Of a stretch of 64,000 nt of DNA, positions 1 through 64,000 are shown one piece after another. Under the pieces are notes generated by a model. That model had not been told where the DNA came from and searched no databases. It worked only from the letters and a program-made list of their open reading frames with translations. The stretch is taken from contig CANQOQ010000009.1 in NCBI GenBank assembly GCA_947625495.1, forward strand, positions 1 through 64,000, in the 5' to 3' direction. Each line of letters begins with the position of its first letter. The first letter of the stretch is position 1. This DNA is from Candidatus Gastranaerophilales bacterium (GTDB lineage: Bacteria > Cyanobacteriota > Vampirovibrionia > Gastranaerophilales > Gastranaerophilaceae). The translations under genes were made by a program, and so were the position numbers.

Positions 1-909
1 GGTTATATGACAAGAACGGCGGGTAAACCTGTTATTGCCGTTCAAGAATCATTAAGACATATATTGCAGCAGGCAAAAGAGCAATATAATGTATTGGGTG
101 TCGGAACGACGGGTTCTGGGAGAAACTTAGCCGGTGCACTTGTTGGAGCTGATGTAATAAAAAATGAAATAACGGCGCACGCTGTTGCGGCAAGTACCTA
201 TGTCCCCGGGGTTCAGACTATTCTTGAAATCGGCGGACAAGACAGCAAAATAATCATACTCAGAGACGGTATAGTTACCGATTTTGCCATGAATACCGTT
301 TGCGCTGCAGGTACGGGAAGCTTTCTCGACCAGCAGGCTTCAAGGCTTAATGTTCCCATACAAAATTTTGGCGAAATTGCTCTAAAATCTTCATCTCCTG
401 CAAGAATTGCAGGCAGATGCGGTGTATTCGCAGAAAGTGACCTGATACATAAACAACAATTGGGCTACCCCGTTGAAGATTTATTATACGGCTTATGTCA
501 GGCACTTGTAAGAAATTACCTCAGTAATCTTGCACTCGGAAAGGAAATACTTCCGATTGTTACGTTCCAAGGCGGTGTTGCAACAAATACAGGCATGGTT
601 AAAGCATTTGAAGAAGCATTAAACACAAAAATTGTTGTTCCCGATAACCACCAGACTATGGGTGCTATAGGTGCGGCTCTTTTAGCCATGGAAAATCATC
701 AATTCAATAATAAAGAGACATCTTTTAAAGGTTTCAGTGTCGGAGAAATGTCATTTAATTCGTATACAAATCAGTGCAGCGGATGTTCTAATAATTGTGA
801 AATAATTACTATTGTTGAAGGCGAAGTAACCCAGCCTGACCTAAAAAACAAGACCGATAAAATTATTGCCCGCTGGGGCGGTACATGCGGAAGATGGGAT
901 ATTAATTAG
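1..909 (+). CDS. 2-hydroxyacyl-CoA dehydratase activase-type ATPase (BadF/BadG/BcrA/BcrD family), 5' partial
   Basis: ASKHA-fold ATPase that by family would use ATP to push one electron into a 2-hydroxyacyl-CoA dehydratase or benzoyl-CoA-reductase-like partner. Visible are the phosphate-binding segment EIGGQDSK, the cluster-type cysteine in CAAGTGSFLDQQ, a second cysteine in GRCGVFAESD, and the late TFQGGVATN motif. The C-terminus adds a Cys-rich tail (CSGCSNNC). The frame is open from base 1 and the usual N-terminal DxGS phosphate loop is missing, so the gene starts before the window; the ATG at 7 is probably internal. No dehydratase subunits are visible here, so the substrate is unknown. 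Family call firm, partner unknown. Confidence 0.85.
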   Translation, partial: GYMTRTAGKPVIAVQESLRHILQQAKEQYNVLGVGTTGSGRNLAGALVGADVIKNEITAHAVAASTYVPGVQTILEIGGQDSKIIILRDGIVTDFAMNTVCAAGTGSFLDQQASRLNVPIQNFGEIALKSSSPARIAGRCGVFAESDLIHKQQLGYPVEDLLYGLCQALVRNYLSNLALGKEILPIVTFQGGVATNTGMVKAFEEALNTKIVVPDNHQTMGAIGAALLAMENHQFNNKETSFKGFSVGEMSFNSYTNQCSGCSNNCEIITIVEGEVTQPDLKNKTDKIIARWGGTCGRWDIN

Positions 910-954
910 TCTGTTAACATTTGTTAATAAATTTAGAATTTAAATTAAAGAAAT

Positions 955-982
955 TTGATAAAATTGCCGACATAATTAATAC
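955..982 (+). promoter_or_regulatory. possible sigma-70 promoter for the gene at 1008
   Basis: TTGATA at 955-960 and TAATAC at 977-982 are 16 bases apart, followed about 20 bases later by AAGGAG ahead of the ATG at 1008. Matches are partial and AT-rich DNA gives chance hits. Confidence 0.35.
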
Positions 983-1007
983 ATAAAATAATTAAGGAGT
1001 ATAAATT

Positions 1008-1883
1008 ATGGGACTGGCAGCATCACAGGGACGTTATCTTTGTCTTACTGCAAGAATGAGCGACTTGGTTTATGAGGGGCAGCAAATTTCTCAGCAAAGA
1101 TTGGCTTTGTCAAATGAAACACAAGCTGTTGCTGACGAATATAATGATGCAATGAATAATACTGTTTTGAAAGTTAATTTACCAGGAGTTGACGGCACTA
1201 ATAACCAGCAATTGACTTATGATATAATTACATCTCAAGATCCTTTTAACGGTCTTTGTATGAGAATCGTTGATTTAAACGGTAATGTTGTAGTGCCTGA
1301 AAAAGCTGGTTCTATTGATGTTACCTCTAAAAACGAAAAAGGTGAAAGTGTAGTATCTAATTTTTCATCTGCCCAAGAATTTATCGGTAAATATCTTCCT
1401 GATCTTGATGCTGAAAAAGCTGATGAATTAGCGGGAAAAGGTATGGAATATTTAGTTCAATATTATAAAGAAAATAATCATGATTCCTCTACTGTTGTTG
1501 AATATAAAACAAATATTAACAATAATCTAAAAAGTGAAAATGAACACTTCTTATATGATAAAAATGTTACGGATCCAAAATATTTACAAGAAATGCTGAC
1601 CTCAGGCCAATGGATATTGCAGCAAACAACTGAAAAAGACAAATGGGATTCTGTAACATGGCAGGGCAGTAGTGCAATATCAGAAATTTACGATACATCT
1701 GATGATGCAGCGGCAGAAGCAAAATATGAATCAGCTATGGCTGATATTCAAAAGAAAGATAAAGTTCTTGAACTTCGTTTGGAACAGGTTCAAACTCAAG
1801 AAAGTGCCGTAGAAAAAGAAATTGATTCCATTAAGCAAACTATAAGTAAGAATATAGAAGACTCATTCGGTACTTTTGCTTAA
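1008..1883 (+). CDS. lineage-restricted coiled-coil protein of unknown function
   Basis: A 291-residue soluble protein with no signal peptide or membrane segment. The N-terminus (MGLAASQGRYLCLTARMSD) and the C-terminal heptad-like helix around residues 245-285, ending near DSFGTFA, resemble a family I associate with Melainabacteria genomes; that is recollection, not a search result. The middle (about 50-220) is Asn/Asp-rich without a recognised domain. An AAGGAG ribosome site 8 bases before the ATG fixes the start. The helical ends are reminiscent of self-assembling filament or hook-type proteins, but there is no direct support. The last 21 bases overlap the convergent asparaginase gene. Confidence 0.7.
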   Translation: MGLAASQGRYLCLTARMSDLVYEGQQISQQRLALSNETQAVADEYNDAMNNTVLKVNLPGVDGTNNQQLTYDIITSQDPFNGLCMRIVDLNGNVVVPEKAGSIDVTSKNEKGESVVSNFSSAQEFIGKYLPDLDAEKADELAGKGMEYLVQYYKENNHDSSTVVEYKTNINNNLKSENEHFLYDKNVTDPKYLQEMLTSGQWILQQTTEKDKWDSVTWQGSSAISEIYDTSDDAAAEAKYESAMADIQKKDKVLELRLEQVQTQESAVEKEIDSIKQTISKNIEDSFGTFA

Positions 1884-2843
1884 GTTAAAACATGGTTTTA
1901 TGTAACCTGCAGGTTCATTATCCTGAGTAAGAATTTTATTACTAATTTCGATATTTGACCAATTAAGCTGATTAAGCAGATATTTAACGGCAAAACTTCT
2001 TGCCTCCATATTAGAATCTGCGATTTTAACGACTAAACATTCTTTTGTATTAAGATTAACGACAACACATAAACCTCCCGCCCCAACTTTTGCAATAAGG
2101 TTTTTATTCTCACTGATTATTTCCGTATCTAACCTGCCTTTTCCACCTATTATTAAAGGGTTATTAAGAAATGCATAGGTAATTTTTTCGTATTTTTTAT
2201 CTGTGAATAAATTAAGAAACCCTTTTCCTAAAGCTTCCAGACTTGTAGCAATAACCGGAAGTCCGCATCCGTCTTTACTTAATATATAATCATTATCTTT
2301 TATCCTGCATAATTCACATACTTTTTTAATTACTATTTCTGTTAAAGGATGATTTATATCTTTATAATTTGAAATATCGAAATTCAAATGTCTGCAAACG
2401 GCTAACATTGCAGCGTGTTTGCCTGAACAATTATTATGTATTTTCCTAACGGGCAGATTCTCTTTTATCAATCTCTTTTGTTCTTCTTTACTTAAAGGGA
2501 GATGCTCGGGACATAAAAGATTTTTTTCTTCACAACCTATTTTATTTAAAAATGATAAAACAAGTTCTTGATGAATTAAATCACCGCAATGAGATGCGCA
2601 GGCAACTGCAATTTCTTTTTCCGAGAGATTATATTTTATATCGAGATTATAGTCCGTTAATAAAGAAGCTTGTAACGGTTTCATGCACGAACGATGATAA
2701 AATTTATATTGTTTGTCATCTCCTATTTTATACAAGATTTTTTCTTTATTCATATATAATATTATTCCGAAATGAACCTGCTCAATAAGTCCGTTTCGTT
2801 CATACTCAATAAGTCTTGTATAATTACAATCTGTCAAATTCAT
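1863..2843 (-). CDS. L-asparaginase II family protein
   Basis: Predicted amidohydrolase of the asparaginase II (Rhizobium etli/thermolabile) family, converting asparagine to aspartate and ammonia in the cytoplasm; unrelated to the E. coli AnsA/AnsB fold. Family landmarks are YHRSCMKPLQA near residue 50, the ASHCGD block, NNCSGKHAAMLA near residue 138, DGCGLPV, and the GGKGRLDTE and KVGAGG segments in the C-terminal half. At 326 residues it is about the usual family length. No clear ribosome site precedes the ATG. Its 3' end overlaps the upstream-facing gene by 21 bases, so the two transcripts are complementary at their ends. Confidence 0.88.
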   Translation of the reverse strand: MNLTDCNYTRLIEYERNGLIEQVHFGIILYMNKEKILYKIGDDKQYKFYHRSCMKPLQASLLTDYNLDIKYNLSEKEIAVACASHCGDLIHQELVLSFLNKIGCEEKNLLCPEHLPLSKEEQKRLIKENLPVRKIHNNCSGKHAAMLAVCRHLNFDISNYKDINHPLTEIVIKKVCELCRIKDNDYILSKDGCGLPVIATSLEALGKGFLNLFTDKKYEKITYAFLNNPLIIGGKGRLDTEIISENKNLIAKVGAGGLCVVVNLNTKECLVVKIADSNMEARSFAVKYLLNQLNWSNIEISNKILTQDNEPAGYIKPCFNLSKSTE

Positions 2844-2971
2844 AATTATATTTTATATTAAACAAAATATAACTCCTACAGCGTGCGTATGATGTGATAA
2901 AAAATATAACTATGTATAATAAAAAAGTATTTTAGAATAGACTGATAGTGTCTGTAGTTAAGAGGGTTAAA

Positions 2972-5254
2972 ATGCAGCTTTTCGAAGTAAAAAATGATAT
3001 CGCAAAAATATTATATAATCCGGAAGAAAATCATCTTTTGCCTTCAGATTTTCTTTTAATAGAAGATTCAAATCAAAAACTTATTGCACAAATATTAACT
3101 ACCCAAACAACAGACTCCGGAGAATCTAATTTGTCTACTGTCAGACTTGCCCTTTCTATTGACAAAGAAGACAATGTATCTTTATATAACGGTTATATTC
3201 CGGCTAAAAACAGTAAAATTTTATATATCAATTCAGATGAAATTATAGAATTTATAAAAGGAACCGGTATAAATATTTATTTCGGAAATCTTTCTAATTA
3301 TCCTGCATATTATGTAAAACCTTCAATATCTTTTTTGAATGAATACCTTTATATTCAATCTGACAGAGACGATGAAACAGAAACAATAAATTATAATATT
3401 TTAAAAGAGTTACAAAATAAAAAACAAAATGTAATTTTAATCGATTTTGATGGAAAATATGATATTGATAATTGTATAAGATTGAAAGCCGGTTCTGATT
3501 TTAAGCTTCCTCTTAATATTGAAGCATTTAATACTATTTTGGATTATGATACTGTTGATTGTTCTATAGAAGAAAAAACAATAATACAAAGTATTATTCT
3601 TGAAGTCAGAGAATATATAAGTACATTAAATGAAAAATTTCTCCCGTTTAATCTGTTTAAAAAGGTGGTAAATGAAGAGTTTATAACATCACCTAGTTAT
3701 GGATTAATGTATTTCAGAAACAAATTGTGGGAATATGGTCAAGATGGTCTTTTTGCAGAGAACAGTGCTCAATTTGATGTATTGAACTCTGCATTGAAGG
3801 AATCAAAAACGATTGTTATTGATGCATCTAATATACATGATAAATGGCATAGACTTATTATTCAGACCGTATGTAATTTCTTAAAAGAAAAATGCTATTT
3901 TATAGTTTCTCTTGAAGGTATTAAGACGGATAAAAAATTCATAATTAATCTGTATAGAAATACGAATATTACCCCCGTTATTTCAACAACATATACATCG
4001 CCTTCAAGAAAAATATTAAAATCAATATGCAGAAATCAGGTTCTTTGCAGACCTTCTTCTATATTGGATGAAGATGAGAAATATACGGTTTTATTAAAAC
4101 GTATTAATGAAGATGAAATGATTTTGTACGGTCAGACTACTCTTTATTTACCTATTCCCGTTCAGTTAAAATTATTTACGGACTCAACCGCAGATGATTT
4201 AATCGAATATGAAATAAAAAAAGATGTTGATAAACTTTTATCTTCTTCTCAAACGGTAATTCCGACCGAGGCTGTTGTACAGGAATTAACATCGGAATAT
4301 ATCCCTAACAATTATACAATTATTGAAGAGGATGATTTAACCGATTCCGATTTGGATTTTCTTGATGAAGAAGTATATAATTCTGATCCTCAAACAGAAA
4401 CCGTAACAGATATTGATGCAGAACAAATTCATTATGAGCTGTTTAATCCCGTTGAGGAAAATGCGCAAAAAACTTCTGCTGAAAATATTACGTCAGATGA
4501 AAATAATATTCAAAATTATGAAGATGACGAAAACGCTGAAAATGGCGATAATATTGATAATTTAGATATTGATAATGATTCTGATATTAAAGATACTGCA
4601 AATGAAGAAGAATATATTCTTGAAAATTCAGATGATGATTCAGATATTGAAGAGTACACAGAATATGAGGAAGCTGAACCGGTTGAAAAATATGAGGACA
4701 ATGATTCTTCCGATAATATTGAATCAGATATAAATATTGATGACGAAACAAAAGAGAATGATAATATTTCTAAAGAAGATAATGCATCAGAAGAAGTAAA
4801 AGAAGAAATTCAAGATGAAGTAGAAGAAGATGTTCAAGGAGATGTTCAAGAAGAAATTCAAGAAGAAGTAGAGGAAGATGTTCAAGATGAAGTTCAAGAT
4901 ATAAATGACAATTATAGCGTAAATGACAGTGAAAACGAAGCTCAAATTTCTAATAAGGAAGTAGAATTAGAAAATGAAAATGAAAATGAAATTCTTCCTC
5001 CTAAGCTAAAAGAAAAAATTAATTTAAATAATACAAAAGAGATTCCGATATATGAAACAGAGATGTCTCAAACTCCATCAATGCAAGAATTTCCTTTTAA
5101 AGTCGGAGATGTTGTATATCACCCAAAACACGGTAAAGGGGTAGTTGAAGGTTTTGCTAATTACAGTAATAAAATATTATTCTGTCAGATAGAATTTGAG
5201 AATGTGGGAAGAAGAATCTTAGATCCCAGAATTGCGGGAATAGAAAAAGTATAA
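2972..5254 (+). CDS. HerA/DUF87-like protein lacking a P-loop, with acidic repeats and UvrD/PcrA-type Tudor tail
   Basis: About 760 residues. The first ~95 resemble the HAS-barrel of HerA-type translocases. At about residue 145, VILIDFDGKYD sits where HerA proteins have their D-x-HGEY block, and IVIDASN plus FIVSLEG stand where later ATPase strands fall, but no GxxxxGK[ST] Walker A is present between barrel and core. Residues about 420-700 are Asp/Glu-rich and contain a short tandem repeat. The last ~50 residues (FKVGDVVYHPKHGKGVVEGF to IEKV) match the UvrD/PcrA C-terminal Tudor domain, which contacts RNA polymerase in PcrA. Start: a GTG at 2948 is in frame, but AGAGGG five bases before the ATG at 2972 supports the latter. 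The HerA relation is inferred; the Tudor tail is clearer. Confidence 0.6.
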   Translation: MQLFEVKNDIAKILYNPEENHLLPSDFLLIEDSNQKLIAQILTTQTTDSGESNLSTVRLALSIDKEDNVSLYNGYIPAKNSKILYINSDEIIEFIKGTGINIYFGNLSNYPAYYVKPSISFLNEYLYIQSDRDDETETINYNILKELQNKKQNVILIDFDGKYDIDNCIRLKAGSDFKLPLNIEAFNTILDYDTVDCSIEEKTIIQSIILEVREYISTLNEKFLPFNLFKKVVNEEFITSPSYGLMYFRNKLWEYGQDGLFAENSAQFDVLNSALKESKTIVIDASNIHDKWHRLIIQTVCNFLKEKCYFIVSLEGIKTDKKFIINLYRNTNITPVISTTYTSPSRKILKSICRNQVLCRPSSILDEDEKYTVLLKRINEDEMILYGQTTLYLPIPVQLKLFTDSTADDLIEYEIKKDVDKLLSSSQTVIPTEAVVQELTSEYIPNNYTIIEEDDLTDSDLDFLDEEVYNSDPQTETVTDIDAEQIHYELFNPVEENAQKTSAENITSDENNIQNYEDDENAENGDNIDNLDIDNDSDIKDTANEEEYILENSDDDSDIEEYTEYEEAEPVEKYEDNDSSDNIESDINIDDETKENDNISKEDNASEEVKEEIQDEVEEDVQGDVQEEIQEEVEEDVQDEVQDINDNYSVNDSENEAQISNKEVELENENENEILPPKLKEKINLNNTKEIPIYETEMSQTPSMQEFPFKVGDVVYHPKHGKGVVEGFANYSNKILFCQIEFENVGRRILDPRIAGIEKV
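4795..4905 (+). repeat. acidic E/Q/D/V short tandem repeat inside the HerA-like gene
   Basis: Imperfect tandem units encoding blocks such as EEIQDEVEEDVQ and EEIQEEVEEDVQ; the DNA units (gaagaaattcaag, gaagatgttcaag) recur almost unchanged, so the segment can expand or contract in frame. Confidence 0.8.
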
Positions 5255-5288
5255 AAAAAACAGGCTCTATTAAGAGCCTGTTTTTTTT
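5253..5288. terminator. bidirectional rho-independent terminator
   Basis: CAGGCTCT, loop ATTA, AGAGCCTG, with A8 on the left and T8 on the right. It sits between the convergent genes ending at 5254 and 5294 and can terminate both. Confidence 0.93.
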
Positions 5289-5293
5289 ATTAA

Positions 5294-6352
5294 TTATATA
5301 GAATTGAGTCTTTCAAGAGCTTTGTTTGCTGATTCTTGGACATTTACATCTTCATCTGTTTTAGCGAGATCGAAGATAGTTTTCAAATCATCTTTATATT
5401 CTGGTCTTTGGATATGTGATAGAGCAGCTAAAGCCCCTACTCTTAATTTTGGATTTTGATTAGATTTAGCGGTATCAATAACTAAATCAATATAAGGTAA
5501 TTCACTAAGTTCAAGAGCTTTGCCATTCTTTTTCTCAAGTTCGTTATTTAATCTTTCCTGCATAAATGCGATGGTATATAAAGAACATTGTTTATTGATT
5601 TCAGCTTCTTCAAGAGGAGAAGGAGTTGTAGCTTTAACTTTTTCTTCTTCCGATAGTTCATTTTCAGGTTTTTGTCTTAATTCAAGAACTTCCGGAGAAG
5701 GACCTTCAAGTGAAGAAGTATCTTTATTAATAATATCAACTAATGCATCGAATATTTGAGTATCAAGAAGCAAAGGAGCTAATGTATCATCATTTCTTAT
5801 TATTGTTGCAATTTCTTCAATAGCCGCTTTTTGTGCTTTTAAATCATCAGTTTTTAATTTAGCTGCAAAAGACTCTGGAGTTTGAGTTGTATCGGGAGTC
5901 ATAGGAGTATCAACTACCGGAGCTGCTGCTTGAGGAGCTTCCGTTTGAACCTGTGATTGAATTTGCGGCTGTGGTACCGGAGCTGCTGGCGTTTGAATTT
6001 CCGGTGTTACAGAAACAGCTTGAGGAGTAAATGTTTGTCCTTGAGGATTTAATATTCTGGTATTTACACCGTTATATTGTGAATTTTGGTTTGGAATATA
6101 ATAATTAGCAGGGATTGTCATATTTCCTTGCGGAGCAATTCCTTGTCCTTGCGGATTTATAATCTCAATATTTACACCATTGTATTGAGGCTGACCTAAA
6201 GGAGCATAACAGCTTCCTGTAGGATAGTTATATATTGTACCTGAATTTTGTGCCGGCTGAGTTTGAACATAATTATTTGCACCTTGTTGATAATTTGCTT
6301 CAGTAGGCTGCTGAGCATTTATATATTGTAAATTTGGTGCTTGTATCATCAT
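5294..6352 (-). CDS. Q/P-rich protein with C-terminal HEAT-like repeats
   Basis: A 352-residue protein without signal peptide. The N-terminal half is low complexity (Gln, Pro, Asn, Tyr) and carries two copies of a QYNGVN-x-x-I-x-NPQG motif (about residues 55-68 and 92-105). The C-terminal half (about 160-352) is helical, with HEAT-type pairs such as NPKLRVGALAALSHI and DEDVNVQESANKALERL. A paralogue lies at 41514-42317. Two adjacent Met codons are possible; the second (6349) is better spaced from GGAG. HEAT arrays usually bind other proteins; the partner is unknown. The gene is divergent from the sigma factor across a 250-base gap. Confidence 0.75.
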   Translation of the reverse strand: MMIQAPNLQYINAQQPTEANYQQGANNYVQTQPAQNSGTIYNYPTGSCYAPLGQPQYNGVNIEIINPQGQGIAPQGNMTIPANYYIPNQNSQYNGVNTRILNPQGQTFTPQAVSVTPEIQTPAAPVPQPQIQSQVQTEAPQAAAPVVDTPMTPDTTQTPESFAAKLKTDDLKAQKAAIEEIATIIRNDDTLAPLLLDTQIFDALVDIINKDTSSLEGPSPEVLELRQKPENELSEEEKVKATTPSPLEEAEINKQCSLYTIAFMQERLNNELEKKNGKALELSELPYIDLVIDTAKSNQNPKLRVGALAALSHIQRPEYKDDLKTIFDLAKTDEDVNVQESANKALERLNSI

Positions 6353-6602
6353 TTACTCCTTACTAATACTAAATTACTATTAACATGTGCTAATGTACAT
6401 TATTTCTAAATCATCTAAAATTTAAAAATTGCTATCTTGATAAAACAGTTTTAATTTTTAATATTACATTTGTTCTAAAATTCTTTGATATCATAGTAAA
6501 AGACCTGTTTACAAAAATTAATATATTAAATCTGTTTATGTTATGTAAAATTTTTTTTATTTAATGTAAAATAAATCATGTGGAGAGTTATCAGATTAGG
6601 GT

Positions 6603-7226
6603 ATGAGCACAGATAATAATACGGTAAAAAAATTTAATATAAAAGACTATCATGAACTGATAGAAACGCTTGCAAAGGTCGAGTACAAAAAATTATCCGC
6701 AAAACACTTGATTGATTTTTCAGAATTGGAAAATATAGGAACTCAGGTTGTTCATAAATTATGTGCAAATGTACCGCCTGATACCTACAATAAGTCTTAC
6801 ATATCAACTGCAATCAAATGGGCAATCAGAAATGAAGTGAGAAGAAGATATAAGTGGTATGTTTTGAAAAACAGACAAGAATCTTATGTCGATGAGGAAA
6901 ATCAAGATAATATAAGAGAAGCGGTTTATAAAACAATTCTTTCCGTTGATGAAATGGCGGAGGGTGATAATCCTACACAGATAAGAGACGTAAAAAGAAA
7001 TCCGGAAGAAAAAGTTCTTTTTCATGAATTGAGTGAAAGTATTAAGGCTGCAATAAAAAATCTGCCGCCCAGAGAAAGAGAATTAATCGAGTATAAGTTC
7101 TTCAACGATAAAAAATTAAGAGAAATATCTGATGAATTTAATCTTTCACCATCCAGAATTTCCAGAATTATACAATCGGGTTTAAATAAAATAAGAAAAG
7201 AATTAGTTAAACAAAACTTAGTATGA
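6603..7226 (+). CDS. small sigma-70 family RNA polymerase sigma factor
   Basis: A 207-residue alternative sigma factor. Residues about 25-95 resemble region 2 (KHLIDFSELENIG, then YISTAIKWAIRNEVRRRYKW); residues about 145-205 are a clear region 4, with LPPRERELIEYKFF followed by the helix-turn-helix LREISDEFNLSPSRISRIIQ. Region 1 is absent, as in group 3/4 factors. No anti-sigma gene is adjacent, so its regulon is open. The ribosome site is weak: AGGGT is too near the ATG and GGAG too far. A terminator follows immediately, so it is probably a single-gene unit. Confidence 0.87.
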   Translation: MSTDNNTVKKFNIKDYHELIETLAKVEYKKLSAKHLIDFSELENIGTQVVHKLCANVPPDTYNKSYISTAIKWAIRNEVRRRYKWYVLKNRQESYVDEENQDNIREAVYKTILSVDEMAEGDNPTQIRDVKRNPEEKVLFHELSESIKAAIKNLPPRERELIEYKFFNDKKLREISDEFNLSPSRISRIIQSGLNKIRKELVKQNLV

Positions 7227-7252
7227 AACAATGCGTAAGGCATTGTTTTTTT
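7226..7252 (+). terminator. rho-independent terminator of the sigma gene
   Basis: ACAATGC, loop GTAAG, GCATTGT, then seven T residues, starting directly after the TGA stop at 7224-7226. Confidence 0.9.
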
Positions 7253-7269
7253 GTTGAAAAGGAGAAAAA

Positions 7270-7914
7270 ATGTCAAAGTTAATAAGCGGAATTATGTCAT
7301 ATATATTACCACCTTCAAATGATTTATTTTATTCACTGTTTGAAGAAGGTACAAAATCCTGTAAACAGGCGGCGGAATTATTTAACAGAATTATGCAGGA
7401 AGGCATAAATGAAGAACATATTGCACTTGCAAGACAATATAAGCATGCAAGTAATAAAAATATTAAAAAAACTCTCGAGGTTTTGGATACATCATTTATA
7501 ACTCCGATTGACAGAGAAGATATACAGACAATATCGTCTTTATTAAATAAAATTACCAAAAAGATAACCAAGGCTTGTTTAAATTTAAAAGTATACAATT
7601 TAGAATGTTACACAGATAATTTGAAGCATCAGGCACAAACTTTAATAGCGGCTACAAATGAACTTGAGCAAATTTTTTCAAATTTTAAGAAACCTACAAT
7701 CTCAGACATGACTGCCAGAAATTTAAAAATGAAAGAAATAGAAACAAGAGGCGATGAAATACTCTACAGCGCAACAGAAGCTTTATTTTCAGGAAAATAT
7801 GATGCACTTAATGTTATAAAATTAAGAGACTTACACAAAGATTTAGAAAGTGCTTTGGATTCGTGTTATTCCGTTTCCGATGCGGTTGTTAGTGTTGTTT
7901 TAAAGTTAAGTTAG
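7270..7914 (+). CDS. DUF47 (PhoU-like) accessory protein of a PiT transporter
   Basis: A 214-residue all-helical cytoplasmic protein of the DUF47/PhoU-like family (YkaA type), which typically regulates the PiT phosphate carrier encoded next to it. Family signs are the N-terminal LPPSNDLFYSLFEEGTKSCK, the ExRGDEIL-like segment ETRGDEILYSATEALFSG, and the final LHKDLESALDSCYSVSDAVV that normally abuts a metal site. AAGGAG precedes the ATG at good spacing. The PiT gene starts 18 bases downstream, so the two are almost certainly co-transcribed. Confidence 0.9.
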   Translation: MSKLISGIMSYILPPSNDLFYSLFEEGTKSCKQAAELFNRIMQEGINEEHIALARQYKHASNKNIKKTLEVLDTSFITPIDREDIQTISSLLNKITKKITKACLNLKVYNLECYTDNLKHQAQTLIAATNELEQIFSNFKKPTISDMTARNLKMKEIETRGDEILYSATEALFSGKYDALNVIKLRDLHKDLESALDSCYSVSDAVVSVVLKLS

Positions 7915-7932
7915 TGAGAATCGGGTAGGAAA

Positions 7933-8943
7933 ATGATTACAACAACTGTATTATTGATAGCTGTAATAATAGTAGCGCTTGCATTTGATTATATAAACGG
8001 ATTTCATGACTGTGCAAATTCGATAGCATCCGTGGTATCAACAAAGGTTTTATCACCGAGGCAGGCTGTATTATATGGTGCAACAATGGAGTGTACGGGC
8101 GCATTACTCGGAGTAAATGTCGCAAAAACAATAGGCTCCGGAATTATATCTTCTGATACCATAACACTGCAGGTAATATTATGTGCTTTAATTACGGCTG
8201 TTATATGGAATCTGATAACGTGGTGGTTTGGTCTTCCTTCCAGTTCTTCACATGCTCTAATCGGAGGACTTTTGGGTTCTGCATTTGTTCATGCAGGATT
8301 AGATCCTATTAATTTTACTCTTCTTATAGAAAAGGTTATTGTACCTATGTTTGCTTCTCCTGTTGTCGGATTTACTGTCGGATTCCTTGTTATGTGTTCT
8401 TTTTTAAGACTGTTTTATAAAATTAAACCTGATGTTATTAACAGGCGGTTTAAGAGGGTTCAAATATTTGCATCAGGATTAATGGCATTAAGTCATGGAT
8501 TGAATGATGCACAAAAAACAATGGGTGTCATAACAATGGCGCTTGTTACGGGTGGATTGATTACAATGGAGCCTGATAATTTTTATATACCTATATATGT
8601 TAAATTGACATGTGCAATAACAATGGCACTTGGGACAATGTCCGGCGGATGGAAAATAATAAAAACGATGGGCAGCAAAATAATTAAATTAAAGCCTATA
8701 TCTGGAGCTGCTGCGGATTTTTCGGCTTCTTCAATTGTTTTACTTGCTTCAGTCGCCGGTATTCCTTTGAGTACGACTCATGTTGTTTCAACTGCAATAA
8801 TGGGCGTAGGTACAGCTATAAAGGGTTCGTCAGTAAGAACAAATATTATAGGGAATATTGTTACAGCTTGGGTTTTAACAATTCCTTGCTGTATAATAAT
8901 GTCATTGATAATATATACATTGTTAAAACATATACCGCATTAA
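7933..8943 (+). CDS. PiT family inorganic phosphate permease
   Basis: A 336-residue integral membrane carrier of low-affinity phosphate (or metal-phosphate), probably H+- or Na+-coupled. Both PiT half-signatures are intact: NGFHDCANSIASVVSTKVLS near residue 22 and SHGLNDAQKTMGVI near residue 195, in the expected inverted-repeat topology of about ten membrane segments. Length is normal for bacterial PiT proteins of the DUF47-linked type. It sits 18 bases after the DUF47 gene and 16 bases before the TSCPD gene, in a run that continues into lpxI-lpxB. Confidence 0.93.
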   Translation: MITTTVLLIAVIIVALAFDYINGFHDCANSIASVVSTKVLSPRQAVLYGATMECTGALLGVNVAKTIGSGIISSDTITLQVILCALITAVIWNLITWWFGLPSSSSHALIGGLLGSAFVHAGLDPINFTLLIEKVIVPMFASPVVGFTVGFLVMCSFLRLFYKIKPDVINRRFKRVQIFASGLMALSHGLNDAQKTMGVITMALVTGGLITMEPDNFYIPIYVKLTCAITMALGTMSGGWKIIKTMGSKIIKLKPISGAAADFSASSIVLLASVAGIPLSTTHVVSTAIMGVGTAIKGSSVRTNIIGNIVTAWVLTIPCCIIMSLIIYTLLKHIPH

Positions 8944-8959
8944 TTGAAAGAAGGTAAAA

Positions 8960-9232
8960 ATGGCTTTAAAATCTATACAATTCAAAACGGAAGGCACATG
9001 CAGCGCCATGATTAATGTTGTTATTGAAGATAATAAAATTTATGATGTTGAATTTGTCGGCGGTTGTTCCGGAAATTTGCTGGGAATCAGAGAATTAATA
9101 AAAGGCATGGATATTGATTCCGTTATTTCTAAGCTTCAAGGTATTACATGCGGTTCAAAACCTACAAGCTGTCCTGACCAACTTGCCAAATGCTTAATTG
9201 AATTTAAGAAGAAAACTTTAGAAAACGTTTAA
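8960..9232 (+). CDS. TSCPD domain protein (TIGR03905 type)
   Basis: A 90-residue cytoplasmic protein with conserved cysteines in GTCSAMI, GGCSGNLLGI, GITCGSKPTSCPDQLAKC. The closing T-S-C-P-D block names the family, also found as a C-terminal domain of class II ribonucleotide reductases and probably metal-binding. As a stand-alone protein its role is unknown. It lies in the phosphate/lipid A gene run with AAGG before the ATG. Confidence 0.88.
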   Translation: MALKSIQFKTEGTCSAMINVVIEDNKIYDVEFVGGCSGNLLGIRELIKGMDIDSVISKLQGITCGSKPTSCPDQLAKCLIEFKKKTLENV

Positions 9233-9279
9233 AAATAATTTTTATTATAAAATAATATAAAAGAATATAGAGGAATAAA

Positions 9280-10095
9280 GTGTCATTAGAGTTAGAAAAT
9301 AAACAAGGATTAATAGCGGGAAACGGACAGCTCCCTGTTCAGCTTGCTAAAAATGCAAGAGATAACGGTTTTGAAGTAATTGCTGTTTCTTTGTCGTCTG
9401 ATAACAAAAATGACCTTAAAAAATACTGTTCTAAAGTATATGATTGTGCTCCCGGTGAAGTATTAAAAATAAAAAACATTTTATTGGATGAGAAAATAAA
9501 ACAGTTAACGTTTATAGGCAAAGTTTCAAAAAGCCTTGTTGTAAAACGTCCGAGATTTGATTCATTGGCAATTGAATTTTTAAAACAAGCAAAAAGATTA
9601 AATGATGATGCAATAATGCTGTTTTTAGTTGATGAGCTTGCCAAAATCGGGATTACTGTTCTTGACCAGACTATTTTTATTAAGAACTTAATGGTTCCGA
9701 GAGGTGTTCTCGGTAAAATACAGCCGACCGAAGCTATGATATCAGATGTTGAATACGGATACAAGATTGCTAAAGAAATGGGTGAACTTGATATCGGACA
9801 GTCTGTTGTTATTAAAGACAGAATGATTATGGCTATTGAAGCTATTGAAGGTACAGATAAGTGTATTAAACGCGGCTGTAAATTAGGCAAAAAAGATTCT
9901 GTTATTGTTAAAGTTTCTAAACCAAATCAAGATAAAAGGTTTGATATTCCCGCTTTCGGATTAAATACGCTTAAGACAATGAAAAAATATAAAGCAAAAC
10001 TTATTGCTGTTGAAGCAAATGAAACCATTCTTGTTGATCATAAAAAAACAATTGAGTATGCTGATAAAAATAATATTATTGTAATGGCAGTATGA
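9280..10095 (+). CDS. lpxI: UDP-2,3-diacylglucosamine pyrophosphatase LpxI
   Basis: Hydrolyses UDP-2,3-diacylglucosamine to lipid X and UMP, the fourth lipid A step, in organisms that lack LpxH. The 271 residues match the LpxI (DUF1009) family: IAGNGQLPVQLAKNARDNGF at the start, GKVSKSLV, LPV-like dinucleotide-fold segment, and the C-terminal SVVIKDRMIMAIEAIEGTD and CKLGKKDSVIVKVSKPNQD blocks. The start is GTG at 9280 with AGAGG six bases upstream. It overlaps lpxB by four bases (ATGA), so the two are translationally coupled. Confidence 0.93.
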   Translation: MSLELENKQGLIAGNGQLPVQLAKNARDNGFEVIAVSLSSDNKNDLKKYCSKVYDCAPGEVLKIKNILLDEKIKQLTFIGKVSKSLVVKRPRFDSLAIEFLKQAKRLNDDAIMLFLVDELAKIGITVLDQTIFIKNLMVPRGVLGKIQPTEAMISDVEYGYKIAKEMGELDIGQSVVIKDRMIMAIEAIEGTDKCIKRGCKLGKKDSVIVKVSKPNQDKRFDIPAFGLNTLKTMKKYKAKLIAVEANETILVDHKKTIEYADKNNIIVMAV

Positions 10096-11219
10096 AAAAA
10101 TTATTTATAATAACAGGTGAATATTCAGGGGATAAACATGCTTCGGATGTTGTAAAAGAGCTGAAAAAAATTAATCCCGATATTGAAATTGAAGCGGTAG
10201 GTGGCGAAAATCTCAGAAAACAGGGTGTAAAGTTGTTTTGTGATCATTCTAAAATGTCTGCTATGGGGTTTAATTTTAAAATAATTATGAATCATATTAC
10301 ACTAGGGAAAAGGCTTGCTAAATACTTAAAGGATGAATATAAGCCTGATATGGTGCTTCTAACTGATTATGGCGGTTTTAATTTAAATCTGTCAAAGGTC
10401 ATTTCAAAATACGGTTTTAAAATATATTATTATATTCCGCCTCAAATATGGGCTTCAAGAAGCTGGCGGATAAATACGGTTAAAAAACATATTAATAAAG
10501 TTCTTGCTATATTCCCTTTTGAAAAAGAAATGTATGAAAAAAAAGGGATAGAAGTTGAATTTGTGGGACATCCTTTATTATCCCAGCTGCCCGAGAAATC
10601 AGATAAAAATATATGCTTTGAAAACTTTGGTTTTGATAAAAATAAAAAACTAATATCAATATTTCCGGGGTCAAGAGTTTTTGAGATTAATAATTTATTA
10701 AAATTGTTTTTGGATTCTGCAAGATTAATAAAAAAACAATATAATGATGTGGAATTCGCACTTTGCCAAGCGCCAACAATAAATGATGATTTGATTTTTC
10801 CTGTTTTAAAGGAGTATGAAGATTTAAATATAAAGGTACTAAAACAAAAAAATTATGAACTTTTATCTGTATCCGATGCATTAATTCTGGCTTCGGGAAC
10901 GGTTGCTTTAGAAGCTGCACTGTATGAAACACCTATGATTATCAGTTATAAAGGACCATGGTTCTTATATTTTATCTACAGGCTTGTAAGGTGTATAAAA
11001 AGGGTATCACTTCCCAATATAATTCTCGATAAAGACATAGTTCCGGAATTAATTCAGATGAAGGCAAAATCCGACTTAATTGCCGAATATATTTTAAAAA
11101 TTTTAAATGACGAAAATTACAGAGAAGAAATGTTAAAATATTTGAAAAATGTTAAGCAAAAATTAAATGTATCCCATGCTGCAGAAAAAGTCGCAAGTAT
11201 AATAGCGGCAGATATTTAA
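10092..11219 (+). CDS. lpxB: lipid-A-disaccharide synthase LpxB
   Basis: GT19 glycosyltransferase that joins lipid X and UDP-2,3-diacylglucosamine into the lipid A disaccharide at the inner membrane face. Family landmarks: FIITGEYSGDKHASDVVKEL, AVGGENLRKQGV, MSAMGF, the central DYGGFNLNLSK, YYIPPQIWASRSWR, FVGHPL, the FPGSR loop, and the sugar-nucleotide site ASGTVALEAALYETPMII. Length (375) is normal. The ATGA overlap with lpxI and the matching function support a lipid A operon, which indicates an outer membrane. Confidence 0.94.
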   Translation: MKKLFIITGEYSGDKHASDVVKELKKINPDIEIEAVGGENLRKQGVKLFCDHSKMSAMGFNFKIIMNHITLGKRLAKYLKDEYKPDMVLLTDYGGFNLNLSKVISKYGFKIYYYIPPQIWASRSWRINTVKKHINKVLAIFPFEKEMYEKKGIEVEFVGHPLLSQLPEKSDKNICFENFGFDKNKKLISIFPGSRVFEINNLLKLFLDSARLIKKQYNDVEFALCQAPTINDDLIFPVLKEYEDLNIKVLKQKNYELLSVSDALILASGTVALEAALYETPMIISYKGPWFLYFIYRLVRCIKRVSLPNIILDKDIVPELIQMKAKSDLIAEYILKILNDENYREEMLKYLKNVKQKLNVSHAAEKVASIIAADI

Positions 11220-11345
11220 GTGTAATATTTTTATTATTATTTAAAAAATAAGTCAAATATGTTAAGATAGAACTGTAACAATTTTTTACAAAAAAGCAAA
11301 AAAATCAATTTATAGATTTATAATAAAACGTATTGGAAAAAAGTA

Positions 11346-13202
11346 ATGCAAAAAGAAACTAAAATATCTAAGATATATCCGAAAGATAGTTCTCTTCCCG
11401 AATCAAAAAAAATAACGAATCCTATAGATAACAGCGGCTTAATAGCCAAAATAAATGTTTTGGGCAGCGGAATGAATCCCGTTAAATTAACAAACGGGCT
11501 TGTTCACCATACGGAAAAATCCTACGGAGCAATTGATTATGTCGAGTTTATGAAGGATATTAATGACATAATCAAAAACCATAAAGATTTAAAAGATACA
11601 TTAAATTCATTTCACAATCTGTTTATGAACAGATTAAACTGTGCATACACTGCGTTGGGAATTATAAATGATACATCTTCAACAATTAACATTAAGTTAT
11701 TGGATAAAGGTTCTAATGTGTATTCATTTAAAGTATTTATGAATGACACTGAAAATGAAATAATAAAAGCCATAAATTCATCACAAATGTTAATATCAAA
11801 TAATTCTTCATTTTTGAATGTTCCTTCATTGACAAATGTACCTTCAGTTATTATTCCCATAGTAAATAAGGGTAAAAATATATGCGTTGCAATAGCCAGC
11901 GATTATAATATATATAATCACATAATATTATATCAAATAGCTTCATCTACATTAGGATTGCTGGTAGAAAACGATTCTCTATTGGAAAAAGTAACTCAGA
12001 GTTCAAATATGGACGGGCTTACAAATCTGTATTCACACAGGAGATTTCATGAACTGCTGTCTCAGGAACTGTCCTATGCGGATTCAAGTAAAACAAAAGT
12101 TTCCGTGCTTATATTTGATATAAACGATATGTGTCAAATCAACAGAGAATACGGTCATTCAAAAGGTGATGAAGTAATAAAAGTTGTAGCGAATAAAATT
12201 AATGAAAATATAAAAAAGCATGATATAGCGGCAAGATACGGCGGTGATAAAATATCTGTTATTTTAAGAAATACAAATGCAGAAGAAGCCAAGTATATGG
12301 CTGAGTATTTGACCTATATTTTATCTTGCTGTCTTGTTGATGATATAGGACCGGTTAATAAACTATCCGTAGGTATTGCAACATATCCCGATGATTCAAT
12401 GGACAAAGAAAAACTATTGATTTTAGCTGAGCAGGCTGTTCTTGTATCAAAAACAAAAGGATATAAAAACGGTATTTCAACGATTGTTTCTACACAGGAT
12501 TATGATTTCTGGGATGATGCAGCTTTGAATTCATTTGCCACTGTTATGGCAAAAAGACATTCACAGCTTGGTATTAATTTTGAAGAAGCATTGGTAGAAC
12601 AGTTCCAGAACGAAAATATACTTTCTCAAAATCACTTGATAGAGGTTGTAACCTCATTAGCAAGTGCAATAGATGCAAAAGATAAATATACAAAAGACCA
12701 TTCATCTTCTGTTTCAAGGTATTCCGTAGCTTTAGCAAGGGCAATAAATCTTCCCGATAAGGAAATTGAAAGAATAAAATTGGGAGCATTGCTGCATGAT
12801 ATTGGTAAAATCGGCATACCTGAAGATGTTTTATTGAAACCTTCCAAATTAACAGATGATGAATTTAAAGTAATACAACAGCATCCGTCAATAGGTGTTG
12901 AAAAAATATTAGAACCGAATCCTTTGTTGCATGATCTTATTCCGATAGTAAAATATCACCATGAACAGTGGGATGGGAATGGTTATCCTTGCAGATTAAA
13001 AGGTGAAGAAATCCCGCTTGCGGCAAGAATTGTTGCTATAGCTGATACATATCATGCACTGATAAGCGACAGACCGTACAGAAAAGGACTTGGTGTAGAA
13101 AAAGCCTGCCAGATTCTTGAAGAAGGCGCAGGTATACAATGGGATAAAGAACTTGTAAGACAATTTATTGCCATTGCACCTTCACTCGCTACTAAAATTT
13201 AG
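11346..13202 (+). CDS. GAF?-degenerate GGDEF-HD-GYP protein (predicted c-di-GMP phosphodiesterase)
   Basis: A 618-residue cytoplasmic protein. Residues about 65-210 look like a GAF-type sensor. Residues about 225-380 are a GGDEF domain whose signature reads RYGGDKI: the catalytic acidic residue is a lysine and the last position is not Phe, so cyclase activity is unlikely. Residues about 430-615 form a complete HD-GYP domain: HDIGKIGIPEDVLLKP, HHEQWDGNGYP, and IADTYHALISDRPYR. The likely job is c-di-GMP hydrolysis, with the GGDEF part as an allosteric module. The 3' end overlaps the convergent glycosyltransferase by 11 bases. Confidence 0.88.
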   Translation: MQKETKISKIYPKDSSLPESKKITNPIDNSGLIAKINVLGSGMNPVKLTNGLVHHTEKSYGAIDYVEFMKDINDIIKNHKDLKDTLNSFHNLFMNRLNCAYTALGIINDTSSTINIKLLDKGSNVYSFKVFMNDTENEIIKAINSSQMLISNNSSFLNVPSLTNVPSVIIPIVNKGKNICVAIASDYNIYNHIILYQIASSTLGLLVENDSLLEKVTQSSNMDGLTNLYSHRRFHELLSQELSYADSSKTKVSVLIFDINDMCQINREYGHSKGDEVIKVVANKINENIKKHDIAARYGGDKISVILRNTNAEEAKYMAEYLTYILSCCLVDDIGPVNKLSVGIATYPDDSMDKEKLLILAEQAVLVSKTKGYKNGISTIVSTQDYDFWDDAALNSFATVMAKRHSQLGINFEEALVEQFQNENILSQNHLIEVVTSLASAIDAKDKYTKDHSSSVSRYSVALARAINLPDKEIERIKLGALLHDIGKIGIPEDVLLKPSKLTDDEFKVIQQHPSIGVEKILEPNPLLHDLIPIVKYHHEQWDGNGYPCRLKGEEIPLAARIVAIADTYHALISDRPYRKGLGVEKACQILEEGAGIQWDKELVRQFIAIAPSLATKI

Positions 13203-13986
13203 ATTTTATATAGTAGGGAAGTTCTTTATTAATATCAAGTTTTTTTGCGGTATCTGAAAATATTTTTGATTTAAAGATATTATTTCTTGCAAGAAAATAG
13301 TTCAGACTGACTGATAAGACACCAAGACCGTACCTGCAAGAGCGAGAAAAGTTTATAGAGGAAGCTTCCGGAAAATACTTAGTCGGACAGCTTATCTCAC
13401 CTATTTTATATCCATAGTAGCAGATAAGAGCAAGCATTTCATTGTCAAAAACAAAATCATCACTGCAAGATTCCAGAGGTAAATTTTCAAGTATTTGTCT
13501 TGTAAATCCTCTGAAACCGGTGTGGTATTCTGACAAATGATGCCTGAGAAACAGATTTTCAAATGCTGTGAGAAATTTATTTGCTATATATTTATATAAC
13601 GGCATACCGCCTTCAAGAGCATTGGATAACATTCTTGAAGCTATTACTGCATCATACTCTCCGAATGCCAGCATGGAAGCTATTGCAGGTATTAGCTTAG
13701 GTGTATATTGATAATCAGGATGAAGCATTATTATAATATCCGCATCAGTTTGCAGAGCTGCCGTGTAGCAGGATTTTTGATTCGCTCCATACCCTTTGTT
13801 TTCAGAATGCGCTATTGTTTTTATATTTAAATCCAATGCTATATCTTTAGTATTATCTATAGATTTATCATCGGTCAATATAATCTCATCAACGATTTCT
13901 TTATATATTTCATTATATGTTTGTTTTAATGTTTTTTCCGCATTATATGCGGGCATTACAACTACTATTTTCTTTTTATTCAGCAT
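13192..13986 (-). CDS. family 2 glycosyltransferase (dolichol-phosphate-mannose synthase-like)
   Basis: A 264-residue GT-A fold enzyme expected to transfer a sugar from a nucleotide donor to a lipid or polysaccharide acceptor at the membrane surface. Seen: VVVMPAYNAEKTL at the start, ILTDDKSIDNT, NKGYGANQKSCY, the metal-site-like LHPDYQY, and the acceptor-side SEYHTGFRGFTRQIL. There is no C-terminal membrane segment, unlike many DPM1-type enzymes. It is a single gene convergent with the HD-GYP gene (11-base overlap), so its substrate cannot be told from context. Confidence 0.88.
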   Translation of the reverse strand: MLNKKKIVVVMPAYNAEKTLKQTYNEIYKEIVDEIILTDDKSIDNTKDIALDLNIKTIAHSENKGYGANQKSCYTAALQTDADIIIMLHPDYQYTPKLIPAIASMLAFGEYDAVIASRMLSNALEGGMPLYKYIANKFLTAFENLFLRHHLSEYHTGFRGFTRQILENLPLESCSDDFVFDNEMLALICYYGYKIGEISCPTKYFPEASSINFSRSCRYGLGVLSVSLNYFLARNNIFKSKIFSDTAKKLDINKELPYYIKSKF

Positions 13987-14120
13987 TTACTTATTATATT
14001 CTATTTTCTTAATTTTAGGTATATTATATCTATTGTTAACTTTTGTAAAAATATGATATAATTAAATAAAGTTTAGTCAGAAAGAAGTCGATTCAGACAA
14101 TGTATGTTTGGTGATAGTTA

Positions 14121-15251
14121 ATGAGTTCCTGTGAATTAAATCAAAGTTTAGATTTAGTATTAAGCTTCTTAGATAAAGAAGATAAATATACTGTACTCAT
14201 TGTTGATGACGAGGAAAACAATCTACAGCTTTTAAAGAGAACATTCAGAGGACAGTATAATTTGTTAACCGCACACAGCGGTGTGGAAGCATTAGAGGTA
14301 GTAAAACAGTACGGGGATCAAATTTCATTAATAGTAAGCGACCAAAAAATGCCGCAAATGGAAGGTACTGAATTCTTAAGAAAAGTACGTGAAACAAATC
14401 CTCAAATAATAAAAATTTTGCTGACAGGACATGTTGATACTGATATTCTTGTTTCAGCGATAAATGATTGTGATTTATTTCAGTATATTCTAAAACCTTT
14501 TGAACCGGAAGAACTTAAAATAGCCGTTGACAGAGGTATTACTAAATATTCTTTATCCAGTAATAATAAAATGTTATACAATGAACTACGAGATTTGTTT
14601 TATAAAACAATCAGATCAATTTCAAACTCACTGGATGCAAAAGATGCATATACAAACGGCCACTCTTTAAGGGTAACATTATATTCAATGATTTTGGCAC
14701 GAAAATTGAATTTTGATAAAACATATTTGGAAGATATAGAAATAGCCGGACTTTTACACGATATAGGAAAAATTGCAATGCCCCAAAGTATTTTGTGTAA
14801 AAATGGGCGGTTGACTGATGAAGAATTCATAGTAATGAAATCACATCCTACAATCGGCGCTAAAATTGTATTAAACATAAAAAAATTACAAACTATTTCC
14901 TCATGGGTAAAAACACATCATGAAAAGTGGGATGGAACAGGGTATCCTGACGGATTAAAAGGTGAAGAAATCCCGATAGCGGGAAGAATAATAGCCTTAG
15001 CTGATACTTATGATGCTATGACTTCTACAAGACCATACAGGAAGGCGCTTCCTCATGAAATTGCCATATCTGAAATAAAAAAATGGGCAGGTGTCCAATT
15101 TGACCCAAAACTGGCAGAGCTTTTTGTTTCTTTGGAAAAAGAAATTGATGAGGCAAGAAAAAATCCTGAAGCTGCTTATGAAAAATATTCTCTTTTGGGT
15201 AAAAATATTGATTTTAAAATTACGTCAGAGGCTTCTACTCAAGCGAGTTAA
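14121..15251 (+). CDS. response regulator with HD-GYP output (RpfG-like)
   Basis: A 376-residue protein. Residues about 22-140 are a receiver domain with acidic pocket DDEE, phosphoacceptor in VSDQKMPQMEG, Thr/Ser switch (LLTGH) and Lys in ILKPFEPEE. Residues about 155-345 are an HD-GYP phosphodiesterase with NGHSLRV, LLHDIGKIAMPQSIL, HHEKWDGTGYPDGLKGEEIP and ADTYDAMTSTRPYR. Phosphorylation would control c-di-GMP breakdown as in RpfG. No histidine kinase lies next to it. The ribosome site is weak. Its end overlaps dnaE by 17 bases on the opposite strand. Confidence 0.92.
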   Translation: MSSCELNQSLDLVLSFLDKEDKYTVLIVDDEENNLQLLKRTFRGQYNLLTAHSGVEALEVVKQYGDQISLIVSDQKMPQMEGTEFLRKVRETNPQIIKILLTGHVDTDILVSAINDCDLFQYILKPFEPEELKIAVDRGITKYSLSSNNKMLYNELRDLFYKTIRSISNSLDAKDAYTNGHSLRVTLYSMILARKLNFDKTYLEDIEIAGLLHDIGKIAMPQSILCKNGRLTDEEFIVMKSHPTIGAKIVLNIKKLQTISSWVKTHHEKWDGTGYPDGLKGEEIPIAGRIIALADTYDAMTSTRPYRKALPHEIAISEIKKWAGVQFDPKLAELFVSLEKEIDEARKNPEAAYEKYSLLGKNIDFKITSEASTQAS

Positions 15252-18200
15252 CTGATATTTTAATGCAATCGTTGAATTGTTTTTCAAGAGTTTGGGTCAT
15301 ATCATTTGATGCATTAATCCAGAAATTGGAATTTGCGAGAATTTTTGTTTCTGTTCCGTTATCCGTAGTTTTTATTACTAACGGGTCGGTTCCTTTAAAA
15401 TTTGCAATCAAATCTTTTATTGCAATAAGCTTTTCAAACGGGATTTCATCTGTCAGTGTAATAGTAACGATATTACTGTTTTCAACTGGTTTAACATTCT
15501 CAACTATTATTTGAGCCGAATTTTCATCACGTTTTTGATATTTACCTGATATTATAACTTTTTTTTCTTGTTCAATCAGGGAATTATAATTTTGCAGAGT
15601 TTTGTGAAATGCAACAAAATCTATTTCGCCTGTTAAATCTTCTATTTTTCCTGCTTTTAGAAATTTTGTCGGATCTTTTTTTGTAGCTATTTGTCTTACT
15701 GAGGTTAATAGTCCGCAAACGGTAACATAAGTGTCGTTTGCTATATCTTCAAGCTCATTAATATTATGAGTGGTTAAAAAGGGCAGTTTGTCTCTTATAG
15801 CTTCCAACGGGTGGCTGGTTACGTAGAATCCCAAATATTCTTTTTCAAATTCTTGTATTTCTTTATCGGTGAATTCTTCATCACTGCCAAAGAGTTCAAA
15901 AGATTGCATTTGGTAACTGTTTCCTGTTGAGTTGCCTGTTAATCCCGCAAATAAACTTACCTGCCCTAGTTCTCTTGCTTGAGTTTCTTTTGCAGCGGCA
16001 TTTAGAATATTATCTATATTATTAAACAGTTTTTTCCTTGAAGGCTCAAGACAAGTCATAGCTCCGGCTTTTGTTAAATTTTCCATTGCTTTTCTGTTAA
16101 TGAACTTAGGATTAATTCTTTGAGTAAAATCGGCAATAGACCTAAATTCACCGTTCTTTTTTCGTTCTTCTTCAATTTCTTTCAGAACGGCTTCTCCTAT
16201 ACCTTTTATGGAATTTAGCCCAAACCTGATATTATTACCGTCAGGAGTGAATTCTGAATTAGATTTATTGATGTCCGGAGGCAGTACTTTTATACCTGAT
16301 TTTTGTGCTTCGGTTATATACAATTGTATTTTTTCAAGGTCGTCTTTTGAATTTGAAAGCATTGCACATATATATTCAACGGGGTAATGTGCTTTTAAAT
16401 AAGCTGTTTGGTATGCCACAAAAGCGTAGCAGGCAGAGTGAGCACGGTTAAAACAGTAAGCTGCAAAACTTCCTATCTGATCAAACAGCTCTTTTGCATC
16501 TTCCTGTCTCATGCCTTTACTTATACATTTTTCTATAAACGGGCCTTCAAGTTTAACCAAGTCTTCGGGATGTTTTTTTGCCATTATACGGCGTACTCCG
16601 TCCGCACCGCCGAGTGTATAATCGGCAAGAACCTGAAATATTTGCATAATCTGCTCTTGATACACCATTGTACCGTATGTATCTTTTAATATATTTTCCA
16701 GTAAGGGATGTGCGTAAGTAACTTTTTGTCTTCCGTGTTTTCTTTCAACAAAGTTTTCTACCATTCCAGAACCCAATGGCCCCGGTCTAAAGAGTGCAAC
16801 AAGAGCGCCTAAATCTTCAAAAACGGTAGGCTTTAAATCTTTTACAAGTTTTTTCATGCCTGATGATTCTAACTGGAACACTCCATCCGTATCACCCGCC
16901 GATAGCATTTTAAAAGTTTTTTCATCATCCAGAGGTATTCGATTTATATCAATATCTATGCCGTGGCGTTCTTTTATCATATTTAGCGTTTGTACAATGA
17001 TTGTAAGGTTTTTCAGTCCCAAAAAGTCCATTTTTAACAGACCGATTTTTTCGCAGTCTTCCTTAGGGTATTCCGTTATTACATTTCCTTCTTTTGCATA
17101 CTGAACGGGAACTATTTCATCAAGCGGTTGATGAGATATTATTACACCTGCTGCGTGCATGCCTGTATTTTGTTTTATCCCTTCAATATTTATTGCTTCA
17201 TCTATAATCTCTCTGATTAGAGCATCTTCTTCATATACTTTTTTCAAGTCGGGAGATACTTCAAGTGCCTTGCCGATTGTCATACCGACTTCAGACGGCA
17301 CGTATTGGCTTACTCTGTTTGATATTTCAAACGGAAGGTTCATTACTCTCGCAACGGCTTTTATTGCAGCTTTTGCTGACAATGTGCCAAATGTAATAAT
17401 TTGGCAGACCTTATCTTTTCCGTATTTTTCCGTTACGTAATCAATTACACGTTCTCTGCCGTCGCCGAAATCTATATCGACATCAGGCATGCTTATACGT
17501 TCGGGGTTTAAAAATCTTTCAAACAAAAGATGATGCTCTATGGGGTCTAAGTCTGTAATACCAAGGGCGTATGCGACTAAACTGCCAGCAGCGGAGCCTC
17601 TGCCGGGGCCGACGGGAACCCCGTGTGTTTTTGCATATTTTATAAAATCCCATACTATTAAGAAGTATGCATCAAATCCCATTTTATTAATAATGCCGAG
17701 TTCATACTTATATCTTTCTTCTATCTCGGGTGTAATTGTTTCATACCTTTCATCAAGTCCTTTTCTTACAAGAAAATCAAGGTATGATGCGATAGTATGA
17801 TTTGAAGGAACGTCAAATGAAGGCAGAATGTTTTCGCCCATTTTTATAATAACGTGGCATTTATCAGCGATTACGGCCGTATTTTCTATTGCCTGTTCAA
17901 ATGTTTCACTGTCGAGCCATTTAAATGATTCTCTTAATTCCTCAGGTGTTTTTACATAAAATTCATTGTTATGGAATCTGAAACGGTTTTCTTCTTCTTT
18001 TAAAGCGTTTGTTTGAATACATAGCAGCGTATCATGCCAAGAAGCATCTTCTTTTCTTAAATAGTGGCTGTCATTTGTAATAACAAGCGGGATATCCAGT
18101 TCTTTTGCTATTTCAATTAAAGTCGGATTAGAGCGTTTCTGCTCATCAAGTCCGTGGTCTTGAAGTTCTATATAATAGTCATCTTTAAAAAGATTTTTAT

Positions 18201-18678
18201 ACCATTTTGCCGTTTCAACGGCGTTTTCTCTGCTGCTGTACAAAACATTCTGCGCAAGTTCTCCTTGAAGGCAGGCGGATAAGCATATCAGACCTTCAGA
18301 GTGCTTTTCTAGTATTTCTCTGTTGATTCTGGGCTTATAATAAAATCCGTCTATGTGTGCTATACTTACCAGTTTAACTAAGTTCTGATATCCTGTGTTG
18401 TTCTTTGCAAGTAATACCAAGTGATACAGTTCTCTGTTTGTGTTGTCCTTTTTTGTAATATCACCGTGTAATACATAAAATTCACAGCCCAAAATAATCT
18501 TAAATTGAGCATCTTTTGCCAGTCTGTATAATTCTATGGCACCATACATAACCCCGTGGTCGGTAACGGCAACGGCTTCAAAATTATTTTCCTGAGCAAA
18601 CTTAATCAGTTCTTTATTTCTGATTGCCCCATCCAGTAAACTGTACTCACTGTGCACATGTAAAGGCACATAACGCAT
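15235..18678 (-). CDS. dnaE: DNA polymerase III alpha subunit
   Basis: Replicative DNA polymerase catalytic subunit, 1147 residues, normal for the DnaE1 type. The N-terminal PHP domain opens with YVPLHVHSEYSLLDG and holds TDHGVMYG. The C-family polymerase core has GPGRGSAAGSLVAYALGI and the catalytic aspartates in PDVDIDFGDGR, and the fingers region has QTAYLKAHYP. After the helix-hairpin-helix region (GLNSIKGIGE) an OB fold near residue 990 begins at TVCGLLTSVRQ. The gene overlaps the response regulator gene tail-to-tail by 17 bases; mtaB lies downstream of other genes, 76 bases before this start on the other side. Confidence 0.97.
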   Translation of the reverse strand: MRYVPLHVHSEYSLLDGAIRNKELIKFAQENNFEAVAVTDHGVMYGAIELYRLAKDAQFKIILGCEFYVLHGDITKKDNTNRELYHLVLLAKNNTGYQNLVKLVSIAHIDGFYYKPRINREILEKHSEGLICLSACLQGELAQNVLYSSRENAVETAKWYKNLFKDDYYIELQDHGLDEQKRSNPTLIEIAKELDIPLVITNDSHYLRKEDASWHDTLLCIQTNALKEEENRFRFHNNEFYVKTPEELRESFKWLDSETFEQAIENTAVIADKCHVIIKMGENILPSFDVPSNHTIASYLDFLVRKGLDERYETITPEIEERYKYELGIINKMGFDAYFLIVWDFIKYAKTHGVPVGPGRGSAAGSLVAYALGITDLDPIEHHLLFERFLNPERISMPDVDIDFGDGRERVIDYVTEKYGKDKVCQIITFGTLSAKAAIKAVARVMNLPFEISNRVSQYVPSEVGMTIGKALEVSPDLKKVYEEDALIREIIDEAINIEGIKQNTGMHAAGVIISHQPLDEIVPVQYAKEGNVITEYPKEDCEKIGLLKMDFLGLKNLTIIVQTLNMIKERHGIDIDINRIPLDDEKTFKMLSAGDTDGVFQLESSGMKKLVKDLKPTVFEDLGALVALFRPGPLGSGMVENFVERKHGRQKVTYAHPLLENILKDTYGTMVYQEQIMQIFQVLADYTLGGADGVRRIMAKKHPEDLVKLEGPFIEKCISKGMRQEDAKELFDQIGSFAAYCFNRAHSACYAFVAYQTAYLKAHYPVEYICAMLSNSKDDLEKIQLYITEAQKSGIKVLPPDINKSNSEFTPDGNNIRFGLNSIKGIGEAVLKEIEEERKKNGEFRSIADFTQRINPKFINRKAMENLTKAGAMTCLEPSRKKLFNNIDNILNAAAKETQARELGQVSLFAGLTGNSTGNSYQMQSFELFGSDEEFTDKEIQEFEKEYLGFYVTSHPLEAIRDKLPFLTTHNINELEDIANDTYVTVCGLLTSVRQIATKKDPTKFLKAGKIEDLTGEIDFVAFHKTLQNYNSLIEQEKKVIISGKYQKRDENSAQIIVENVKPVENSNIVTITLTDEIPFEKLIAIKDLIANFKGTDPLVIKTTDNGTETKILANSNFWINASNDMTQTLEKQFNDCIKISVNSLE

Positions 18679-18754
18679 TTGTCCGTATCCCTTTATCCCA
18701 ACTTACATTTATAATTTATCACAATTCTTTTATCATTGTAAATTAAAGATGTTG

Positions 18755-20044
18755 TTATGTTACGATTTTTGCAAGCATTTTTTCATTATCAAAAATATTT
18801 GTTAATATAATTTTTTGCTTGGTATCTTTATATAAATCTTTATCGTCAATGAGTACATTAATATAATTTTTTGTAACTCCTTTCAATAGATTCGTTTTTT
18901 TATCTCGTTTTTTTTCTATAATTACTTCATTTTCGGTATTTAAATTGTCTGTTAAAAATTTTTTTAATTTATTATCCGATATTTGCTGAATTAAAGAGGC
19001 CCTTCGTTTTTTTTCTTCTTGAGTAACCTGATTAGGCAATTTATCTGCTATTGTTCCTTTTCTTCTCGAATATGGAAATACGTGTATTCTGCTTAAATTT
19101 ATGCCGTTCAAATTATTTCTTGTAATTTCAAAATCTTCACATGTTTCATCAGGAAATCCGACTATGATATCACTTCCGATAAAAGCATTTTTAAACTTGG
19201 AATTTATAGTGTCAACAAGATTTTTTATATCTTCTGATGTATAGTTTCTGTTCATATTTTTAAGAGTTTTATCACATACGGATTGCAGTGATAAATGAAA
19301 ATGAGGACAAAATTTTGTTGATTTTGATAAAAAGTCTATAAAATCGTAATCCAGTTCCAGAGGATTTAATGAACCTAAGCGGTATCTTTTAATATTTGTT
19401 TTTTCAATTTCTTCGATAAGATTTTTAAGAGTTTTCTTATCTTTAAAATCCTGCCCCCACTGTCCTATATGAATGCCCGTTAAAACCGTTTCATAATATC
19501 CTTCATCAGCAAATATGTTAATTTGTTCTACAATATTTTTAATTGAATTTGAACGGTTTTTACCTCTTGCAAAAGGTATTGTACAATAACTGCACCTGTT
19601 ATTACAGCCGTCTTGTATTTTAACCGAGGCTCTTGTTCTGCTTGTTTGGTGCAGCGTTTTATATCTGAAATCATCATGAGAAAATATATCCGATACTTTA
19701 TAATTGCATTTTGATTTCAAAATATCCGCTATATCATTTTTTTCCCAATTACCTATAACAACATCAATAAAGTCTGAACTTAGTAAATCTTCTTTGTTAA
19801 GCTGAGCCATACATCCTGTGATAACAGTTGTTACGTCAGGATTTTCCCGTTTTGCCCGTCTTAAATAAGACAAATTTTTACTATCCGCAATATGAGTAAC
19901 GGAACAGGAATTTAATATATAAAAATCAGCTTCTTGTATTCTATCAGTTTCCCAAAAACCGTTATTAATAAGAATTTCAGCAATTAAAGCCGATTCCACC
20001 TGATTCGTTTTACAGCCTAATGTTTTAATTATAAATTTTTTCAT
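18755..20044 (-). CDS. mtaB: tRNA t6A37 methylthiotransferase MtaB
   Basis: Radical-SAM methylthiotransferase that turns t6A37 into ms2t6A37 in ANN-decoding tRNAs. The N-terminal UPF0004 domain shows the cluster cysteines in KTLGCKTNQVE, LNSCSVTH and VITGCMAQ. The radical-SAM site is CNNRCSYCTIPFARG (CxxxCxxC). A C-terminal TRAM-like region follows FPYSRRKGTIADKLPNQ. Length 429 is usual. The TLGCKTNQ and TGCMAQ variants favour MtaB over MiaB or RimO. Confidence 0.93.
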   Translation of the reverse strand: MKKFIIKTLGCKTNQVESALIAEILINNGFWETDRIQEADFYILNSCSVTHIADSKNLSYLRRAKRENPDVTTVITGCMAQLNKEDLLSSDFIDVVIGNWEKNDIADILKSKCNYKVSDIFSHDDFRYKTLHQTSRTRASVKIQDGCNNRCSYCTIPFARGKNRSNSIKNIVEQINIFADEGYYETVLTGIHIGQWGQDFKDKKTLKNLIEEIEKTNIKRYRLGSLNPLELDYDFIDFLSKSTKFCPHFHLSLQSVCDKTLKNMNRNYTSEDIKNLVDTINSKFKNAFIGSDIIVGFPDETCEDFEITRNNLNGINLSRIHVFPYSRRKGTIADKLPNQVTQEEKKRRASLIQQISDNKLKKFLTDNLNTENEVIIEKKRDKKTNLLKGVTKNYINVLIDDKDLYKDTKQKIILTNIFDNEKMLAKIVT

Positions 20045-20136
20045 ATAGAAAATAATATATGTAAAAATGATTTATTTTTCAAATTCTTCTAATTTTAATT
20101 TTAAGTATCTGTATTTGAATTTTTTATTTCTATATT

Positions 20137-21009
20137 TTAATTTACCCCCCCCACAAAGAGATTAGAGATAAATCTGTAATAATAATACTTAAAATAAATT
20201 ATGTGCCTAATTTTGTATAAACTAAAATATTCTTTTAAGGTATTTTTTATTGTATTTGGAAGGGTATTTTGAAGTGTATTCCGAATTGTATTTTCCATCT
20301 GGGTAATTTTCTTGCGCATATAGTTTACGGTTTCGGGGGTGTAGTATAAATCTTCTATAATAGGATAATACAGTTTTGTATTTCCGTTAAATCTTTGAGG
20401 GATTGCGGGATTTGTAGGATGAATAAAATTACAATAGATTACATATACGTTTGGAGTCAGTTCTGTTGAATCATACTTATCAATTTGATAATTGGGATTA
20501 TTAACAATATAAAAGAAATCTATTATTTTATCGGGGTACTTGTTTTGAAGTTTAACCTGCTGTTCAATTAAATAATCATTTTTAAATCCCATATCATAAG
20601 CAAAAAATACGAATAAAATACGATTAGATTTATTAATTGAGTTGTATAGCCGTTCCACTCTCCTTAAATATCTTTCCTTAACCTTAGGATATACTTCGCT
20701 TATCGGTTTGTCCGCAGGAAAATCATGCTTGTATCTCAAACCTGTTCTTTTATTTATGACACATAAGCTCTTTACATCATCTACCGTATTTCTGCCTTTA
20801 TTATCAAGGTCTTCAAGTTCAAAAAAGTCCTTAAATCCGTTGATTATTAAATCGACTTTTCCTTCAAGTCCGCCTTTACCGCATATTTCTGGTATAACAC
20901 CTCCGCACCAGTCAAAAGGAAGAGTTTTCTCCTGCAGATGACATGCTCTTAATGCATTACTGGTTGCACAATGCTCTCCCAAAGAAATAACTAAATCATA
21001 ATATTTCAT
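20137..21009 (-). CDS. DUF1796 (putative papain-like cysteine peptidase) protein, copy 1, with 3' poly-G tract
   Basis: A 290-residue protein with the DUF1796 hallmark SLGEHCATSNALRACHLQ, then PFDWCGGVIP; the conserved Cys may be catalytic but the activity is unproven. Such genes are common in capsule and surface-polysaccharide loci. It is a tandem paralogue of 21122-22024; the last ~25 residues (YKIRHIIYFKYYYYRFISNL) are identical while the rest has diverged. A G8 run lies in the coding strand six codons from the stop. One extra G would replace -VN-stop by a 24-residue extension (GKLKYRNKKFKYRYLK...) ending at 20072. AAGG precedes the ATG. Confidence 0.82.
   Translation of the reverse strand: MKYYDLVISLGEHCATSNALRACHLQEKTLPFDWCGGVIPEICGKGGLEGKVDLIINGFKDFFELEDLDNKGRNTVDDVKSLCVINKRTGLRYKHDFPADKPISEVYPKVKERYLRRVERLYNSINKSNRILFVFFAYDMGFKNDYLIEQQVKLQNKYPDKIIDFFYIVNNPNYQIDKYDSTELTPNVYVIYCNFIHPTNPAIPQRFNGNTKLYYPIIEDLYYTPETVNYMRKKITQMENTIRNTLQNTLPNTIKNTLKEYFSLYKIRHIIYFKYYYYRFISNLFVGGVN
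20145..20152 (-). repeat. poly-G tract (G8 on coding strand), candidate phase-variation site
   Basis: Eight consecutive C on the + strand, in otherwise AT-rich DNA, inside the 3' end of the DUF1796 copy 1 gene. G9 opens a downstream frame; G7 gives an immediate stop. Confidence 0.8.
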
Positions 21010-21121
21010 ATTTTCTGCCTTATAATATTTATGTACGTTTTATATTGTTAATTTTTTTCACCAAGATATTCTTCTAATTTTGATTTTAAAAATTTATATT
21101 TATATTTTTTATTTTTATATT

Positions 21122-22024
21122 TTAATTTACCCCCCCCCACACAAAGAGATTTGAGATAAATCTGTAGTAATAATACTTAAAATAAATAATATGCCTAATT
21201 TTGTATAATTTGAAAAAATCTTTTAATTTATTGTTAAAGGTAATTTCTAAATCTGATAATTTCTTGTTTAATTTTGCGGAAATAGAAATCTCACTGTTAA
21301 AGTCTTTTTCAAGAGCTGTTAATTTCTTTCTGATAAAATTGATTGTAGCGGGTGTAAAAAAGTTTTCTTCTAATATAGGATAATATAATTTTGTGTTTCC
21401 GTTCCAATCTTCAGGACTGACAGTACTTGTCGGATAAATAAAGTTACAGTCGATTCTTATTACCTGCGGTGTGATTTGGTACATATCATATTTGTCAATT
21501 TTATAGTTACTGTTATTCATAACGTATAAAAAATCGATAATTTTATCAGGATACTTCTTTTGTAATTTTTCCTGCTGTAAAATTAAAAACTCATTTTCAA
21601 AGTTACCTTCTCTTGACATATAAACAAATAAAATACGATGAGAATTGTTAATTACTTCTAAAAGGCGTTTAGCTCTTCTGTCATATTTATTTTTAACTTC
21701 AAGATACGAATCTTCAATAGTTTTACTGGAATGGAAATCATGTCTGTATTGCAGACCTGTTCTTTTGTTCACAATCCATAGATTTTTAAAATCATCTTCT
21801 TTGTTATTGCCTCGATTTTGTAAATCTTCATATTCAAAAAAATGTTCAAAATTGTTTAAAATAAGATCTACTTTGCCTTCAAGTCCGCCTCTGCCGCACT
21901 TTTCAGGAATAACACCTCCTGACCAATCAAATACCATTGAAATATCTTGTAATTTGCATCTTCTCAATGCTGTTGAAGTTATACAATATTGACCTAAAGA
22001 AATTGCTACATCGTAATATTTCAT
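21122..22024 (-). CDS. DUF1796 (putative papain-like cysteine peptidase) protein, copy 2, with 3' poly-G tract
   Basis: A 300-residue paralogue of the adjacent gene, sharing MKYYDVAISLGQYCITSTAL, VFDWSGGVIPEKCGRGGLEG and the C-terminal YKIRHIIYFKYYYYRFISNL. An in-frame TTG lies at 22036, but GGAG at 22031-22034 is spaced six bases from the ATG at 22024, and the paralogue starts at the same residue. A coiled-coil-like insertion around 235-265 distinguishes it from copy 1. The G9 run near the end shifts between a short tail (WGGVN) and, with one more G, an extension of about 30 residues ending at 21048. It follows the GT2 gene by 18 bases, so the three genes probably form one operon. Confidence 0.82.
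   Translation of the reverse strand: MKYYDVAISLGQYCITSTALRRCKLQDISMVFDWSGGVIPEKCGRGGLEGKVDLILNNFEHFFEYEDLQNRGNNKEDDFKNLWIVNKRTGLQYRHDFHSSKTIEDSYLEVKNKYDRRAKRLLEVINNSHRILFVYMSREGNFENEFLILQQEKLQKKYPDKIIDFLYVMNNSNYKIDKYDMYQITPQVIRIDCNFIYPTSTVSPEDWNGNTKLYYPILEENFFTPATINFIRKKLTALEKDFNSEISISAKLNKKLSDLEITFNNKLKDFFKLYKIRHIIYFKYYYYRFISNLFVWGGVN
21130..21138 (-). repeat. poly-G tract (G9 on coding strand), candidate phase-variation site
   Basis: Nine consecutive C on the + strand at the same relative place as the tract in the neighbouring paralogue. G10 would open the conserved extension. Confidence 0.8.
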
Positions 22025-22042
22025 ATTTATCTCCAATTAATT

Positions 22043-23221
22043 TTATACTGTGTAAGTATTCTGTTTTTGTATTTTTCTCTTTGAAAATCTGATTCTCGGA
22101 ACTATTTTTCTTATTAACATATATATACATTGAAGTATAGACAGATTTCTTGCTTGTTTATTATAAATGTGTTCTTTCCAATTTTCTTTCTCTTTTGGCA
22201 ATAAATATGAATAAATTTCTCTAAATTCTTTTATTCCGAATCCGAATTTATCTTCCAGCTTTTTTTTCATATTTTCATCTTGTAAGAGTTCATATAATTT
22301 CTGATTTCCGATAATTTCTCTTGTTGGAATTTGGTCTTTAAAATAATCAAATCTATGGTAATAAGTAAGAGAAGCATAAAAATATGCAATTATAAACGGA
22401 ATAAATTCAACATCATTTTCTTTAAGAAGTTTTGAATATGTACAGGGACAAAGTTTTTTTACCAAATTAACATTTTTTATTTCAAAAAATATCGGGAGCA
22501 GCTCGTATAATTCAAACCAACCTTGTTTACAAGCTTTTGGTGCATTTTTTATACTTGAACTTTGATAATCTGAAATTCTGTAATCTATTATTGATTTATT
22601 TATAAAACCTATTTTTTTATTTTTTATTAATGCACTGACCCATAAATGAACATCAAAAAGCATTACAAAAGTTTCATTGGGGATAACCGTATCGAAAAAG
22701 TCTTTTTTCACCATTGCCGTGGGGTATGCCAAATGAGAGTACCCTTTGAAAAAAGCCAAAAGGGTTTTTTCTTCATCATTATTAAAATTTACTTTAGGAA
22801 TATCTTCAGACCATTTTACGTGCAAATCTTCTCTGTTTTCCGATATAAAATCCATATCAGCGAATACCATATCTTTATCAGGATGATTTTCCATATAATC
22901 AACAAGAGTTTCAAGACAATCTTCCTTCATAATATCATCTGCGCACAATAATTTTACATATTTACCTTTCATTAACGGTAAAGTTATCTTGAGATTATAT
23001 CCGCTTCCTCCGCCTAAATTTTCTTTGGCATTTACGTGCTTTATTCTGGCATCTTTATATGAATGAGCTATTATCGGGCAATTGTCAGTTGAATCATGAT
23101 TGAACAAGAATAATTCCCAATTTTTATATGTTTGATTTATTACGCCGTCAATAGCATCTTTTAAAAATTTTTCATCGTTATAATAAGGAATAAAGACCGA
23201 AATTAATGGATTATCCGTCAT
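22043..23221 (-). CDS. family 2 glycosyltransferase
   Basis: A 392-residue GT-A enzyme, probably building or decorating a surface glycan. Seen: PLISVFIPYYNDEKFLKDAI, INQTYKNWELFLFNHDSTDN, LGGGSGYN, and LCADDIMKED, the likely DxD-type metal site (ADD). The C-terminal ~150 residues are helical and basic, ending without a clear membrane anchor. It heads the probable operon with the two DUF1796 genes. No normal ribosome site is seen; the upstream region holds G8A7 followed by TAGAAT and the ATG, so promoter and start lie unusually close together. Confidence 0.88.
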   Translation of the reverse strand: MTDNPLISVFIPYYNDEKFLKDAIDGVINQTYKNWELFLFNHDSTDNCPIIAHSYKDARIKHVNAKENLGGGSGYNLKITLPLMKGKYVKLLCADDIMKEDCLETLVDYMENHPDKDMVFADMDFISENREDLHVKWSEDIPKVNFNNDEEKTLLAFFKGYSHLAYPTAMVKKDFFDTVIPNETFVMLFDVHLWVSALIKNKKIGFINKSIIDYRISDYQSSSIKNAPKACKQGWFELYELLPIFFEIKNVNLVKKLCPCTYSKLLKENDVEFIPFIIAYFYASLTYYHRFDYFKDQIPTREIIGNQKLYELLQDENMKKKLEDKFGFGIKEFREIYSYLLPKEKENWKEHIYNKQARNLSILQCIYMLIRKIVPRIRFSKRKIQKQNTYTV

Positions 23222-23239
23222 GGTATATTCTATTTTTTT

Positions 23240-23247
23240 CCCCCCCC
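23240..23247 (-). repeat. poly-G tract upstream of the GT2 gene
   Basis: Eight C on the + strand (G8 then A7 on the gene strand), 18 bases before the GT2 start. All three upstream frames stop, so it cannot switch translation; it would act on transcription. Confidence 0.75.
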
Positions 23248-23292
23248 CTATCCTTTAGTTACTCCATGATATTATAAAAAATCCAAATACGC

Positions 23293-23321
23293 AAAAAAAA
23301 TGTTTGCAGAGTTTGCAAACA
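23293..23321 (-). terminator. minus-strand rho-independent terminator
   Basis: On the minus strand TGTTTGCA, loop AACTC, TGCAAACA, then T8. No annotated minus-strand gene lies upstream of it before the glutamate synthase genes, so it may end a small RNA or act as a leader attenuator for the GT2 operon. Confidence 0.75.
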
Positions 23322-23340
23322 TCAAATAAACACGAGGATA

Positions 23341-23428
23341 TTAAGAGAGAGAGTAAAAAAAATTATTTTTTAATCATTTCGCCTGAAAAGGATGATTATT
23401 TTTCTCTTAACAGTGCCTCTGTTTTTTT
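23341..23428. ncRNA. candidate structured RNA or leader in a 362-base gene-free stretch
   Basis: The gap 23222-23583 has no credible ORF but holds nested pairing: an outer 8-bp stem TTAAGAGA (23341-23348) with TCTCTTAA (23403-23410), and an inner 7-bp stem TAATCAT (23371-23377) with ATGATTA (23392-23398). On the plus strand a small hairpin AACAG/CTGTT plus T7 (23409-23428) shares two bases with the outer stem. On the minus strand the structure leads toward the terminator at 23293. Orientation is undecided and no known RNA class was recognised. Confidence 0.35.
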
Positions 23429-23544
23429 GTTTTTATATCCTTTCTGATATTATTCACACATATATAAAGTTTTTTTTTGTTTATAAATTGCTTTTTTTAT
23501 TTTTTTAAAGTTAATATAACTTAATAATTAAAATAAAATACTTC

Positions 23545-23574
23545 TTGACAAGTATCTTGTAAAGTACTTAAAAT
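23545..23574 (+). promoter_or_regulatory. promoter of the glutamate synthase genes with embedded inverted repeat
   Basis: Perfect TTGACA at 23545-23550, an 18-base spacer, TAAAAT at 23569-23574. The spacer contains AAGTA (23550-23554) and TACTT (23565-23569) as an inverted repeat, suggesting an operator. The expected transcript start (about 23581) is only two or three bases before the ATG. Confidence 0.65.
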
Positions 23575-23583
23575 AACTGTGAT

Positions 23584-24690
23584 ATGTGCAGAATAGGTGC
23601 AATAAAATCAAAAAAATATTTACACCCGTCGATAGCCTTAAAATTAATGCGCTCACAGCAAAAAGGACATGATAATTCAGGTTTTGCTTTTGTAATGCAG
23701 GATTTGGGCGGGATTTTTGCTGCACACAAAGATTTGCCTACTCTATCAATGGCAGCTACCGTTGAAGGTACAAGAAAAGCCGAGGATATACTCCATAATC
23801 TCGGTTTTACTCGTGTTCTGCAATGGACACCTGAAATTAATCATCAAAAAGGCTTAAAAATTGAACCTATGCCGAATTATATTTTTGAAACTTTTCAATA
23901 TCCTAAAAGTCATAAATATGCGACTCAAGAGGAAAAAGAAGAGCTTCTTGTTGATACTGCTCTGCTTTTAAGAAAAGAATTGGATGAAGATAATTCAGGT
24001 TTTATGTATTCATTTTGGCCCGATGTTCTTACATTAAAAGAAATAGGAAGCCCAAAGGATATCGGTACATATTTTGGTTTGTGGGATGAAAATGAGGAGT
24101 TGTGCGCAAAAGTTATTACTGCACAATGCAGACAAAATACAAATTATGATATTGTCCGTTATGCTGCTCATCCGTTTTTCTTGGAAGGGTATACAATTCT
24201 GGCAAACGGTGAAAATACTTTTTTTGAAAAAAACAGAGATTATCAACAGTCTTTATATAAAGCATACATAGGTTTTGAATCGGATTCACAGTGCTTTTTA
24301 TATACACTTCACTATGTTAATAAAATATTAAATTGGCCTTTAAAATATTATAAACACACAATTACACCTCTTCCTTACGAAGAAATTGAGAAAAGAGAAG
24401 ACAAAGACGTATTATTAAGGATAAAAGCATCTTTATCTCACCTTGAAATAAACGGGCCTAATACAATTTTAGGCGTTCTTCCCGATGGGAAATTAATGTG
24501 TGTATGTGATTCTAAAAAATTAAGACCTGTTGTTGTCGGAAGAACCGATGAAACCGTAATTATGACATCTGAAGTTACGGGTATAAATGATGTATTACCT
24601 GATAGGGATACTTCTCTGGATATTTATCCGAATGAAAAAGAAACAATAATAGTAAATGATGATTTGACGGTGGAAAGATGGATGCAGTAA
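23584..24690 (+). CDS. glutamate synthase, class II glutamine amidotransferase subunit
   Basis: A 368-residue stand-alone glutaminase part of archaeal-type glutamate synthase: it hydrolyses glutamine and passes ammonia to the synthase subunit. The start is fixed by MCRIGAI, whose Cys becomes the N-terminal nucleophile after Met removal. Other family features are RSQQKGHDNSGFAF and, later, ILANGENTFF. There is no ribosome site before the ATG and the promoter is immediately upstream, so translation is probably leaderless. It overlaps the next gene by 13 bases. Confidence 0.88.
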   Translation: MCRIGAIKSKKYLHPSIALKLMRSQQKGHDNSGFAFVMQDLGGIFAAHKDLPTLSMAATVEGTRKAEDILHNLGFTRVLQWTPEINHQKGLKIEPMPNYIFETFQYPKSHKYATQEEKEELLVDTALLLRKELDEDNSGFMYSFWPDVLTLKEIGSPKDIGTYFGLWDENEELCAKVITAQCRQNTNYDIVRYAAHPFFLEGYTILANGENTFFEKNRDYQQSLYKAYIGFESDSQCFLYTLHYVNKILNWPLKYYKHTITPLPYEEIEKREDKDVLLRIKASLSHLEINGPNTILGVLPDGKLMCVCDSKKLRPVVVGRTDETVIMTSEVTGINDVLPDRDTSLDIYPNEKETIIVNDDLTVERWMQ

Positions 24691-26306
24691 AAATAAATCA
24701 ATTACATTTGGATGATTTGCCTTGGATTATTGAATATGACGAATCAAAATGTATTCAATGCGGTAAGTGCAGTGCTGTATGCTCTTTTGGTGCTATAAAA
24801 CCCGTTATTGAAAACAGACGAATACATTCTAACGGGCTTCAAAAACCGTCTTTTAATAAAGTTTTGGTAATTAAACAGCAAATTTCACTTGAAAATTATT
24901 GCAGGGGCTGCGGAATGTGTTCAAGAGTATGCCCCAATGGTGCCATAAAAGCTGTTAGAAATTTTAATGACAAATATTCTGTCAGATATAGAGCGGCAAA
25001 AGCTGATTCATTTAAAAAAGGCGGTCGTTCAAACTTAAATACGGAAGGAAGAACTCTTGATAAAATAAAAGTGGGCAGAATCTCCCAGATGACAGACCCG
25101 TCATTGGATGCTGCCCGTCATCAGTTTGAATTAAGAACTCCTTTTGGCAGAATATTATCAGCAGATAAATTGAACCTTCATAATGAAAACGGGGAAATGA
25201 AACTGTCAAATCAGCTGCCGCCAAACAGGTGGATATATCCGGTTATTATGGGAGATATGTCAATAGGTGCGGTTTCATGGCGTATGTGGGAAGCAATGGC
25301 TATAGCTACCGCATATTTAAATGAAGTTATGGGTTTGCCTGTCAGAATGTGTACGGGAGAAGGCGGAATCCCCGTGAGACTTTTAAAATCAAAATATGTA
25401 AAATATATGATTTTACAAATAGCTTCGGGACATTTCGGCTGGAACAGAATTATTCAGGCAATGCCTGATATGACCGAAGACCCTGCAGGTATACTTATAA
25501 AAATCGGTCAGGGCGCAAAACCGGGTGACGGCGGACTTTTAATGGCAAGTAAAGTTGCAAAATACGTGCAGGAAATAAGAGGAGTACCAAGAGCTGACCT
25601 GTTAAGTCCTCCTACACATCAAGGCTTATATTCTATTGAAGAGAGCGTTCAGAAGATGTTTTTATCAATGAATGCCGCATTTAATTTTAAAGTTCCCGTT
25701 GCAATAAAAGTAGCTGCTTCTGTTACAAGCGTATCTGTTTATAATAACCTTTTAAGAGATCCTTATAATATCGTGGGCGGTTTCTTTATAGACGGCTTAG
25801 CAGCAGGTACGGGCGCTGCACATGAAATATCTTTGAACCATACGGGACACCCCATTACATCAAAATTAAGAGACTGCTATCTTGCAGCGGTTCATCAGGG
25901 AAGGCAGGGCGAGATTCCTTTATTTGCAGGCGGCGGACTCGGTCAGACGGGAAGCTTTGCCGCTGATGCGTTTAAACTTATTTGCCTCGGAGCAAACGGC
26001 GTTTTTACGGGAAGAATGCTTCTTGAAATTGCAGGGTGTATAGGAAATGATACGGGTAAGTGTAATGCCTGCAACTCTGGACTTTGTCCTGCGGGTATTG
26101 CTACTCAGGATTTATGTTTGACAAAAAGACTGGATATCGATGCTGTTGCCCAAAATATTGTTAATTATTTTATTGCAACCGATATTGAACTTAAAAAGCT
26201 CATGGGTCCTGTCGGAAACTCAACACTCCCTATAGGAAGGTCTGACGCCCTTATAACTGTTGATAAACACGTTGCAAACAGGTTAGATATTCAGTATGTA
26301 TGTTAA
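24678..26306 (+). CDS. glutamate synthase, FMN-dependent synthase subunit with N-terminal ferredoxin domains
   Basis: A 542-residue catalytic subunit that makes glutamate from 2-oxoglutarate and ammonia. Residues about 10-95 hold two [4Fe-4S] motifs: CIQCGKCSAVC and CRGCGMCSRVC. The FMN barrel follows, with IKIGQGAKPGDGGLL, FFIDGLAAGTGAA, PLFAGGGLGQTGSFAADAFK, and the [3Fe-4S] cysteines in CNACNSGLCPAGIATQD. It belongs to the short archaeal-type architecture, where the glutaminase, synthase and GXGXG parts are separate polypeptides. The ATG lies within the end of the glutaminase gene. Confidence 0.93.
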   Translation: MDAVKINQLHLDDLPWIIEYDESKCIQCGKCSAVCSFGAIKPVIENRRIHSNGLQKPSFNKVLVIKQQISLENYCRGCGMCSRVCPNGAIKAVRNFNDKYSVRYRAAKADSFKKGGRSNLNTEGRTLDKIKVGRISQMTDPSLDAARHQFELRTPFGRILSADKLNLHNENGEMKLSNQLPPNRWIYPVIMGDMSIGAVSWRMWEAMAIATAYLNEVMGLPVRMCTGEGGIPVRLLKSKYVKYMILQIASGHFGWNRIIQAMPDMTEDPAGILIKIGQGAKPGDGGLLMASKVAKYVQEIRGVPRADLLSPPTHQGLYSIEESVQKMFLSMNAAFNFKVPVAIKVAASVTSVSVYNNLLRDPYNIVGGFFIDGLAAGTGAAHEISLNHTGHPITSKLRDCYLAAVHQGRQGEIPLFAGGGLGQTGSFAADAFKLICLGANGVFTGRMLLEIAGCIGNDTGKCNACNSGLCPAGIATQDLCLTKRLDIDAVAQNIVNYFIATDIELKKLMGPVGNSTLPIGRSDALITVDKHVANRLDIQYVC

Positions 26307-26321
26307 TTTTGGAATGTAATT

Positions 26322-27398
26322 ATGAAAAATGAAACGGTAAAAATACAAACTTTAACAGATAATAAAAGAATGTCCACTCAGGAACTCCTGCAGTTAATTA
26401 ATTCTAAGATTGATGAAGGGTATACTGATTTTGATATTGAAGCGTGCGGTCAGCATAATATAGGCGGTTCTTCCTGGGCATGCGATAAAATATCATCATT
26501 AAATTTTAAAATTACAAATCCCGGACAAAGAGTCGGTGCAATGGCGCTTCCCCATACAAATATATATGTTGAAGGTTCAGCTCCAGCCGATGTGGGTTGG
26601 CTTAATTCGGGTGCAACTATAGTTGTAAACGGCGACTGCGGTGATACTGCAGCACACTGTGCCGCTGGCGGTAAAATATATGTATCGGGCAGAGTCGGAA
26701 CACGCTCGGGCGCACTTATGAAACATGACCCTAAATTTGAACTGCCCGAATTCTGGGTTCTTAAAAATACGGGGTCGTTTTCGTTTGAATTTATGGGCGG
26801 CGGTATTGGTGTTATTTGCGGCTGGGATTGTGAAGGATACGAGTCTGTTCTCGGCAGCCGCTCTTGTGTCGGTATGGTAGGTGGTACCATATATGTAAGA
26901 GGTAATATTTTAAATGTTGCAGATTGTGTTAAAATTGAAAATCTTGACGATAATGATATAGAATTTTTGAAAAACGGTTTAAAAGATTTTTTAAATAAAA
27001 TTAATCATAATGATTTATACGATAAATTAATTAATTTTGAAGAATGGAAAAAAATAATTCCGCTTCCTTCTAACGTAAAAGAAAAAAGAATAACAGCTTC
27101 TGAATTCAGAAAAAATAACTGGATTGAAGGCGGTATTTTCGGTGATTTTATTCATGATGATTTTAAAGTTTTTCCGATGCCTGCCGTTGGAGAGGGCAGA
27201 GTAAGAATTCCTAAGTGGAATAGTGAAAACTGTATTGATTGTAAGGTATGTTTAAATAACTGCCCTAATAGTGCCATAGTAGAAAATAATAAATTATACT
27301 CTGCCTGTGATGATAAATGTATCGGCTGCGGTATTTGCGCTGCAGTATGTCCTAAAAAATGCTGGGAAATGATTTCAAACAGATGTGAAATTTCTTAA
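26322..27398 (+). CDS. glutamate synthase GXGXG-domain subunit with C-terminal 2x[4Fe-4S] ferredoxin
   Basis: A 358-residue subunit. Residues about 35-215 are the GXGXG beta-helix found at the C-terminus of large GltB proteins (repeated turns: HTNIYVEGSAP, GATIVVNGDCGD, GGKIYVSGRVG, GGTIYVRGN). Residues about 300-350 add two ferredoxin clusters: CIDCKVCLNNC and CIGCGICAAVC. With the two preceding genes it completes the synthase, apart from an NAD(P)H-oxidising GltD, which is not in the window. Four ferredoxin clusters across two subunits suggest reduced ferredoxin as donor. Confidence 0.92.
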   Translation: MKNETVKIQTLTDNKRMSTQELLQLINSKIDEGYTDFDIEACGQHNIGGSSWACDKISSLNFKITNPGQRVGAMALPHTNIYVEGSAPADVGWLNSGATIVVNGDCGDTAAHCAAGGKIYVSGRVGTRSGALMKHDPKFELPEFWVLKNTGSFSFEFMGGGIGVICGWDCEGYESVLGSRSCVGMVGGTIYVRGNILNVADCVKIENLDDNDIEFLKNGLKDFLNKINHNDLYDKLINFEEWKKIIPLPSNVKEKRITASEFRKNNWIEGGIFGDFIHDDFKVFPMPAVGEGRVRIPKWNSENCIDCKVCLNNCPNSAIVENNKLYSACDDKCIGCGICAAVCPKKCWEMISNRCEIS

Positions 27399-27480
27399 AG
27401 CTTTATTTGTATACATTTCTTAATATATATTAATACTTTATTATATTTTTCTAAAGTTTTTTGAAATTATTCCGAATTCT

Positions 27481-27492
27481 ATACTTAAGTAT
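27481..27492 (+). promoter_or_regulatory. 12-bp perfect palindrome upstream of the EF-hand gene
   Basis: ATACTTAAGTAT, overlapping a TATACT hexamer at 27480-27485 and 10 bases before AAGGAG. It could be an operator over a -10 box; no good -35 is present. Confidence 0.35.
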
Positions 27493-27513
27493 GTACGAAT
27501 AAGGAGTTTTGTT

Positions 27514-30500
27514 ATGTCGGGAAATAACATTGATAAAACAGGCAAGGGGTATGATTTATTTAAAAGCTATATAAGAGATTTAGGTATTAAAGATGAAGAC
27601 TTAAATATAAAAGCTGACTTTACTTCAATATTTAAAGAAGCAGATGCCGATGGTAATAATGTATTAGAAGGCGATGAATTAAAAAATTTAAAATCTAAAA
27701 CCAAAGAATATTTTGAAGGTAAAGTAGATTATCAGTTAGGTGAAATTGAGAATGATTATTTGGAAGCTATGGAAGCACTGGCAGACTTTGACAATGACGG
27801 TTCTTCAATTTCATCTTCCGATTATAATAAAGCTTTAGGGGATATGATTTCTAACAGCAGCGATAACTATGCAAATAACAAAGAATACACCTCAAATAAA
27901 AGTGATACACCTTCAAATAATAACTATACCCCGACTACTGCTCCTGTATCATTGACGGGTAATGAATCTCTTGATGAACTTAAAGCGGGAAGAAGCGAGG
28001 CAATTTCCGATTTAAATGCAAAAAAAGAAGAAAAGAAAAATGCTCAAGATGCAATCTCGGAACAAAAAGATAATGTTGAAGAAAAGAAATCCGCTTATGA
28101 AACTGCTCTTAATGAGTTAGACAGTGATACTGTATTGGAAGGTCAAGAAAAATCATTAAATGACTTAAAAGAAGATAAAGAAGAAAAAAGTAATCAAATA
28201 GAATTACAACAAGGTGTAATTGATGGTCTTAACGGTTCAATTACTGATGAAAACGCAAATTTGGAACAGATTCAAAGTGATTTAGACGGTCTTGAAGAAC
28301 CTTCCGAATCTGATTATATGGAAGAGAATGAAGAAGGTGAAATGGTTCTGAATGAAGCTGAATATAATGCGGCTAAAGAAAGATATGAAAATGAAAAAGA
28401 AAGGCTGGAAGAACAAAAGTCTGCATCAGAAAAAGCACTTGCTTCTTTGAATGAACAATTAAAAGAAGCAGAAGATGCAATGGCCGTACTGGAAAATGAT
28501 GAAGCTTTAATAGATGAACAAATTTCCGAAGTTACCGAACAAATTTTGGCTGCTGAATCTGATAACACTAATGCGGAAAATTTAAGGAATGCTTTGGACG
28601 AATATAATACAGCTAAAGAAGAACTACAAAATTTAGAGCAAGAATCTGTTGCTCCAATTGATGCGGAAATATCACAAATACAGGATAATTTATCTGCGTA
28701 TAATGATGCAATAGATACCAAAGAATCGGAAAAAGCTGAAAATAACGATTCAGTATCATCAAAAGATGAAGATGGTGACGGATTACCGGATTATCTTAAA
28801 GAAAATGAACATATAAAGCTGAATGATGACGGCACGTATTCCATTGATATACCAAAATGGAAAGACAGTAATAAATTTAGCTGCCCAAGCAGTATTATGA
28901 AACAAATATACGGACTTGACTGGGGTACTCCCGAAGCTGATAAAGTATATGAAGCTTTAGTGAAAGCAAATGAAGATAACGGAACTATAACCGGTACGCC
29001 AAGTAATTCCATGGTATATGCCGGAGAAGCTGTATTAGTAGATGCGGAAGCTATTTTAAACGGAACTGCTGATATTGATAACCCGCCGTTAGCTAAAAAA
29101 ATAGAAAAATCTGATGAAGAAGATACAAAAAATAAAGATAAAGCACAAGATAAGGTTACACTTTCTGATAATGAAGTGGATAATATTGTTGACGAGCTTC
29201 TTAATGGTGTAGAAGATGAAAAAACAGCTAATGAAGTTTGGGATGATACGAATTTTAGTGAGTATTCATCAGAAACAATTGCACAAATTGCTGCTAAATA
29301 TGAAGAAAGCGGAAAAGATTTTATTGAAAAAGCCGGAAGAATATACAATGACGACGATGATGAAGAATCTGCACAGTACGATGCAATTGTTAACGGCTTG
29401 GTTTCAGATGCCGCTGAAAATGAAAATACACTTCAATTATTATCTGATAATATAGATAAAGCTATTGATAATGGTAATACAAGGTTTATAAATTCATTAA
29501 TTTCATCTCAAGAAAACAGCCTTGGAGAACTTCAAAAAGTAATATCTTCTTACGAAGATTCAAAAGGAGTATCATTATCTGAGGAATTACCTGAATATGC
29601 GGATGAGATTAATGATATAAAATCTAAATTATATATTGCTGATGATATTTTGGAAAAAATTAATACATTTGATGAAGCATACGAAAATGGTGACGGGTTG
29701 ACCGAATGCTTTGATGAAATTGAAGACATGGATGATGAAGACTTGTCCAAATTTGTTGAAGCTTATAATTATGTTCATAAAGATGACGAAAATGAAAATC
29801 CGTTTTTATCTGTTGCCAAAGATTTCTATGGTACAAATGAATATGATAAAATAACCGAAGCCATAAATTTGGAAGTATCTGATGATATAGAAATTACTGC
29901 AGATACTGAATTATCCGACGGAAGAACGGTTAATGATTTATTGTCGCCGTTAAATGGTGATTTAAGAGATGCAGGTATCGATAAATTATCGGCGGAAGAT
30001 TTAGCATTAATATTAAATTATGAAAATGCAAATATTGATGTTGATGTTTTAGTTTCCGAAGCCAAAGATGCATTTGGTAAGACTGATTACTCGGAATTAA
30101 AAGAAAGAATAGATAATATAAATAATAATACGGAAGATGTTGAAAGTACTGAAGATTCAGAAGCAGTTGAAAGTGCGGAAGGTGCTGAAACCGTAGAAGG
30201 TGAAGAAGGTGCTGAAACCGTAGAAGGCGGGGAAAATTCCGCTAATAATTCGGAAAATAATATTCCTGATTATGTAAATAATTATATTATTAATCCGGAA
30301 ACCGATTTAGTTGTTGTTCATGATGACGGAAGTTTTTCAATTTCTCATGAGGACTCCACCTATGAAGAGCATTCTTCAATTGTTACTGACAGTGAAGGCA
30401 GAATTACTTCAGAAACAATATATAAAAATAACAGAGGCCAAGAAACTATTAGTGATAAAAAATATCTCTATAACCAACAAGGTGAAATAGACTTTGAAGA

Positions 30501-31656
30501 AACTGTTCAATATAAATATGATAAAGCTCAAAATGATATGAAAGGTAATAAAGTTGAACAGACTCAAATCTATACTGATGCTGATAAAATAAGTATTTAT
30601 TTAACAAAATACGATGAAAGCGGCATAGAAACATCTAAAGTTCTTACTGAAAAAAATAAAAACGGTAATGTAATCGGTGAATATAATATTACATATTCTC
30701 CTAATGGTGGTGAAATTAGAACTCCGATAAATAAAAACGATGGAGAAAATATTTCCTCAGATGAAGAATCGTTAACACAGGATGAGCAACTAAGGAGTCA
30801 ATATGCTCAACTCGGATTAAATGACGGACAAAATGATTCTTTTGCTGAATTTGCAAAATTAAAAAATATTGATATTAATACTACTCCGATTGAAGAATTA
30901 CAAGAATATGCAAATCAATATCAGAGCCTTGTTAATCAAAAGAATGAATTTTTAAACCTGTATCATGAATTCGAAAATGATTCTAATCTAAAAGGTTATT
31001 TGGATGATGTATTTGAATTAACTGATTCTGATTCAACTTCAGGATTTACAAGACAAAATTTAAATAGTTTGTATTCTTTTGTTAATGATATTGGTGCATT
31101 TAAATCTCAAGGAGAAGCAGGTAATGCCCAAACTTATGACAAAGATTTCGAAGAAAGAGTTGCTTCTGCAATTAATGAAATGAAAAAAATTAAATATAAA
31201 AATACTGGTGTTAATGACTCGCAAGGTGATTCTTTTACGGAATACTTAAAAATAAATAATCTTAATATCGATAATTTATCTGCTGCAGAATTAGATGAAC
31301 AATTTAATGAATATAACACATTAATTGAACAAAAGAATCAATTTGTACAATTATATGAGTTGCTCTACAATTCGCCGGAATACAGTAATTATCTGAAAAA
31401 TTCACTGAATTTAACAGATACTGATTACAGTTCGGGTGTGGCTGTTCAATCGTTAGAAAATTTATATAGTTATGTTAATGATGTAGGTGCATTTAGAACA
31501 AATAAAGAATCAGGCGATAAAAATACGTACGATAAAGATTTTAAAGAAAGAGTTCCGTCTGCTATTGCTCAAATGATTCGCTACATACAAGATAATAAGT
31601 CTGCTAATACTGAATTTATTAAAGCAATTGAAGATATCACAGGTTACGAAATATAA
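27514..31656 (+). CDS. giant acidic EF-hand/coiled-coil protein with annexin-like and C-terminal tandem repeats
   Basis: 1380 residues, strongly acidic, no signal peptide or membrane segment. Order: EF-hand-type loops near residues 45 (DADGNNVLEGDE) and 92 (DFDNDGSSISSSD); a long coiled coil (about 155-400); a thrombospondin-3-like DEDGDGLPDYL near 420; annexin-like helical repeats from about 548 (TLSDNEVDNIVDEL, then DAAEN) with two more degenerate copies to about 870; an E/G/T-rich linker near 880-910; a beta-rich stretch (about 920-1070); and two ~135-residue tandem repeats to the end. The gene at 31756 shares the EF-hand and annexin-like parts. Calcium binding is inferred. Secretion route unknown. 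Confidence 0.75.
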   Translation: MSGNNIDKTGKGYDLFKSYIRDLGIKDEDLNIKADFTSIFKEADADGNNVLEGDELKNLKSKTKEYFEGKVDYQLGEIENDYLEAMEALADFDNDGSSISSSDYNKALGDMISNSSDNYANNKEYTSNKSDTPSNNNYTPTTAPVSLTGNESLDELKAGRSEAISDLNAKKEEKKNAQDAISEQKDNVEEKKSAYETALNELDSDTVLEGQEKSLNDLKEDKEEKSNQIELQQGVIDGLNGSITDENANLEQIQSDLDGLEEPSESDYMEENEEGEMVLNEAEYNAAKERYENEKERLEEQKSASEKALASLNEQLKEAEDAMAVLENDEALIDEQISEVTEQILAAESDNTNAENLRNALDEYNTAKEELQNLEQESVAPIDAEISQIQDNLSAYNDAIDTKESEKAENNDSVSSKDEDGDGLPDYLKENEHIKLNDDGTYSIDIPKWKDSNKFSCPSSIMKQIYGLDWGTPEADKVYEALVKANEDNGTITGTPSNSMVYAGEAVLVDAEAILNGTADIDNPPLAKKIEKSDEEDTKNKDKAQDKVTLSDNEVDNIVDELLNGVEDEKTANEVWDDTNFSEYSSETIAQIAAKYEESGKDFIEKAGRIYNDDDDEESAQYDAIVNGLVSDAAENENTLQLLSDNIDKAIDNGNTRFINSLISSQENSLGELQKVISSYEDSKGVSLSEELPEYADEINDIKSKLYIADDILEKINTFDEAYENGDGLTECFDEIEDMDDEDLSKFVEAYNYVHKDDENENPFLSVAKDFYGTNEYDKITEAINLEVSDDIEITADTELSDGRTVNDLLSPLNGDLRDAGIDKLSAEDLALILNYENANIDVDVLVSEAKDAFGKTDYSELKERIDNINNNTEDVESTEDSEAVESAEGAETVEGEEGAETVEGGENSANNSENNIPDYVNNYIINPETDLVVVHDDGSFSISHEDSTYEEHSSIVTDSEGRITSETIYKNNRGQETISDKKYLYNQQGEIDFEETVQYKYDKAQNDMKGNKVEQTQIYTDADKISIYLTKYDESGIETSKVLTEKNKNGNVIGEYNITYSPNGGEIRTPINKNDGENISSDEESLTQDEQLRSQYAQLGLNDGQNDSFAEFAKLKNIDINTTPIEELQEYANQYQSLVNQKNEFLNLYHEFENDSNLKGYLDDVFELTDSDSTSGFTRQNLNSLYSFVNDIGAFKSQGEAGNAQTYDKDFEERVASAINEMKKIKYKNTGVNDSQGDSFTEYLKINNLNIDNLSAAELDEQFNEYNTLIEQKNQFVQLYELLYNSPEYSNYLKNSLNLTDTDYSSGVAVQSLENLYSYVNDVGAFRTNKESGDKNTYDKDFKERVPSAIAQMIRYIQDNKSANTEFIKAIEDITGYEI
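30802..31617 (+). repeat. two ~135-residue tandem repeats at the C-terminus of the giant EF-hand protein
   Basis: Unit A (30802-31200) and unit B (31201-31617) share L/V-ND-x-Q-x-DSF at their starts, QKN-[EQ]-F in the middle, and LYS[FY]VND[IV]GAF followed by TYDKDF[EK]ERV. They are diverged at DNA level, so this is an old protein-level duplication. Confidence 0.8.
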
Positions 31657-31755
31657 GGATTATTATGTTACATTTATACATATTTGTTATATCAAAAACT
31701 AAAGATTATTTTACAAATAGTCGATATATTAAATGTGTAATGTAAGGAGTGTTAA

Positions 31756-33225
31756 ATGGATATAAATTCAGATATTAATTCTTTAGTATCAAAATATTTA
31801 AGCAATCATGAAGAAGCTGATATAAATAAAATCGGTTCGGCTATAAAAAACTTGCGAATTTATGCTGGTGAAAAAGAAAGAGACAGTGAACGTACATCTG
31901 TTTTTAACTTTGATGGTGATAACACTTCCGTATCACGCACCGAATTTATTGAAATTATGTGTAATGCAACGGGAAAATCTTCTGATGAAATTCAGGATGA
32001 TGTCAGTATTTTATTTGATATTTTGAATTATGAAGATGAAAATAAAGAATTTTTATCAAAACAGGAATTATCCATATTTGATGATGTACAATCTGATGTT
32101 GACATTTCAAGTTTCAGAGTCTGGGATATACTATATGGATATGACGAAAAAGAAATTAATCAGTATTTAACACAAGAGAATAATGAAGCTGTTTCAGGAC
32201 AAACTGAGGATTCCGATAATCAATCTGATTCATCTGTATCAGGTTCTTCAGCATCAGGTTCTTCAACAACAGGTTCTTCAACAACAGGCTCTTCATCTGA
32301 AGTATCTGAAACACAAACCAATGCATCCGAAGAAACGGGTACATCCGAAGAAGCAGGTGCTTCCGAAGAAGCAGGTCAGCAGTCCGGCTCTGTAAATATT
32401 TCTTCCAATTATGACTTTAGTGATAAAAATCAAGCAAAGGCTTTTGTATCACAATATATTGGTGGAAATTTAGATACTCCTAAAAAAGTAATTGATTGGC
32501 TAATAGATATTAATGCTATATCTGAAGAAGATGCAGAGTTACTTAGAAATGCATATAATAGTTCATATACGTCGGAAGAACAGGCAAAAATAGACGGTTT
32601 AATGGCTCTTGGAAAAACCGAAGAAGAAGCGGTTGAAGAACTAAAAAATCAGGGAATGATTGGTGAGCAGGAGTCACAGTTAGAACAAGAAGTTAAAAAT
32701 CCTAATGTTACATTGTCCGATGCTGATGCTCAAATATATGCTTCACAGCTGCATGATTCCATGAGCGGTTTCGGCACAGATGAGGATCAATTTGATTCCA
32801 TTTTTAATGATGCCAATTTTACGTCATCTGATATGGTTAAAATTATATCTGTATATAATCAACAATATGGCAGTTTTATTAAAGATATAGATGATGATTT
32901 TTCAGGTTCAACGCAGAATAGTATCCAAGAAAGATATGCCGATTTACTTATTGATGCAGCTGAAAATGGTGATGATAGCGCTATACAATTGTTATGCCTT
33001 GAATTTTATAACGGTACGGCAGGTCAATGGTTAACCGCTAATGAGTTTATAGACAGAATTTTTGAAAAGGGCAGTGATGAAACTCTCGCTAAATTGGCAA
33101 GAAATTATAAAAGTGTTACCGGCTCCGACATATTTAATGATATTAAAGGTGATTTTAGCTTTGGAACTGAAGATGAATATATCAGAAAACTTAATAAAGC
33201 ACTCAGCAATGTAAAAGATTCCTAA
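31756..33225 (+). CDS. EF-hand and annexin-repeat protein
   Basis: 489 residues, no signal peptide. Residues about 45-110 hold EF-hand-like loops (FDGDNTSVSRTEF; EDENKEFLSKQE). Residues about 150-210 are a Ser/Thr/Gly then Glu/Ala linker of short repeats. From about 323 comes an annexin-type repeat: MSGFGTDEDQFDSIF, then IISVYNQQYGSFIKDIDDDF; an Asp stands about 38 residues after the GFGT, as in a type II annexin calcium site. A second, degenerate repeat ends the protein (LARNYKSVTGSDIFNDIKGD). Expected role: calcium-dependent membrane or lipid contact. TAAGGAG precedes the ATG. It follows the larger relative by about 100 bases. Confidence 0.78.
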   Translation: MDINSDINSLVSKYLSNHEEADINKIGSAIKNLRIYAGEKERDSERTSVFNFDGDNTSVSRTEFIEIMCNATGKSSDEIQDDVSILFDILNYEDENKEFLSKQELSIFDDVQSDVDISSFRVWDILYGYDEKEINQYLTQENNEAVSGQTEDSDNQSDSSVSGSSASGSSTTGSSTTGSSSEVSETQTNASEETGTSEEAGASEEAGQQSGSVNISSNYDFSDKNQAKAFVSQYIGGNLDTPKKVIDWLIDINAISEEDAELLRNAYNSSYTSEEQAKIDGLMALGKTEEEAVEELKNQGMIGEQESQLEQEVKNPNVTLSDADAQIYASQLHDSMSGFGTDEDQFDSIFNDANFTSSDMVKIISVYNQQYGSFIKDIDDDFSGSTQNSIQERYADLLIDAAENGDDSAIQLLCLEFYNGTAGQWLTANEFIDRIFEKGSDETLAKLARNYKSVTGSDIFNDIKGDFSFGTEDEYIRKLNKALSNVKDS

Positions 33226-33256
33226 AAAGGTGATTTAATTAAATCACCTTTTTTTA
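33224..33256. terminator. bidirectional terminator overlapping both stop codons
   Basis: AAAAAGGTGATTTAA and its exact complement TTAAATCACCTTTTT, extended by more T. It includes the stop region of the annexin-like gene and the stop of the convergent membrane-protein gene. Confidence 0.92.
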
Positions 33257-34803
33257 AATTTAATTTCTGTATCAAATTTAGTTTTGTTGTAATAATTATC
33301 AGAAATTTTCGGCATAATATATTGTTGTTTCAGTTTATCAGCAGGAACAAATACCCCGGTAATATTATTTTCAAATACTAAAACCCAATCTTTGTGATTA
33401 AGTAATTCTTTATAAACAGGATATTCTTTTTCAAGTATTATTACATCTGTTTTATAATCTCTGATTATTTTGTACCAGTCATTTTTAACAAGATGAAAAT
33501 CTTTTAGTTGTATAAGAAGTTCAGGATTATATACTTCCTCGTATCTTCCATCCATTACTACTAAATTATTCGGATATAATTTATATTCTGCATAACTGCC
33601 CCAGTCAAAATTAATAAATAAATTACCTTTTAAATCGTTTATTTTTACAAATTCAACTGCGTATATCGGATATTTTGTTTCAGTTATTTTTATTTCTTTA
33701 TTTTTATTTAACAACGGCGGAAGTGAAAGCATAACTAAAAGTATATATACAATTATCTCTTTTAATAAAATAATATTTTTAATCGTTTCTTCATTTTTTA
33801 TTCCTGATATTTTTCTTATAAATGCAATCAAAGAATTAAACAACCAATAAAATTCATCATATAAAAGAGTACCTGCGGTAAATATAAAGAAAGCCTGATG
33901 GCGTACTTTCATAACCGAAAGAATTGTTACGGTTAAAAGTATTAATATTTTTGTTTTATCAAGTTTTTCGTATTTTATTTTATTATTGATTAAATAAGTT
34001 ACGGCAGAAATCAGCATGGTAACCAAATAATATTTATAGTACATATAAATTTTAAAAACTTTCGGATGAAAAGGGCTGACCCATTCGGAGATGTATTCCC
34101 TATTCATAAAGGCTGCCGTGAATAGAAATTTAACATAACCTATCCCGTATGGGTTGATAAATAATGCAAGCATACAAGCAATAAGTGTATATATATAATT
34201 TCTAACACGTTTTTTATTTAAGTATTCACCTATAATATAAATTACTATAAGTCCTAAGCCGCTAATACATCCGCCGTGAATATTAGCCCATAAAACCATT
34301 AAAAAAGGAAGTATAATTAAATATCTGTTGTCTGTATGTCTTGCTTTCTCAAGAAAATATAAAAATATTGAAAAGAACAGGCATGTAAATAATAAACACC
34401 TTATGGTTGAGCCTAATGTATTATATACGGCAAAAAACATTATTGCATAATATAAAATGTTATATGAAACGGTTGATTTTGGATTTCTTAACTCAACCGT
34501 TTTATAGCACATTAATATTGTTAAAGATATCAATATGCCTTTTAAAATTATAAGTCCGGAATCTCCAAAGTATTTTAGTGCGAGATAAAAGAATGTACTT
34601 GCTCCCCATTCGTGGTCATACCAAATATGAGTCGGCATATAAGATAAAAAATCATACTTTATAACAGATAGCGTTTCAACAATATGCTGACCTGCTATAA
34701 GTCTTGCCCACAAATCTAAGTCGGGAGTATTTACTATACAGGTCATTCCCGTACAATATATAACTAATACAAGTATAAATATATATTTATGAAAAATTTT
34801 CAT
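33244..34803 (-). CDS. polytopic membrane protein, GT-C-like
   Basis: 519 residues with about ten hydrophobic segments followed by a soluble C-terminal part of about 130 residues. An early loop reads TPDLDLWARLIAGQHIVE and HIWYDHEWGAS: acidic residues after the first membrane helix, as in GT-C lipid-linked sugar transferases and related uncharacterised membrane proteins. The C-terminal domain includes FINFDWGSYAEYKL and VVMDGRYEEVYN. No exact family was recognised; a membrane glycosyltransferase is the best guess. It starts exactly where the secreted-protein gene at 34803 ends, so the two are co-transcribed. Confidence 0.65.
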   Translation of the reverse strand: MKIFHKYIFILVLVIYCTGMTCIVNTPDLDLWARLIAGQHIVETLSVIKYDFLSYMPTHIWYDHEWGASTFFYLALKYFGDSGLIILKGILISLTILMCYKTVELRNPKSTVSYNILYYAIMFFAVYNTLGSTIRCLLFTCLFFSIFLYFLEKARHTDNRYLIILPFLMVLWANIHGGCISGLGLIVIYIIGEYLNKKRVRNYIYTLIACMLALFINPYGIGYVKFLFTAAFMNREYISEWVSPFHPKVFKIYMYYKYYLVTMLISAVTYLINNKIKYEKLDKTKILILLTVTILSVMKVRHQAFFIFTAGTLLYDEFYWLFNSLIAFIRKISGIKNEETIKNIILLKEIIVYILLVMLSLPPLLNKNKEIKITETKYPIYAVEFVKINDLKGNLFINFDWGSYAEYKLYPNNLVVMDGRYEEVYNPELLIQLKDFHLVKNDWYKIIRDYKTDVIILEKEYPVYKELLNHKDWVLVFENNITGVFVPADKLKQQYIMPKISDNYYNKTKFDTEIKFKKR

Positions 34804-35414
34804 TATTGATTATTTTTGATATGTAGAACGATGATTGCATCTTTTTCAATTGATAGGTCATTACCTTTTTCAACATAAGTTAAAGGTGTACTTTTATATA
34901 AATTATGACCTGCAGATTGAAGTCTGGTTTGTTCCGGATTTGGTTTTATTAAACCCTTTGATAAAGCAACTGCTTGTGAAAATCCCGGAACCTTTAATAT
35001 ATGACCTGTCACACTTATTCCTACAGTTTTTGCCAGCTCTTTTTTATCTTTTTTTTCTGATAATCTTAATGTTCCTTTTATATTTTTATCGCTGTCATCT
35101 TCATAAATATCATCTTTTGATGGTATTGAATGTTTTAGAAGCTTTATTTTCAAATATCCGTTCATTTTCCCTCTTTTGGGATTTATATATTCCTGGACTT
35201 CTAATATTAAATCCGAATTTTTTTCAACTGCTAAGGTTTTTGTAACATTATATGTATCTAGAGTCCTGACAGATATTTGTTTATTTCTGCTGCACAGTTC
35301 AGCAGTGCTGTGTTCATTTGTAGATACTGCATATATTTTATTTATTACAGCATTTGCATTTGCAAATAATGGTATAAACGCAACACAAAATATTAATATT
35401 ATTATTCTTTTCAT
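34803..35414 (-). CDS. secreted protein of unknown function
   Basis: 203 residues with a typical signal peptide (MKRIIILIFCVAFIPLFANA, then NAVINK). The mature part is mostly beta with repeated hydrophobic/charged alternation (DLILEVQEYINPKRGKMNGY; GYLKIKLLKHS) and a hydrophobic helix near residue 140 (VPGFSQAVALSKGL). It ends with ...IIVLHIKNNQ. The arrangement loosely recalls the C-terminal part of the SLH protein at 51819, but the resemblance is too weak for a family claim. It shares one base with the next gene. Confidence 0.6.
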   Translation of the reverse strand: MKRIIILIFCVAFIPLFANANAVINKIYAVSTNEHSTAELCSRNKQISVRTLDTYNVTKTLAVEKNSDLILEVQEYINPKRGKMNGYLKIKLLKHSIPSKDDIYEDDSDKNIKGTLRLSEKKDKKELAKTVGISVTGHILKVPGFSQAVALSKGLIKPNPEQTRLQSAGHNLYKSTPLTYVEKGNDLSIEKDAIIVLHIKNNQ

Positions 35415-35460
35415 ACTATCATCCTTTTTTTATTTTCAGATTATAACATTTTTTAATCAT

Positions 35461-35486
35461 AAAAAAAAGGAAGCTAAAAGCTTCCT
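35461..35486 (-). terminator. rho-independent terminator for the gene at 35487
   Basis: On the minus strand GGAAGCT, TTT loop, AGCTTCC, then T8, starting directly after the stop codon. Confidence 0.9.
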
Positions 35487-35963
35487 TTATCTTATTGTTA
35501 ATCTTTTAATAATATTAATTTGTTTCATTCGTCCGGTATTTTTTAATATTTTTAACGGACTAATTCTTCCGACATCTTTGTGCCATCGTTTCATAAAGTT
35601 TTTGTTTTTCATCAGATTCCTGACTTCTTCAACATTGTCTTTAAAAACAACAGCTTTTTTTAGAACATCTTTTAAATATCCTATATCCCTTTCTTCTACA
35701 GCTTTTTTATAATTTCCGTATAATTTTTCCTGATAAATTCCGGTATTCTTGTGAATACCTCTTTTTCCTGTATCAGTTATTTCAAAAAATTCCTTTTCAT
35801 TTAAATTATAATCTTTGTTAATACTGATTAATTCTATTTTATTTTTCGGTTCTTTTTTCAAATTGTTTAAACTGTTGAAACTTTCGTTGTTTAATATTTC
35901 CGAAATAAGACATTCTGTATTAATTATTTCGTCAATTTTTGTATCAATATATTTAACTGACAT
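35487..35963 (-). CDS. hypothetical basic protein
   Basis: 158 residues, Lys/Asn-rich, no signal peptide or membrane segment. The N-terminal ~30 residues are acidic/helical; the C-terminal half is basic (RNLMKNKNFMKRWHKDVGRI, then a run of Lys/Arg). No domain recognised. GGAG-type bases lie before the ATG (rc of TCTCCTT). Strong terminator directly downstream argues that it is a real single-gene unit. Confidence 0.5.
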   Translation of the reverse strand: MSVKYIDTKIDEIINTECLISEILNNESFNSLNNLKKEPKNKIELISINKDYNLNEKEFFEITDTGKRGIHKNTGIYQEKLYGNYKKAVEERDIGYLKDVLKKAVVFKDNVEEVRNLMKNKNFMKRWHKDVGRISPLKILKNTGRMKQINIIKRLTIR

Positions 35964-36143
35964 ACTGTCTTTTTCTCCTTACGTGTCTATATGTATATAT
36001 TTTATATATCGGATACGAATATTTTTTCTTTAATATTTTTTTTCCTTTTTTCAATATAATTTAATAAAACTTAATAAATATGAATTATTAAGCAATTATT
36101 AACAAAATATATACTTTATATATAAAGAAGAACAGAGGTAAAT

Positions 36144-36212
36144 ATGGCAGCATTATTAAATTTTTTATACAGAAGAAGACGTTTTACGGCATTTGTATTT
36201 GTTAATATATAA
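36144..36212 (+). CDS. possible 22-residue peptide gene
   Basis: The 300-base gap 35964-36263 holds one credible small ORF: ATG 7 bases after CAGAGG, encoding MAALLNFLYRRRRFTAFVFV-NI. It is hydrophobic with a central Arg4 block, as in small membrane peptides, leader peptides or type I toxins, but no antitoxin RNA is visible. AT-rich upstream DNA has several possible -10 boxes. Nothing else was seen in the gap. Confidence 0.35.
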   Translation: MAALLNFLYRRRRFTAFVFVNI

Positions 36213-36263
36213 TCTGTGTGGTATTAACACCGATAGTCTTTAAATTACTTACGTTCAGATAAT

Positions 36264-37556
36264 TTAATATGGATATATAATAAAAAATATTATTGACATA
36301 AGACAAAGAATCCATTGGATAATATTTGTTTCGTGTTTTTTCGAGCATAGTAATTTAATTATCGGGTAAATTAAAAAACCGGTCATTATTCCTGTGCCAA
36401 TATTATAAGTAAGAACCATAGCGGATATGGTAAAAATTGCAGGAGCAAACTCTGATATATCATCATAGTTCAAATGTCTAAATGCTGAAATCATTAAAAT
36501 TCCGACGTAAATTAGAGCCGGTGCATAAGCATAAGGAGGAATAATCATTATTACGGGGGTAAATATTAATCCGATAAGAAAAAGAATTCCTGTAGTAATA
36601 GAGCTAATGCCTGTTTTTCCGCCTGCTTTTATTCCTGTCATTGAATCTAAATAAGCACCTGATGTTGTTGTTCCGAATATGGGTGATATTATTACGGCAA
36701 TAGAATCGGAAATCATTGTTTTTTTAAGATTAGTATTTTTTAATCCGCTGTTATATTCAAGACTTACTATTGCCCCTGAAGTATCTATATTTACAAGTAT
36801 AAATAGTACAAAAAACAGAGAAATAAAATTCTTATTAAGTATTGAAGAAAAGTCAAACTGCATAAAAGAAGATGACATGCTGTTTGGAATAGAAATTAAA
36901 CTAGAAGGCAGTGTTACATCTTTTATCAGAACTCCTATTATGGTTGTTATTGCAATTGCTATAAGTACTGCGGTTTTTATTCCTTTATTTACCAATATTA
37001 TAATTAATGAAAAACAAATAATACCAAGAATAATATGCGGATTTGTATAATTACCGGCTTGAATAGGAATGGAATTTTGTGTAAAAGAGACTATACCTAT
37101 ATCTTTAAGAGCAATAAATATAAAAAATAAACCAAGTCCGATACAAAATGCCAATTTAATTGAATCGGGAATCTTATTAACGAGGAATTCTCTGATATTA
37201 AAAATTGTCATTAATAATAAAGCGATACCGCATATAAATATAGCGGAAAAAACTGTTTTAACCGAAAAACCGTTAATATTTACAAGAGTATATGCTATAA
37301 AAGCAGTTTCCCCTAAAAAAGGTGCTGTCGCATAAGGCTTATTTGCAATTAATCCCATTAATAAACTGCATATAAATACAACAATACCCAGAGCTGTAAT
37401 AGATGCGCCTAAGTCCATTCCTGCTGTTTCAAGTAATTTAGGGCTTAGAACGAATAAATATGACATTGTAAAAAAAGTGGTTATACCTGCTAAAATTTCC
37501 GTTCTTATAGTGGTTTTATTCTCTTTTAATTTAAATATTTTTTCTGTAAATTCCAT
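36264..37556 (-). CDS. NCS2 family (AzgA-like) purine permease
   Basis: 430 residues, about 12-14 membrane segments; imports hypoxanthine, guanine or adenine with protons in characterised AzgA-type members. Family segments: the N-terminal TEILAGITTFFTMSYLFVLSP, GLIANKPYATAPFLGETAF (in place of the usual PxxxAPGMGxNAFF), SGAYLDSMTGIKAGGKTG, and FTPVIMIIPPYAYAPALI. Its ATG overlaps the stop of the preceding solute-binding gene (TAATG), so it is the last gene of a three-gene operon. The deviation in the NPxxxAPG-like motif may alter substrate range. Confidence 0.85.
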   Translation of the reverse strand: MEFTEKIFKLKENKTTIRTEILAGITTFFTMSYLFVLSPKLLETAGMDLGASITALGIVVFICSLLMGLIANKPYATAPFLGETAFIAYTLVNINGFSVKTVFSAIFICGIALLLMTIFNIREFLVNKIPDSIKLAFCIGLGLFFIFIALKDIGIVSFTQNSIPIQAGNYTNPHIILGIICFSLIIILVNKGIKTAVLIAIAITTIIGVLIKDVTLPSSLISIPNSMSSSFMQFDFSSILNKNFISLFFVLFILVNIDTSGAIVSLEYNSGLKNTNLKKTMISDSIAVIISPIFGTTTSGAYLDSMTGIKAGGKTGISSITTGILFLIGLIFTPVIMIIPPYAYAPALIYVGILMISAFRHLNYDDISEFAPAIFTISAMVLTYNIGTGIMTGFLIYPIIKLLCSKKHETNIIQWILCLMSIIFFIIYPY

Positions 37557-38755
37557 TATAATAAGCTTTCCAATTGTTTTATTGTTTTATCATTAAAAAC
37601 ATCTTTATCTTTTACATTACCGGAGAATAAAATCTGCATTTTTTCTTTGATTATATCATTAATAGCAGGGTAATTTTCATTTGCAGGTGTTGGTTTTGTA
37701 TTTTTTATCATATTGATAAATATAATTGAGTTTTTTGGTTTTTTATTTTTGTCTAGGGAAATTAAATTATATGCACAATCAATTCTTGCCGGTATTATAA
37801 GACCGGTTTGTGCAAGTCTGTCTATAGAGGTTTTATCGGATAAATATTTAACAAATTTAAGAGCTTTTTCTTTATTTGCAGACTTTTTTGAAACAGCCCA
37901 GCCTGAAGAATCCAGATACAGTTTATTGTTTTTTGTTGAAGGAAATTCCATAATATCCCAATCAAAATCCAACACTTGTCTAAATTTAGGAACCATCCAT
38001 CTTCCGCCTAAATACATTGCAAGTTTTCCGTTTATAAACATTTGAGCTGTTGTTATACTTCCTATTTGTGATTTTGTCGGCATTGCATTATATTTATTAA
38101 TTAAATCGGAATATAAATTAATGGCTTCTTTACTTTTTTCACTGTTAATTATTATTTGTGATTTGTCATCAGATATTATTCCACCTCCGTTAGAAGCCAA
38201 ATAATAAACCCAAAATAGTGAATCTTCTTCAAAATTTATACCAAAATGATTTTTATTTGTAAGTCTTATTGCCTCATCTCTTAATTCATATATGGTTTTA
38301 AACGGTTTATCAGGTTTAAAAATAGTTTTATTATAATAAATTACAAGAGTTGAAATGTCTCTTGGAATCGCATATATTTTTCCGTTATAGGAAAAACAGT
38401 TCAGGGCTTCTTCGAAAAAATCCTTTTTATCTAAATAAGGTGTTAAATCTTCCAACAATCCCGCTTTTATATACATTTGTATATTTTGATTATTGAAAAA
38501 AATAACATCAGGTTCTAAATTGGACGCAAAAAGCAGCTGGATTTTTTGAAAATAGTTTTGCGGTACGTGAATAAATTTTATTTTTATATCAGGATTGTTT
38601 TTTTCAAATTCATTAATTAATTCTTTTAAAATAACAGTTTCACTTTGTGAACCCCAAGATGAAAATGTTATATAATCGGACTCTTTATTATTTTTATTAA
38701 AAAAAAATAAAATAAATAATATTAAAAATAATAAACAGAAATAGATTCTTTTCAT
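37556..38755 (-). CDS. ABC-type sugar-binding protein (extracellular family 1), orphan
   Basis: 399 residues. An N-terminal hydrophobic segment (about residues 4-19) precedes the typical family 1 start YITFSSWGSQSETVIL, followed by FEKNNPDIKIKFIHVP, DVIFFNN, GLLEDLTPYLDKKD, YAIPRDISTLVIYYNK, and MFINGKLAMYLGGRW. No lipobox Cys is present, so it is either anchored by the uncleaved helix or secreted. No ABC permease or ATPase genes are adjacent; the partner is an NCS2 permease (one-base overlap) and an unknown membrane protein (three bases upstream). Confidence 0.85.
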   Translation of the reverse strand: MKRIYFCLLFLILFILFFFNKNNKESDYITFSSWGSQSETVILKELINEFEKNNPDIKIKFIHVPQNYFQKIQLLFASNLEPDVIFFNNQNIQMYIKAGLLEDLTPYLDKKDFFEEALNCFSYNGKIYAIPRDISTLVIYYNKTIFKPDKPFKTIYELRDEAIRLTNKNHFGINFEEDSLFWVYYLASNGGGIISDDKSQIIINSEKSKEAINLYSDLINKYNAMPTKSQIGSITTAQMFINGKLAMYLGGRWMVPKFRQVLDFDWDIMEFPSTKNNKLYLDSSGWAVSKKSANKEKALKFVKYLSDKTSIDRLAQTGLIIPARIDCAYNLISLDKNKKPKNSIIFINMIKNTKPTPANENYPAINDIIKEKMQILFSGNVKDKDVFNDKTIKQLESLL

Positions 38756-38758
38756 TTT

Positions 38759-39898
38759 TTATATTATAGCCAATTCTTTAATTGTTGTATCTGAAAATTC
38801 AATCATTGCTTTATAAGAATCTACTCTGACGATAAAAATATCATTTTTTTTATTTTTATCATAAAATCTGGCTTGTAAACTTATTTGAGGTAAATCTATA
38901 AATTTCCTTAAAGGTAGAGTTTTACCTCCTATAAATCCATACAACAATATTTCATTATTTTCTTTTGAGAGATAAAAACCTCTGTTGTTGTCTAATTTTA
39001 TAATGGAAAGGATTTCATAATTTTTATTTATATTTTCTTTTTGTTTTGGATTCTTTTCATTTATCGGATTTGTGTGTAATTTGTTTTTTATAATCTGTGC
39101 TTTTTCTTTTAGGAGTTCTGATGTCTTTTTTATTACACTGTTAAAGTCATCCTGAAAAGAATTATTTTCATTTTTTAAAGGAATATTAAAGCATTTAAAC
39201 GAATTATTATCAGCGGTTTTTATATTTTGCTTAAGGTCCTGTTCATCTTGTTGTTTAACCGAGGTTTTATTCAAATTATATTTGAAATTTTTCCTTAATG
39301 CCTCATCTGTATTTTCAGCCGGTTTTGGTGGTGTATATCCTGAAGGAAATGCAGTATAAGAATTCATATTGTAATCAGATTTTAATATTTGTGCTAATTT
39401 CCTTGCCAATATTCCCAAGACAAGACAGAATCCAATAAATATAAGTGAATATATATTTATTGAAAAATCCTCCATAATATTAAACTTATAATCTTTTATG
39501 TTTTTAGATATTAAGTTTAAAGAATAATCGGAGTTCATTGTTAGTGCAATTCTTGTATAACTTGAATCTTTTACCTTGTTTTTAAATGGTTTTTCTTCGG
39601 TTTTTAATTTTAAGTATTTTTTGTCGAATTTATTCTTGTAATTTACTTTTATATTCCTACCATTCATTTTTGTATCAGGAAGATATATATAATAAAACCC
39701 GTTTTCAACTTTTTGAATATAAGCCTTTGTATTAAAATCATTAGAGAAATATAAGCTTATATTAAACGTGTTATTCTCCAGAGGATTAATGGTAATTCTC
39801 TCAAGATTATTGCTTTCTGAAGAAGCAAGTATAAATGTTGTATTAAAAAAAAGTAAAGCTGTAATAATAAATAATTTAATATTAATATTTTTCATCAT
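38759..39898 (-). CDS. membrane-anchored protein of unknown function
   Basis: 379 residues: signal peptide (about 1-26), a beta-rich extracytoplasmic domain (about 30-145) that vaguely recalls AMIN-type domains, one strong membrane helix near 150-168 (SLIFIGFCLVLGILA), then a Lys/Asn-rich linker and a C-terminal domain (about 280-379). First gene of the operon with the solute-binding protein and purine permease, with only three bases to the next start. Two Met codons are adjacent at the start. Confidence 0.6.
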   Translation of the reverse strand: MMKNINIKLFIITALLFFNTTFILASSESNNLERITINPLENNTFNISLYFSNDFNTKAYIQKVENGFYYIYLPDTKMNGRNIKVNYKNKFDKKYLKLKTEEKPFKNKVKDSSYTRIALTMNSDYSLNLISKNIKDYKFNIMEDFSINIYSLIFIGFCLVLGILARKLAQILKSDYNMNSYTAFPSGYTPPKPAENTDEALRKNFKYNLNKTSVKQQDEQDLKQNIKTADNNSFKCFNIPLKNENNSFQDDFNSVIKKTSELLKEKAQIIKNKLHTNPINEKNPKQKENINKNYEILSIIKLDNNRGFYLSKENNEILLYGFIGGKTLPLRKFIDLPQISLQARFYDKNKKNDIFIVRVDSYKAMIEFSDTTIKELAII

Positions 39899-40034
39899 GC
39901 CAACTGCTTGTCAATTCCCAATCTATATATTTACATTAAAACATTAAAATATATTTTTTGTCACTAATTTAACCTAAATTTAATAAGAAAAACTACAAAA
40001 AAATAAAAGTGTGGATTTTTGTGTTAAAAATCAG

Positions 40035-40040
40035 TATAAT
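40035..40040 (+). promoter_or_regulatory. consensus -10 box before the REC-STAS gene
   Basis: TATAAT, 34 bases before the ATG at 40074, with AAAGGAAA between. The -35 at 17 bases (TGGATT) is poor. Confidence 0.4.
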
Positions 40041-40073
40041 TAGTAGAGATTAACTGAAAGGAAACAATTAGTA

Positions 40074-40982
40074 ATGGAAATAACGGATGAACAGGTAGAT
40101 AAAATTTTAGAACTTGCTTCTATTGAAAGAAAAAAATCAATTGAAGAAATAACACAGAGAGATATTTCTGAAGCTCTGATTCGAATAGAAAGAAAGATAT
40201 ATTCATTTACAACAGGAATAAAGATAGAATCACTTGAAGATAAAAAAATATTAATAGCTGATGATTTAGAGCTGTCAATATATCAATTGAGTACGATATT
40301 GAAGAAAATAGGGATTTCTCCGAGAGTAGCACGCTCTAAAGAAGAAGCCGTATCTGAACTTCATAAAGCCTGTTTTGATTGTGTAATTGTTGATTTATTT
40401 ATACCTGAAGCAGAGGACGGCTTTGAATTAATTAAACAAGCGGTTAAAAAACGTTCCGAATCCGAGCAGTATTTAAAAGTTGTTGTTGTTTCAGGCACCG
40501 ATGACAAATCATTAATTGATAAATGTTATGAACTCGGTATTGATTTTTATATTCAAAAAGATAAAACTTGGCATTCCAAGCTATTGAAGTATTTAAGTAC
40601 AACCTTTCAATCGGATAAAAATATTTCTTTTACCAGATATATCATTAATAATGAAATAGCGTCGTATGTTATAAAAAGATTTAATGATTCAAAAATTTTT
40701 GATGAATTAATAAAAAATATAAATTCTGTAGTATATCAGGGCGTAAAAAATATATTATTTGATTTAAAGGAAATTACGGCTTTTGATACTGATAATGCAT
40801 ATATATTTGCCGATATATATAAGATATGTGCTGAAAACGGCGGAAGATTTGTAATAGCAAATCCCTCCGTTAGTGTTAAAGAAGCCCTATCTTTTGCATA
40901 TTTAGAAGGAATTATTCCCTATGCAAAATCTGTTGAGGATGCTGTTTCTATTATAATGGATTCAGCTAAGGATTCTCAATAA
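40074..40982 (+). CDS. receiver-STAS fusion protein
   Basis: 302 residues. A short helical N-terminus, then a receiver domain (about 55-175) with acidic pair in LIADDLE, phosphoacceptor in VIVDLFIP, switch in VVSGTDD and Lys in YIQKDK, so phosphorylation-competent. Residues about 185-295 form a STAS domain (FDLKEITAFDTDNAYIF), with Thr instead of the usual phospho-Ser. By analogy with SpoIIAA/RsbV it would control an anti-sigma factor or another partner in response to a kinase. Tail overlaps rpiB by 17 bases. Confidence 0.85.
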   Translation: MEITDEQVDKILELASIERKKSIEEITQRDISEALIRIERKIYSFTTGIKIESLEDKKILIADDLELSIYQLSTILKKIGISPRVARSKEEAVSELHKACFDCVIVDLFIPEAEDGFELIKQAVKKRSESEQYLKVVVVSGTDDKSLIDKCYELGIDFYIQKDKTWHSKLLKYLSTTFQSDKNISFTRYIINNEIASYVIKRFNDSKIFDELIKNINSVVYQGVKNILFDLKEITAFDTDNAYIFADIYKICAENGGRFVIANPSVSVKEALSFAYLEGIIPYAKSVEDAVSIIMDSAKDSQ

Positions 40983-41403
40983 GATTGACTCTTCTTAAAT
41001 GACGTTGGGCTTCAAATTCGCTATTAAGCCAAGTATCTAAGATGTCTTTTGCGAGATATTCACCTACAATTCTTTCGCCGAGGCACAGAATATTAGTATC
41101 ATTGTGAAGTCTTGAATATTTTGCAGATGTGGTATCGGAGCATACGACAGCTCGTATACCATTTATTTTATTGGCGCTTATGCACATTCCTATACCGCTT
41201 CCGCAGATTAAAATCCCCTTTTTATATTCTCCGTCAGCTATTCTCTTTGCAAGTTTTTGGGCTATTAAAGGATAATCAACCGATTCAGCCGAATAACAGC
41301 CTATATCTTCAACAGTATAGTTTTTTTCGCTTAAATATTTAATTAAGATGTTTTTTAAATTGAATCCTGCATGATCAGATCCGATTATAATTTTCTTTTC
41401 CAT
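40966..41403 (-). CDS. rpiB: ribose-5-phosphate isomerase B
   Basis: Interconverts ribulose 5-phosphate and ribose 5-phosphate. All RpiB landmarks are present in 145 residues: IGSDHAGFNLK, DIGCY, VDYP, catalytic-Cys loop ILICGSGIGMCISANKI, RAVVCSD, ARLHND-like YSRLHNDTNILCLG, and the C-terminal RH-RR dyad region. Single gene, convergent with REC-STAS. Confidence 0.95.
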   Translation of the reverse strand: MEKKIIIGSDHAGFNLKNILIKYLSEKNYTVEDIGCYSAESVDYPLIAQKLAKRIADGEYKKGILICGSGIGMCISANKINGIRAVVCSDTTSAKYSRLHNDTNILCLGERIVGEYLAKDILDTWLNSEFEAQRHLRRVNLIENP

Positions 41404-41513
41404 AAAAAAATTATATCATTGTTGTTTTTTTGTTACAAAAATTTAAAATAAATACATAAACTGGCATATTTTTATTAAATAAATTGTTTATATAAATGAA
41501 AGTAAGGATTGTT

Positions 41514-42317
41514 ATGTCTGAAATTGTAAATAATTTAAATACACAAACAACAGGAACACCGATATATAACTATCCAATGCCGGCAGTTGCGGTAAATCCT
41601 GCCGAAAATACAAATAATAATTCTCAATATACAAATCAAATATATCAATATCCGCAAACATCATTATATACGAATCAACCGATGCCGCAATATTCGGGTG
41701 TTAATATAAATATATATAATCCTGCCGGTATGGCAGGAAATACTGCCCCTGTTCCGATGGTAAATAATATGCAGCCGTCCCAGCCTACAGGCAGTGTTCA
41801 AAATTCTGAAACATCGAATGCCCCGACAAATTTAAATGCAGCTTCGTCATTAACAAATAATATAGTAAATGATAAACCGAGTGCCAATACTCCGATAAAT
41901 AATCTTCCCGAACAAAATAATAACGGAAAAACAAAATATATAGTTGAACTTACTGATGATTATATAAAAACTCTCGAAAATTATTTAAGGAATCCGTCGG
42001 AAGACTTAAGAAAAGCAGCTATAAAAGAGTTAATAAAACGATTTGAAGAAGATAAAACAAGATATAACAATCCTGCCTTGACGGCACTATTAAATATAGC
42101 TCTCCAAGATCCTTCTGCATCAAACAGACTTTTAGCAATGAGTCCGATAGCTTCAGGAGAGGCAGCAGGCGATAAAAATACACTTAAATTATTGAATAAT
42201 CTTGCATCTTCAGATAAATTATACGGACAGGAAGCAAAAATGGCACATGATTCACTATTAAACGCATCACAAAACAGAATTGAGGTGCCGGATTATTCTT
42301 CGGACAAGAACAAGTAA
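41514..42317 (+). CDS. Q/P/N-rich protein with C-terminal HEAT-like repeats (paralogue of 5294-6352)
   Basis: 267 residues from the ATG at 41514, which has AAGGA five bases upstream; the in-frame ATG at 41496 has none. The N-terminal half is Asn/Pro/Gln/Thr-rich with YNYPMPA and QYSGVNINIYNPAG, both echoed in the protein at 5294. The C-terminal ~115 residues are helical and HEAT-like (SEDLRKAAIKELIKRFEEDK; DPSASNRLLAMSPIA). A small membrane protein follows 28 bases later. Confidence 0.75.
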   Translation: MSEIVNNLNTQTTGTPIYNYPMPAVAVNPAENTNNNSQYTNQIYQYPQTSLYTNQPMPQYSGVNINIYNPAGMAGNTAPVPMVNNMQPSQPTGSVQNSETSNAPTNLNAASSLTNNIVNDKPSANTPINNLPEQNNNGKTKYIVELTDDYIKTLENYLRNPSEDLRKAAIKELIKRFEEDKTRYNNPALTALLNIALQDPSASNRLLAMSPIASGEAAGDKNTLKLLNNLASSDKLYGQEAKMAHDSLLNASQNRIEVPDYSSDKNK

Positions 42318-42345
42318 TTAATATAACTAATAACGGTAAGTAAGT

Positions 42346-42822
42346 ATGGCAGTAATTCCAGTAATAAAAAAAATAATGAATAGTAAAGCGGCGTCAATAG
42401 CACCTAAAGTATTAGGTGCGGTAACAACCGCTGCTGTAGTTTATGATTCTCATGTAAATGCAAAAGAGAAAGCTTATGTAACGGATGAACTTGAATCGGC
42501 TGACAGATTTTCCAAAAGATACAATCAATATATGTCTGCTGATGTTGAAAGTGCTTCTTTGAATAAAATGAAAAAGTTTTGGTTTGAAGTACAAAATGAT
42601 TTTCAGGTTTTGAATATATTTTCAAAGATAAAAGGGTATGTTTCCGGATTTTTCAAAACAGTATTGAAATGTTTACCATTATTGGCATTGAGTGCTGTAT
42701 CTCTTGCAAGTAAAGGCAATATAGGTAAAATTACGGGTATACTCCTTGCTCTCAACGGAATTAAAACTGTTTTATATGATGTTATGGGAATTGGTGTAAA
42801 GAAAAAATCCAAATATAGTTAA
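42346..42822 (+). CDS. small membrane protein of unknown function
   Basis: 158 residues. A hydrophobic Ala/Val-rich N-terminus (residues 15-33), a charged helical centre, and two probable membrane segments near 105-122 (LKCLPLLALSAVSLAS) and 128-150, ending in a basic tail. Close spacing to the HEAT-like gene suggests co-transcription. Function unknown. A small hairpin without T run follows at 42831-42847 (GTTGTA/TACAAC). Confidence 0.6.
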   Translation: MAVIPVIKKIMNSKAASIAPKVLGAVTTAAVVYDSHVNAKEKAYVTDELESADRFSKRYNQYMSADVESASLNKMKKFWFEVQNDFQVLNIFSKIKGYVSGFFKTVLKCLPLLALSAVSLASKGNIGKITGILLALNGIKTVLYDVMGIGVKKKSKYS

Positions 42823-42870
42823 ATCGGCTAGTTGTAAATTATACAACAGGTTAATTACCTTCTTATTCTT

Positions 42871-42903
42871 ATTGCTTTAATATAAGTACGTAAATAAAGC
42901 AAT
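42871..42903 (+). promoter_or_regulatory. 9-bp inverted repeat upstream of the LuxR-type regulator
   Basis: ATTGCTTTA (42871-42879) and TAAAGCAAT (42895-42903), separated by 15 bases, 25 bases before the ATG at 42929. It could be an operator (autoregulation) or an mRNA hairpin. Confidence 0.5.
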
Positions 42904-42928
42904 AGACAATTAGAGGGGTAAAAATCCA

Positions 42929-43612
42929 ATGGTACAGACTATACAAAAAACTGACACTATTAATGTCGTAATAATAGAGGATTATAAATTAACAAGAGTA
43001 GGATTAAAATCCGCATTGAACGAATATGACCATATAAATGTAACAGGCGAAGCTCAAGATGCGGAGGATGGATTAAATCTTATTGAGAAACTTAAACCTG
43101 ACGTAGTTTTAATGGATTTGGGACTCCCCGGAATAAACGGATTGGAGGCAACAATAAAAATAAAAGAAAAGAATCCGTCTGTTAAAATTATAATATTAAC
43201 TTCACACGAAAGAGGAGAAGAAGTAATAGCAGCACTGGGAGCAGGCGCAAATGCATATTGTTTAAAAGATATAACACCTGAAACTTTATCCGAGGTTATA
43301 AAAAATGTTGCATCAGGCGCTTGTTGGTTAGATCCTGCAGTTTCTTCAATAGCTTTGAATTTCTTTCCCAAGCCTGAGAATGTTACGCTTTTACAAACAT
43401 CAGAAGTTCAGGATGCAAGGGCGCAATTAACTGAAAGAGAACTTGAAGTTTTAAAACATCTTGTAAAAGGTAAAAGTAATACAGAAATAGCTAAAGAACT
43501 TATTGTAAGTGTCCATACGGCAAAGGCACATGTTTGCAGTATTTTGCAAAAGCTTTGTGTTGATGACCGTGTTCAGGCTGCTGTTAAAGCTATTAAAGAA
43601 AATATTATATAA
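42929..43612 (+). CDS. NarL/FixJ-type response regulator
   Basis: 227 residues. Receiver domain (about 12-130): acidic IIEDY, phosphoacceptor VLMDLGLPGINGLEA, switch ILTSHERGEE, Lys in CLKDIT. LuxR-type DNA-binding domain (about 165-225): LTERELEVLKHLVKGKSNTEIAKEL, then SVHTAKAHVCSIL. An ordinary transcription factor of a two-component system; no kinase is adjacent. AGAGGGG lies before the ATG. Tail overlaps the convergent hypothetical gene by 8 bases. Confidence 0.95.
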   Translation: MVQTIQKTDTINVVIIEDYKLTRVGLKSALNEYDHINVTGEAQDAEDGLNLIEKLKPDVVLMDLGLPGINGLEATIKIKEKNPSVKIIILTSHERGEEVIAALGAGANAYCLKDITPETLSEVIKNVASGACWLDPAVSSIALNFFPKPENVTLLQTSEVQDARAQLTERELEVLKHLVKGKSNTEIAKELIVSVHTAKAHVCSILQKLCVDDRVQAAVKAIKENII

Positions 43613-44180
43613 TAAATTCTATTTGATTCCTTTTTGATGCATTATCAATCAGATTTAAAAATCTTTGTTCGGGTATTATCCAATCACCGTTTTTTGTTTC
43701 GGAAAAATTATTATGTTTAAGACTTTTTGTATTGTGCGGATAAAAACCGATTGATAATGAAGAGTCATATTGGTTAATTGCATGATTTGCCAGATAAGCA
43801 AATACGGGTTCTTCCGGATTTACGTATTTTAAATTGTTTTTCATTTCTTCTATAAGCGTTGTATATCCGGGGTATTCAACATTATCAGCTCTGTAGTGGC
43901 GGGATGTTTGTGCGCAGGATATTACTTCATTTGTATTATCGTCTTTTAATATGTAATATTCCCTGTAGTGAAAATCATTTTCTGAGTCATTTAACATCGG
44001 ATAATATATATATCTTGCTATTTTGCTGTATTTTACTTCATCTAAATCAGATTTATTTAGACAATCCATTTTATATAGTGTAGATTCAGATTCTTCATTT
44101 GATTGTGTTTTTTTGATTTTGCATTTCATTACGGGAGTTTTGCAAAATGTTTGTTTGGTTTTTATTGAATTTATTTTCAT
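43605..44180 (-). CDS. hypothetical protein with MxINSI-type N-terminus
   Basis: 191 residues, no signal peptide. N-terminus MKINSIKTKQTFCKTPV matches a recurring start in this neighbourhood (46174, 46738). The body has mixed alpha/beta character (YREYYILKDDNTNEVISCAQ; PVFAYLANHAINQYDSSLSI) that faintly recalls an acetyltransferase fold, but no acetyl-CoA motif was found. AAGGAT precedes the ATG. Function unknown. Confidence 0.6.
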   Translation of the reverse strand: MKINSIKTKQTFCKTPVMKCKIKKTQSNEESESTLYKMDCLNKSDLDEVKYSKIARYIYYPMLNDSENDFHYREYYILKDDNTNEVISCAQTSRHYRADNVEYPGYTTLIEEMKNNLKYVNPEEPVFAYLANHAINQYDSSLSIGFYPHNTKSLKHNNFSETKNGDWIIPEQRFLNLIDNASKRNQIEFII

Positions 44181-44275
44181 ATTTATCCTTTGTCCGTTTA
44201 AGATAAACCTTGTAATTTAATTTTTTTGCTATTTGTCTTATAATATATGTTGAGTTTATTAATCAGGAGTATTAA

Positions 44276-45313
44276 ATGAAAAAAATATTTTCTTTGTTTA
44301 TAATGAGCTTATTTTTAACAATATGTGTGTTACAGTGTTCATTTATGTTTTTTAATAAAAAATCTCAGACTGATAATATAAAAACTACTGTAAATAAATC
44401 ACAGTCTGTAAAAGAAAATCTATGGTGTATAACGCTGCCATTGGTTTGGAATGATTTTATGGATAAGGTAAATAAAGGTAATCCTGTTAATCTTAAAGGC
44501 GGTAATCCCGTTATTGTTGATGAATTAAATAAAAGATTATATTCTAAAGAAGATATTTCGGAAGATTCATACTATCAGGTATATGGTGAAATATCTAAAA
44601 AATTAAAGAAAGAAATTGAAAAAAACATATATAAAAAATTTAAAGAAAAAAGTGATATTCTGTCTCTTATTAATTGGGATATGCCTAATTCATATTTATT
44701 TTATGTAATGCTTAAGAAAGAATTTACTTTTTTAAATGAATTTGAAAAACTCTCTTCTATGCCGTTTAATAATTCAAAAGAAATCGTTAAATATTTTGGT
44801 ATAGGAAAAAGTAATAATGAATTATTAAGAGAAAATGTAAAGGTTCTGTTTTATAATTCAATAAACGATTTTGCCGTTAAACTTAATACTAAAGAAAATG
44901 AAGATGTAATACTTTTCAGAACCGATAAAGATTCTAAATTTGATGAATTGTATGATTATGTAGTTTCAAATATAAAACCGGATTCTTTTTCCGAAAATGA
45001 TAAATTGAGAATTCCATATATAGATGTAAATGAACTTATTTCTTATGATGAAATATGCGGTAAAAAAATAGAAAATACAAACTATATTATTACTCAGGTA
45101 TTGCAGACAATAAAATTTAAAATGGATAATAAAGGAGGAAGTCTTAAAAGTGAAGCAGCAATCGGTATGATGAGAGCATCCATGCCTGCTTTTAATAAAT
45201 CCAGATTTTTCTATTTCGATAAGCCATTTGTTCTATTCTTGAAAGAAGCCTCAAAAGATAAACCTTATTATGCCATGAAGATTAAGGATTCAAAATATTT
45301 GGTAAAAGAATAA
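44276..45313 (+). CDS. divergent serpin (serine protease inhibitor family) with N-terminal anchor
   Basis: 345 residues. An N-terminal hydrophobic segment (about 4-24) sends it across the membrane; the Cys at 21 lacks a good lipobox. The C-terminus FYFDKPFVLFL fits the PROSITE serpin signature position by position. Just before it, KFKMDNKGGSLKSEAAIG stands where serpins have strand 5A and the reactive-loop hinge, and MMRASMPAF would be the exposed loop. Total length suits a serpin. The hinge is less Ala-rich than in strong inhibitors and has a small insertion, so inhibitory activity is uncertain. A secreted 125-residue protein follows after 3 bases. Confidence 0.68.
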   Translation: MKKIFSLFIMSLFLTICVLQCSFMFFNKKSQTDNIKTTVNKSQSVKENLWCITLPLVWNDFMDKVNKGNPVNLKGGNPVIVDELNKRLYSKEDISEDSYYQVYGEISKKLKKEIEKNIYKKFKEKSDILSLINWDMPNSYLFYVMLKKEFTFLNEFEKLSSMPFNNSKEIVKYFGIGKSNNELLRENVKVLFYNSINDFAVKLNTKENEDVILFRTDKDSKFDELYDYVVSNIKPDSFSENDKLRIPYIDVNELISYDEICGKKIENTNYIITQVLQTIKFKMDNKGGSLKSEAAIGMMRASMPAFNKSRFFYFDKPFVLFLKEASKDKPYYAMKIKDSKYLVKE

Positions 45314-45316
45314 TAT

Positions 45317-45694
45317 ATGAAAAAAAGTATAATTATAGCAATAATAATATTTTTATCGGCAAAGAATTATGTTTTTGCTCAAAATTATGATATGAATGTA
45401 CCATTAGAAGGTGAATCAATAGCTAATAATGCCCTTCAAATGATGGTTTTAAAAGATATTTATCCTATTATAACAAGGTTGAATCCTTTATGTACCGAAC
45501 ATAGAATTTCTAATACTCAAATTATTCATTATCCTTATGATGTTGAAAAAAAAGATAATAAATACGTTAAAGGGTATTGGAAAGAATTGTGGACTGTTGA
45601 ATATTGCGGCAATAAAATACAAATACCCGTAACTTTTAATATACATAAGAAAAAAACCGATTATATAATAGAAAAGGATTTAATTTTAAAATAA
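45317..45694 (+). CDS. small secreted protein of unknown function
   Basis: 125 residues with a signal peptide (cleavage probably after NYVFA). The mature part has two Cys (PLCTEHR, EYCGNK) that may pair, and a beta-rich end (IQIPVTFNIHKKKTDYI). It begins three bases after the serpin stop, so the two are exported from one transcript and may work together. No family recognised. Confidence 0.6.
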   Translation: MKKSIIIAIIIFLSAKNYVFAQNYDMNVPLEGESIANNALQMMVLKDIYPIITRLNPLCTEHRISNTQIIHYPYDVEKKDNKYVKGYWKELWTVEYCGNKIQIPVTFNIHKKKTDYIIEKDLILK

Positions 45695-45766
45695 AAGTAT
45701 AATAGCCTGCTTTGCGATAATTTTTTTAAACTTATATGTTAAAGAAATTAAAAAAGGAGGAAAATT

Positions 45767-46069
45767 ATGCCTGAATTTTCAACACCGTTCAGCGGAAATA
45801 AAACAGAAAGAAAACTTGATAAGAATGAACTGATAAGAGCAATTCGATTTAGTATTGCTTCGGAATTTGAAGCAATACAGTTATATGAACAGTTAAGAGA
45901 TTCCATTGACGATGAAAAGTCAAAAAAACTTTTAACTGAAATATCTGGGGACGAAAAAGAACATGTAGGTAATTTCCTGCATTTATTGAAATTGCTTGCA
46001 CCCGATGAAGAAAATTTTTATAAAGACGGCTGGGATGAGGCTGTTGATGTAATGGGTATTAAAGATTAA
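45767..46069 (+). CDS. ferritin-like (rubrerythrin-type) diiron protein, short
   Basis: 100 residues. Two helices carry ASEFEAIQLYEQL and EISGDEKEHVGNFL, the E..E and E..H ligands of a diiron site; two helices per chain imply a dimer to build the four-helix bundle. The start (MPEFSTPFSGNK) matches small ferritin-like proteins of anaerobes, thought to handle iron or peroxide. No rubredoxin domain and no encapsulin gene nearby. Strong AAAGGAGG ribosome site and a terminator directly after the stop suggest a well-expressed single gene. Confidence 0.82.
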   Translation: MPEFSTPFSGNKTERKLDKNELIRAIRFSIASEFEAIQLYEQLRDSIDDEKSKKLLTEISGDEKEHVGNFLHLLKLLAPDEENFYKDGWDEAVDVMGIKD

Positions 46070-46070
46070 A

Positions 46071-46092
46071 ACGGATATTTATCCGTTTTTTT
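46071..46092 (+). terminator. rho-independent terminator of the ferritin-like gene
   Basis: ACGGAT, loop ATTT, ATCCGT, then seven T. Confidence 0.9.
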
Positions 46093-46173
46093 AATATATG
46101 TTAATTAAATTTCAGATTTGTAACAAAAAAAAACATATTGTGATTTATAATAATCAAAAAAGAGGTCTGTATT

Positions 46174-46737
46174 ATGATAAATTCTGTGTCCTGTGTGTCA
46201 TTTAAAGCATATATACCCATAAAATTTTTGGCAAAAAATCCTGAAACAGGTAATTATAACCGTATAATCGACAAAGAAAATATAAGAAAATGCCAAAGTT
46301 TTGTTGTAAGAAATTTAAACGGAACTGCTAAGAATATAAAAAATGAAAAATTTGTAGAGTTTTATAAATCTTATGATAAGGATTATGCAGCATTGCCGAA
46401 AGTTCATTCCGTTTATGATAATAAAAAACCTGTTGTATATATGGTAACAGGAAAAGATACGGATGTTATAGACAGTTTAGCAAAACCTGTTGGAACAGCA
46501 AAGGGAAAATCAATGGAAACAATAGGCAATATCAGTTCCTTTGAATCCCGTTCCGCTTCAAGAAACTATTTTACAAATGTAGGTATATTCCTTAAAAATG
46601 CTTGTAAACGTGTACATAGCTCTGATGGTCAGGATTTGTCTTTGGTAATGTACTTTAAACCTGTTTATACCAAGAGAGATAAAAAACTGACTGGTTTTGA
46701 ATTTATGAATGCCCAGTTTACCAATCAAGAAGTATAA
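46174..46737 (+). CDS. hypothetical protein with MINSV-type N-terminus
   Basis: 187 residues, no signal peptide; N-terminus MINSVSCVSFKAYIPIKFLA resembles the other M-x-IN-x-I starts nearby. The rest is basic and alpha/beta with no recognised domain (PVVYMVTGKDTDVIDSL; LVMYFKPVYTKRDKKLTGFE). An AAAGAGG site precedes the ATG. It abuts the convergent GH13 gene with no spacer. Confidence 0.6.
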   Translation: MINSVSCVSFKAYIPIKFLAKNPETGNYNRIIDKENIRKCQSFVVRNLNGTAKNIKNEKFVEFYKSYDKDYAALPKVHSVYDNKKPVVYMVTGKDTDVIDSLAKPVGTAKGKSMETIGNISSFESRSASRNYFTNVGIFLKNACKRVHSSDGQDLSLVMYFKPVYTKRDKKLTGFEFMNAQFTNQEV

Positions 46738-49152
46738 TTAATCAATTTTTTTGAAAATTATTGTAGAATTACCTGAAATATTAATAGGAATATTTTGGTC
46801 TCCGTTACTTTCAATAATATTATTATTGGTATTTCCGGAACCTGAATATTTCTTGTCATCAGTATTTAATATTTCAACCCATTTGCCCTTAGGGAAAGTA
46901 ATATAATAGCCGTATCCGTAGTTTTCGGGGTATTTTGTATCTCTGAAATTTGTTATTGTATATATTTGATTGCCGGATTCATTATCGCAAGCGAGTGTGG
47001 AAATAACCTGTGAAAAATAATGTTTGACTGTTTTATCAGGTATTAAATAACCTTTATATAATGCCGGATTTTCACGGTTTATTTGATTTAAATCTTCTAT
47101 AAGTTTTTTAAATTTATTTGTGTATATTCTTCCTTTTTGTGAGTATTTAATTGTTCCCTGTTTTGAATCATAAAGGGCGGATTTATCTGTTTTATAACCT
47201 TTTTCAACATAAAGAAAATGTTCATCTTTTACTGATTCAAATTCTCTAAAAAATCTAAACGGAGTCAAATCTGCTTTTTCATCGCCCTGAAATACCATTT
47301 TAGGCCCCGGAGTTGCAAATGTTCTTGCCATAGCCATTTTCATTTTAGAATAGCTTTTTTCAAACATTATTTTTATTCTGTCAAAAGATTTCGGAGAAAA
47401 ATATTTTATTCCCAATGGGCTTAAAATATCATTTTCAAAAGCAGTATTAACGGCATTTTTCCATTTTTTTGATGTGATATTTTTCGTATCGTATTTATCA
47501 AGTTCACCGGTTAAATACAATATAGCAAGTTTTTCTGCAGTAAATTGAGCCTTTTGAAGTGTAACGGTTCTTTTTGCATCTTCAAATGAAATATTTTTCA
47601 TTTCACTCATTTCTTTTGCTCTGTCTTTGTCTTTTGAATTAAGAATAATATTGTCATTAAGATGCAGCATAGGAACAAGTAGTTTAGCAATTAATCTTGT
47701 ACCTTCAAAATTGCCGATTTCATCATGGCTCATAATATATTTAACTTTGTCTTGAGAACAATAAAGAGCTTTTTCTAAATCATCTAAATTAACACTGCCA
47801 TAAAGTGCATCATTTAATGCGTGAAAGAAACTAAAATCCCATTCACTGTTAAATCCCAGCCTGCCTAAAGAAGTATCAGATTTTGATATTTTATTAATTG
47901 CATTAATGTGAATTGTTTCATTTTCACCTTCACCTGATTCTGAAGCTAAAAGAGGATTAATGACTCTTTTATCATGCAATTCGTCATAATTTGTCCAATA
48001 ATTTCCACCATCATCAATACTGATATTTGTTCTTGAGTCTTCGGCAATTAAAAATGCATCAGGCTTATGATAATTTAATTCTGCAGCTATTTGTTTCATT
48101 GTATAGTCAGAATTCATAAATTTTGTCATATCAAGTCTTAAACCGTCGCAGTGATAATTATCAATCCAATTAAGAGCGGCATTAACAATATAATCTCTTA
48201 CATATTGTGAATTTTTACCTTCATAATTGAAGGATTCTCCAAAACAGTTATTTCCGCCTATATATGGGCCTGTACGTAAGAGCGAAGCTCCGTCAGGACC
48301 TAAGTGGTTGGGCACCATATCCATAATTACATTTAGCCCGATACTGTGCGCATAATCAATTAGCTGCTTTAATTCATCCGGTCCGCCAAGATGTTCGGAC
48401 GGAGCAAATTTATCAACTCCGTCATATCCCCAGTTAAATGAATATGTGTTTTCGACGGGCATTATTTCTATTGCATTAAATCCTATTGCGGGAAGCTGTT
48501 TTATGGCATTTTTTGCAGCTTCAAATGTCCCTTTTCGGCTTAATGAAGCAATATTCAACTCATATATTCTTGCTGCATTAACGGGTGTTAATTGATTTAT
48601 ATTATCTGCTTTTCTTGATATCCTGTTTTTATTGTTTTTATACCAATCATCGTCATTCCATTCATATAAAGAATGGTCATATAATACTGATTCATCCAAT
48701 AATTTAAACTGTCTGAAAGAGTATGGGTCTTTAACTCTGTCTATATCTCCGTTTCCTTTATACAGAGTATAAAAATATCTGTCTGTGTGGCTTGCTTCTT
48801 CTTTTGGAATTTTATTTTCTGTCTCAAAAATCCCGTTTCCTTTATTTCCCAATTCATATTCTTTTTTTGTTTTACCGTTATTTTTTAATATTGTTACGGT
48901 AACTTTTTTTGTATCAGGATATGTCAGAATTTTGAACGATACATCTTTTGTGTCGGGAGAAATCACAGCTCCCCAGCTTTTATGTTCTTTGTAACTTCTT
49001 CCGAATGTGATTGGGGTATAATATGTGTTTGATATTTCTTTTATTTGATTTTGAGCTTTATGGACAGAATTATCACTATAAAAACTGGTATTTTTTTTAG
49101 TTTGATTTATGGCAATTGCGTTTATATAGGGATTAATTTTATTAATTGTCAT
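46738..49152 (-). CDS. GH13 family alpha-glucan-active enzyme (branching-enzyme/TreZ-like)
   Basis: 804 residues. After a nonconserved ~50-residue N-terminus (MTINKINPY...), a CBM48-like beta domain (about 50-165), then a TIM barrel with the four GH13 regions: DMVPNHLGPDG, GLRLDMTKF (nucleophile Asp), LIAEDS (acid Glu) and MSHDEIGN. A ~150-residue helical insertion follows region IV. The FNWGYDG and PNHLGP contexts recall trehalohydrolase (TreZ) and glycogen branching enzymes; which reaction it performs is open. No signal peptide, and no other glycogen genes in the window. A small gene lies 22 bases upstream. Confidence 0.82.
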   Translation of the reverse strand: MTINKINPYINAIAINQTKKNTSFYSDNSVHKAQNQIKEISNTYYTPITFGRSYKEHKSWGAVISPDTKDVSFKILTYPDTKKVTVTILKNNGKTKKEYELGNKGNGIFETENKIPKEEASHTDRYFYTLYKGNGDIDRVKDPYSFRQFKLLDESVLYDHSLYEWNDDDWYKNNKNRISRKADNINQLTPVNAARIYELNIASLSRKGTFEAAKNAIKQLPAIGFNAIEIMPVENTYSFNWGYDGVDKFAPSEHLGGPDELKQLIDYAHSIGLNVIMDMVPNHLGPDGASLLRTGPYIGGNNCFGESFNYEGKNSQYVRDYIVNAALNWIDNYHCDGLRLDMTKFMNSDYTMKQIAAELNYHKPDAFLIAEDSRTNISIDDGGNYWTNYDELHDKRVINPLLASESGEGENETIHINAINKISKSDTSLGRLGFNSEWDFSFFHALNDALYGSVNLDDLEKALYCSQDKVKYIMSHDEIGNFEGTRLIAKLLVPMLHLNDNIILNSKDKDRAKEMSEMKNISFEDAKRTVTLQKAQFTAEKLAILYLTGELDKYDTKNITSKKWKNAVNTAFENDILSPLGIKYFSPKSFDRIKIMFEKSYSKMKMAMARTFATPGPKMVFQGDEKADLTPFRFFREFESVKDEHFLYVEKGYKTDKSALYDSKQGTIKYSQKGRIYTNKFKKLIEDLNQINRENPALYKGYLIPDKTVKHYFSQVISTLACDNESGNQIYTITNFRDTKYPENYGYGYYITFPKGKWVEILNTDDKKYSGSGNTNNNIIESNGDQNIPINISGNSTIIFKKID

Positions 49153-49174
49153 ATTTAAAAAAATACCTTTCTGT

Positions 49175-49423
49175 CTATGCTGTTGTCGAAAAAACCGGAT
49201 TTATATTTTTAGACATCATATCTTTATCTTTGGGGGTAATTGATAATAGGAATTTAGAAGCTTTATATTCAAATTCGCTAATCTCGCCTGCTTTATATTT
49301 TTTCTCGATTTCTTCAAGTTTTTTCTTGCGTTGAATTTCTTCTTTTATAATTTGTTTTGGAGTCTTTTGACGGTCAAAAATATTGCTTTTATTATTTACA
49401 GAATTTAAAGCTGTCGTGGACAT
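49175..49423 (-). CDS. small charged helical protein
   Basis: 82 residues, with a strongly charged helix in the middle (QIIKEEIQRKKKLEEIEKKY) and Ser/Thr/Asn-rich ends. AGGAAGG lies eight bases before the ATG. Probably co-transcribed with the GH13 gene 22 bases downstream. No family recognised. Confidence 0.55.
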   Translation of the reverse strand: MSTTALNSVNNKSNIFDRQKTPKQIIKEEIQRKKKLEEIEKKYKAGEISEFEYKASKFLLSITPKDKDMMSKNINPVFSTTA

Positions 49424-49524
49424 ATACTGTATACCTTCCTATTTTATAACTTTACTAATGGCAATATAAAACATGTAAAATATAAAAATTGACATTATAA
49501 AAAGAAATGTAACAAATAGTTTAA

Positions 49525-51390
49525 TTAAATATGTCCTACTTGGTTACGACCGTTTTCTTTTGCATTATAAAGGCATTTATCTGCATATTCAATAATCTCA
49601 GCAGGACTTTTTCCGTTATCAGGATATGAGGCTACGCCGAGACTAATTGTAATATTAACTTCCAAATCCGGATTAAGAGCATATTTTTTTGATGCTATAG
49701 AGGTGCATATATCTTCAGCTATTTTAACTGCATCTTTATGATTCGTATTATTAAGCAGAATTGTCATCTCTTCACCTCCGTATCTGCATACAAAGTCATT
49801 ATTTCTAACACACGATTTTAGAGTTCTGGCAACATGTTTCAATACGGCATCACCTGCTTGGTGTCCGTATTTGTCATTAAATTTTTTGAAAAAATCTATG
49901 TCTATTATTATGAGTGAGAATGGTATTTTCGTTTTATCCGATATAATAATATTTTTTCTTATTTGTTCCTGAAAAAATCTGTGGTTATACAATTCAGTCA
50001 AACCGTCAGTTGTTGCTAGTTTATATGTATATTCAAAATCTCTGGATTTAAAGAAATATTTAATTATATAAGCTACTATAAATATTAATATAGCAAGGAT
50101 AACAGGTATTGCTACCCATATCCAAACATAAAATTTTTCCATAACAAAAATTGAAAAATATAAATACAGCATTATGAAACAGGAAAATAATATTACTGAT
50201 ATTGATACCGAGCGGATTTTAAATACTGTATATGCGGCTGATAATGCAAGTATTATACTAATTAAAATATTATATTTTAAAGATGCTTTATGGATTAAAT
50301 TATTATCTAATATATTATTTAGCAGAGTAGCATGAATCTCGACGCCGGGTAAATATTTGCTTGTCGGAACCGTTTTAATATCAGATAAAGAGAATACATT
50401 TGTTCCTATATATACAATTTTATCTTTAAAGAAGTCTTTAGGCAGTAATTCTTTTTCGCCTTTATTTTTAGCTTCCAGTGATTTTAAAACCTGCCAAAAA
50501 GAAACGTATTTAAAAGTATCGGCAATTAACCCTGAATCTCCATACCAATTTAAAATGGTTTGAGCATCATTCATTAAAGGAATCTTTCTGCTGCCTAATA
50601 TCAGATTATTATTCTTATCTATTATAAGATTTTTAATTCCTGCATTTTCATATTTATTTAAATAATCAATTGCTAATTTAACAGTCAAATAAAGGTAATA
50701 ATTATCCTCAATTTCTTGTGTACTGTTTTTTTGATATTTAGGATAATTAATAATAATAGGAACAGTCCTGATAAAACCGTCATCAGATTTTGGTGTATTT
50801 ATATGTCCGATATTATCGGTAGCTTCTATTAGTTCAGGAATAATCATCCTGCAATTAGTAAATTTTAAAGGTTTAATTTTGGATTTATCGAAATTTATTT
50901 CTGAATTTAATTTCTTACCAATTAAAGGCGGCATTCTTAAATCAAATGAATAATCGTCAAAATTTATTGCAGTATAGGTATTATTATACTTTTTAAAAAC
51001 TTTGATAAATTTTTCATCGCTTTTGGGTATTCTGTTAAGTGTTTTTATAAACAATAAGTCGAAAGCAACGTATTTGGGGTTTTGAGCTTGTATATAATTC
51101 AGTAAATCTGCATATACGCTTCTCGGGATGGGCCAATCGCCGTATTTATCTATTAAATATTCATAAGAAGGATCATCGACCGTAACAATTACAATATCTT
51201 TGTTTGCTTTTTTGTTTTTTGAAATAATGTTTTGCCTTATATCAAAAGTTTTATTTTCAGTTATATTGATAATATTTTTTGTTTCTTCTTTAGGAATAAT
51301 TATAAAAAAGGCAAAAATTAATATAAACAATAATATGGAAAAGAAAATATCATATCTGTGCCTGTATAAAAGATTAATAAAATTATTCAT
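49525..51390 (-). CDS. CHASE2-GGDEF membrane diguanylate cyclase
   Basis: 621 residues: N-terminal membrane helix (about 15-33), an extracytoplasmic CHASE2 sensor (about 45-355; IVIVTVDDPSYEYL, WPIPRSVYADLLNY, FKDKIVYIGTNVF), three membrane helices (about 370-450), and a GGDEF domain (about 465-620). The signature is RYGGEEM; GGEE is compatible with activity, though the last residue is Met not Phe. An RxxD product-inhibition site (RNND) stands five residues before it. It is the only probably active c-di-GMP synthase in the window, against two HD-GYP proteins. A 36-codon ORF lies 39 bases upstream. Confidence 0.92.
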   Translation of the reverse strand: MNNFINLLYRHRYDIFFSILLFILIFAFFIIIPKEETKNIINITENKTFDIRQNIISKNKKANKDIVIVTVDDPSYEYLIDKYGDWPIPRSVYADLLNYIQAQNPKYVAFDLLFIKTLNRIPKSDEKFIKVFKKYNNTYTAINFDDYSFDLRMPPLIGKKLNSEINFDKSKIKPLKFTNCRMIIPELIEATDNIGHINTPKSDDGFIRTVPIIINYPKYQKNSTQEIEDNYYLYLTVKLAIDYLNKYENAGIKNLIIDKNNNLILGSRKIPLMNDAQTILNWYGDSGLIADTFKYVSFWQVLKSLEAKNKGEKELLPKDFFKDKIVYIGTNVFSLSDIKTVPTSKYLPGVEIHATLLNNILDNNLIHKASLKYNILISIILALSAAYTVFKIRSVSISVILFSCFIMLYLYFSIFVMEKFYVWIWVAIPVILAILIFIVAYIIKYFFKSRDFEYTYKLATTDGLTELYNHRFFQEQIRKNIIISDKTKIPFSLIIIDIDFFKKFNDKYGHQAGDAVLKHVARTLKSCVRNNDFVCRYGGEEMTILLNNTNHKDAVKIAEDICTSIASKKYALNPDLEVNITISLGVASYPDNGKSPAEIIEYADKCLYNAKENGRNQVGHI

Positions 51391-51429
51391 ATAATATCCT
51401 CATCATGAATAATATTTATTATCGGTTAA

Positions 51430-51540
51430 TTAAGATTTTTTTTCAATTTCTTCTATATTTTTAATAAATAATTCCGCTAATTCTAAAATTTCATCAGGAT
51501 TAGTCAGGAATCTTAAAATACAACATTCGTTTAAATTCAT
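51430..51540 (-). CDS. possible 36-residue protein gene
   Basis: ATG with GGAAGGA seven bases upstream; encodes a short acidic helix (NPDEILELAELFIKNIEEIE) after MNLNECCILRFLT. The strong ribosome site and closeness to the cyclase gene (39 bases) support a real small gene. Function unknown. Confidence 0.5.
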   Translation of the reverse strand: MNLNECCILRFLTNPDEILELAELFIKNIEEIEKKS

Positions 51541-51818
51541 AAATCCTTCCAAGTAACTTTATTTAAATACTAACATTTTTAGATAAATAAACATCGGCTT
51601 ACAAGATGACAATTATAAAAAACGAGATAGTTTAAACAGAGGAAAAAAATAATAATTCAAATTATGCCCTTGAGTGAAATAGTCCATAATAATCAACAAA
51701 AAAGGCAATGAATAGGGAGGCTCTAACATATCATAATTCAAAGATAAGAAATAAATATAAAAATGATTTATAAGAGAAATGATTGCCTGTAACATTTCTT
51801 GATTAACAAGGAGGAAAA
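51541..51818 (+). promoter_or_regulatory. long 5' leader region of the SLH gene with hairpins
   Basis: No gene in 278 bases. A perfect stem AGAAATG (51775-51781) with CATTTCT (51793-51799) ends 10 bases before the AGGAGG ribosome site. A longer-range pair AGGCAAT (near 51703) with ATTGCCT (51782-51788) would use the loop of that hairpin, so the two folds compete. This suggests a structured, perhaps regulatory, leader for a highly expressed surface protein. No known riboswitch recognised. Confidence 0.45.
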
Positions 51819-53840
51819 ATGAAATTAAACAAAATGACACTTGCCGCCGTAGTAACAATCGGTGTATTAGCGGGTACAAATGCAGGTTTTACACAAGAAA
51901 CAGCAACTGAAATATCAAATGAGCTTTTAGCAGCATGCCCATTGTCTGGATGTTCTTCTCCTGTGACACCACAAACAGCAACATGTCCTAAATGTCATAA
52001 AGATATAGATAGTTGTAGTTGTCAAAAGAAAGCTGCTTGTGACCCTTGTGAAAAAAAGAAAAAGAGCTGTGATACATGTAAACCCTTAGCGGATGATTGT
52101 AATCCTTGTCCGCCGTTAGCACAATGTCCGGTGCCTTCAACACCAACATGTGCAGTATGTCCTCAGCCTTCAAATGCTAAAAAATTCCAGCAGCAGGTAT
52201 ATGCATATCCTAATGCAATATACGGAAATAATCAGGTTGTTGGAGAAAGAAATAATGCTTTATATTTAGGTGACGATTCAATGCCGGGATTTTCAGGTGT
52301 TCCTGTAGCTGAATCTTGCCCTCAAACTCCGTCTTGCGGATGTCAAGATGGCAGTATGACAGGTGCAGCAGCTCCAATCCCTTGTCTTGATAATACACCA
52401 ATGGGAATGGGAATACCCGTAGATAATAATAATTCAAATTGCGGATGTCCCGTTCAAATTCATACAAACACAAGTATGGATGTAACAAAAAAGACAATAA
52501 CCCCTTTTGAATATTCTGCAGTAACAGGTGCGGCAGCTCCTATTGTCAGCGCTTTTGAAGATGTGCCTGACGGTTATTGGGCAAGCTGTGATATCAATGT
52601 ATTAACTGATAACAATGTTATTGCAGGTTATCCGGACAGAACTTTTAAACCTAATTTACCTATATCAAGAGCTGAAATGGCTACTTTAGTTGTTAAAGGC
52701 TTTAATTTAAACGATTCAACATCTTATGATTCACATCTGTTTAAGGATGTTCCTCAATCACACTGGGCAAACAGAACAATTGCCAAAGCTGTTGAAAACG
52801 GTCTTATGAGCGGTTATCCGAATAATACATTTAAACCTAATCAACCTATAACAAGAGCGGAAGCATTCTCTATCATGGCTAAAGGTATTAATTGTCCTAT
52901 GGATGAATGTAAAGCTGATGAAGTATTAAGCCAATACAGTGACGGTAATACAGTACCGAATTGGGCAAAAGTTCCCGTTGCAAAAGTTCTTGAAACCGGA
53001 GGTTTGGCTGAATTCCCTTCACCTGATACAATTGCTCCAAACAAAGATGCAAGCCGTGCTGAAATTGCTTCTATGTTAGAAAGTGTAAGAGTATCTTTAG
53101 GCTATAGTAAAGACGATAAAGTAACTTCAGCTGATTGCGGATGCTCACCTAAAAAAGCTTTCTATCATAGTGAAGAAGTAGTTAAAATCCCTACACTTCA
53201 ATTATCTTTCAATGATGAAATAAGTGCAAAATCAGCGAATGTAGGTGACAGATTTGCAGCGACTACAATAGATGCCGTAACTATTGACGGTGTTGAATAC
53301 CCTGCAGGTTCAAGAGTAGACGGTAAAGTTCTTGAAGTTGTAAGACCTACAAAACATTGCCAAGGTGCTTTGAAACTTTCATTTAACACAATAAAATTCG
53401 GTAAATGTAAAGCTCAACTTCCGAACCAAATATTAACTGCACAGGTTAATAAAGTTAAAAAACCAAACCCTGTTGCTCGTTTAATAGAATTCCCATTCAC
53501 TTGGACTGGCGGACTTTTAGGTAACGTAGGAAGAACGGTAGGTGGGGCTATCGTTAGCGCAAGTAACGCAGTAGAACAAACCGTAAGCGGTATCGGTGTT
53601 GGTACGGGCGAAATATTCCAAGGTCAATTTAAAGCTGCCGGCAGAAGTTATGTTGATGTTGGTAAAGCTATCGTTAAAGCGCCTATTGATGTAACAAGAA
53701 CTGCTTTATCAGGTACCATGGGATTATTCCAATATACCGGCGATGAAATTTCTTATTTGATTGATCCTAACGGTATGAGAGTTTCATCTGTTAACCCGAA
53801 AGAAAATGTTACTATTGCTTTTGGTTGTAATCAACAATAA
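51819..53840 (+). CDS. Cys-rich SLH-domain surface protein
   Basis: 673 residues. Signal peptide (cleavage near TNAGFTQ), then a Cys-rich region (about 38-115) with CxxC-type pairs (CPKCHKDIDSCSCQKK, CDPCEKKKKSCDTCK, CNPCPPLAQC). Two TGAAAPI repeats frame a low-complexity linker. Three SLH repeats follow (about 245-430; FEDVPDGYWASCDINVL, AGYPDRTFKPNLPISRAEMA, SGYPNNTFKPNQPITRAEA). The C-terminal ~200 residues are a beta domain plus a Gly/Ala-rich segment; there is no OprB-type porin barrel. SLH repeats should bind peptidoglycan-linked polymer. Strong ribosome site AGGAGG. Role: outer envelope attachment. Confidence 0.85.
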   Translation: MKLNKMTLAAVVTIGVLAGTNAGFTQETATEISNELLAACPLSGCSSPVTPQTATCPKCHKDIDSCSCQKKAACDPCEKKKKSCDTCKPLADDCNPCPPLAQCPVPSTPTCAVCPQPSNAKKFQQQVYAYPNAIYGNNQVVGERNNALYLGDDSMPGFSGVPVAESCPQTPSCGCQDGSMTGAAAPIPCLDNTPMGMGIPVDNNNSNCGCPVQIHTNTSMDVTKKTITPFEYSAVTGAAAPIVSAFEDVPDGYWASCDINVLTDNNVIAGYPDRTFKPNLPISRAEMATLVVKGFNLNDSTSYDSHLFKDVPQSHWANRTIAKAVENGLMSGYPNNTFKPNQPITRAEAFSIMAKGINCPMDECKADEVLSQYSDGNTVPNWAKVPVAKVLETGGLAEFPSPDTIAPNKDASRAEIASMLESVRVSLGYSKDDKVTSADCGCSPKKAFYHSEEVVKIPTLQLSFNDEISAKSANVGDRFAATTIDAVTIDGVEYPAGSRVDGKVLEVVRPTKHCQGALKLSFNTIKFGKCKAQLPNQILTAQVNKVKKPNPVARLIEFPFTWTGGLLGNVGRTVGGAIVSASNAVEQTVSGIGVGTGEIFQGQFKAAGRSYVDVGKAIVKAPIDVTRTALSGTMGLFQYTGDEISYLIDPNGMRVSSVNPKENVTIAFGCNQQ

Positions 53841-53862
53841 TTAAATCATTTTGATTTAAAGA

Positions 53863-53892
53863 AAAGACTTCTTTTATAGAAGTCTTTTTCTT
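53863..53892. terminator. bidirectional terminator
   Basis: AAAGACTTCT, loop TTTAT, AGAAGTCTTT, with T-rich tail on the right and A-rich on the left, between the convergent SLH and yebC-like genes. Confidence 0.9.
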
Positions 53893-53894
53893 TT

Positions 53895-54647
53895 TTAAAT
53901 ATCTATTTTTTCCATCAGGTCATCAGATATATCAAAATTTGAATAAACATTTTGAACGTCATCATGTTCTTCAAGTTTTTCCATTAATCTCAAAATATTG
54001 GTTGCAATTTTTTCATCTGTAATTTCTATTGAGTTTTCAGCTATTCTTGTTAATTGAGCAGATTTGCCTTTGAATCCGTTTTTTTCTAAAGTTTCAACGC
54101 AGACTTGGAAATCTTCAGGTGTCGTTATAACTTTATATACATCGTCTTCATCAAGTACGTCTTGAGCGTTAGCTTCAATAGCTGCTTCAAATAATTTATC
54201 AAAATCCGTGGTTTCTTTATCAAATTCAATAGAACCGACTTGCTTAAACATCCAGCCTACGCAGCCTGTTTCACCTAAGTTGCCGCCGAATTTTGAGAAA
54301 AAGCTTCTTATATCGCCTGCCGTACGATTGCGGTTATCGGTCATTGCTTCAATAAATATTGCGCTGCCTCCTGCACCGTAGCCTTCATATGTCAATTCTT
54401 CCATATTATCGGCGCCGGATGAGCCCGCTCCTTTTTCTATAGCTCTTTTAATATTGTCATTAGGAAGTCCTGCGGCTTTTGCTCTATCTATTGCAGTTCT
54501 TAAACGGAAGTTACCCGATGGGTCTGCTCCTCCCATTTTTGCTGCTACTATTATTTCTCTTGAAAACTTTTGAAATGTTACCCCTCTTGCCGCATCTACT
54601 GCTGCTTTTTTATGTTTTATTGTTGACCACTTTGAGTGTCCCGACAT
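53895..54647 (-). CDS. YebC/PmpR/TACO1 family protein
   Basis: 250 residues, full length. Start MSGHSKWSTIKHKKAAVDAA, then GGADPSGNFRLRTAIDRAKA, LPNDNIKRAIEKGAG, YEGYGAGGSAIFIEAMTDNRNRT, and GCVGWMFKQ are textbook. Annotated as a transcriptional regulator; more recent work links such proteins to ribosome-based rescue of stalls. Single gene, divergent from the TPR gene 53 bases away. Confidence 0.95.
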   Translation of the reverse strand: MSGHSKWSTIKHKKAAVDAARGVTFQKFSREIIVAAKMGGADPSGNFRLRTAIDRAKAAGLPNDNIKRAIEKGAGSSGADNMEELTYEGYGAGGSAIFIEAMTDNRNRTAGDIRSFFSKFGGNLGETGCVGWMFKQVGSIEFDKETTDFDKLFEAAIEANAQDVLDEDDVYKVITTPEDFQVCVETLEKNGFKGKSAQLTRIAENSIEITDEKIATNILRLMEKLEEHDDVQNVYSNFDISDDLMEKIDI

Positions 54648-54700
54648 ATAATATTCCTTTCTTGTATTGTTATATTTTTCTTTTATTGTAATATAAAGTT

Positions 54701-55474
54701 ATGGAAAATGAAACTGATAATCAATTACAACTCGCTCTTGAATCTTTCAAGGCGGGTGAATACGAAAAATCTAAAGATGCTTTTCTTAAAGCATTGGAAT
54801 CTGACTCTAACAATCCTAATATACTTAATAATATCGGGCTTTGTTATTCAAAACTCTCCGAGGATGATTCTGCTTGTGAATATTTTTTAAGAGCTATATC
54901 AGTTAATCCTAAATCAGTTCAGACCTATATTAATCTTTCAGATGTCTACTACAGAAACAAAAATATAATTGACGGAATAAATCTGCTTGAAAATGCAGTA
55001 ACTATAATGCCTAATGAAATTGCTCTAAAACATTATCTGTCAAGATTCTATTTAGATGATTGCCGTTATGATTTAGCTATGGATCAATTATTTGAAATTT
55101 TGGATATTGATTCAGATAATCTTGATGCTTATTGGGACTTGGGAAATATACAATTTGAAATGGGAGATTATGACAGCGCTGTTAGTAATTATGAAACAGT
55201 GCTTGAAAAAATTTCTGATAATGCTGTTCTGTACTATCAAACCGCAATAGCTTATGAAGCAAATGATAATATTGATAAAGCTATTTCAAATCACTTAAAA
55301 GCGCTTTCTTGTAACGAAAATTTTCATCCTTCTTATAAAAAACTTGCTATTCTTTTTATGGCAAGAAATGATATGGAAGGAGCAAAAGAGTATTTTGAAG
55401 ATTATCTTAAATTTGATTTGCCGCCTGACGAAAAGAAAAATATTGAAGATATTTTAAAAAGAATAAACGCCTGA
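54701..55474 (+). CDS. tetratricopeptide-repeat protein
   Basis: 257 residues, almost entirely TPR units (about seven): e.g. ALESFKAGEYEKSKDAFLKA, LNNIGLCYSKLSEDDSACEY, AYWDLGNIQFEMGDYDSAVS, LYYQTAIAYEANDNIDKAI. No signal peptide. Cytoplasmic scaffold; partner unknown. No ribosome site is seen before the ATG. Followed by glutaredoxin and the hybrid-cluster-like gene in the same direction. Confidence 0.88.
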   Translation: MENETDNQLQLALESFKAGEYEKSKDAFLKALESDSNNPNILNNIGLCYSKLSEDDSACEYFLRAISVNPKSVQTYINLSDVYYRNKNIIDGINLLENAVTIMPNEIALKHYLSRFYLDDCRYDLAMDQLFEILDIDSDNLDAYWDLGNIQFEMGDYDSAVSNYETVLEKISDNAVLYYQTAIAYEANDNIDKAISNHLKALSCNENFHPSYKKLAILFMARNDMEGAKEYFEDYLKFDLPPDEKKNIEDILKRINA

Positions 55475-55547
55475 TTTATTCTCTTGTCTGATATCCTGAT
55501 AATACGTTTAATTCATAATCATCTTGTATTTTAAAAATGGTGATTAT

Positions 55548-55817
55548 ATGAAAGACGTTGTTATTTATACTGTAGATTATTGTCCTTACTGCAAAAAGGC
55601 TTTAATGCTATTAAATTCCAAAAATATTCCTTATAAAAATATTGATATTACCGAAAATGAAGAAGAGCACAGAAACAAACTCGGTGATTATTATGGTATA
55701 CAAGGTAAAGTTACCGTGCCGCAAATTATTATCGGAGGCAGAAGAATCGGCGGGTTTGATGTGCTTGAAAAACTCGATAATTCCGGTGAACTGGATGAAA
55801 TGCTTCAAGATTGGTAA
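55548..55817 (+). CDS. glutaredoxin (GrxC-type)
   Basis: 89-residue dithiol glutaredoxin with active site CPYC (IYTVDYCPYCKKALMLL), cis-Pro loop TVPQIIIGGRRIGGFD. The longer frame from TTG at 55524 is unlikely; the ATG at 55548 gives the normal family length. It lies six bases before the hybrid-cluster-like gene, so both are likely co-transcribed. Confidence 0.93.
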   Translation: MKDVVIYTVDYCPYCKKALMLLNSKNIPYKNIDITENEEEHRNKLGDYYGIQGKVTVPQIIIGGRRIGGFDVLEKLDNSGELDEMLQDW

Positions 55818-55823
55818 TTTGTT

Positions 55824-57422
55824 ATGAATAAATTCTTTAATTATTACAATTCTAATTGTCTCGGCCCAAATTCTCCCAATATTTTTTCTTATGACCCATA
55901 TATTGCTGCCGTTAAAGAAATGCTTTTATCTGAACTTCAACAGCTTGTTTATTATATTGAAAAACTTAAAGAACTTGATGTTGATATGGCTGAATATACC
56001 GATAAAGTTATTGATTTTATATCGCTTATTATTATAAATCTTGATTTTAATAAAGAAAGTTTTTTCATAATTATAGAAGACCTTTATAATAATAAAAAAA
56101 TACTTGAAAAAATGTATATTTCGGCATGTGAAAAAAATTCACTAAATCCTGTTTTGCTTAATGAAGATAATATTGATTATTCATCAAAAGAATCAGTCCT
56201 TAAAGTTTTAAATGAATATGAAAAAAGTGTACAGAATTCAAAAAATCAATTGGACAATGAGAAAAGAGCTTTATATGAAATCATTATCAGTTTGGTTCTT
56301 AATTCTTGTAATTGTTTAATACAATTAAAAAATTTTGGAGAAAATTTTGAAACAGCAAAAAATCAGGTTCTAAAATTACTCAATACGTCTAATATCCCTT
56401 CTTTGACCAGAGACGAATGGATAGAAAAGATAGAAGATTTCTCTCAGTGTAATTATAAAATAGTGAAATGTTTATATGACACAATTATAACAAAGTACGG
56501 ACCTGCTTTTGAAAAGAGTGTTGAAATCTCTGCCAAAAAAGGAAAAGCAATTCTTGTTTCAGGTAATAACTTTCTTGATTTAGAAAAAATATTATCTTCC
56601 GTAAAAGGCTTAAATATAAACGTATATACCCACCAAGATATGTTAAGTGCTCATCAATATAAAAGATTCTCTCAATATCCTAATTTGGCAGGTCATTATC
56701 AAAATAAATCAGGTAATTATACATTGGATTTTGCATCATTTCCGGGACCAATTTATGTCTCAGGCAGTTCTATTCCGAAAGTTGATGTTATTCGCGGGCA
56801 AATTTATACATCTGATAAATATCCCGCTTATGGTATAGGAAAGATTAATAATGAAGATTTTTCGACTATTATTAAATATGCTCTTGATTCTAAAGGCTTT
56901 GACTCAGATAATTTCGTTGATAAAGTTGATATCGGATACTCTCAAGAAGAAATAAATGACTATTTATCTGACATTTTTAATAAGTTTAATTTACAAAAAA
57001 TAAAACACATTTTTGTAATAGGTCTTATTGATAGATTTTCCCAAAAAAATAATTATGTTCATAATTTCATTGATTTATGTCCCGAAAATAGCTATATAAT
57101 ATCTTTTTGTTATGATTCTGACAGACAAAATTTCTGGCATGCTAATTCATATCTGGACTTTTCTGAACTTTATAAAATTATTGAGTTAATAAATGATAGA
57201 AAACCTGAAATATTAAATAATTTTAGTGTATTCATTTTGGATTGTAATACTTCAACAATTGCACATATATTTAATTTGTTATATCTAAAGGTTGATAAAA
57301 TATTTTTGGGAACCTGTTGTCCTAATATTATAAATCCTGTACTATCAGAAGGCTTAAATAAAATATTTAATATCAAAACTATAACAAAACCGTCGGATGA
57401 CATTAATTCTTGTATAAAATAA
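55824..57422 (+). CDS. degenerate hybrid-cluster protein (Hcp)-like protein without most cluster ligands
   Basis: 532 residues. The C-terminal two-thirds align along the Hcp (prismane) fold: GKAILVSGNNFLDLEKIL, NINVYTHQDMLSAHQYKRF, DFASFPGPIYVSG, KIKHIFVIGLIDRF. At nearly every Fe-S ligand the residue is changed: no N-terminal CxxC cluster, the SGH His is Asn, THGEM is THQDM, TSNC is SGSS, GGCDG is GLIDR; only the Cys in IISFC may remain. Hydroxylamine/NO reductase activity is therefore unlikely; a structural or regulatory role is inferred. Glutaredoxin precedes by six bases; a terminator follows. Confidence 0.7.
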   Translation: MNKFFNYYNSNCLGPNSPNIFSYDPYIAAVKEMLLSELQQLVYYIEKLKELDVDMAEYTDKVIDFISLIIINLDFNKESFFIIIEDLYNNKKILEKMYISACEKNSLNPVLLNEDNIDYSSKESVLKVLNEYEKSVQNSKNQLDNEKRALYEIIISLVLNSCNCLIQLKNFGENFETAKNQVLKLLNTSNIPSLTRDEWIEKIEDFSQCNYKIVKCLYDTIITKYGPAFEKSVEISAKKGKAILVSGNNFLDLEKILSSVKGLNINVYTHQDMLSAHQYKRFSQYPNLAGHYQNKSGNYTLDFASFPGPIYVSGSSIPKVDVIRGQIYTSDKYPAYGIGKINNEDFSTIIKYALDSKGFDSDNFVDKVDIGYSQEEINDYLSDIFNKFNLQKIKHIFVIGLIDRFSQKNNYVHNFIDLCPENSYIISFCYDSDRQNFWHANSYLDFSELYKIIELINDRKPEILNNFSVFILDCNTSTIAHIFNLLYLKVDKIFLGTCCPNIINPVLSEGLNKIFNIKTITKPSDDINSCIK

Positions 57423-57450
57423 AAGAGGAAGATTTAATTCTTCCTCTTTT
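57421..57450. terminator. bidirectional terminator
   Basis: AAAAGAGGAAGA, loop TTTAAT, TCTTCCTCTTTT, between the convergent Hcp-like gene and the gene at 57462. Confidence 0.92.
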
Positions 57451-57461
57451 TATATTTTATG

Positions 57462-58511
57462 TTATATTGATTGACTTCCGGTCTCAGCACCTATGATAGT
57501 TTCTATTATTGCAAGTAAATTATCATAACCGTATTTTTCAACAAGCTCCGGTTTAATCTCCATTATTTTGTTTATAGTATTAACGGGATTTTTGTCAATA
57601 ATTCCATCTTCTTTCATTAAATCAACAATAGATGCAAATTCAGTTTTATAATTTTCGGATATAACACCCAGTTTGGCTCTAATAGGCGCACTCTTTTTTC
57701 CGTCTAATTTAGCCATATCATTTAAATCTTTCAGCTCGCTTTTTAATTTAGAAAACTTACTCGGTTCATTTTCTACAGATGTTTCAAGTGTTTCCGGTTT
57801 GTTAGTCGGATTATCAGCTGTAACTTTATCTTTTTTCAACGGATTTATTGATTGTAATGTTTCACCTATATTACTTCCTCTGTTTTTTGTAGAAGACCAC
57901 ATATCTTGTAATAAGGCTTTACCTTTAAGTAAAATACCGGCATTTGGATTCTGTTCTTTTAACGCTGCGGTTGCACCTACAGTAGTTGTATTCATAACCG
58001 CATTATAACTTGCTTTAGCTCCGGCAATCGATAATCCTGTTGTTAATGCTCCGCCTCCGACATTTTGCCAAGCTAATTTTGCTTCAGCATCATTGTCTGC
58101 CGTTAATGCATTGTATACACCCTTTCCAACTTGTACGGCTCCTGCCACAGCTCCAATTCCGCAAGCTGCCAGAGCAATACCGGGGAAAGCAAAACACAAT
58201 GCGGCTGTACCTACTGATAATAATGTTTTACCCAGAGAAAATTTCCCTTCTCCATCTGTAAAACATCCTTTTACCATATTTACGGCAGTTTTTCCGACAC
58301 CTTTAATTGTATTCCATATTGCACTTCCTAATCCGATTTTTCCGTCGTCTTTTCCATCCGTGCATTTCTCACCTGATTGTGATACAAAAGTATCTGATTC
58401 TGTTTCGGGAATTGATATATTATTTGTATTATTTGTTTGCACTGTACTATTTACAGTGTTTTGATTTGTAATCGGCTGCCATTTTGTATAATCAATATTC
58501 CCTACAGTCAT
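57462..58511 (-). CDS. glycine/alanine-rich membrane-associated protein of unknown function
   Basis: 349 residues. Thr/Asn-rich N-terminus, then a Gly/Ala-rich hydrophobic part (about 90-165: TLLSVGTAALCFAFPGIALA, ACGIGAVAGAVQVGKGVYNA) with glycine-zipper spacing, followed by a charged helical C-terminus (about 235-340). There is no cleavable signal peptide. GGAGT lies six bases before the ATG. I believe similar proteins occur in Gastranaerophilales, but could not check. Function unknown. Confidence 0.65.
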   Translation of the reverse strand: MTVGNIDYTKWQPITNQNTVNSTVQTNNTNNISIPETESDTFVSQSGEKCTDGKDDGKIGLGSAIWNTIKGVGKTAVNMVKGCFTDGEGKFSLGKTLLSVGTAALCFAFPGIALAACGIGAVAGAVQVGKGVYNALTADNDAEAKLAWQNVGGGALTTGLSIAGAKASYNAVMNTTTVGATAALKEQNPNAGILLKGKALLQDMWSSTKNRGSNIGETLQSINPLKKDKVTADNPTNKPETLETSVENEPSKFSKLKSELKDLNDMAKLDGKKSAPIRAKLGVISENYKTEFASIVDLMKEDGIIDKNPVNTINKIMEIKPELVEKYGYDNLLAIIETIIGAETGSQSI

Positions 58512-58610
58512 ATTAATACTCCAATTTAAAATTCCTCATATTTTATTTAAGTTTTTTTTTTCTTTTTAATTTACATTCCTATTTTAAATATTAAGTAATA
58601 TTACAAAATA

Positions 58611-58643
58611 AAAAGGAGTATTTATTAAAAATACTCCTTTTTT
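58611..58643 (-). terminator. strong terminator at the end of the fatty-acid operon
   Basis: 13-bp stem AAAAGGAGTATTT / AAATACTCCTTTT with loop ATTAA and T-rich flanks on both sides, just after the fabF stop. Confidence 0.92.
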
Positions 58644-58661
58644 ATATAAATAAACTATAAA

Positions 58662-59921
58662 TTAATTATATTTTTTATAAATTAAAACTGCATTATGACC
58701 GCCAAAACCGAATGAATTTGTTAATGCGATATCTACATTGGTATGTTCGGCTTTATTTGCAACATAATTCAAATTAGCAACCTCTTCATCTAAATTATCA
58801 AGATTAATTGTCGGAGGAACCATACTGCTTTTTATGGCATTAATACAAATAACTGATTCTACGGCTCCTGAAGCACCTAACATGTGACCTGTTTCGGATT
58901 TTGTAGAACTTATTTTTAAGTTCGGATTTTGTGTTTTGTCTCCGAAAACTTTAGAAATAGCCATAGATTCAGCTATATCACCAAGATGAGTAGAAGTGCC
59001 GTGAGTATTAATATACTGAACATCACAAGGTTTAATACCTGCATCATTTAGAGCAAATTCCATAGCTTTCGCAGCGCTGGAGCCGTCAGGACAAGGTGCC
59101 ACAACATCATGAGCATCACCTGTTTGACCGTATCCTATAATTTCAGCATAAATTTTAGCTCCGCGTTTTTTAGCGTGTTCAAGTTCTTCCAGAATTAATA
59201 TTCCTGCACCTTCCGCCATGACAAATCCGTCACGGTCTTTATCGTATGGTCTTGAGGCTTTAGCCGGTTCATCATTACGTTTAGAAAGAGTTTTTGCTGC
59301 TGTGAATGCGCCTAATCCTATCATACAAATAACGGCTTCACTGCCTCCTGCTATTATGGCATCCGCTTCGCCATATTGTATTGTCCTAAATGCGTCGCCT
59401 ATACAGTGTGCGGATGTGGCACATGCTGATACTACAGCTTTATTTACCCCTTTTGCTCCAAATTCTATGGAAATTTTACCTGCTCCCATATCGCATATAA
59501 GCATTGGAATTGTAAATGGAGAACATTTAGTAGGACCTTTATTAATCATATCAGCGTAGCTCTTTTCAATTGTATGAAATCCGCCTGCTGCACTTCCTAC
59601 AATTACTCCAAATCTATAAGGGTCTATATCCGATTCCAATATCTTTGAATCCTTAACAGCTTCTCTTGCTGCCGTAATTGCATATTGTAAATATTTATCA
59701 AGTCTTCTGGCTTCTTTCGGTTCAAAATAGTCAATAGGATTAAAAACAGATTCTTTAATTTCACCGCCGATTAAAACAGTGTGTCCGCTCATATCTTCCA
59801 TATTCTCAATTTTAGAAACAGCACTTCTGCCGTTTACTACCCCATCCCATAACTTATCAGAGCCGACTCCGTACGGGGATACTACCCCCATGCCTGTAAC
59901 TACTACACGTCTTTTTGTCAT
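58662..59921 (-). CDS. fabF: 3-oxoacyl-ACP synthase II
   Basis: Condenses acyl-ACP with malonyl-ACP in fatty-acid elongation. 419 residues from the ATG at 59921; an in-frame GTG at 59930 is part of the AGGTG ribosome site. Catalytic triad: Cys in VSACATSAHCIGDAF, His in INTHGTSTHLGD, His in KSETGHMLGASGAVE. Also VVVTGMGVVSPYG at the start and FGFGGHNAVLIYK at the end. Last gene of the plsX-fabH-fabD-fabG-acpP-fabF operon. Confidence 0.97.
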   Translation of the reverse strand: MTKRRVVVTGMGVVSPYGVGSDKLWDGVVNGRSAVSKIENMEDMSGHTVLIGGEIKESVFNPIDYFEPKEARRLDKYLQYAITAAREAVKDSKILESDIDPYRFGVIVGSAAGGFHTIEKSYADMINKGPTKCSPFTIPMLICDMGAGKISIEFGAKGVNKAVVSACATSAHCIGDAFRTIQYGEADAIIAGGSEAVICMIGLGAFTAAKTLSKRNDEPAKASRPYDKDRDGFVMAEGAGILILEELEHAKKRGAKIYAEIIGYGQTGDAHDVVAPCPDGSSAAKAMEFALNDAGIKPCDVQYINTHGTSTHLGDIAESMAISKVFGDKTQNPNLKISSTKSETGHMLGASGAVESVICINAIKSSMVPPTINLDNLDEEVANLNYVANKAEHTNVDIALTNSFGFGGHNAVLIYKKYN

Positions 59922-59944
59922 ATTTTTCACCTATTTACCTTATT

Positions 59945-59984
59945 AAAAATAATGAGGAGAACTATTTTACAAGCACCCCTCATT
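59945..59984 (-). terminator. possible attenuating hairpin between acpP and fabF
   Basis: AATGAGG and CCTCATT (59951-59957 with 59978-59984), 20-base loop, followed on the minus strand by ATTTTTAATA. A leaky terminator or processing hairpin here would give more acpP than fabF mRNA. Confidence 0.45.
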
Positions 59985-60007
59985 AAATTAAATTTATCGT
60001 TGTGCAA

Positions 60008-60241
60008 TTATGAATTTGCTTCTATATAATTAACAGCATCTTGAACAGTTGCGATTTTTTCTGCTTCTTCATCAGGAATTTCGCAGCCAAATTCTTCTTC
60101 AAAAGCCATAACTAATTCAACTGTATCCAAAGAATCAGCACCTAAATCTGCTGTAAAGCTTGCTTCAGGAGTAACAATGTTTTCATCAACACTTAATTGT
60201 TCAACTACAACTTTTTTTACTCTCTCAAGAACGTCACTCAT
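60008..60241 (-). CDS. acpP: acyl carrier protein
   Basis: 77-residue carrier of the growing acyl chain. Phosphopantetheine Ser in [20 protein letters not shown]; start [16 protein letters not shown]; acidic helices II-III as usual. TGAGGT ribosome site. Inside the fab operon, between fabG and fabF. Confidence 0.97.
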
Positions 60242-60323
60242 TTTTTCTACCTCATTTTTAACTAATACTTATTTTATTATGAAATTATTATACTATTTAC
60301 ATAGAAATTTGCAAATTTGTAAA

Positions 60324-61052
60324 CTAAATAACAAGTCCGCCGTCTACACCTATAACTTGTCCTGTAATATATGGTGCATCTTCAGCCAGAAATTTTACGG
60401 TTTTTGCTATATCCTCGGGTAGTCCGAGTCTTTTTAAAGGAATATGCTCCGTTATTTTTTCTGTATCTAAATCTTTTGTCATATCCGTTTGTATGAAGCC
60501 CGGGGCTATTGCGTTAACTCTTATATTCCTTGACCCGAGTTCCTTTGCTAAAGATTTGGTAAATCCGATTAATCCTGCTTTTGCGGCAGAATAGTTTGCC
60601 TGTCCGGCGTTGCCCATTATACCTACGATACTTGACATGTTTACTATACAGCCGTATCTTTGTTTTATCATTGTTCTTATTACCGGATTTGTCATATAAA
60701 AAGCGCTATTTAAATTCGTATTTATAACGGCTTCCCAATTTTCGGATGACATCCTCATAAATAAACCGTCTCTTGTAATACCTGCATTATTTACGAGTAC
60801 ATCAATTTTTCCGAAGTCTTTTAAGACTTCTTCCGCAGCTTTTTCGCAAGCTTCTTTATCCGCAACGTTAAATTTATATGATTTGGCATTTACACCAAGG
60901 GCTTTCAAATCTTCAACTGTTTTATTAGCAGCTTCTTCATTCCCTGCATAACTTACGGCAATATTATAACCTGATTTTGCAAGTTCAATAGCGCATGCTC
61001 TTCCGATTCCTCTTGAACCGCCCGTTACTAAAGCTACTTTGTTATCAGCCAT
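60324..61052 (-). CDS. fabG: 3-oxoacyl-ACP reductase
   Basis: NADPH-dependent SDR that reduces 3-oxoacyl-ACP. 242 residues. Cofactor motif VTGGSRGIGRACAIEL, NNAGITRDGLFMRM, catalytic Ser in NMSSIVGIMGNAGQ, YSAAKAG (YxxxK), and IAPGFIQTDMTKDL. AAGGAG precedes the ATG, two bases after the fabD stop. Confidence 0.97.
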   Translation of the reverse strand: MADNKVALVTGGSRGIGRACAIELAKSGYNIAVSYAGNEEAANKTVEDLKALGVNAKSYKFNVADKEACEKAAEEVLKDFGKIDVLVNNAGITRDGLFMRMSSENWEAVINTNLNSAFYMTNPVIRTMIKQRYGCIVNMSSIVGIMGNAGQANYSAAKAGLIGFTKSLAKELGSRNIRVNAIAPGFIQTDMTKDLDTEKITEHIPLKRLGLPEDIAKTVKFLAEDAPYITGQVIGVDGGLVI

Positions 61053-61054
61053 AT

Positions 61055-62002
61055 TTATAACTCCTTTATTAGTTCTTTCTCCGTACCTGAAATTGCGGCA
61101 ATTAATGACTCACAATCATTTATATTTATAGTTGATATTTCTGCATTGATTTTTTTATTTAGTCCCGCAAGAACTTTTCCGGGACCGATTTCTATAAAAT
61201 CAGTTATTCCGCTTTGGATAATATTATTAATTGTTTGTGTCCAACGTACAGAAGAACATATTTGCAGAGGAAGTTTATTTCTCAATTCTTCGCCGTTTAT
61301 AGTTAATTCTGCGTCTACATTTGTATAAACAGGAATCTTTGCATTGTTAAATGTAAATTCTTTTACAAAATCAATAAAACTGTCACTTGCTGATTTCATT
61401 AAAGGAGAGTGAAAAGCACCTGATACCGATAAAGGAATTACTTTTCTTGCTCCTGCTTCTTTAAACTTATCAATGCTGTTTGTTATTTCATTTTTATCAC
61501 CTGTTATAACAACCTGTCCCGGTGAATTGAAATTTGCTACAAAAACATTATTTAATTTTTTTGTAATGTTAATAACTGTATCATTATCCAGACCTAACAC
61601 AGCAGCCATAGTACCGGAAGTTTTATTTGCAGCTTCGTCCATTAAGCAGGCACGTTTTTGTATCAGTTTCAAGACTGTTTTTAAATCAACAACACCTGCC
61701 GTATATAAAGCTGCATACTCACCAAGACTATGACCTGCAGCACATGCGGGAGTAATATTACCTTTTTCTTTTAATGCTTCCAGTGCAGCCAGTGAAACGG
61801 TTAAAATACAAGGCTGCGAGTTAATTGTCTGCATTAATTCTTCTTCACTGCCGTTAAAACATAAGTCGGATATACCGTAACCTAATACTTCATCCGCAGT
61901 TTTAAAAACATTTCTTGCGGCTTGAGAGTTGTCATATAAATCTTTTCCCATTCCTGCCTTTTGGGCGCCTTGACCGGGGAATATAAAAGCGTATTTTGTC
62001 AT
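61055..62002 (-). CDS. fabD: malonyl-CoA:ACP transacylase
   Basis: Loads malonyl groups on ACP. 315 residues from the ATG at 62002, where YAFIFPGQGAQKAGMGKDLY begins; the open frame runs further upstream but overlaps fabH and has no ribosome site there, while AAGGA lies before this ATG. Catalytic Ser in AGHSLGEYAAL, His in SGAFHSPLM. Start overlaps the fabH stop by one base (TAATG). Confidence 0.96.
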   Translation of the reverse strand: MTKYAFIFPGQGAQKAGMGKDLYDNSQAARNVFKTADEVLGYGISDLCFNGSEEELMQTINSQPCILTVSLAALEALKEKGNITPACAAGHSLGEYAALYTAGVVDLKTVLKLIQKRACLMDEAANKTSGTMAAVLGLDNDTVINITKKLNNVFVANFNSPGQVVITGDKNEITNSIDKFKEAGARKVIPLSVSGAFHSPLMKSASDSFIDFVKEFTFNNAKIPVYTNVDAELTINGEELRNKLPLQICSSVRWTQTINNIIQSGITDFIEIGPGKVLAGLNKKINAEISTININDCESLIAAISGTEKELIKEL

Positions 62003-63000
62003 TATGCAATTCCTTCTCTTAATCTTACAACTGTAGTTCCTACGGTCATACCTGCACCAAAACCGGTAAGAATAGCTGAACATGGCAATTTTATTTTGCC
62101 CGATTCTATTGCTTCAACTAATGCTATTGGAATAGATGCTGCTGAAGTGTTTGCATATTCCTGAATATTCGATATCACGTGGTCAGGATTAAATTCCAAA
62201 CGTTTTTCTAATGCTTCAATAATTCTCATATTTGCCTGATGAGGAACAAGATAATCTATTTCATTCATTTTAAGTCCTGATTTTGCTACACATTCTTCAA
62301 TATAATTGGGAAGATTTGTAACTACATATTTATAGACTTCTTTTCCGTCCATTTTTACATACATTTTTTCTTCATCATTAGGTTCAACAAGCGGACAATT
62401 TTTTCCCGTAATAGGCATTTTAATAAAGTTTCCGTATTGACCTTCGGCTTTTAAGTCTATTGATAAAATATCATCCTGATTATCATCAGAAACAGTAAGA
62501 ACCATTGCACCTGAGCCGTCGCCAAAAAGAACACATGTTGTTCTGTCCGTCCAATCAAGGCACCTTGATACCGCATCAGTTGCAACTACCAAAACAGTTT
62601 TTGCCGATTCGGATTTAATAAATGCCCTTGCAATACCCATTGAGTATATTAAACCTGAACAAGCTGCAGTTATATCAAAGCAGGCTGCATTTTTAGCTCC
62701 GATAGCTGCCTGTATTTCACAAGCAGTCGATGGATATGCATGTGCCTCCACACTTGCTGCCGCAATTATTAAATCTATGTCTTCAATATTTATTTTTGCC
62801 TTTTCTATAGCTCTTTGGGCAGATTTTATACCCATATCAACAGTAGATTCATTTCCTGATAGAACATGTCTTCTTTCAATACCTGTTCTGGTTCTTATCC
62901 ATTCATCCGAAGTATCTATTATTTTTGTTAAATCATCATTGGTAATAACCGTTTCAGGTACGTAAAAACCTATACCTGCTATTTTTACCGGAATAGTCAT
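62002..63000 (-). CDS. fabH: 3-oxoacyl-ACP synthase III
   Basis: Starts fatty-acid synthesis by condensing acetyl-CoA (or another primer) with malonyl-ACP. 332 residues. GIGFYVPETVITNDDL, RTGIERRHVL, catalytic Cys in DITAACSGLIYSM, His in VPHQANMRIIEAL, Asn in NTSAASIPIAL. GGGGAG before the ATG, which overlaps the plsX stop by one base. Confidence 0.97.
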   Translation of the reverse strand: MTIPVKIAGIGFYVPETVITNDDLTKIIDTSDEWIRTRTGIERRHVLSGNESTVDMGIKSAQRAIEKAKINIEDIDLIIAAASVEAHAYPSTACEIQAAIGAKNAACFDITAACSGLIYSMGIARAFIKSESAKTVLVVATDAVSRCLDWTDRTTCVLFGDGSGAMVLTVSDDNQDDILSIDLKAEGQYGNFIKMPITGKNCPLVEPNDEEKMYVKMDGKEVYKYVVTNLPNYIEECVAKSGLKMNEIDYLVPHQANMRIIEALEKRLEFNPDHVISNIQEYANTSAASIPIALVEAIESGKIKLPCSAILTGFGAGMTVGTTVVRLREGIA

Positions 63001-64000
63001 TATTGTATCTCCCCGTAATATGATGCAATACTCTTGTTAATGCCTGCTTCAACGGCATTATATGCAACTTTTACGGCATTTTTAATTGCATAAGCCGTAG
63101 ACCTGCCGTGGCAGATTACCGTTATTCCTTTTACACCCAGAAGTAATGCACCTCCGAATTCCTCATAGTTTATCTTTACATATATCCTTTTTAGTACGGG
63201 TCTGACAAGTAATCCAACTATTTTGGAAAATATATCATGATAAAATTCTTGTTTTATCATATAAAATAGCATTCTTGCAACGCCTTCTATGGTTTTTAGT
63301 GTTACATTTCCTACAAAACCGTCGCATACAATCACGTCGCAATTGCCTAAAAATATTTCTTTGCCTTCAGCATTACCTATAAAGTTCAATTCATCTTTAT
63401 TTTCATCAAATAATTTATAGGTATCCTTAGCAAGTTCATCACCCTTACCTGCTTCTTCGCCGATATTCAAAAGTGCAATTCTGGGGTTTTTTATGCCCAG
63501 AACTGATTTTGCATAAATCGAACCCATCAAACCGAATTGATATAACATTTCAGGCGTGCAATCTGTATTTGCTCCCGAATCTATTAAAACCAAAGGTCCT
63601 TTCATAGTAGGAATAACTGTAGCTATTGCAGGTCTTTCTATTCCATGAAGCCTTCCGAGTCCAAATAAACTGGCACCCATTGCTGCACCTGTTGAACCCG
63701 CTGCTACAACAGCATCAGAACTGCCTGTTACTACTGCGTTGACAGCCAGAACGATTGATGAATTTTTCTTTTTCCTTATAGCCTGCCCCGGAGCCTCTCC
63801 CATTTCAATTACTTCTGAAGCATGCGTTATTTTTATATCCAGTGATTTTGTATTAACTTTCAGTCTTTTATGAGGGAATATACCTCCGCCCATTGAGCAT
63901 ACAAGCCCTTCTTGATCAATTCTGTCAAGTTCTCTTTCTATATCATATTGTTTACCGACAAGTTCAATCGGGATTTTATATTCCATCGCAGCCCATACTG
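63000..64000 (-). CDS. plsX: phosphate acyltransferase PlsX, 5' partial
   Basis: Makes acyl-phosphate from acyl-ACP for phospholipid synthesis. The frame runs to the window edge: upstream of the ATG at 63986 it reads VWAAM, matching the region after the missing N-terminal MGGD motif, so that ATG is internal. Present: SMGGGIFPHKRL, AAGSTGAAMGASLFGLGRL, LIDSGANTDCTPEML, LLNIGEEAGKGDEL, CDGFVGNVTLKTIEG, LLLGVKGITVICHGRS. First visible gene of the fab operon; stop overlaps fabH. Confidence 0.95.
   Translation of the reverse strand, partial: VWAAMEYKIPIELVGKQYDIERELDRIDQEGLVCSMGGGIFPHKRLKVNTKSLDIKITHASEVIEMGEAPGQAIRKKKNSSIVLAVNAVVTGSSDAVVAAGSTGAAMGASLFGLGRLHGIERPAIATVIPTMKGPLVLIDSGANTDCTPEMLYQFGLMGSIYAKSVLGIKNPRIALLNIGEEAGKGDELAKDTYKLFDENKDELNFIGNAEGKEIFLGNCDVIVCDGFVGNVTLKTIEGVARMLFYMIKQEFYHDIFSKIVGLLVRPVLKRIYVKINYEEFGGALLLGVKGITVICHGRSTAYAIKNAVKVAYNAVEAGINKSIASYYGEIQ

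Follow-up and report, generated by a model that had tools for sequence, protein, structure and literature searches.

What do two runs of G contribute to a pair of tandem genes that, as assembled, both stop a few codons behind such a run? In the window, i.e. the whole stretch of 64,000 nucleotides of Candidatus Gastranaerophilales DNA that was analysed, two DUF1796 genes are encoded on the minus strand, copy 1 (20137..21009; 290 aa) and copy 2 (21122..22024; 300 aa, with the ATG at 22024). Both proteins exceed the gathering cut-off of PF08795 (23 bits) with scores of 51.3 and 46.7 bits, respectively. We take this family to be putative papain-like cysteine peptidases, the family name being itself a prediction. 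A G8 tract (20145..20152, minus strand) is found in copy 1 and a G9 tract (21130..21138, minus strand) in copy 2, and in both frames (290 and 300 codons) the onset of the tract lies about five codons ahead of the present end. The assembled proteins terminate in NLFVGGVN (copy 1) and NLFVWGGVN (copy 2). With G9, copy 1 would end on ...VGGGKLKYRNKKFKYRYLKLKLEEFEK and comprise 312 aa; with G10, copy 2 would end on ...WGGGKLKYKNKKYKYKFLKSKLEEYLGEKN and, counted from the ATG given above, comprise 325 aa. The hidden extensions that are out of frame at present occupy positions 20072..20143 (KLKYRNKKFKYRYLKLKLEEFEK) and 21048..21128 (KLKYKNKKYKYKFLKSKLEEYLGEKN) of the minus strand, in each case with the stop codon included. 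Each gene can be read in three frames, yielding 288, 290 or 312 aa for copy 1 and 298, 300 or 325 aa from the ATG for copy 2, and a one-base change of the tract alters the C-terminus but otherwise keeps the protein. When the frames were re-read from the sequence, the preliminary description of G8 and G9 runs at the two 3' ends, where one added G opens extensions that are alike, proved correct.

Annotation of the proteins adds little to the Pfam assignment. Searches of the DUF1796 proteins against the PDB by sequence gave no match and those against NCBIfam no family, and DUF1796 was not mentioned in the literature searched. The predicted structure of the long form is of low confidence (mean pLDDT 56), and a fold search with this low-confidence model retrieved no structural match at E < 0.001. 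A further DUF1796 gene in another genome (G002 C11, 5934) has a C9 tract in mid-gene; with C8 it would comprise 262 codons, with C9 it meets a stop at codon 140.

Comparison with a related species indicates that the hidden extension is very probably real coding sequence. A syntenic DUF1796 pair with 87% identity to that of the window is present in G026 (Candidatus Gastranaerophilales, CANQCO01, isolate Lapin-005__bin11; locus CANQCO010000022). Copy 2 of G026 has a G9 tract but not the two additional bases found before the tract in copy 2 of the window; it therefore reads through into KLKYKNKKYKYKFLKSKLEEYIGEKT, giving a protein of 324 residues. Copy 1 of G026 carries G9 and an extra A behind the tract, so that it is in the third frame with the extension intact, and G8 would be needed for the long form. 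Small indels next to the tracts thus set the frame in the four copies of the two species, three of which are out of frame and one of which (copy 2 of G026) is in frame. The extension frame is free of stops in all four, including both copies of G026, where stops in close homologues had been sought. Between the species, dN/dS of the extension amounts to 0.09 in copy 1 and 0.16 in copy 2, with about 0.07 in the gene bodies. These ratios are well below 1, as would be expected of the coding frame that the preliminary description had proposed; since the stretch is short and the substitutions are few, they are suggestive at most (P 0.04-0.13 upon randomisation of the extension substitutions) and were not accepted as stand-alone evidence. 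It is the in-frame orthologue, the four stop-free extensions, the body-like dN/dS and the match to a module of other proteins (see below) that together make a strong case for coding.

The bodies of copy 1 and copy 2 are only about 60% identical whereas their 3' ends are nearly identical, which makes gene conversion of the ends likely. Judging from these alignments, both gene conversion and constraint seem to have kept the 3' ends alike. The earlier caution that part of the similarity may simply stem from duplication was therefore apt; yet duplication is not the whole cause, because the extension is conserved between species. The tail-bearing DUF1796 pair is rare: of 41 genomes of the genus, G026 alone shares it with the window genome, and a scan of the named genomes with the alignment returned the G026 record as the sole match.

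By sequence comparison, the extension is identified as the second half of a terminal module that is carried by predicted surface-glycan enzymes of other genera. With the terminal 52 residues of the long form as query, C-terminal ends of long frames from other genera of the family were retrieved, among weaker hits. In a profile search, nearly all further cases start the module 43-52 residues before the C-terminus. Its consensus is roughly K-Y-x-x-Y-[RK]-[ILF]-[LI]-[SK]-N-[IL]-[TV]-[FV]-G-K-x-K-x-x-Y-K-x-K-K-x-K-Y-K. The bearers of a C-terminal module in other genera include GT8 proteins, polysaccharide pyruvyl transferases (PS_pyruv_trans), radical SAM proteins and SDR proteins; some GT-D, CDP-glycerol transferase and hexapeptide proteins carry it at the N-terminus instead. 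A profile built without DUF1796 sequences scored window copy 2 at 29.1 bits in the extended and 16.5 bits in the truncated form, and one of 5000 shuffled extensions reached 29.1 bits. The first half of the module, likewise a profile hit, lies at 20146..20220 in copy 1 and at 21140..21208 in copy 2 (LYKIRHIIYFKYYYYRFISNLFV), both on the minus strand, and is always translated. In the DUF1796 genes, the central glycine of the module is specified by the G tract. Consequently, the aromatic first half is always translated and it is the basic second half that would be switched. The module lies outside the Pfam domain and is absent from the other DUF1796 proteins of the genus; with the module profile, no gene of the window genome besides the DUF1796 pair was matched. 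Tracts occur at the module elsewhere, too, namely within the module of a GT-D protein from G220 (G10) and directly behind it in G065 (C11) and G058 (a 12-base tract), a hint that this arrangement arose more than once.

The tracts of the pair belong to a larger set. Dinucleotide shuffles of the window led to an expectation of 0.08 G8 matches versus five observed (in three tracts), and the window contains no G/C run of 6 or 7. Throughout the 1.88 Mb genome we counted 40 G/C runs of at least 8, composed of two of 8, twenty-four of 9 and fourteen of 10, but none of exactly 7. Such a gap at length 7 is expected from selection for slippery tracts. The window shuffles and the run-length distribution of the genome rule out a chance origin of the tracts. 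An Illumina poly-G artefact was likewise rejected, because the tracts are internal, coding is continuous on their flanks, and the same sites are found in an independent MAG. Loss of mismatch repair is not supported as their cause either, since mutS1 is intact in the genome (867-codon frame, 924 bits). The distribution of G9 tracts is patchy, with 0 to 63 per genome within the genus, and a second genus of the family has many of them, too.

As judged by inspection, the tracts are concentrated in surface and defence genes, with contexts comprising glycosyltransferase, acyltransferase, LicD, pyruvyl-transferase, TPS-secretion, Kelch and DNA-methylase genes. For many of the coding tracts, one base more or less determines whether the product is full-length or truncated. 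Two genes with G9, for a pyruvyl transferase (409 aa) and a family 9 glycosyltransferase (383 aa), are in frame in the assembly. The genes for a family 4 glycosyltransferase and a cytidylyltransferase are out of frame with G10, and G9 puts them in frame. Several tracts, their contexts read by eye, have a TTGACA or TTGC-type -35 element on one side and a TATAAT-like -10 element on the other, and the genes behind them code for Kelch-repeat proteins, radical SAM proteins and others. Overall, the set fits the content of classic contingency loci.

Some further tract-associated loci were observed. Three tandem acyltransferase paralogues (G000 C8:13604-15861) each have a G9 or G10 tract at about codon 186-191, and in the assembly just one of the three is in frame. 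A promoter-like unit, TTGC--C G9 TAAAAGTGGTATAAT, recurs and precedes Kelch-repeat proteins in several cases. In very large proteins (2302, 2418 and 1028 aa) with N-termini that are alike, G9 tracts are positioned about five bases before or around the start codons. A G10 tract (G000 C13:25135-25144) is located 43 bases ahead of a gene for an N6 DNA methylase, which could possibly be a phase-variable methylase (phasevarion).

The window harbours a third tract next to the pair, a G9 run (23240..23248, minus strand) that precedes, by 18 bases, the start codon of a gene for a family 2 glycosyltransferase (22043..23221, minus strand; PF00535, E 4.8e-22). This putative expression-modulating tract probably adjusts expression of the glycosyltransferase. 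The preliminary description had regarded the DUF1796 proteins as products of a surface locus, and this can be upheld in part: the adjacent glycosyltransferase and the tail shared with glycan enzymes speak for it, but most other neighbours are housekeeping-like, and the DUF1796 proteins are probably cytoplasmic enzymes. Their putative link to surface glycans is based on that glycosyltransferase and the shared tail. In G026 the glycosyltransferase beside the pair is replaced by other genes (C22 11834-16139 vs window 22047-23277), which, as judged from their sequences, resemble McrC-type and McrB-type genes and a gene for a WYL-type regulator. The position next to the DUF1796 pair may thus be an exchange site, as this gene replacement suggests.

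Several processes could account for a conserved tail behind a G tract. If the tail had been lost, the tracts would be fixed frameshifts and the extensions decaying remnants that are still alike through gene conversion and recent ancestry. Such a loss would accommodate the out-of-frame state of three of the four copies as well as 3' ends that are nearly identical despite the divergent bodies, as from gene conversion. We consider it improbable, because decay is at odds with an intact extension in every one of the four copies, with an amino acid replacement rate similar to that of the bodies, with the one copy that is in frame, and with the match to a module of unrelated proteins; nor would it lead one to expect 40 like tracts in the genome and not a single run of 7.

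Still less credible is a fixed tract from which both forms arise concurrently, at a set ratio of long to short product, by RNA polymerase slippage or ribosomal frameshifting. The long frame is indeed just one base from the assembled frame in three of four copies, but tract length and flanking bases vary between the species and change the shift that would be required, and the genome-wide set includes apparent promoter spacers, where recoding is irrelevant. We are just as sceptical that the target is the next gene and not the tail, the choice of frame tuning coupling or polarity. The copies are co-directional, and about 38 bases separate the end of the long frame of copy 2 from the start of copy 1, compared with about 112 for the short frame; this idea, however, leaves unexplained the amino acid conservation and the module match of the extension as well as the like arrangement at the end of copy 1.

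We consider it likely, with good confidence, that the two tracts are simple-sequence contingency loci of the C-terminal phase-variation type, whose state would switch within the population. Slippage in the G run would shift its length by one and thereby pick one of three downstream frames. In one of these, each DUF1796 protein would gain 23-26 lysine- and tyrosine-rich residues and the module would be complete; in the other two, a stop would follow within a few codons, leaving the aromatic first half only. Switching inside the population would be reversible. The composition of the tail and its occurrence on glycan enzymes invite the guess that it anchors the enzyme to the membrane or to a glycan-assembly complex, in which case switching would alter the surface polysaccharide of individual cells. 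The alternative frames, the module, its conservation and the naturally in-frame orthologue are observed. Switching by slippage we infer from the frame differences between the species, the genome-wide tract set and the unequal lengths of orthologous tracts in the window genome and G026, which are 8/9 at copy 1 as well as 9/10 and 10/11 at two further sites whose flanks are up to 98% identical, all remaining tract pairs being equal in length and MAG consensus lengths for G8-G10 tracts being liable to err by one. Against it we counted that G8-G9 sits at the short end of the range for efficient slippage, that MutS1 is intact, and that no genome of the genus but G026 shares the pair. On balance, the preliminary interpretation was largely right, and the in-frame orthologue and the identity of the hidden tail reinforce it.

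A wider proposal, which we put forward tentatively and hold to be less probable than not, is that in Gastranaerophilales a shared, exchangeable module is the target of slippage. Tracts would have arisen repeatedly in or behind it, and the tail would reversibly retune unrelated glycan enzymes, none of which is switched off. If true, C-terminal phase variation would be aimed at a common targeting module and not at each protein's own end.

Campylobacter and Helicobacter possess poly-G contingency loci, in which G/C tracts with a length of about 8-12 occur far above chance in an AT-rich genome and reside in surface-glycan and modification genes. The tracts described here resemble them in length, excess over chance and gene content, but belong to a different phylum and coexist with an intact MutS1. 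In Helicobacter canadensis, where Snyder et al. call the mechanism 'C-terminal phase variation', eight genes have 3' poly-G tracts and variation of tract length in reads was shown (PMC2823697). As in the DUF1796 pair, a 3' poly-G tract gives three alternative C-termini there, which measure between a few and some 20 residues; that genome also has tracts in promoters and in 5' coding regions, and the genes are often in or near a glycosylation cluster (PMC2823697). The tracts of Helicobacter canadensis are G10 or longer and vary in reads (PMC2823697), whereas the G8 and G9 tracts reported here are known from assemblies. A further difference is that we deal with two tandem paralogues, one frame of which completes a module shared with other enzymes. 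For Neisseria gonorrhoeae, C-terminal phase variation by 3' tracts that switch the encoded C-terminus has been proposed, and G8 tracts are stated to vary in other genes (PMC5320596); short tracts can thus switch. The gonococcal cases concern pilin, mafB and a membrane protein, and in some of them one frame fuses the gene to the next one (PMC5320596), which does not apply here.

As a mechanism this is established; what is new is the lineage, together with the shared module. In the literature searched, no paper linked Melainabacteria, Gastranaerophilales or Vampirovibrionia with repeat-mediated phase variation, apart from co-mentions that were incidental to judge by titles and abstract openings. 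Phase variation by repeat slippage has mainly been described in mucosal pathogens and commensals that are cultured. The lineage considered here, uncultured gut bacteria beside the Cyanobacteria, has some 40 tracts in surface and other genes and has retained MutS1. Since the tracts are unevenly spread among relatives, origin and loss of such a repertoire become open to comparison. Moreover, the hidden frame is recognisable as one half of a module, which makes it possible to test, and not just to guess, what a C-terminal switch does.
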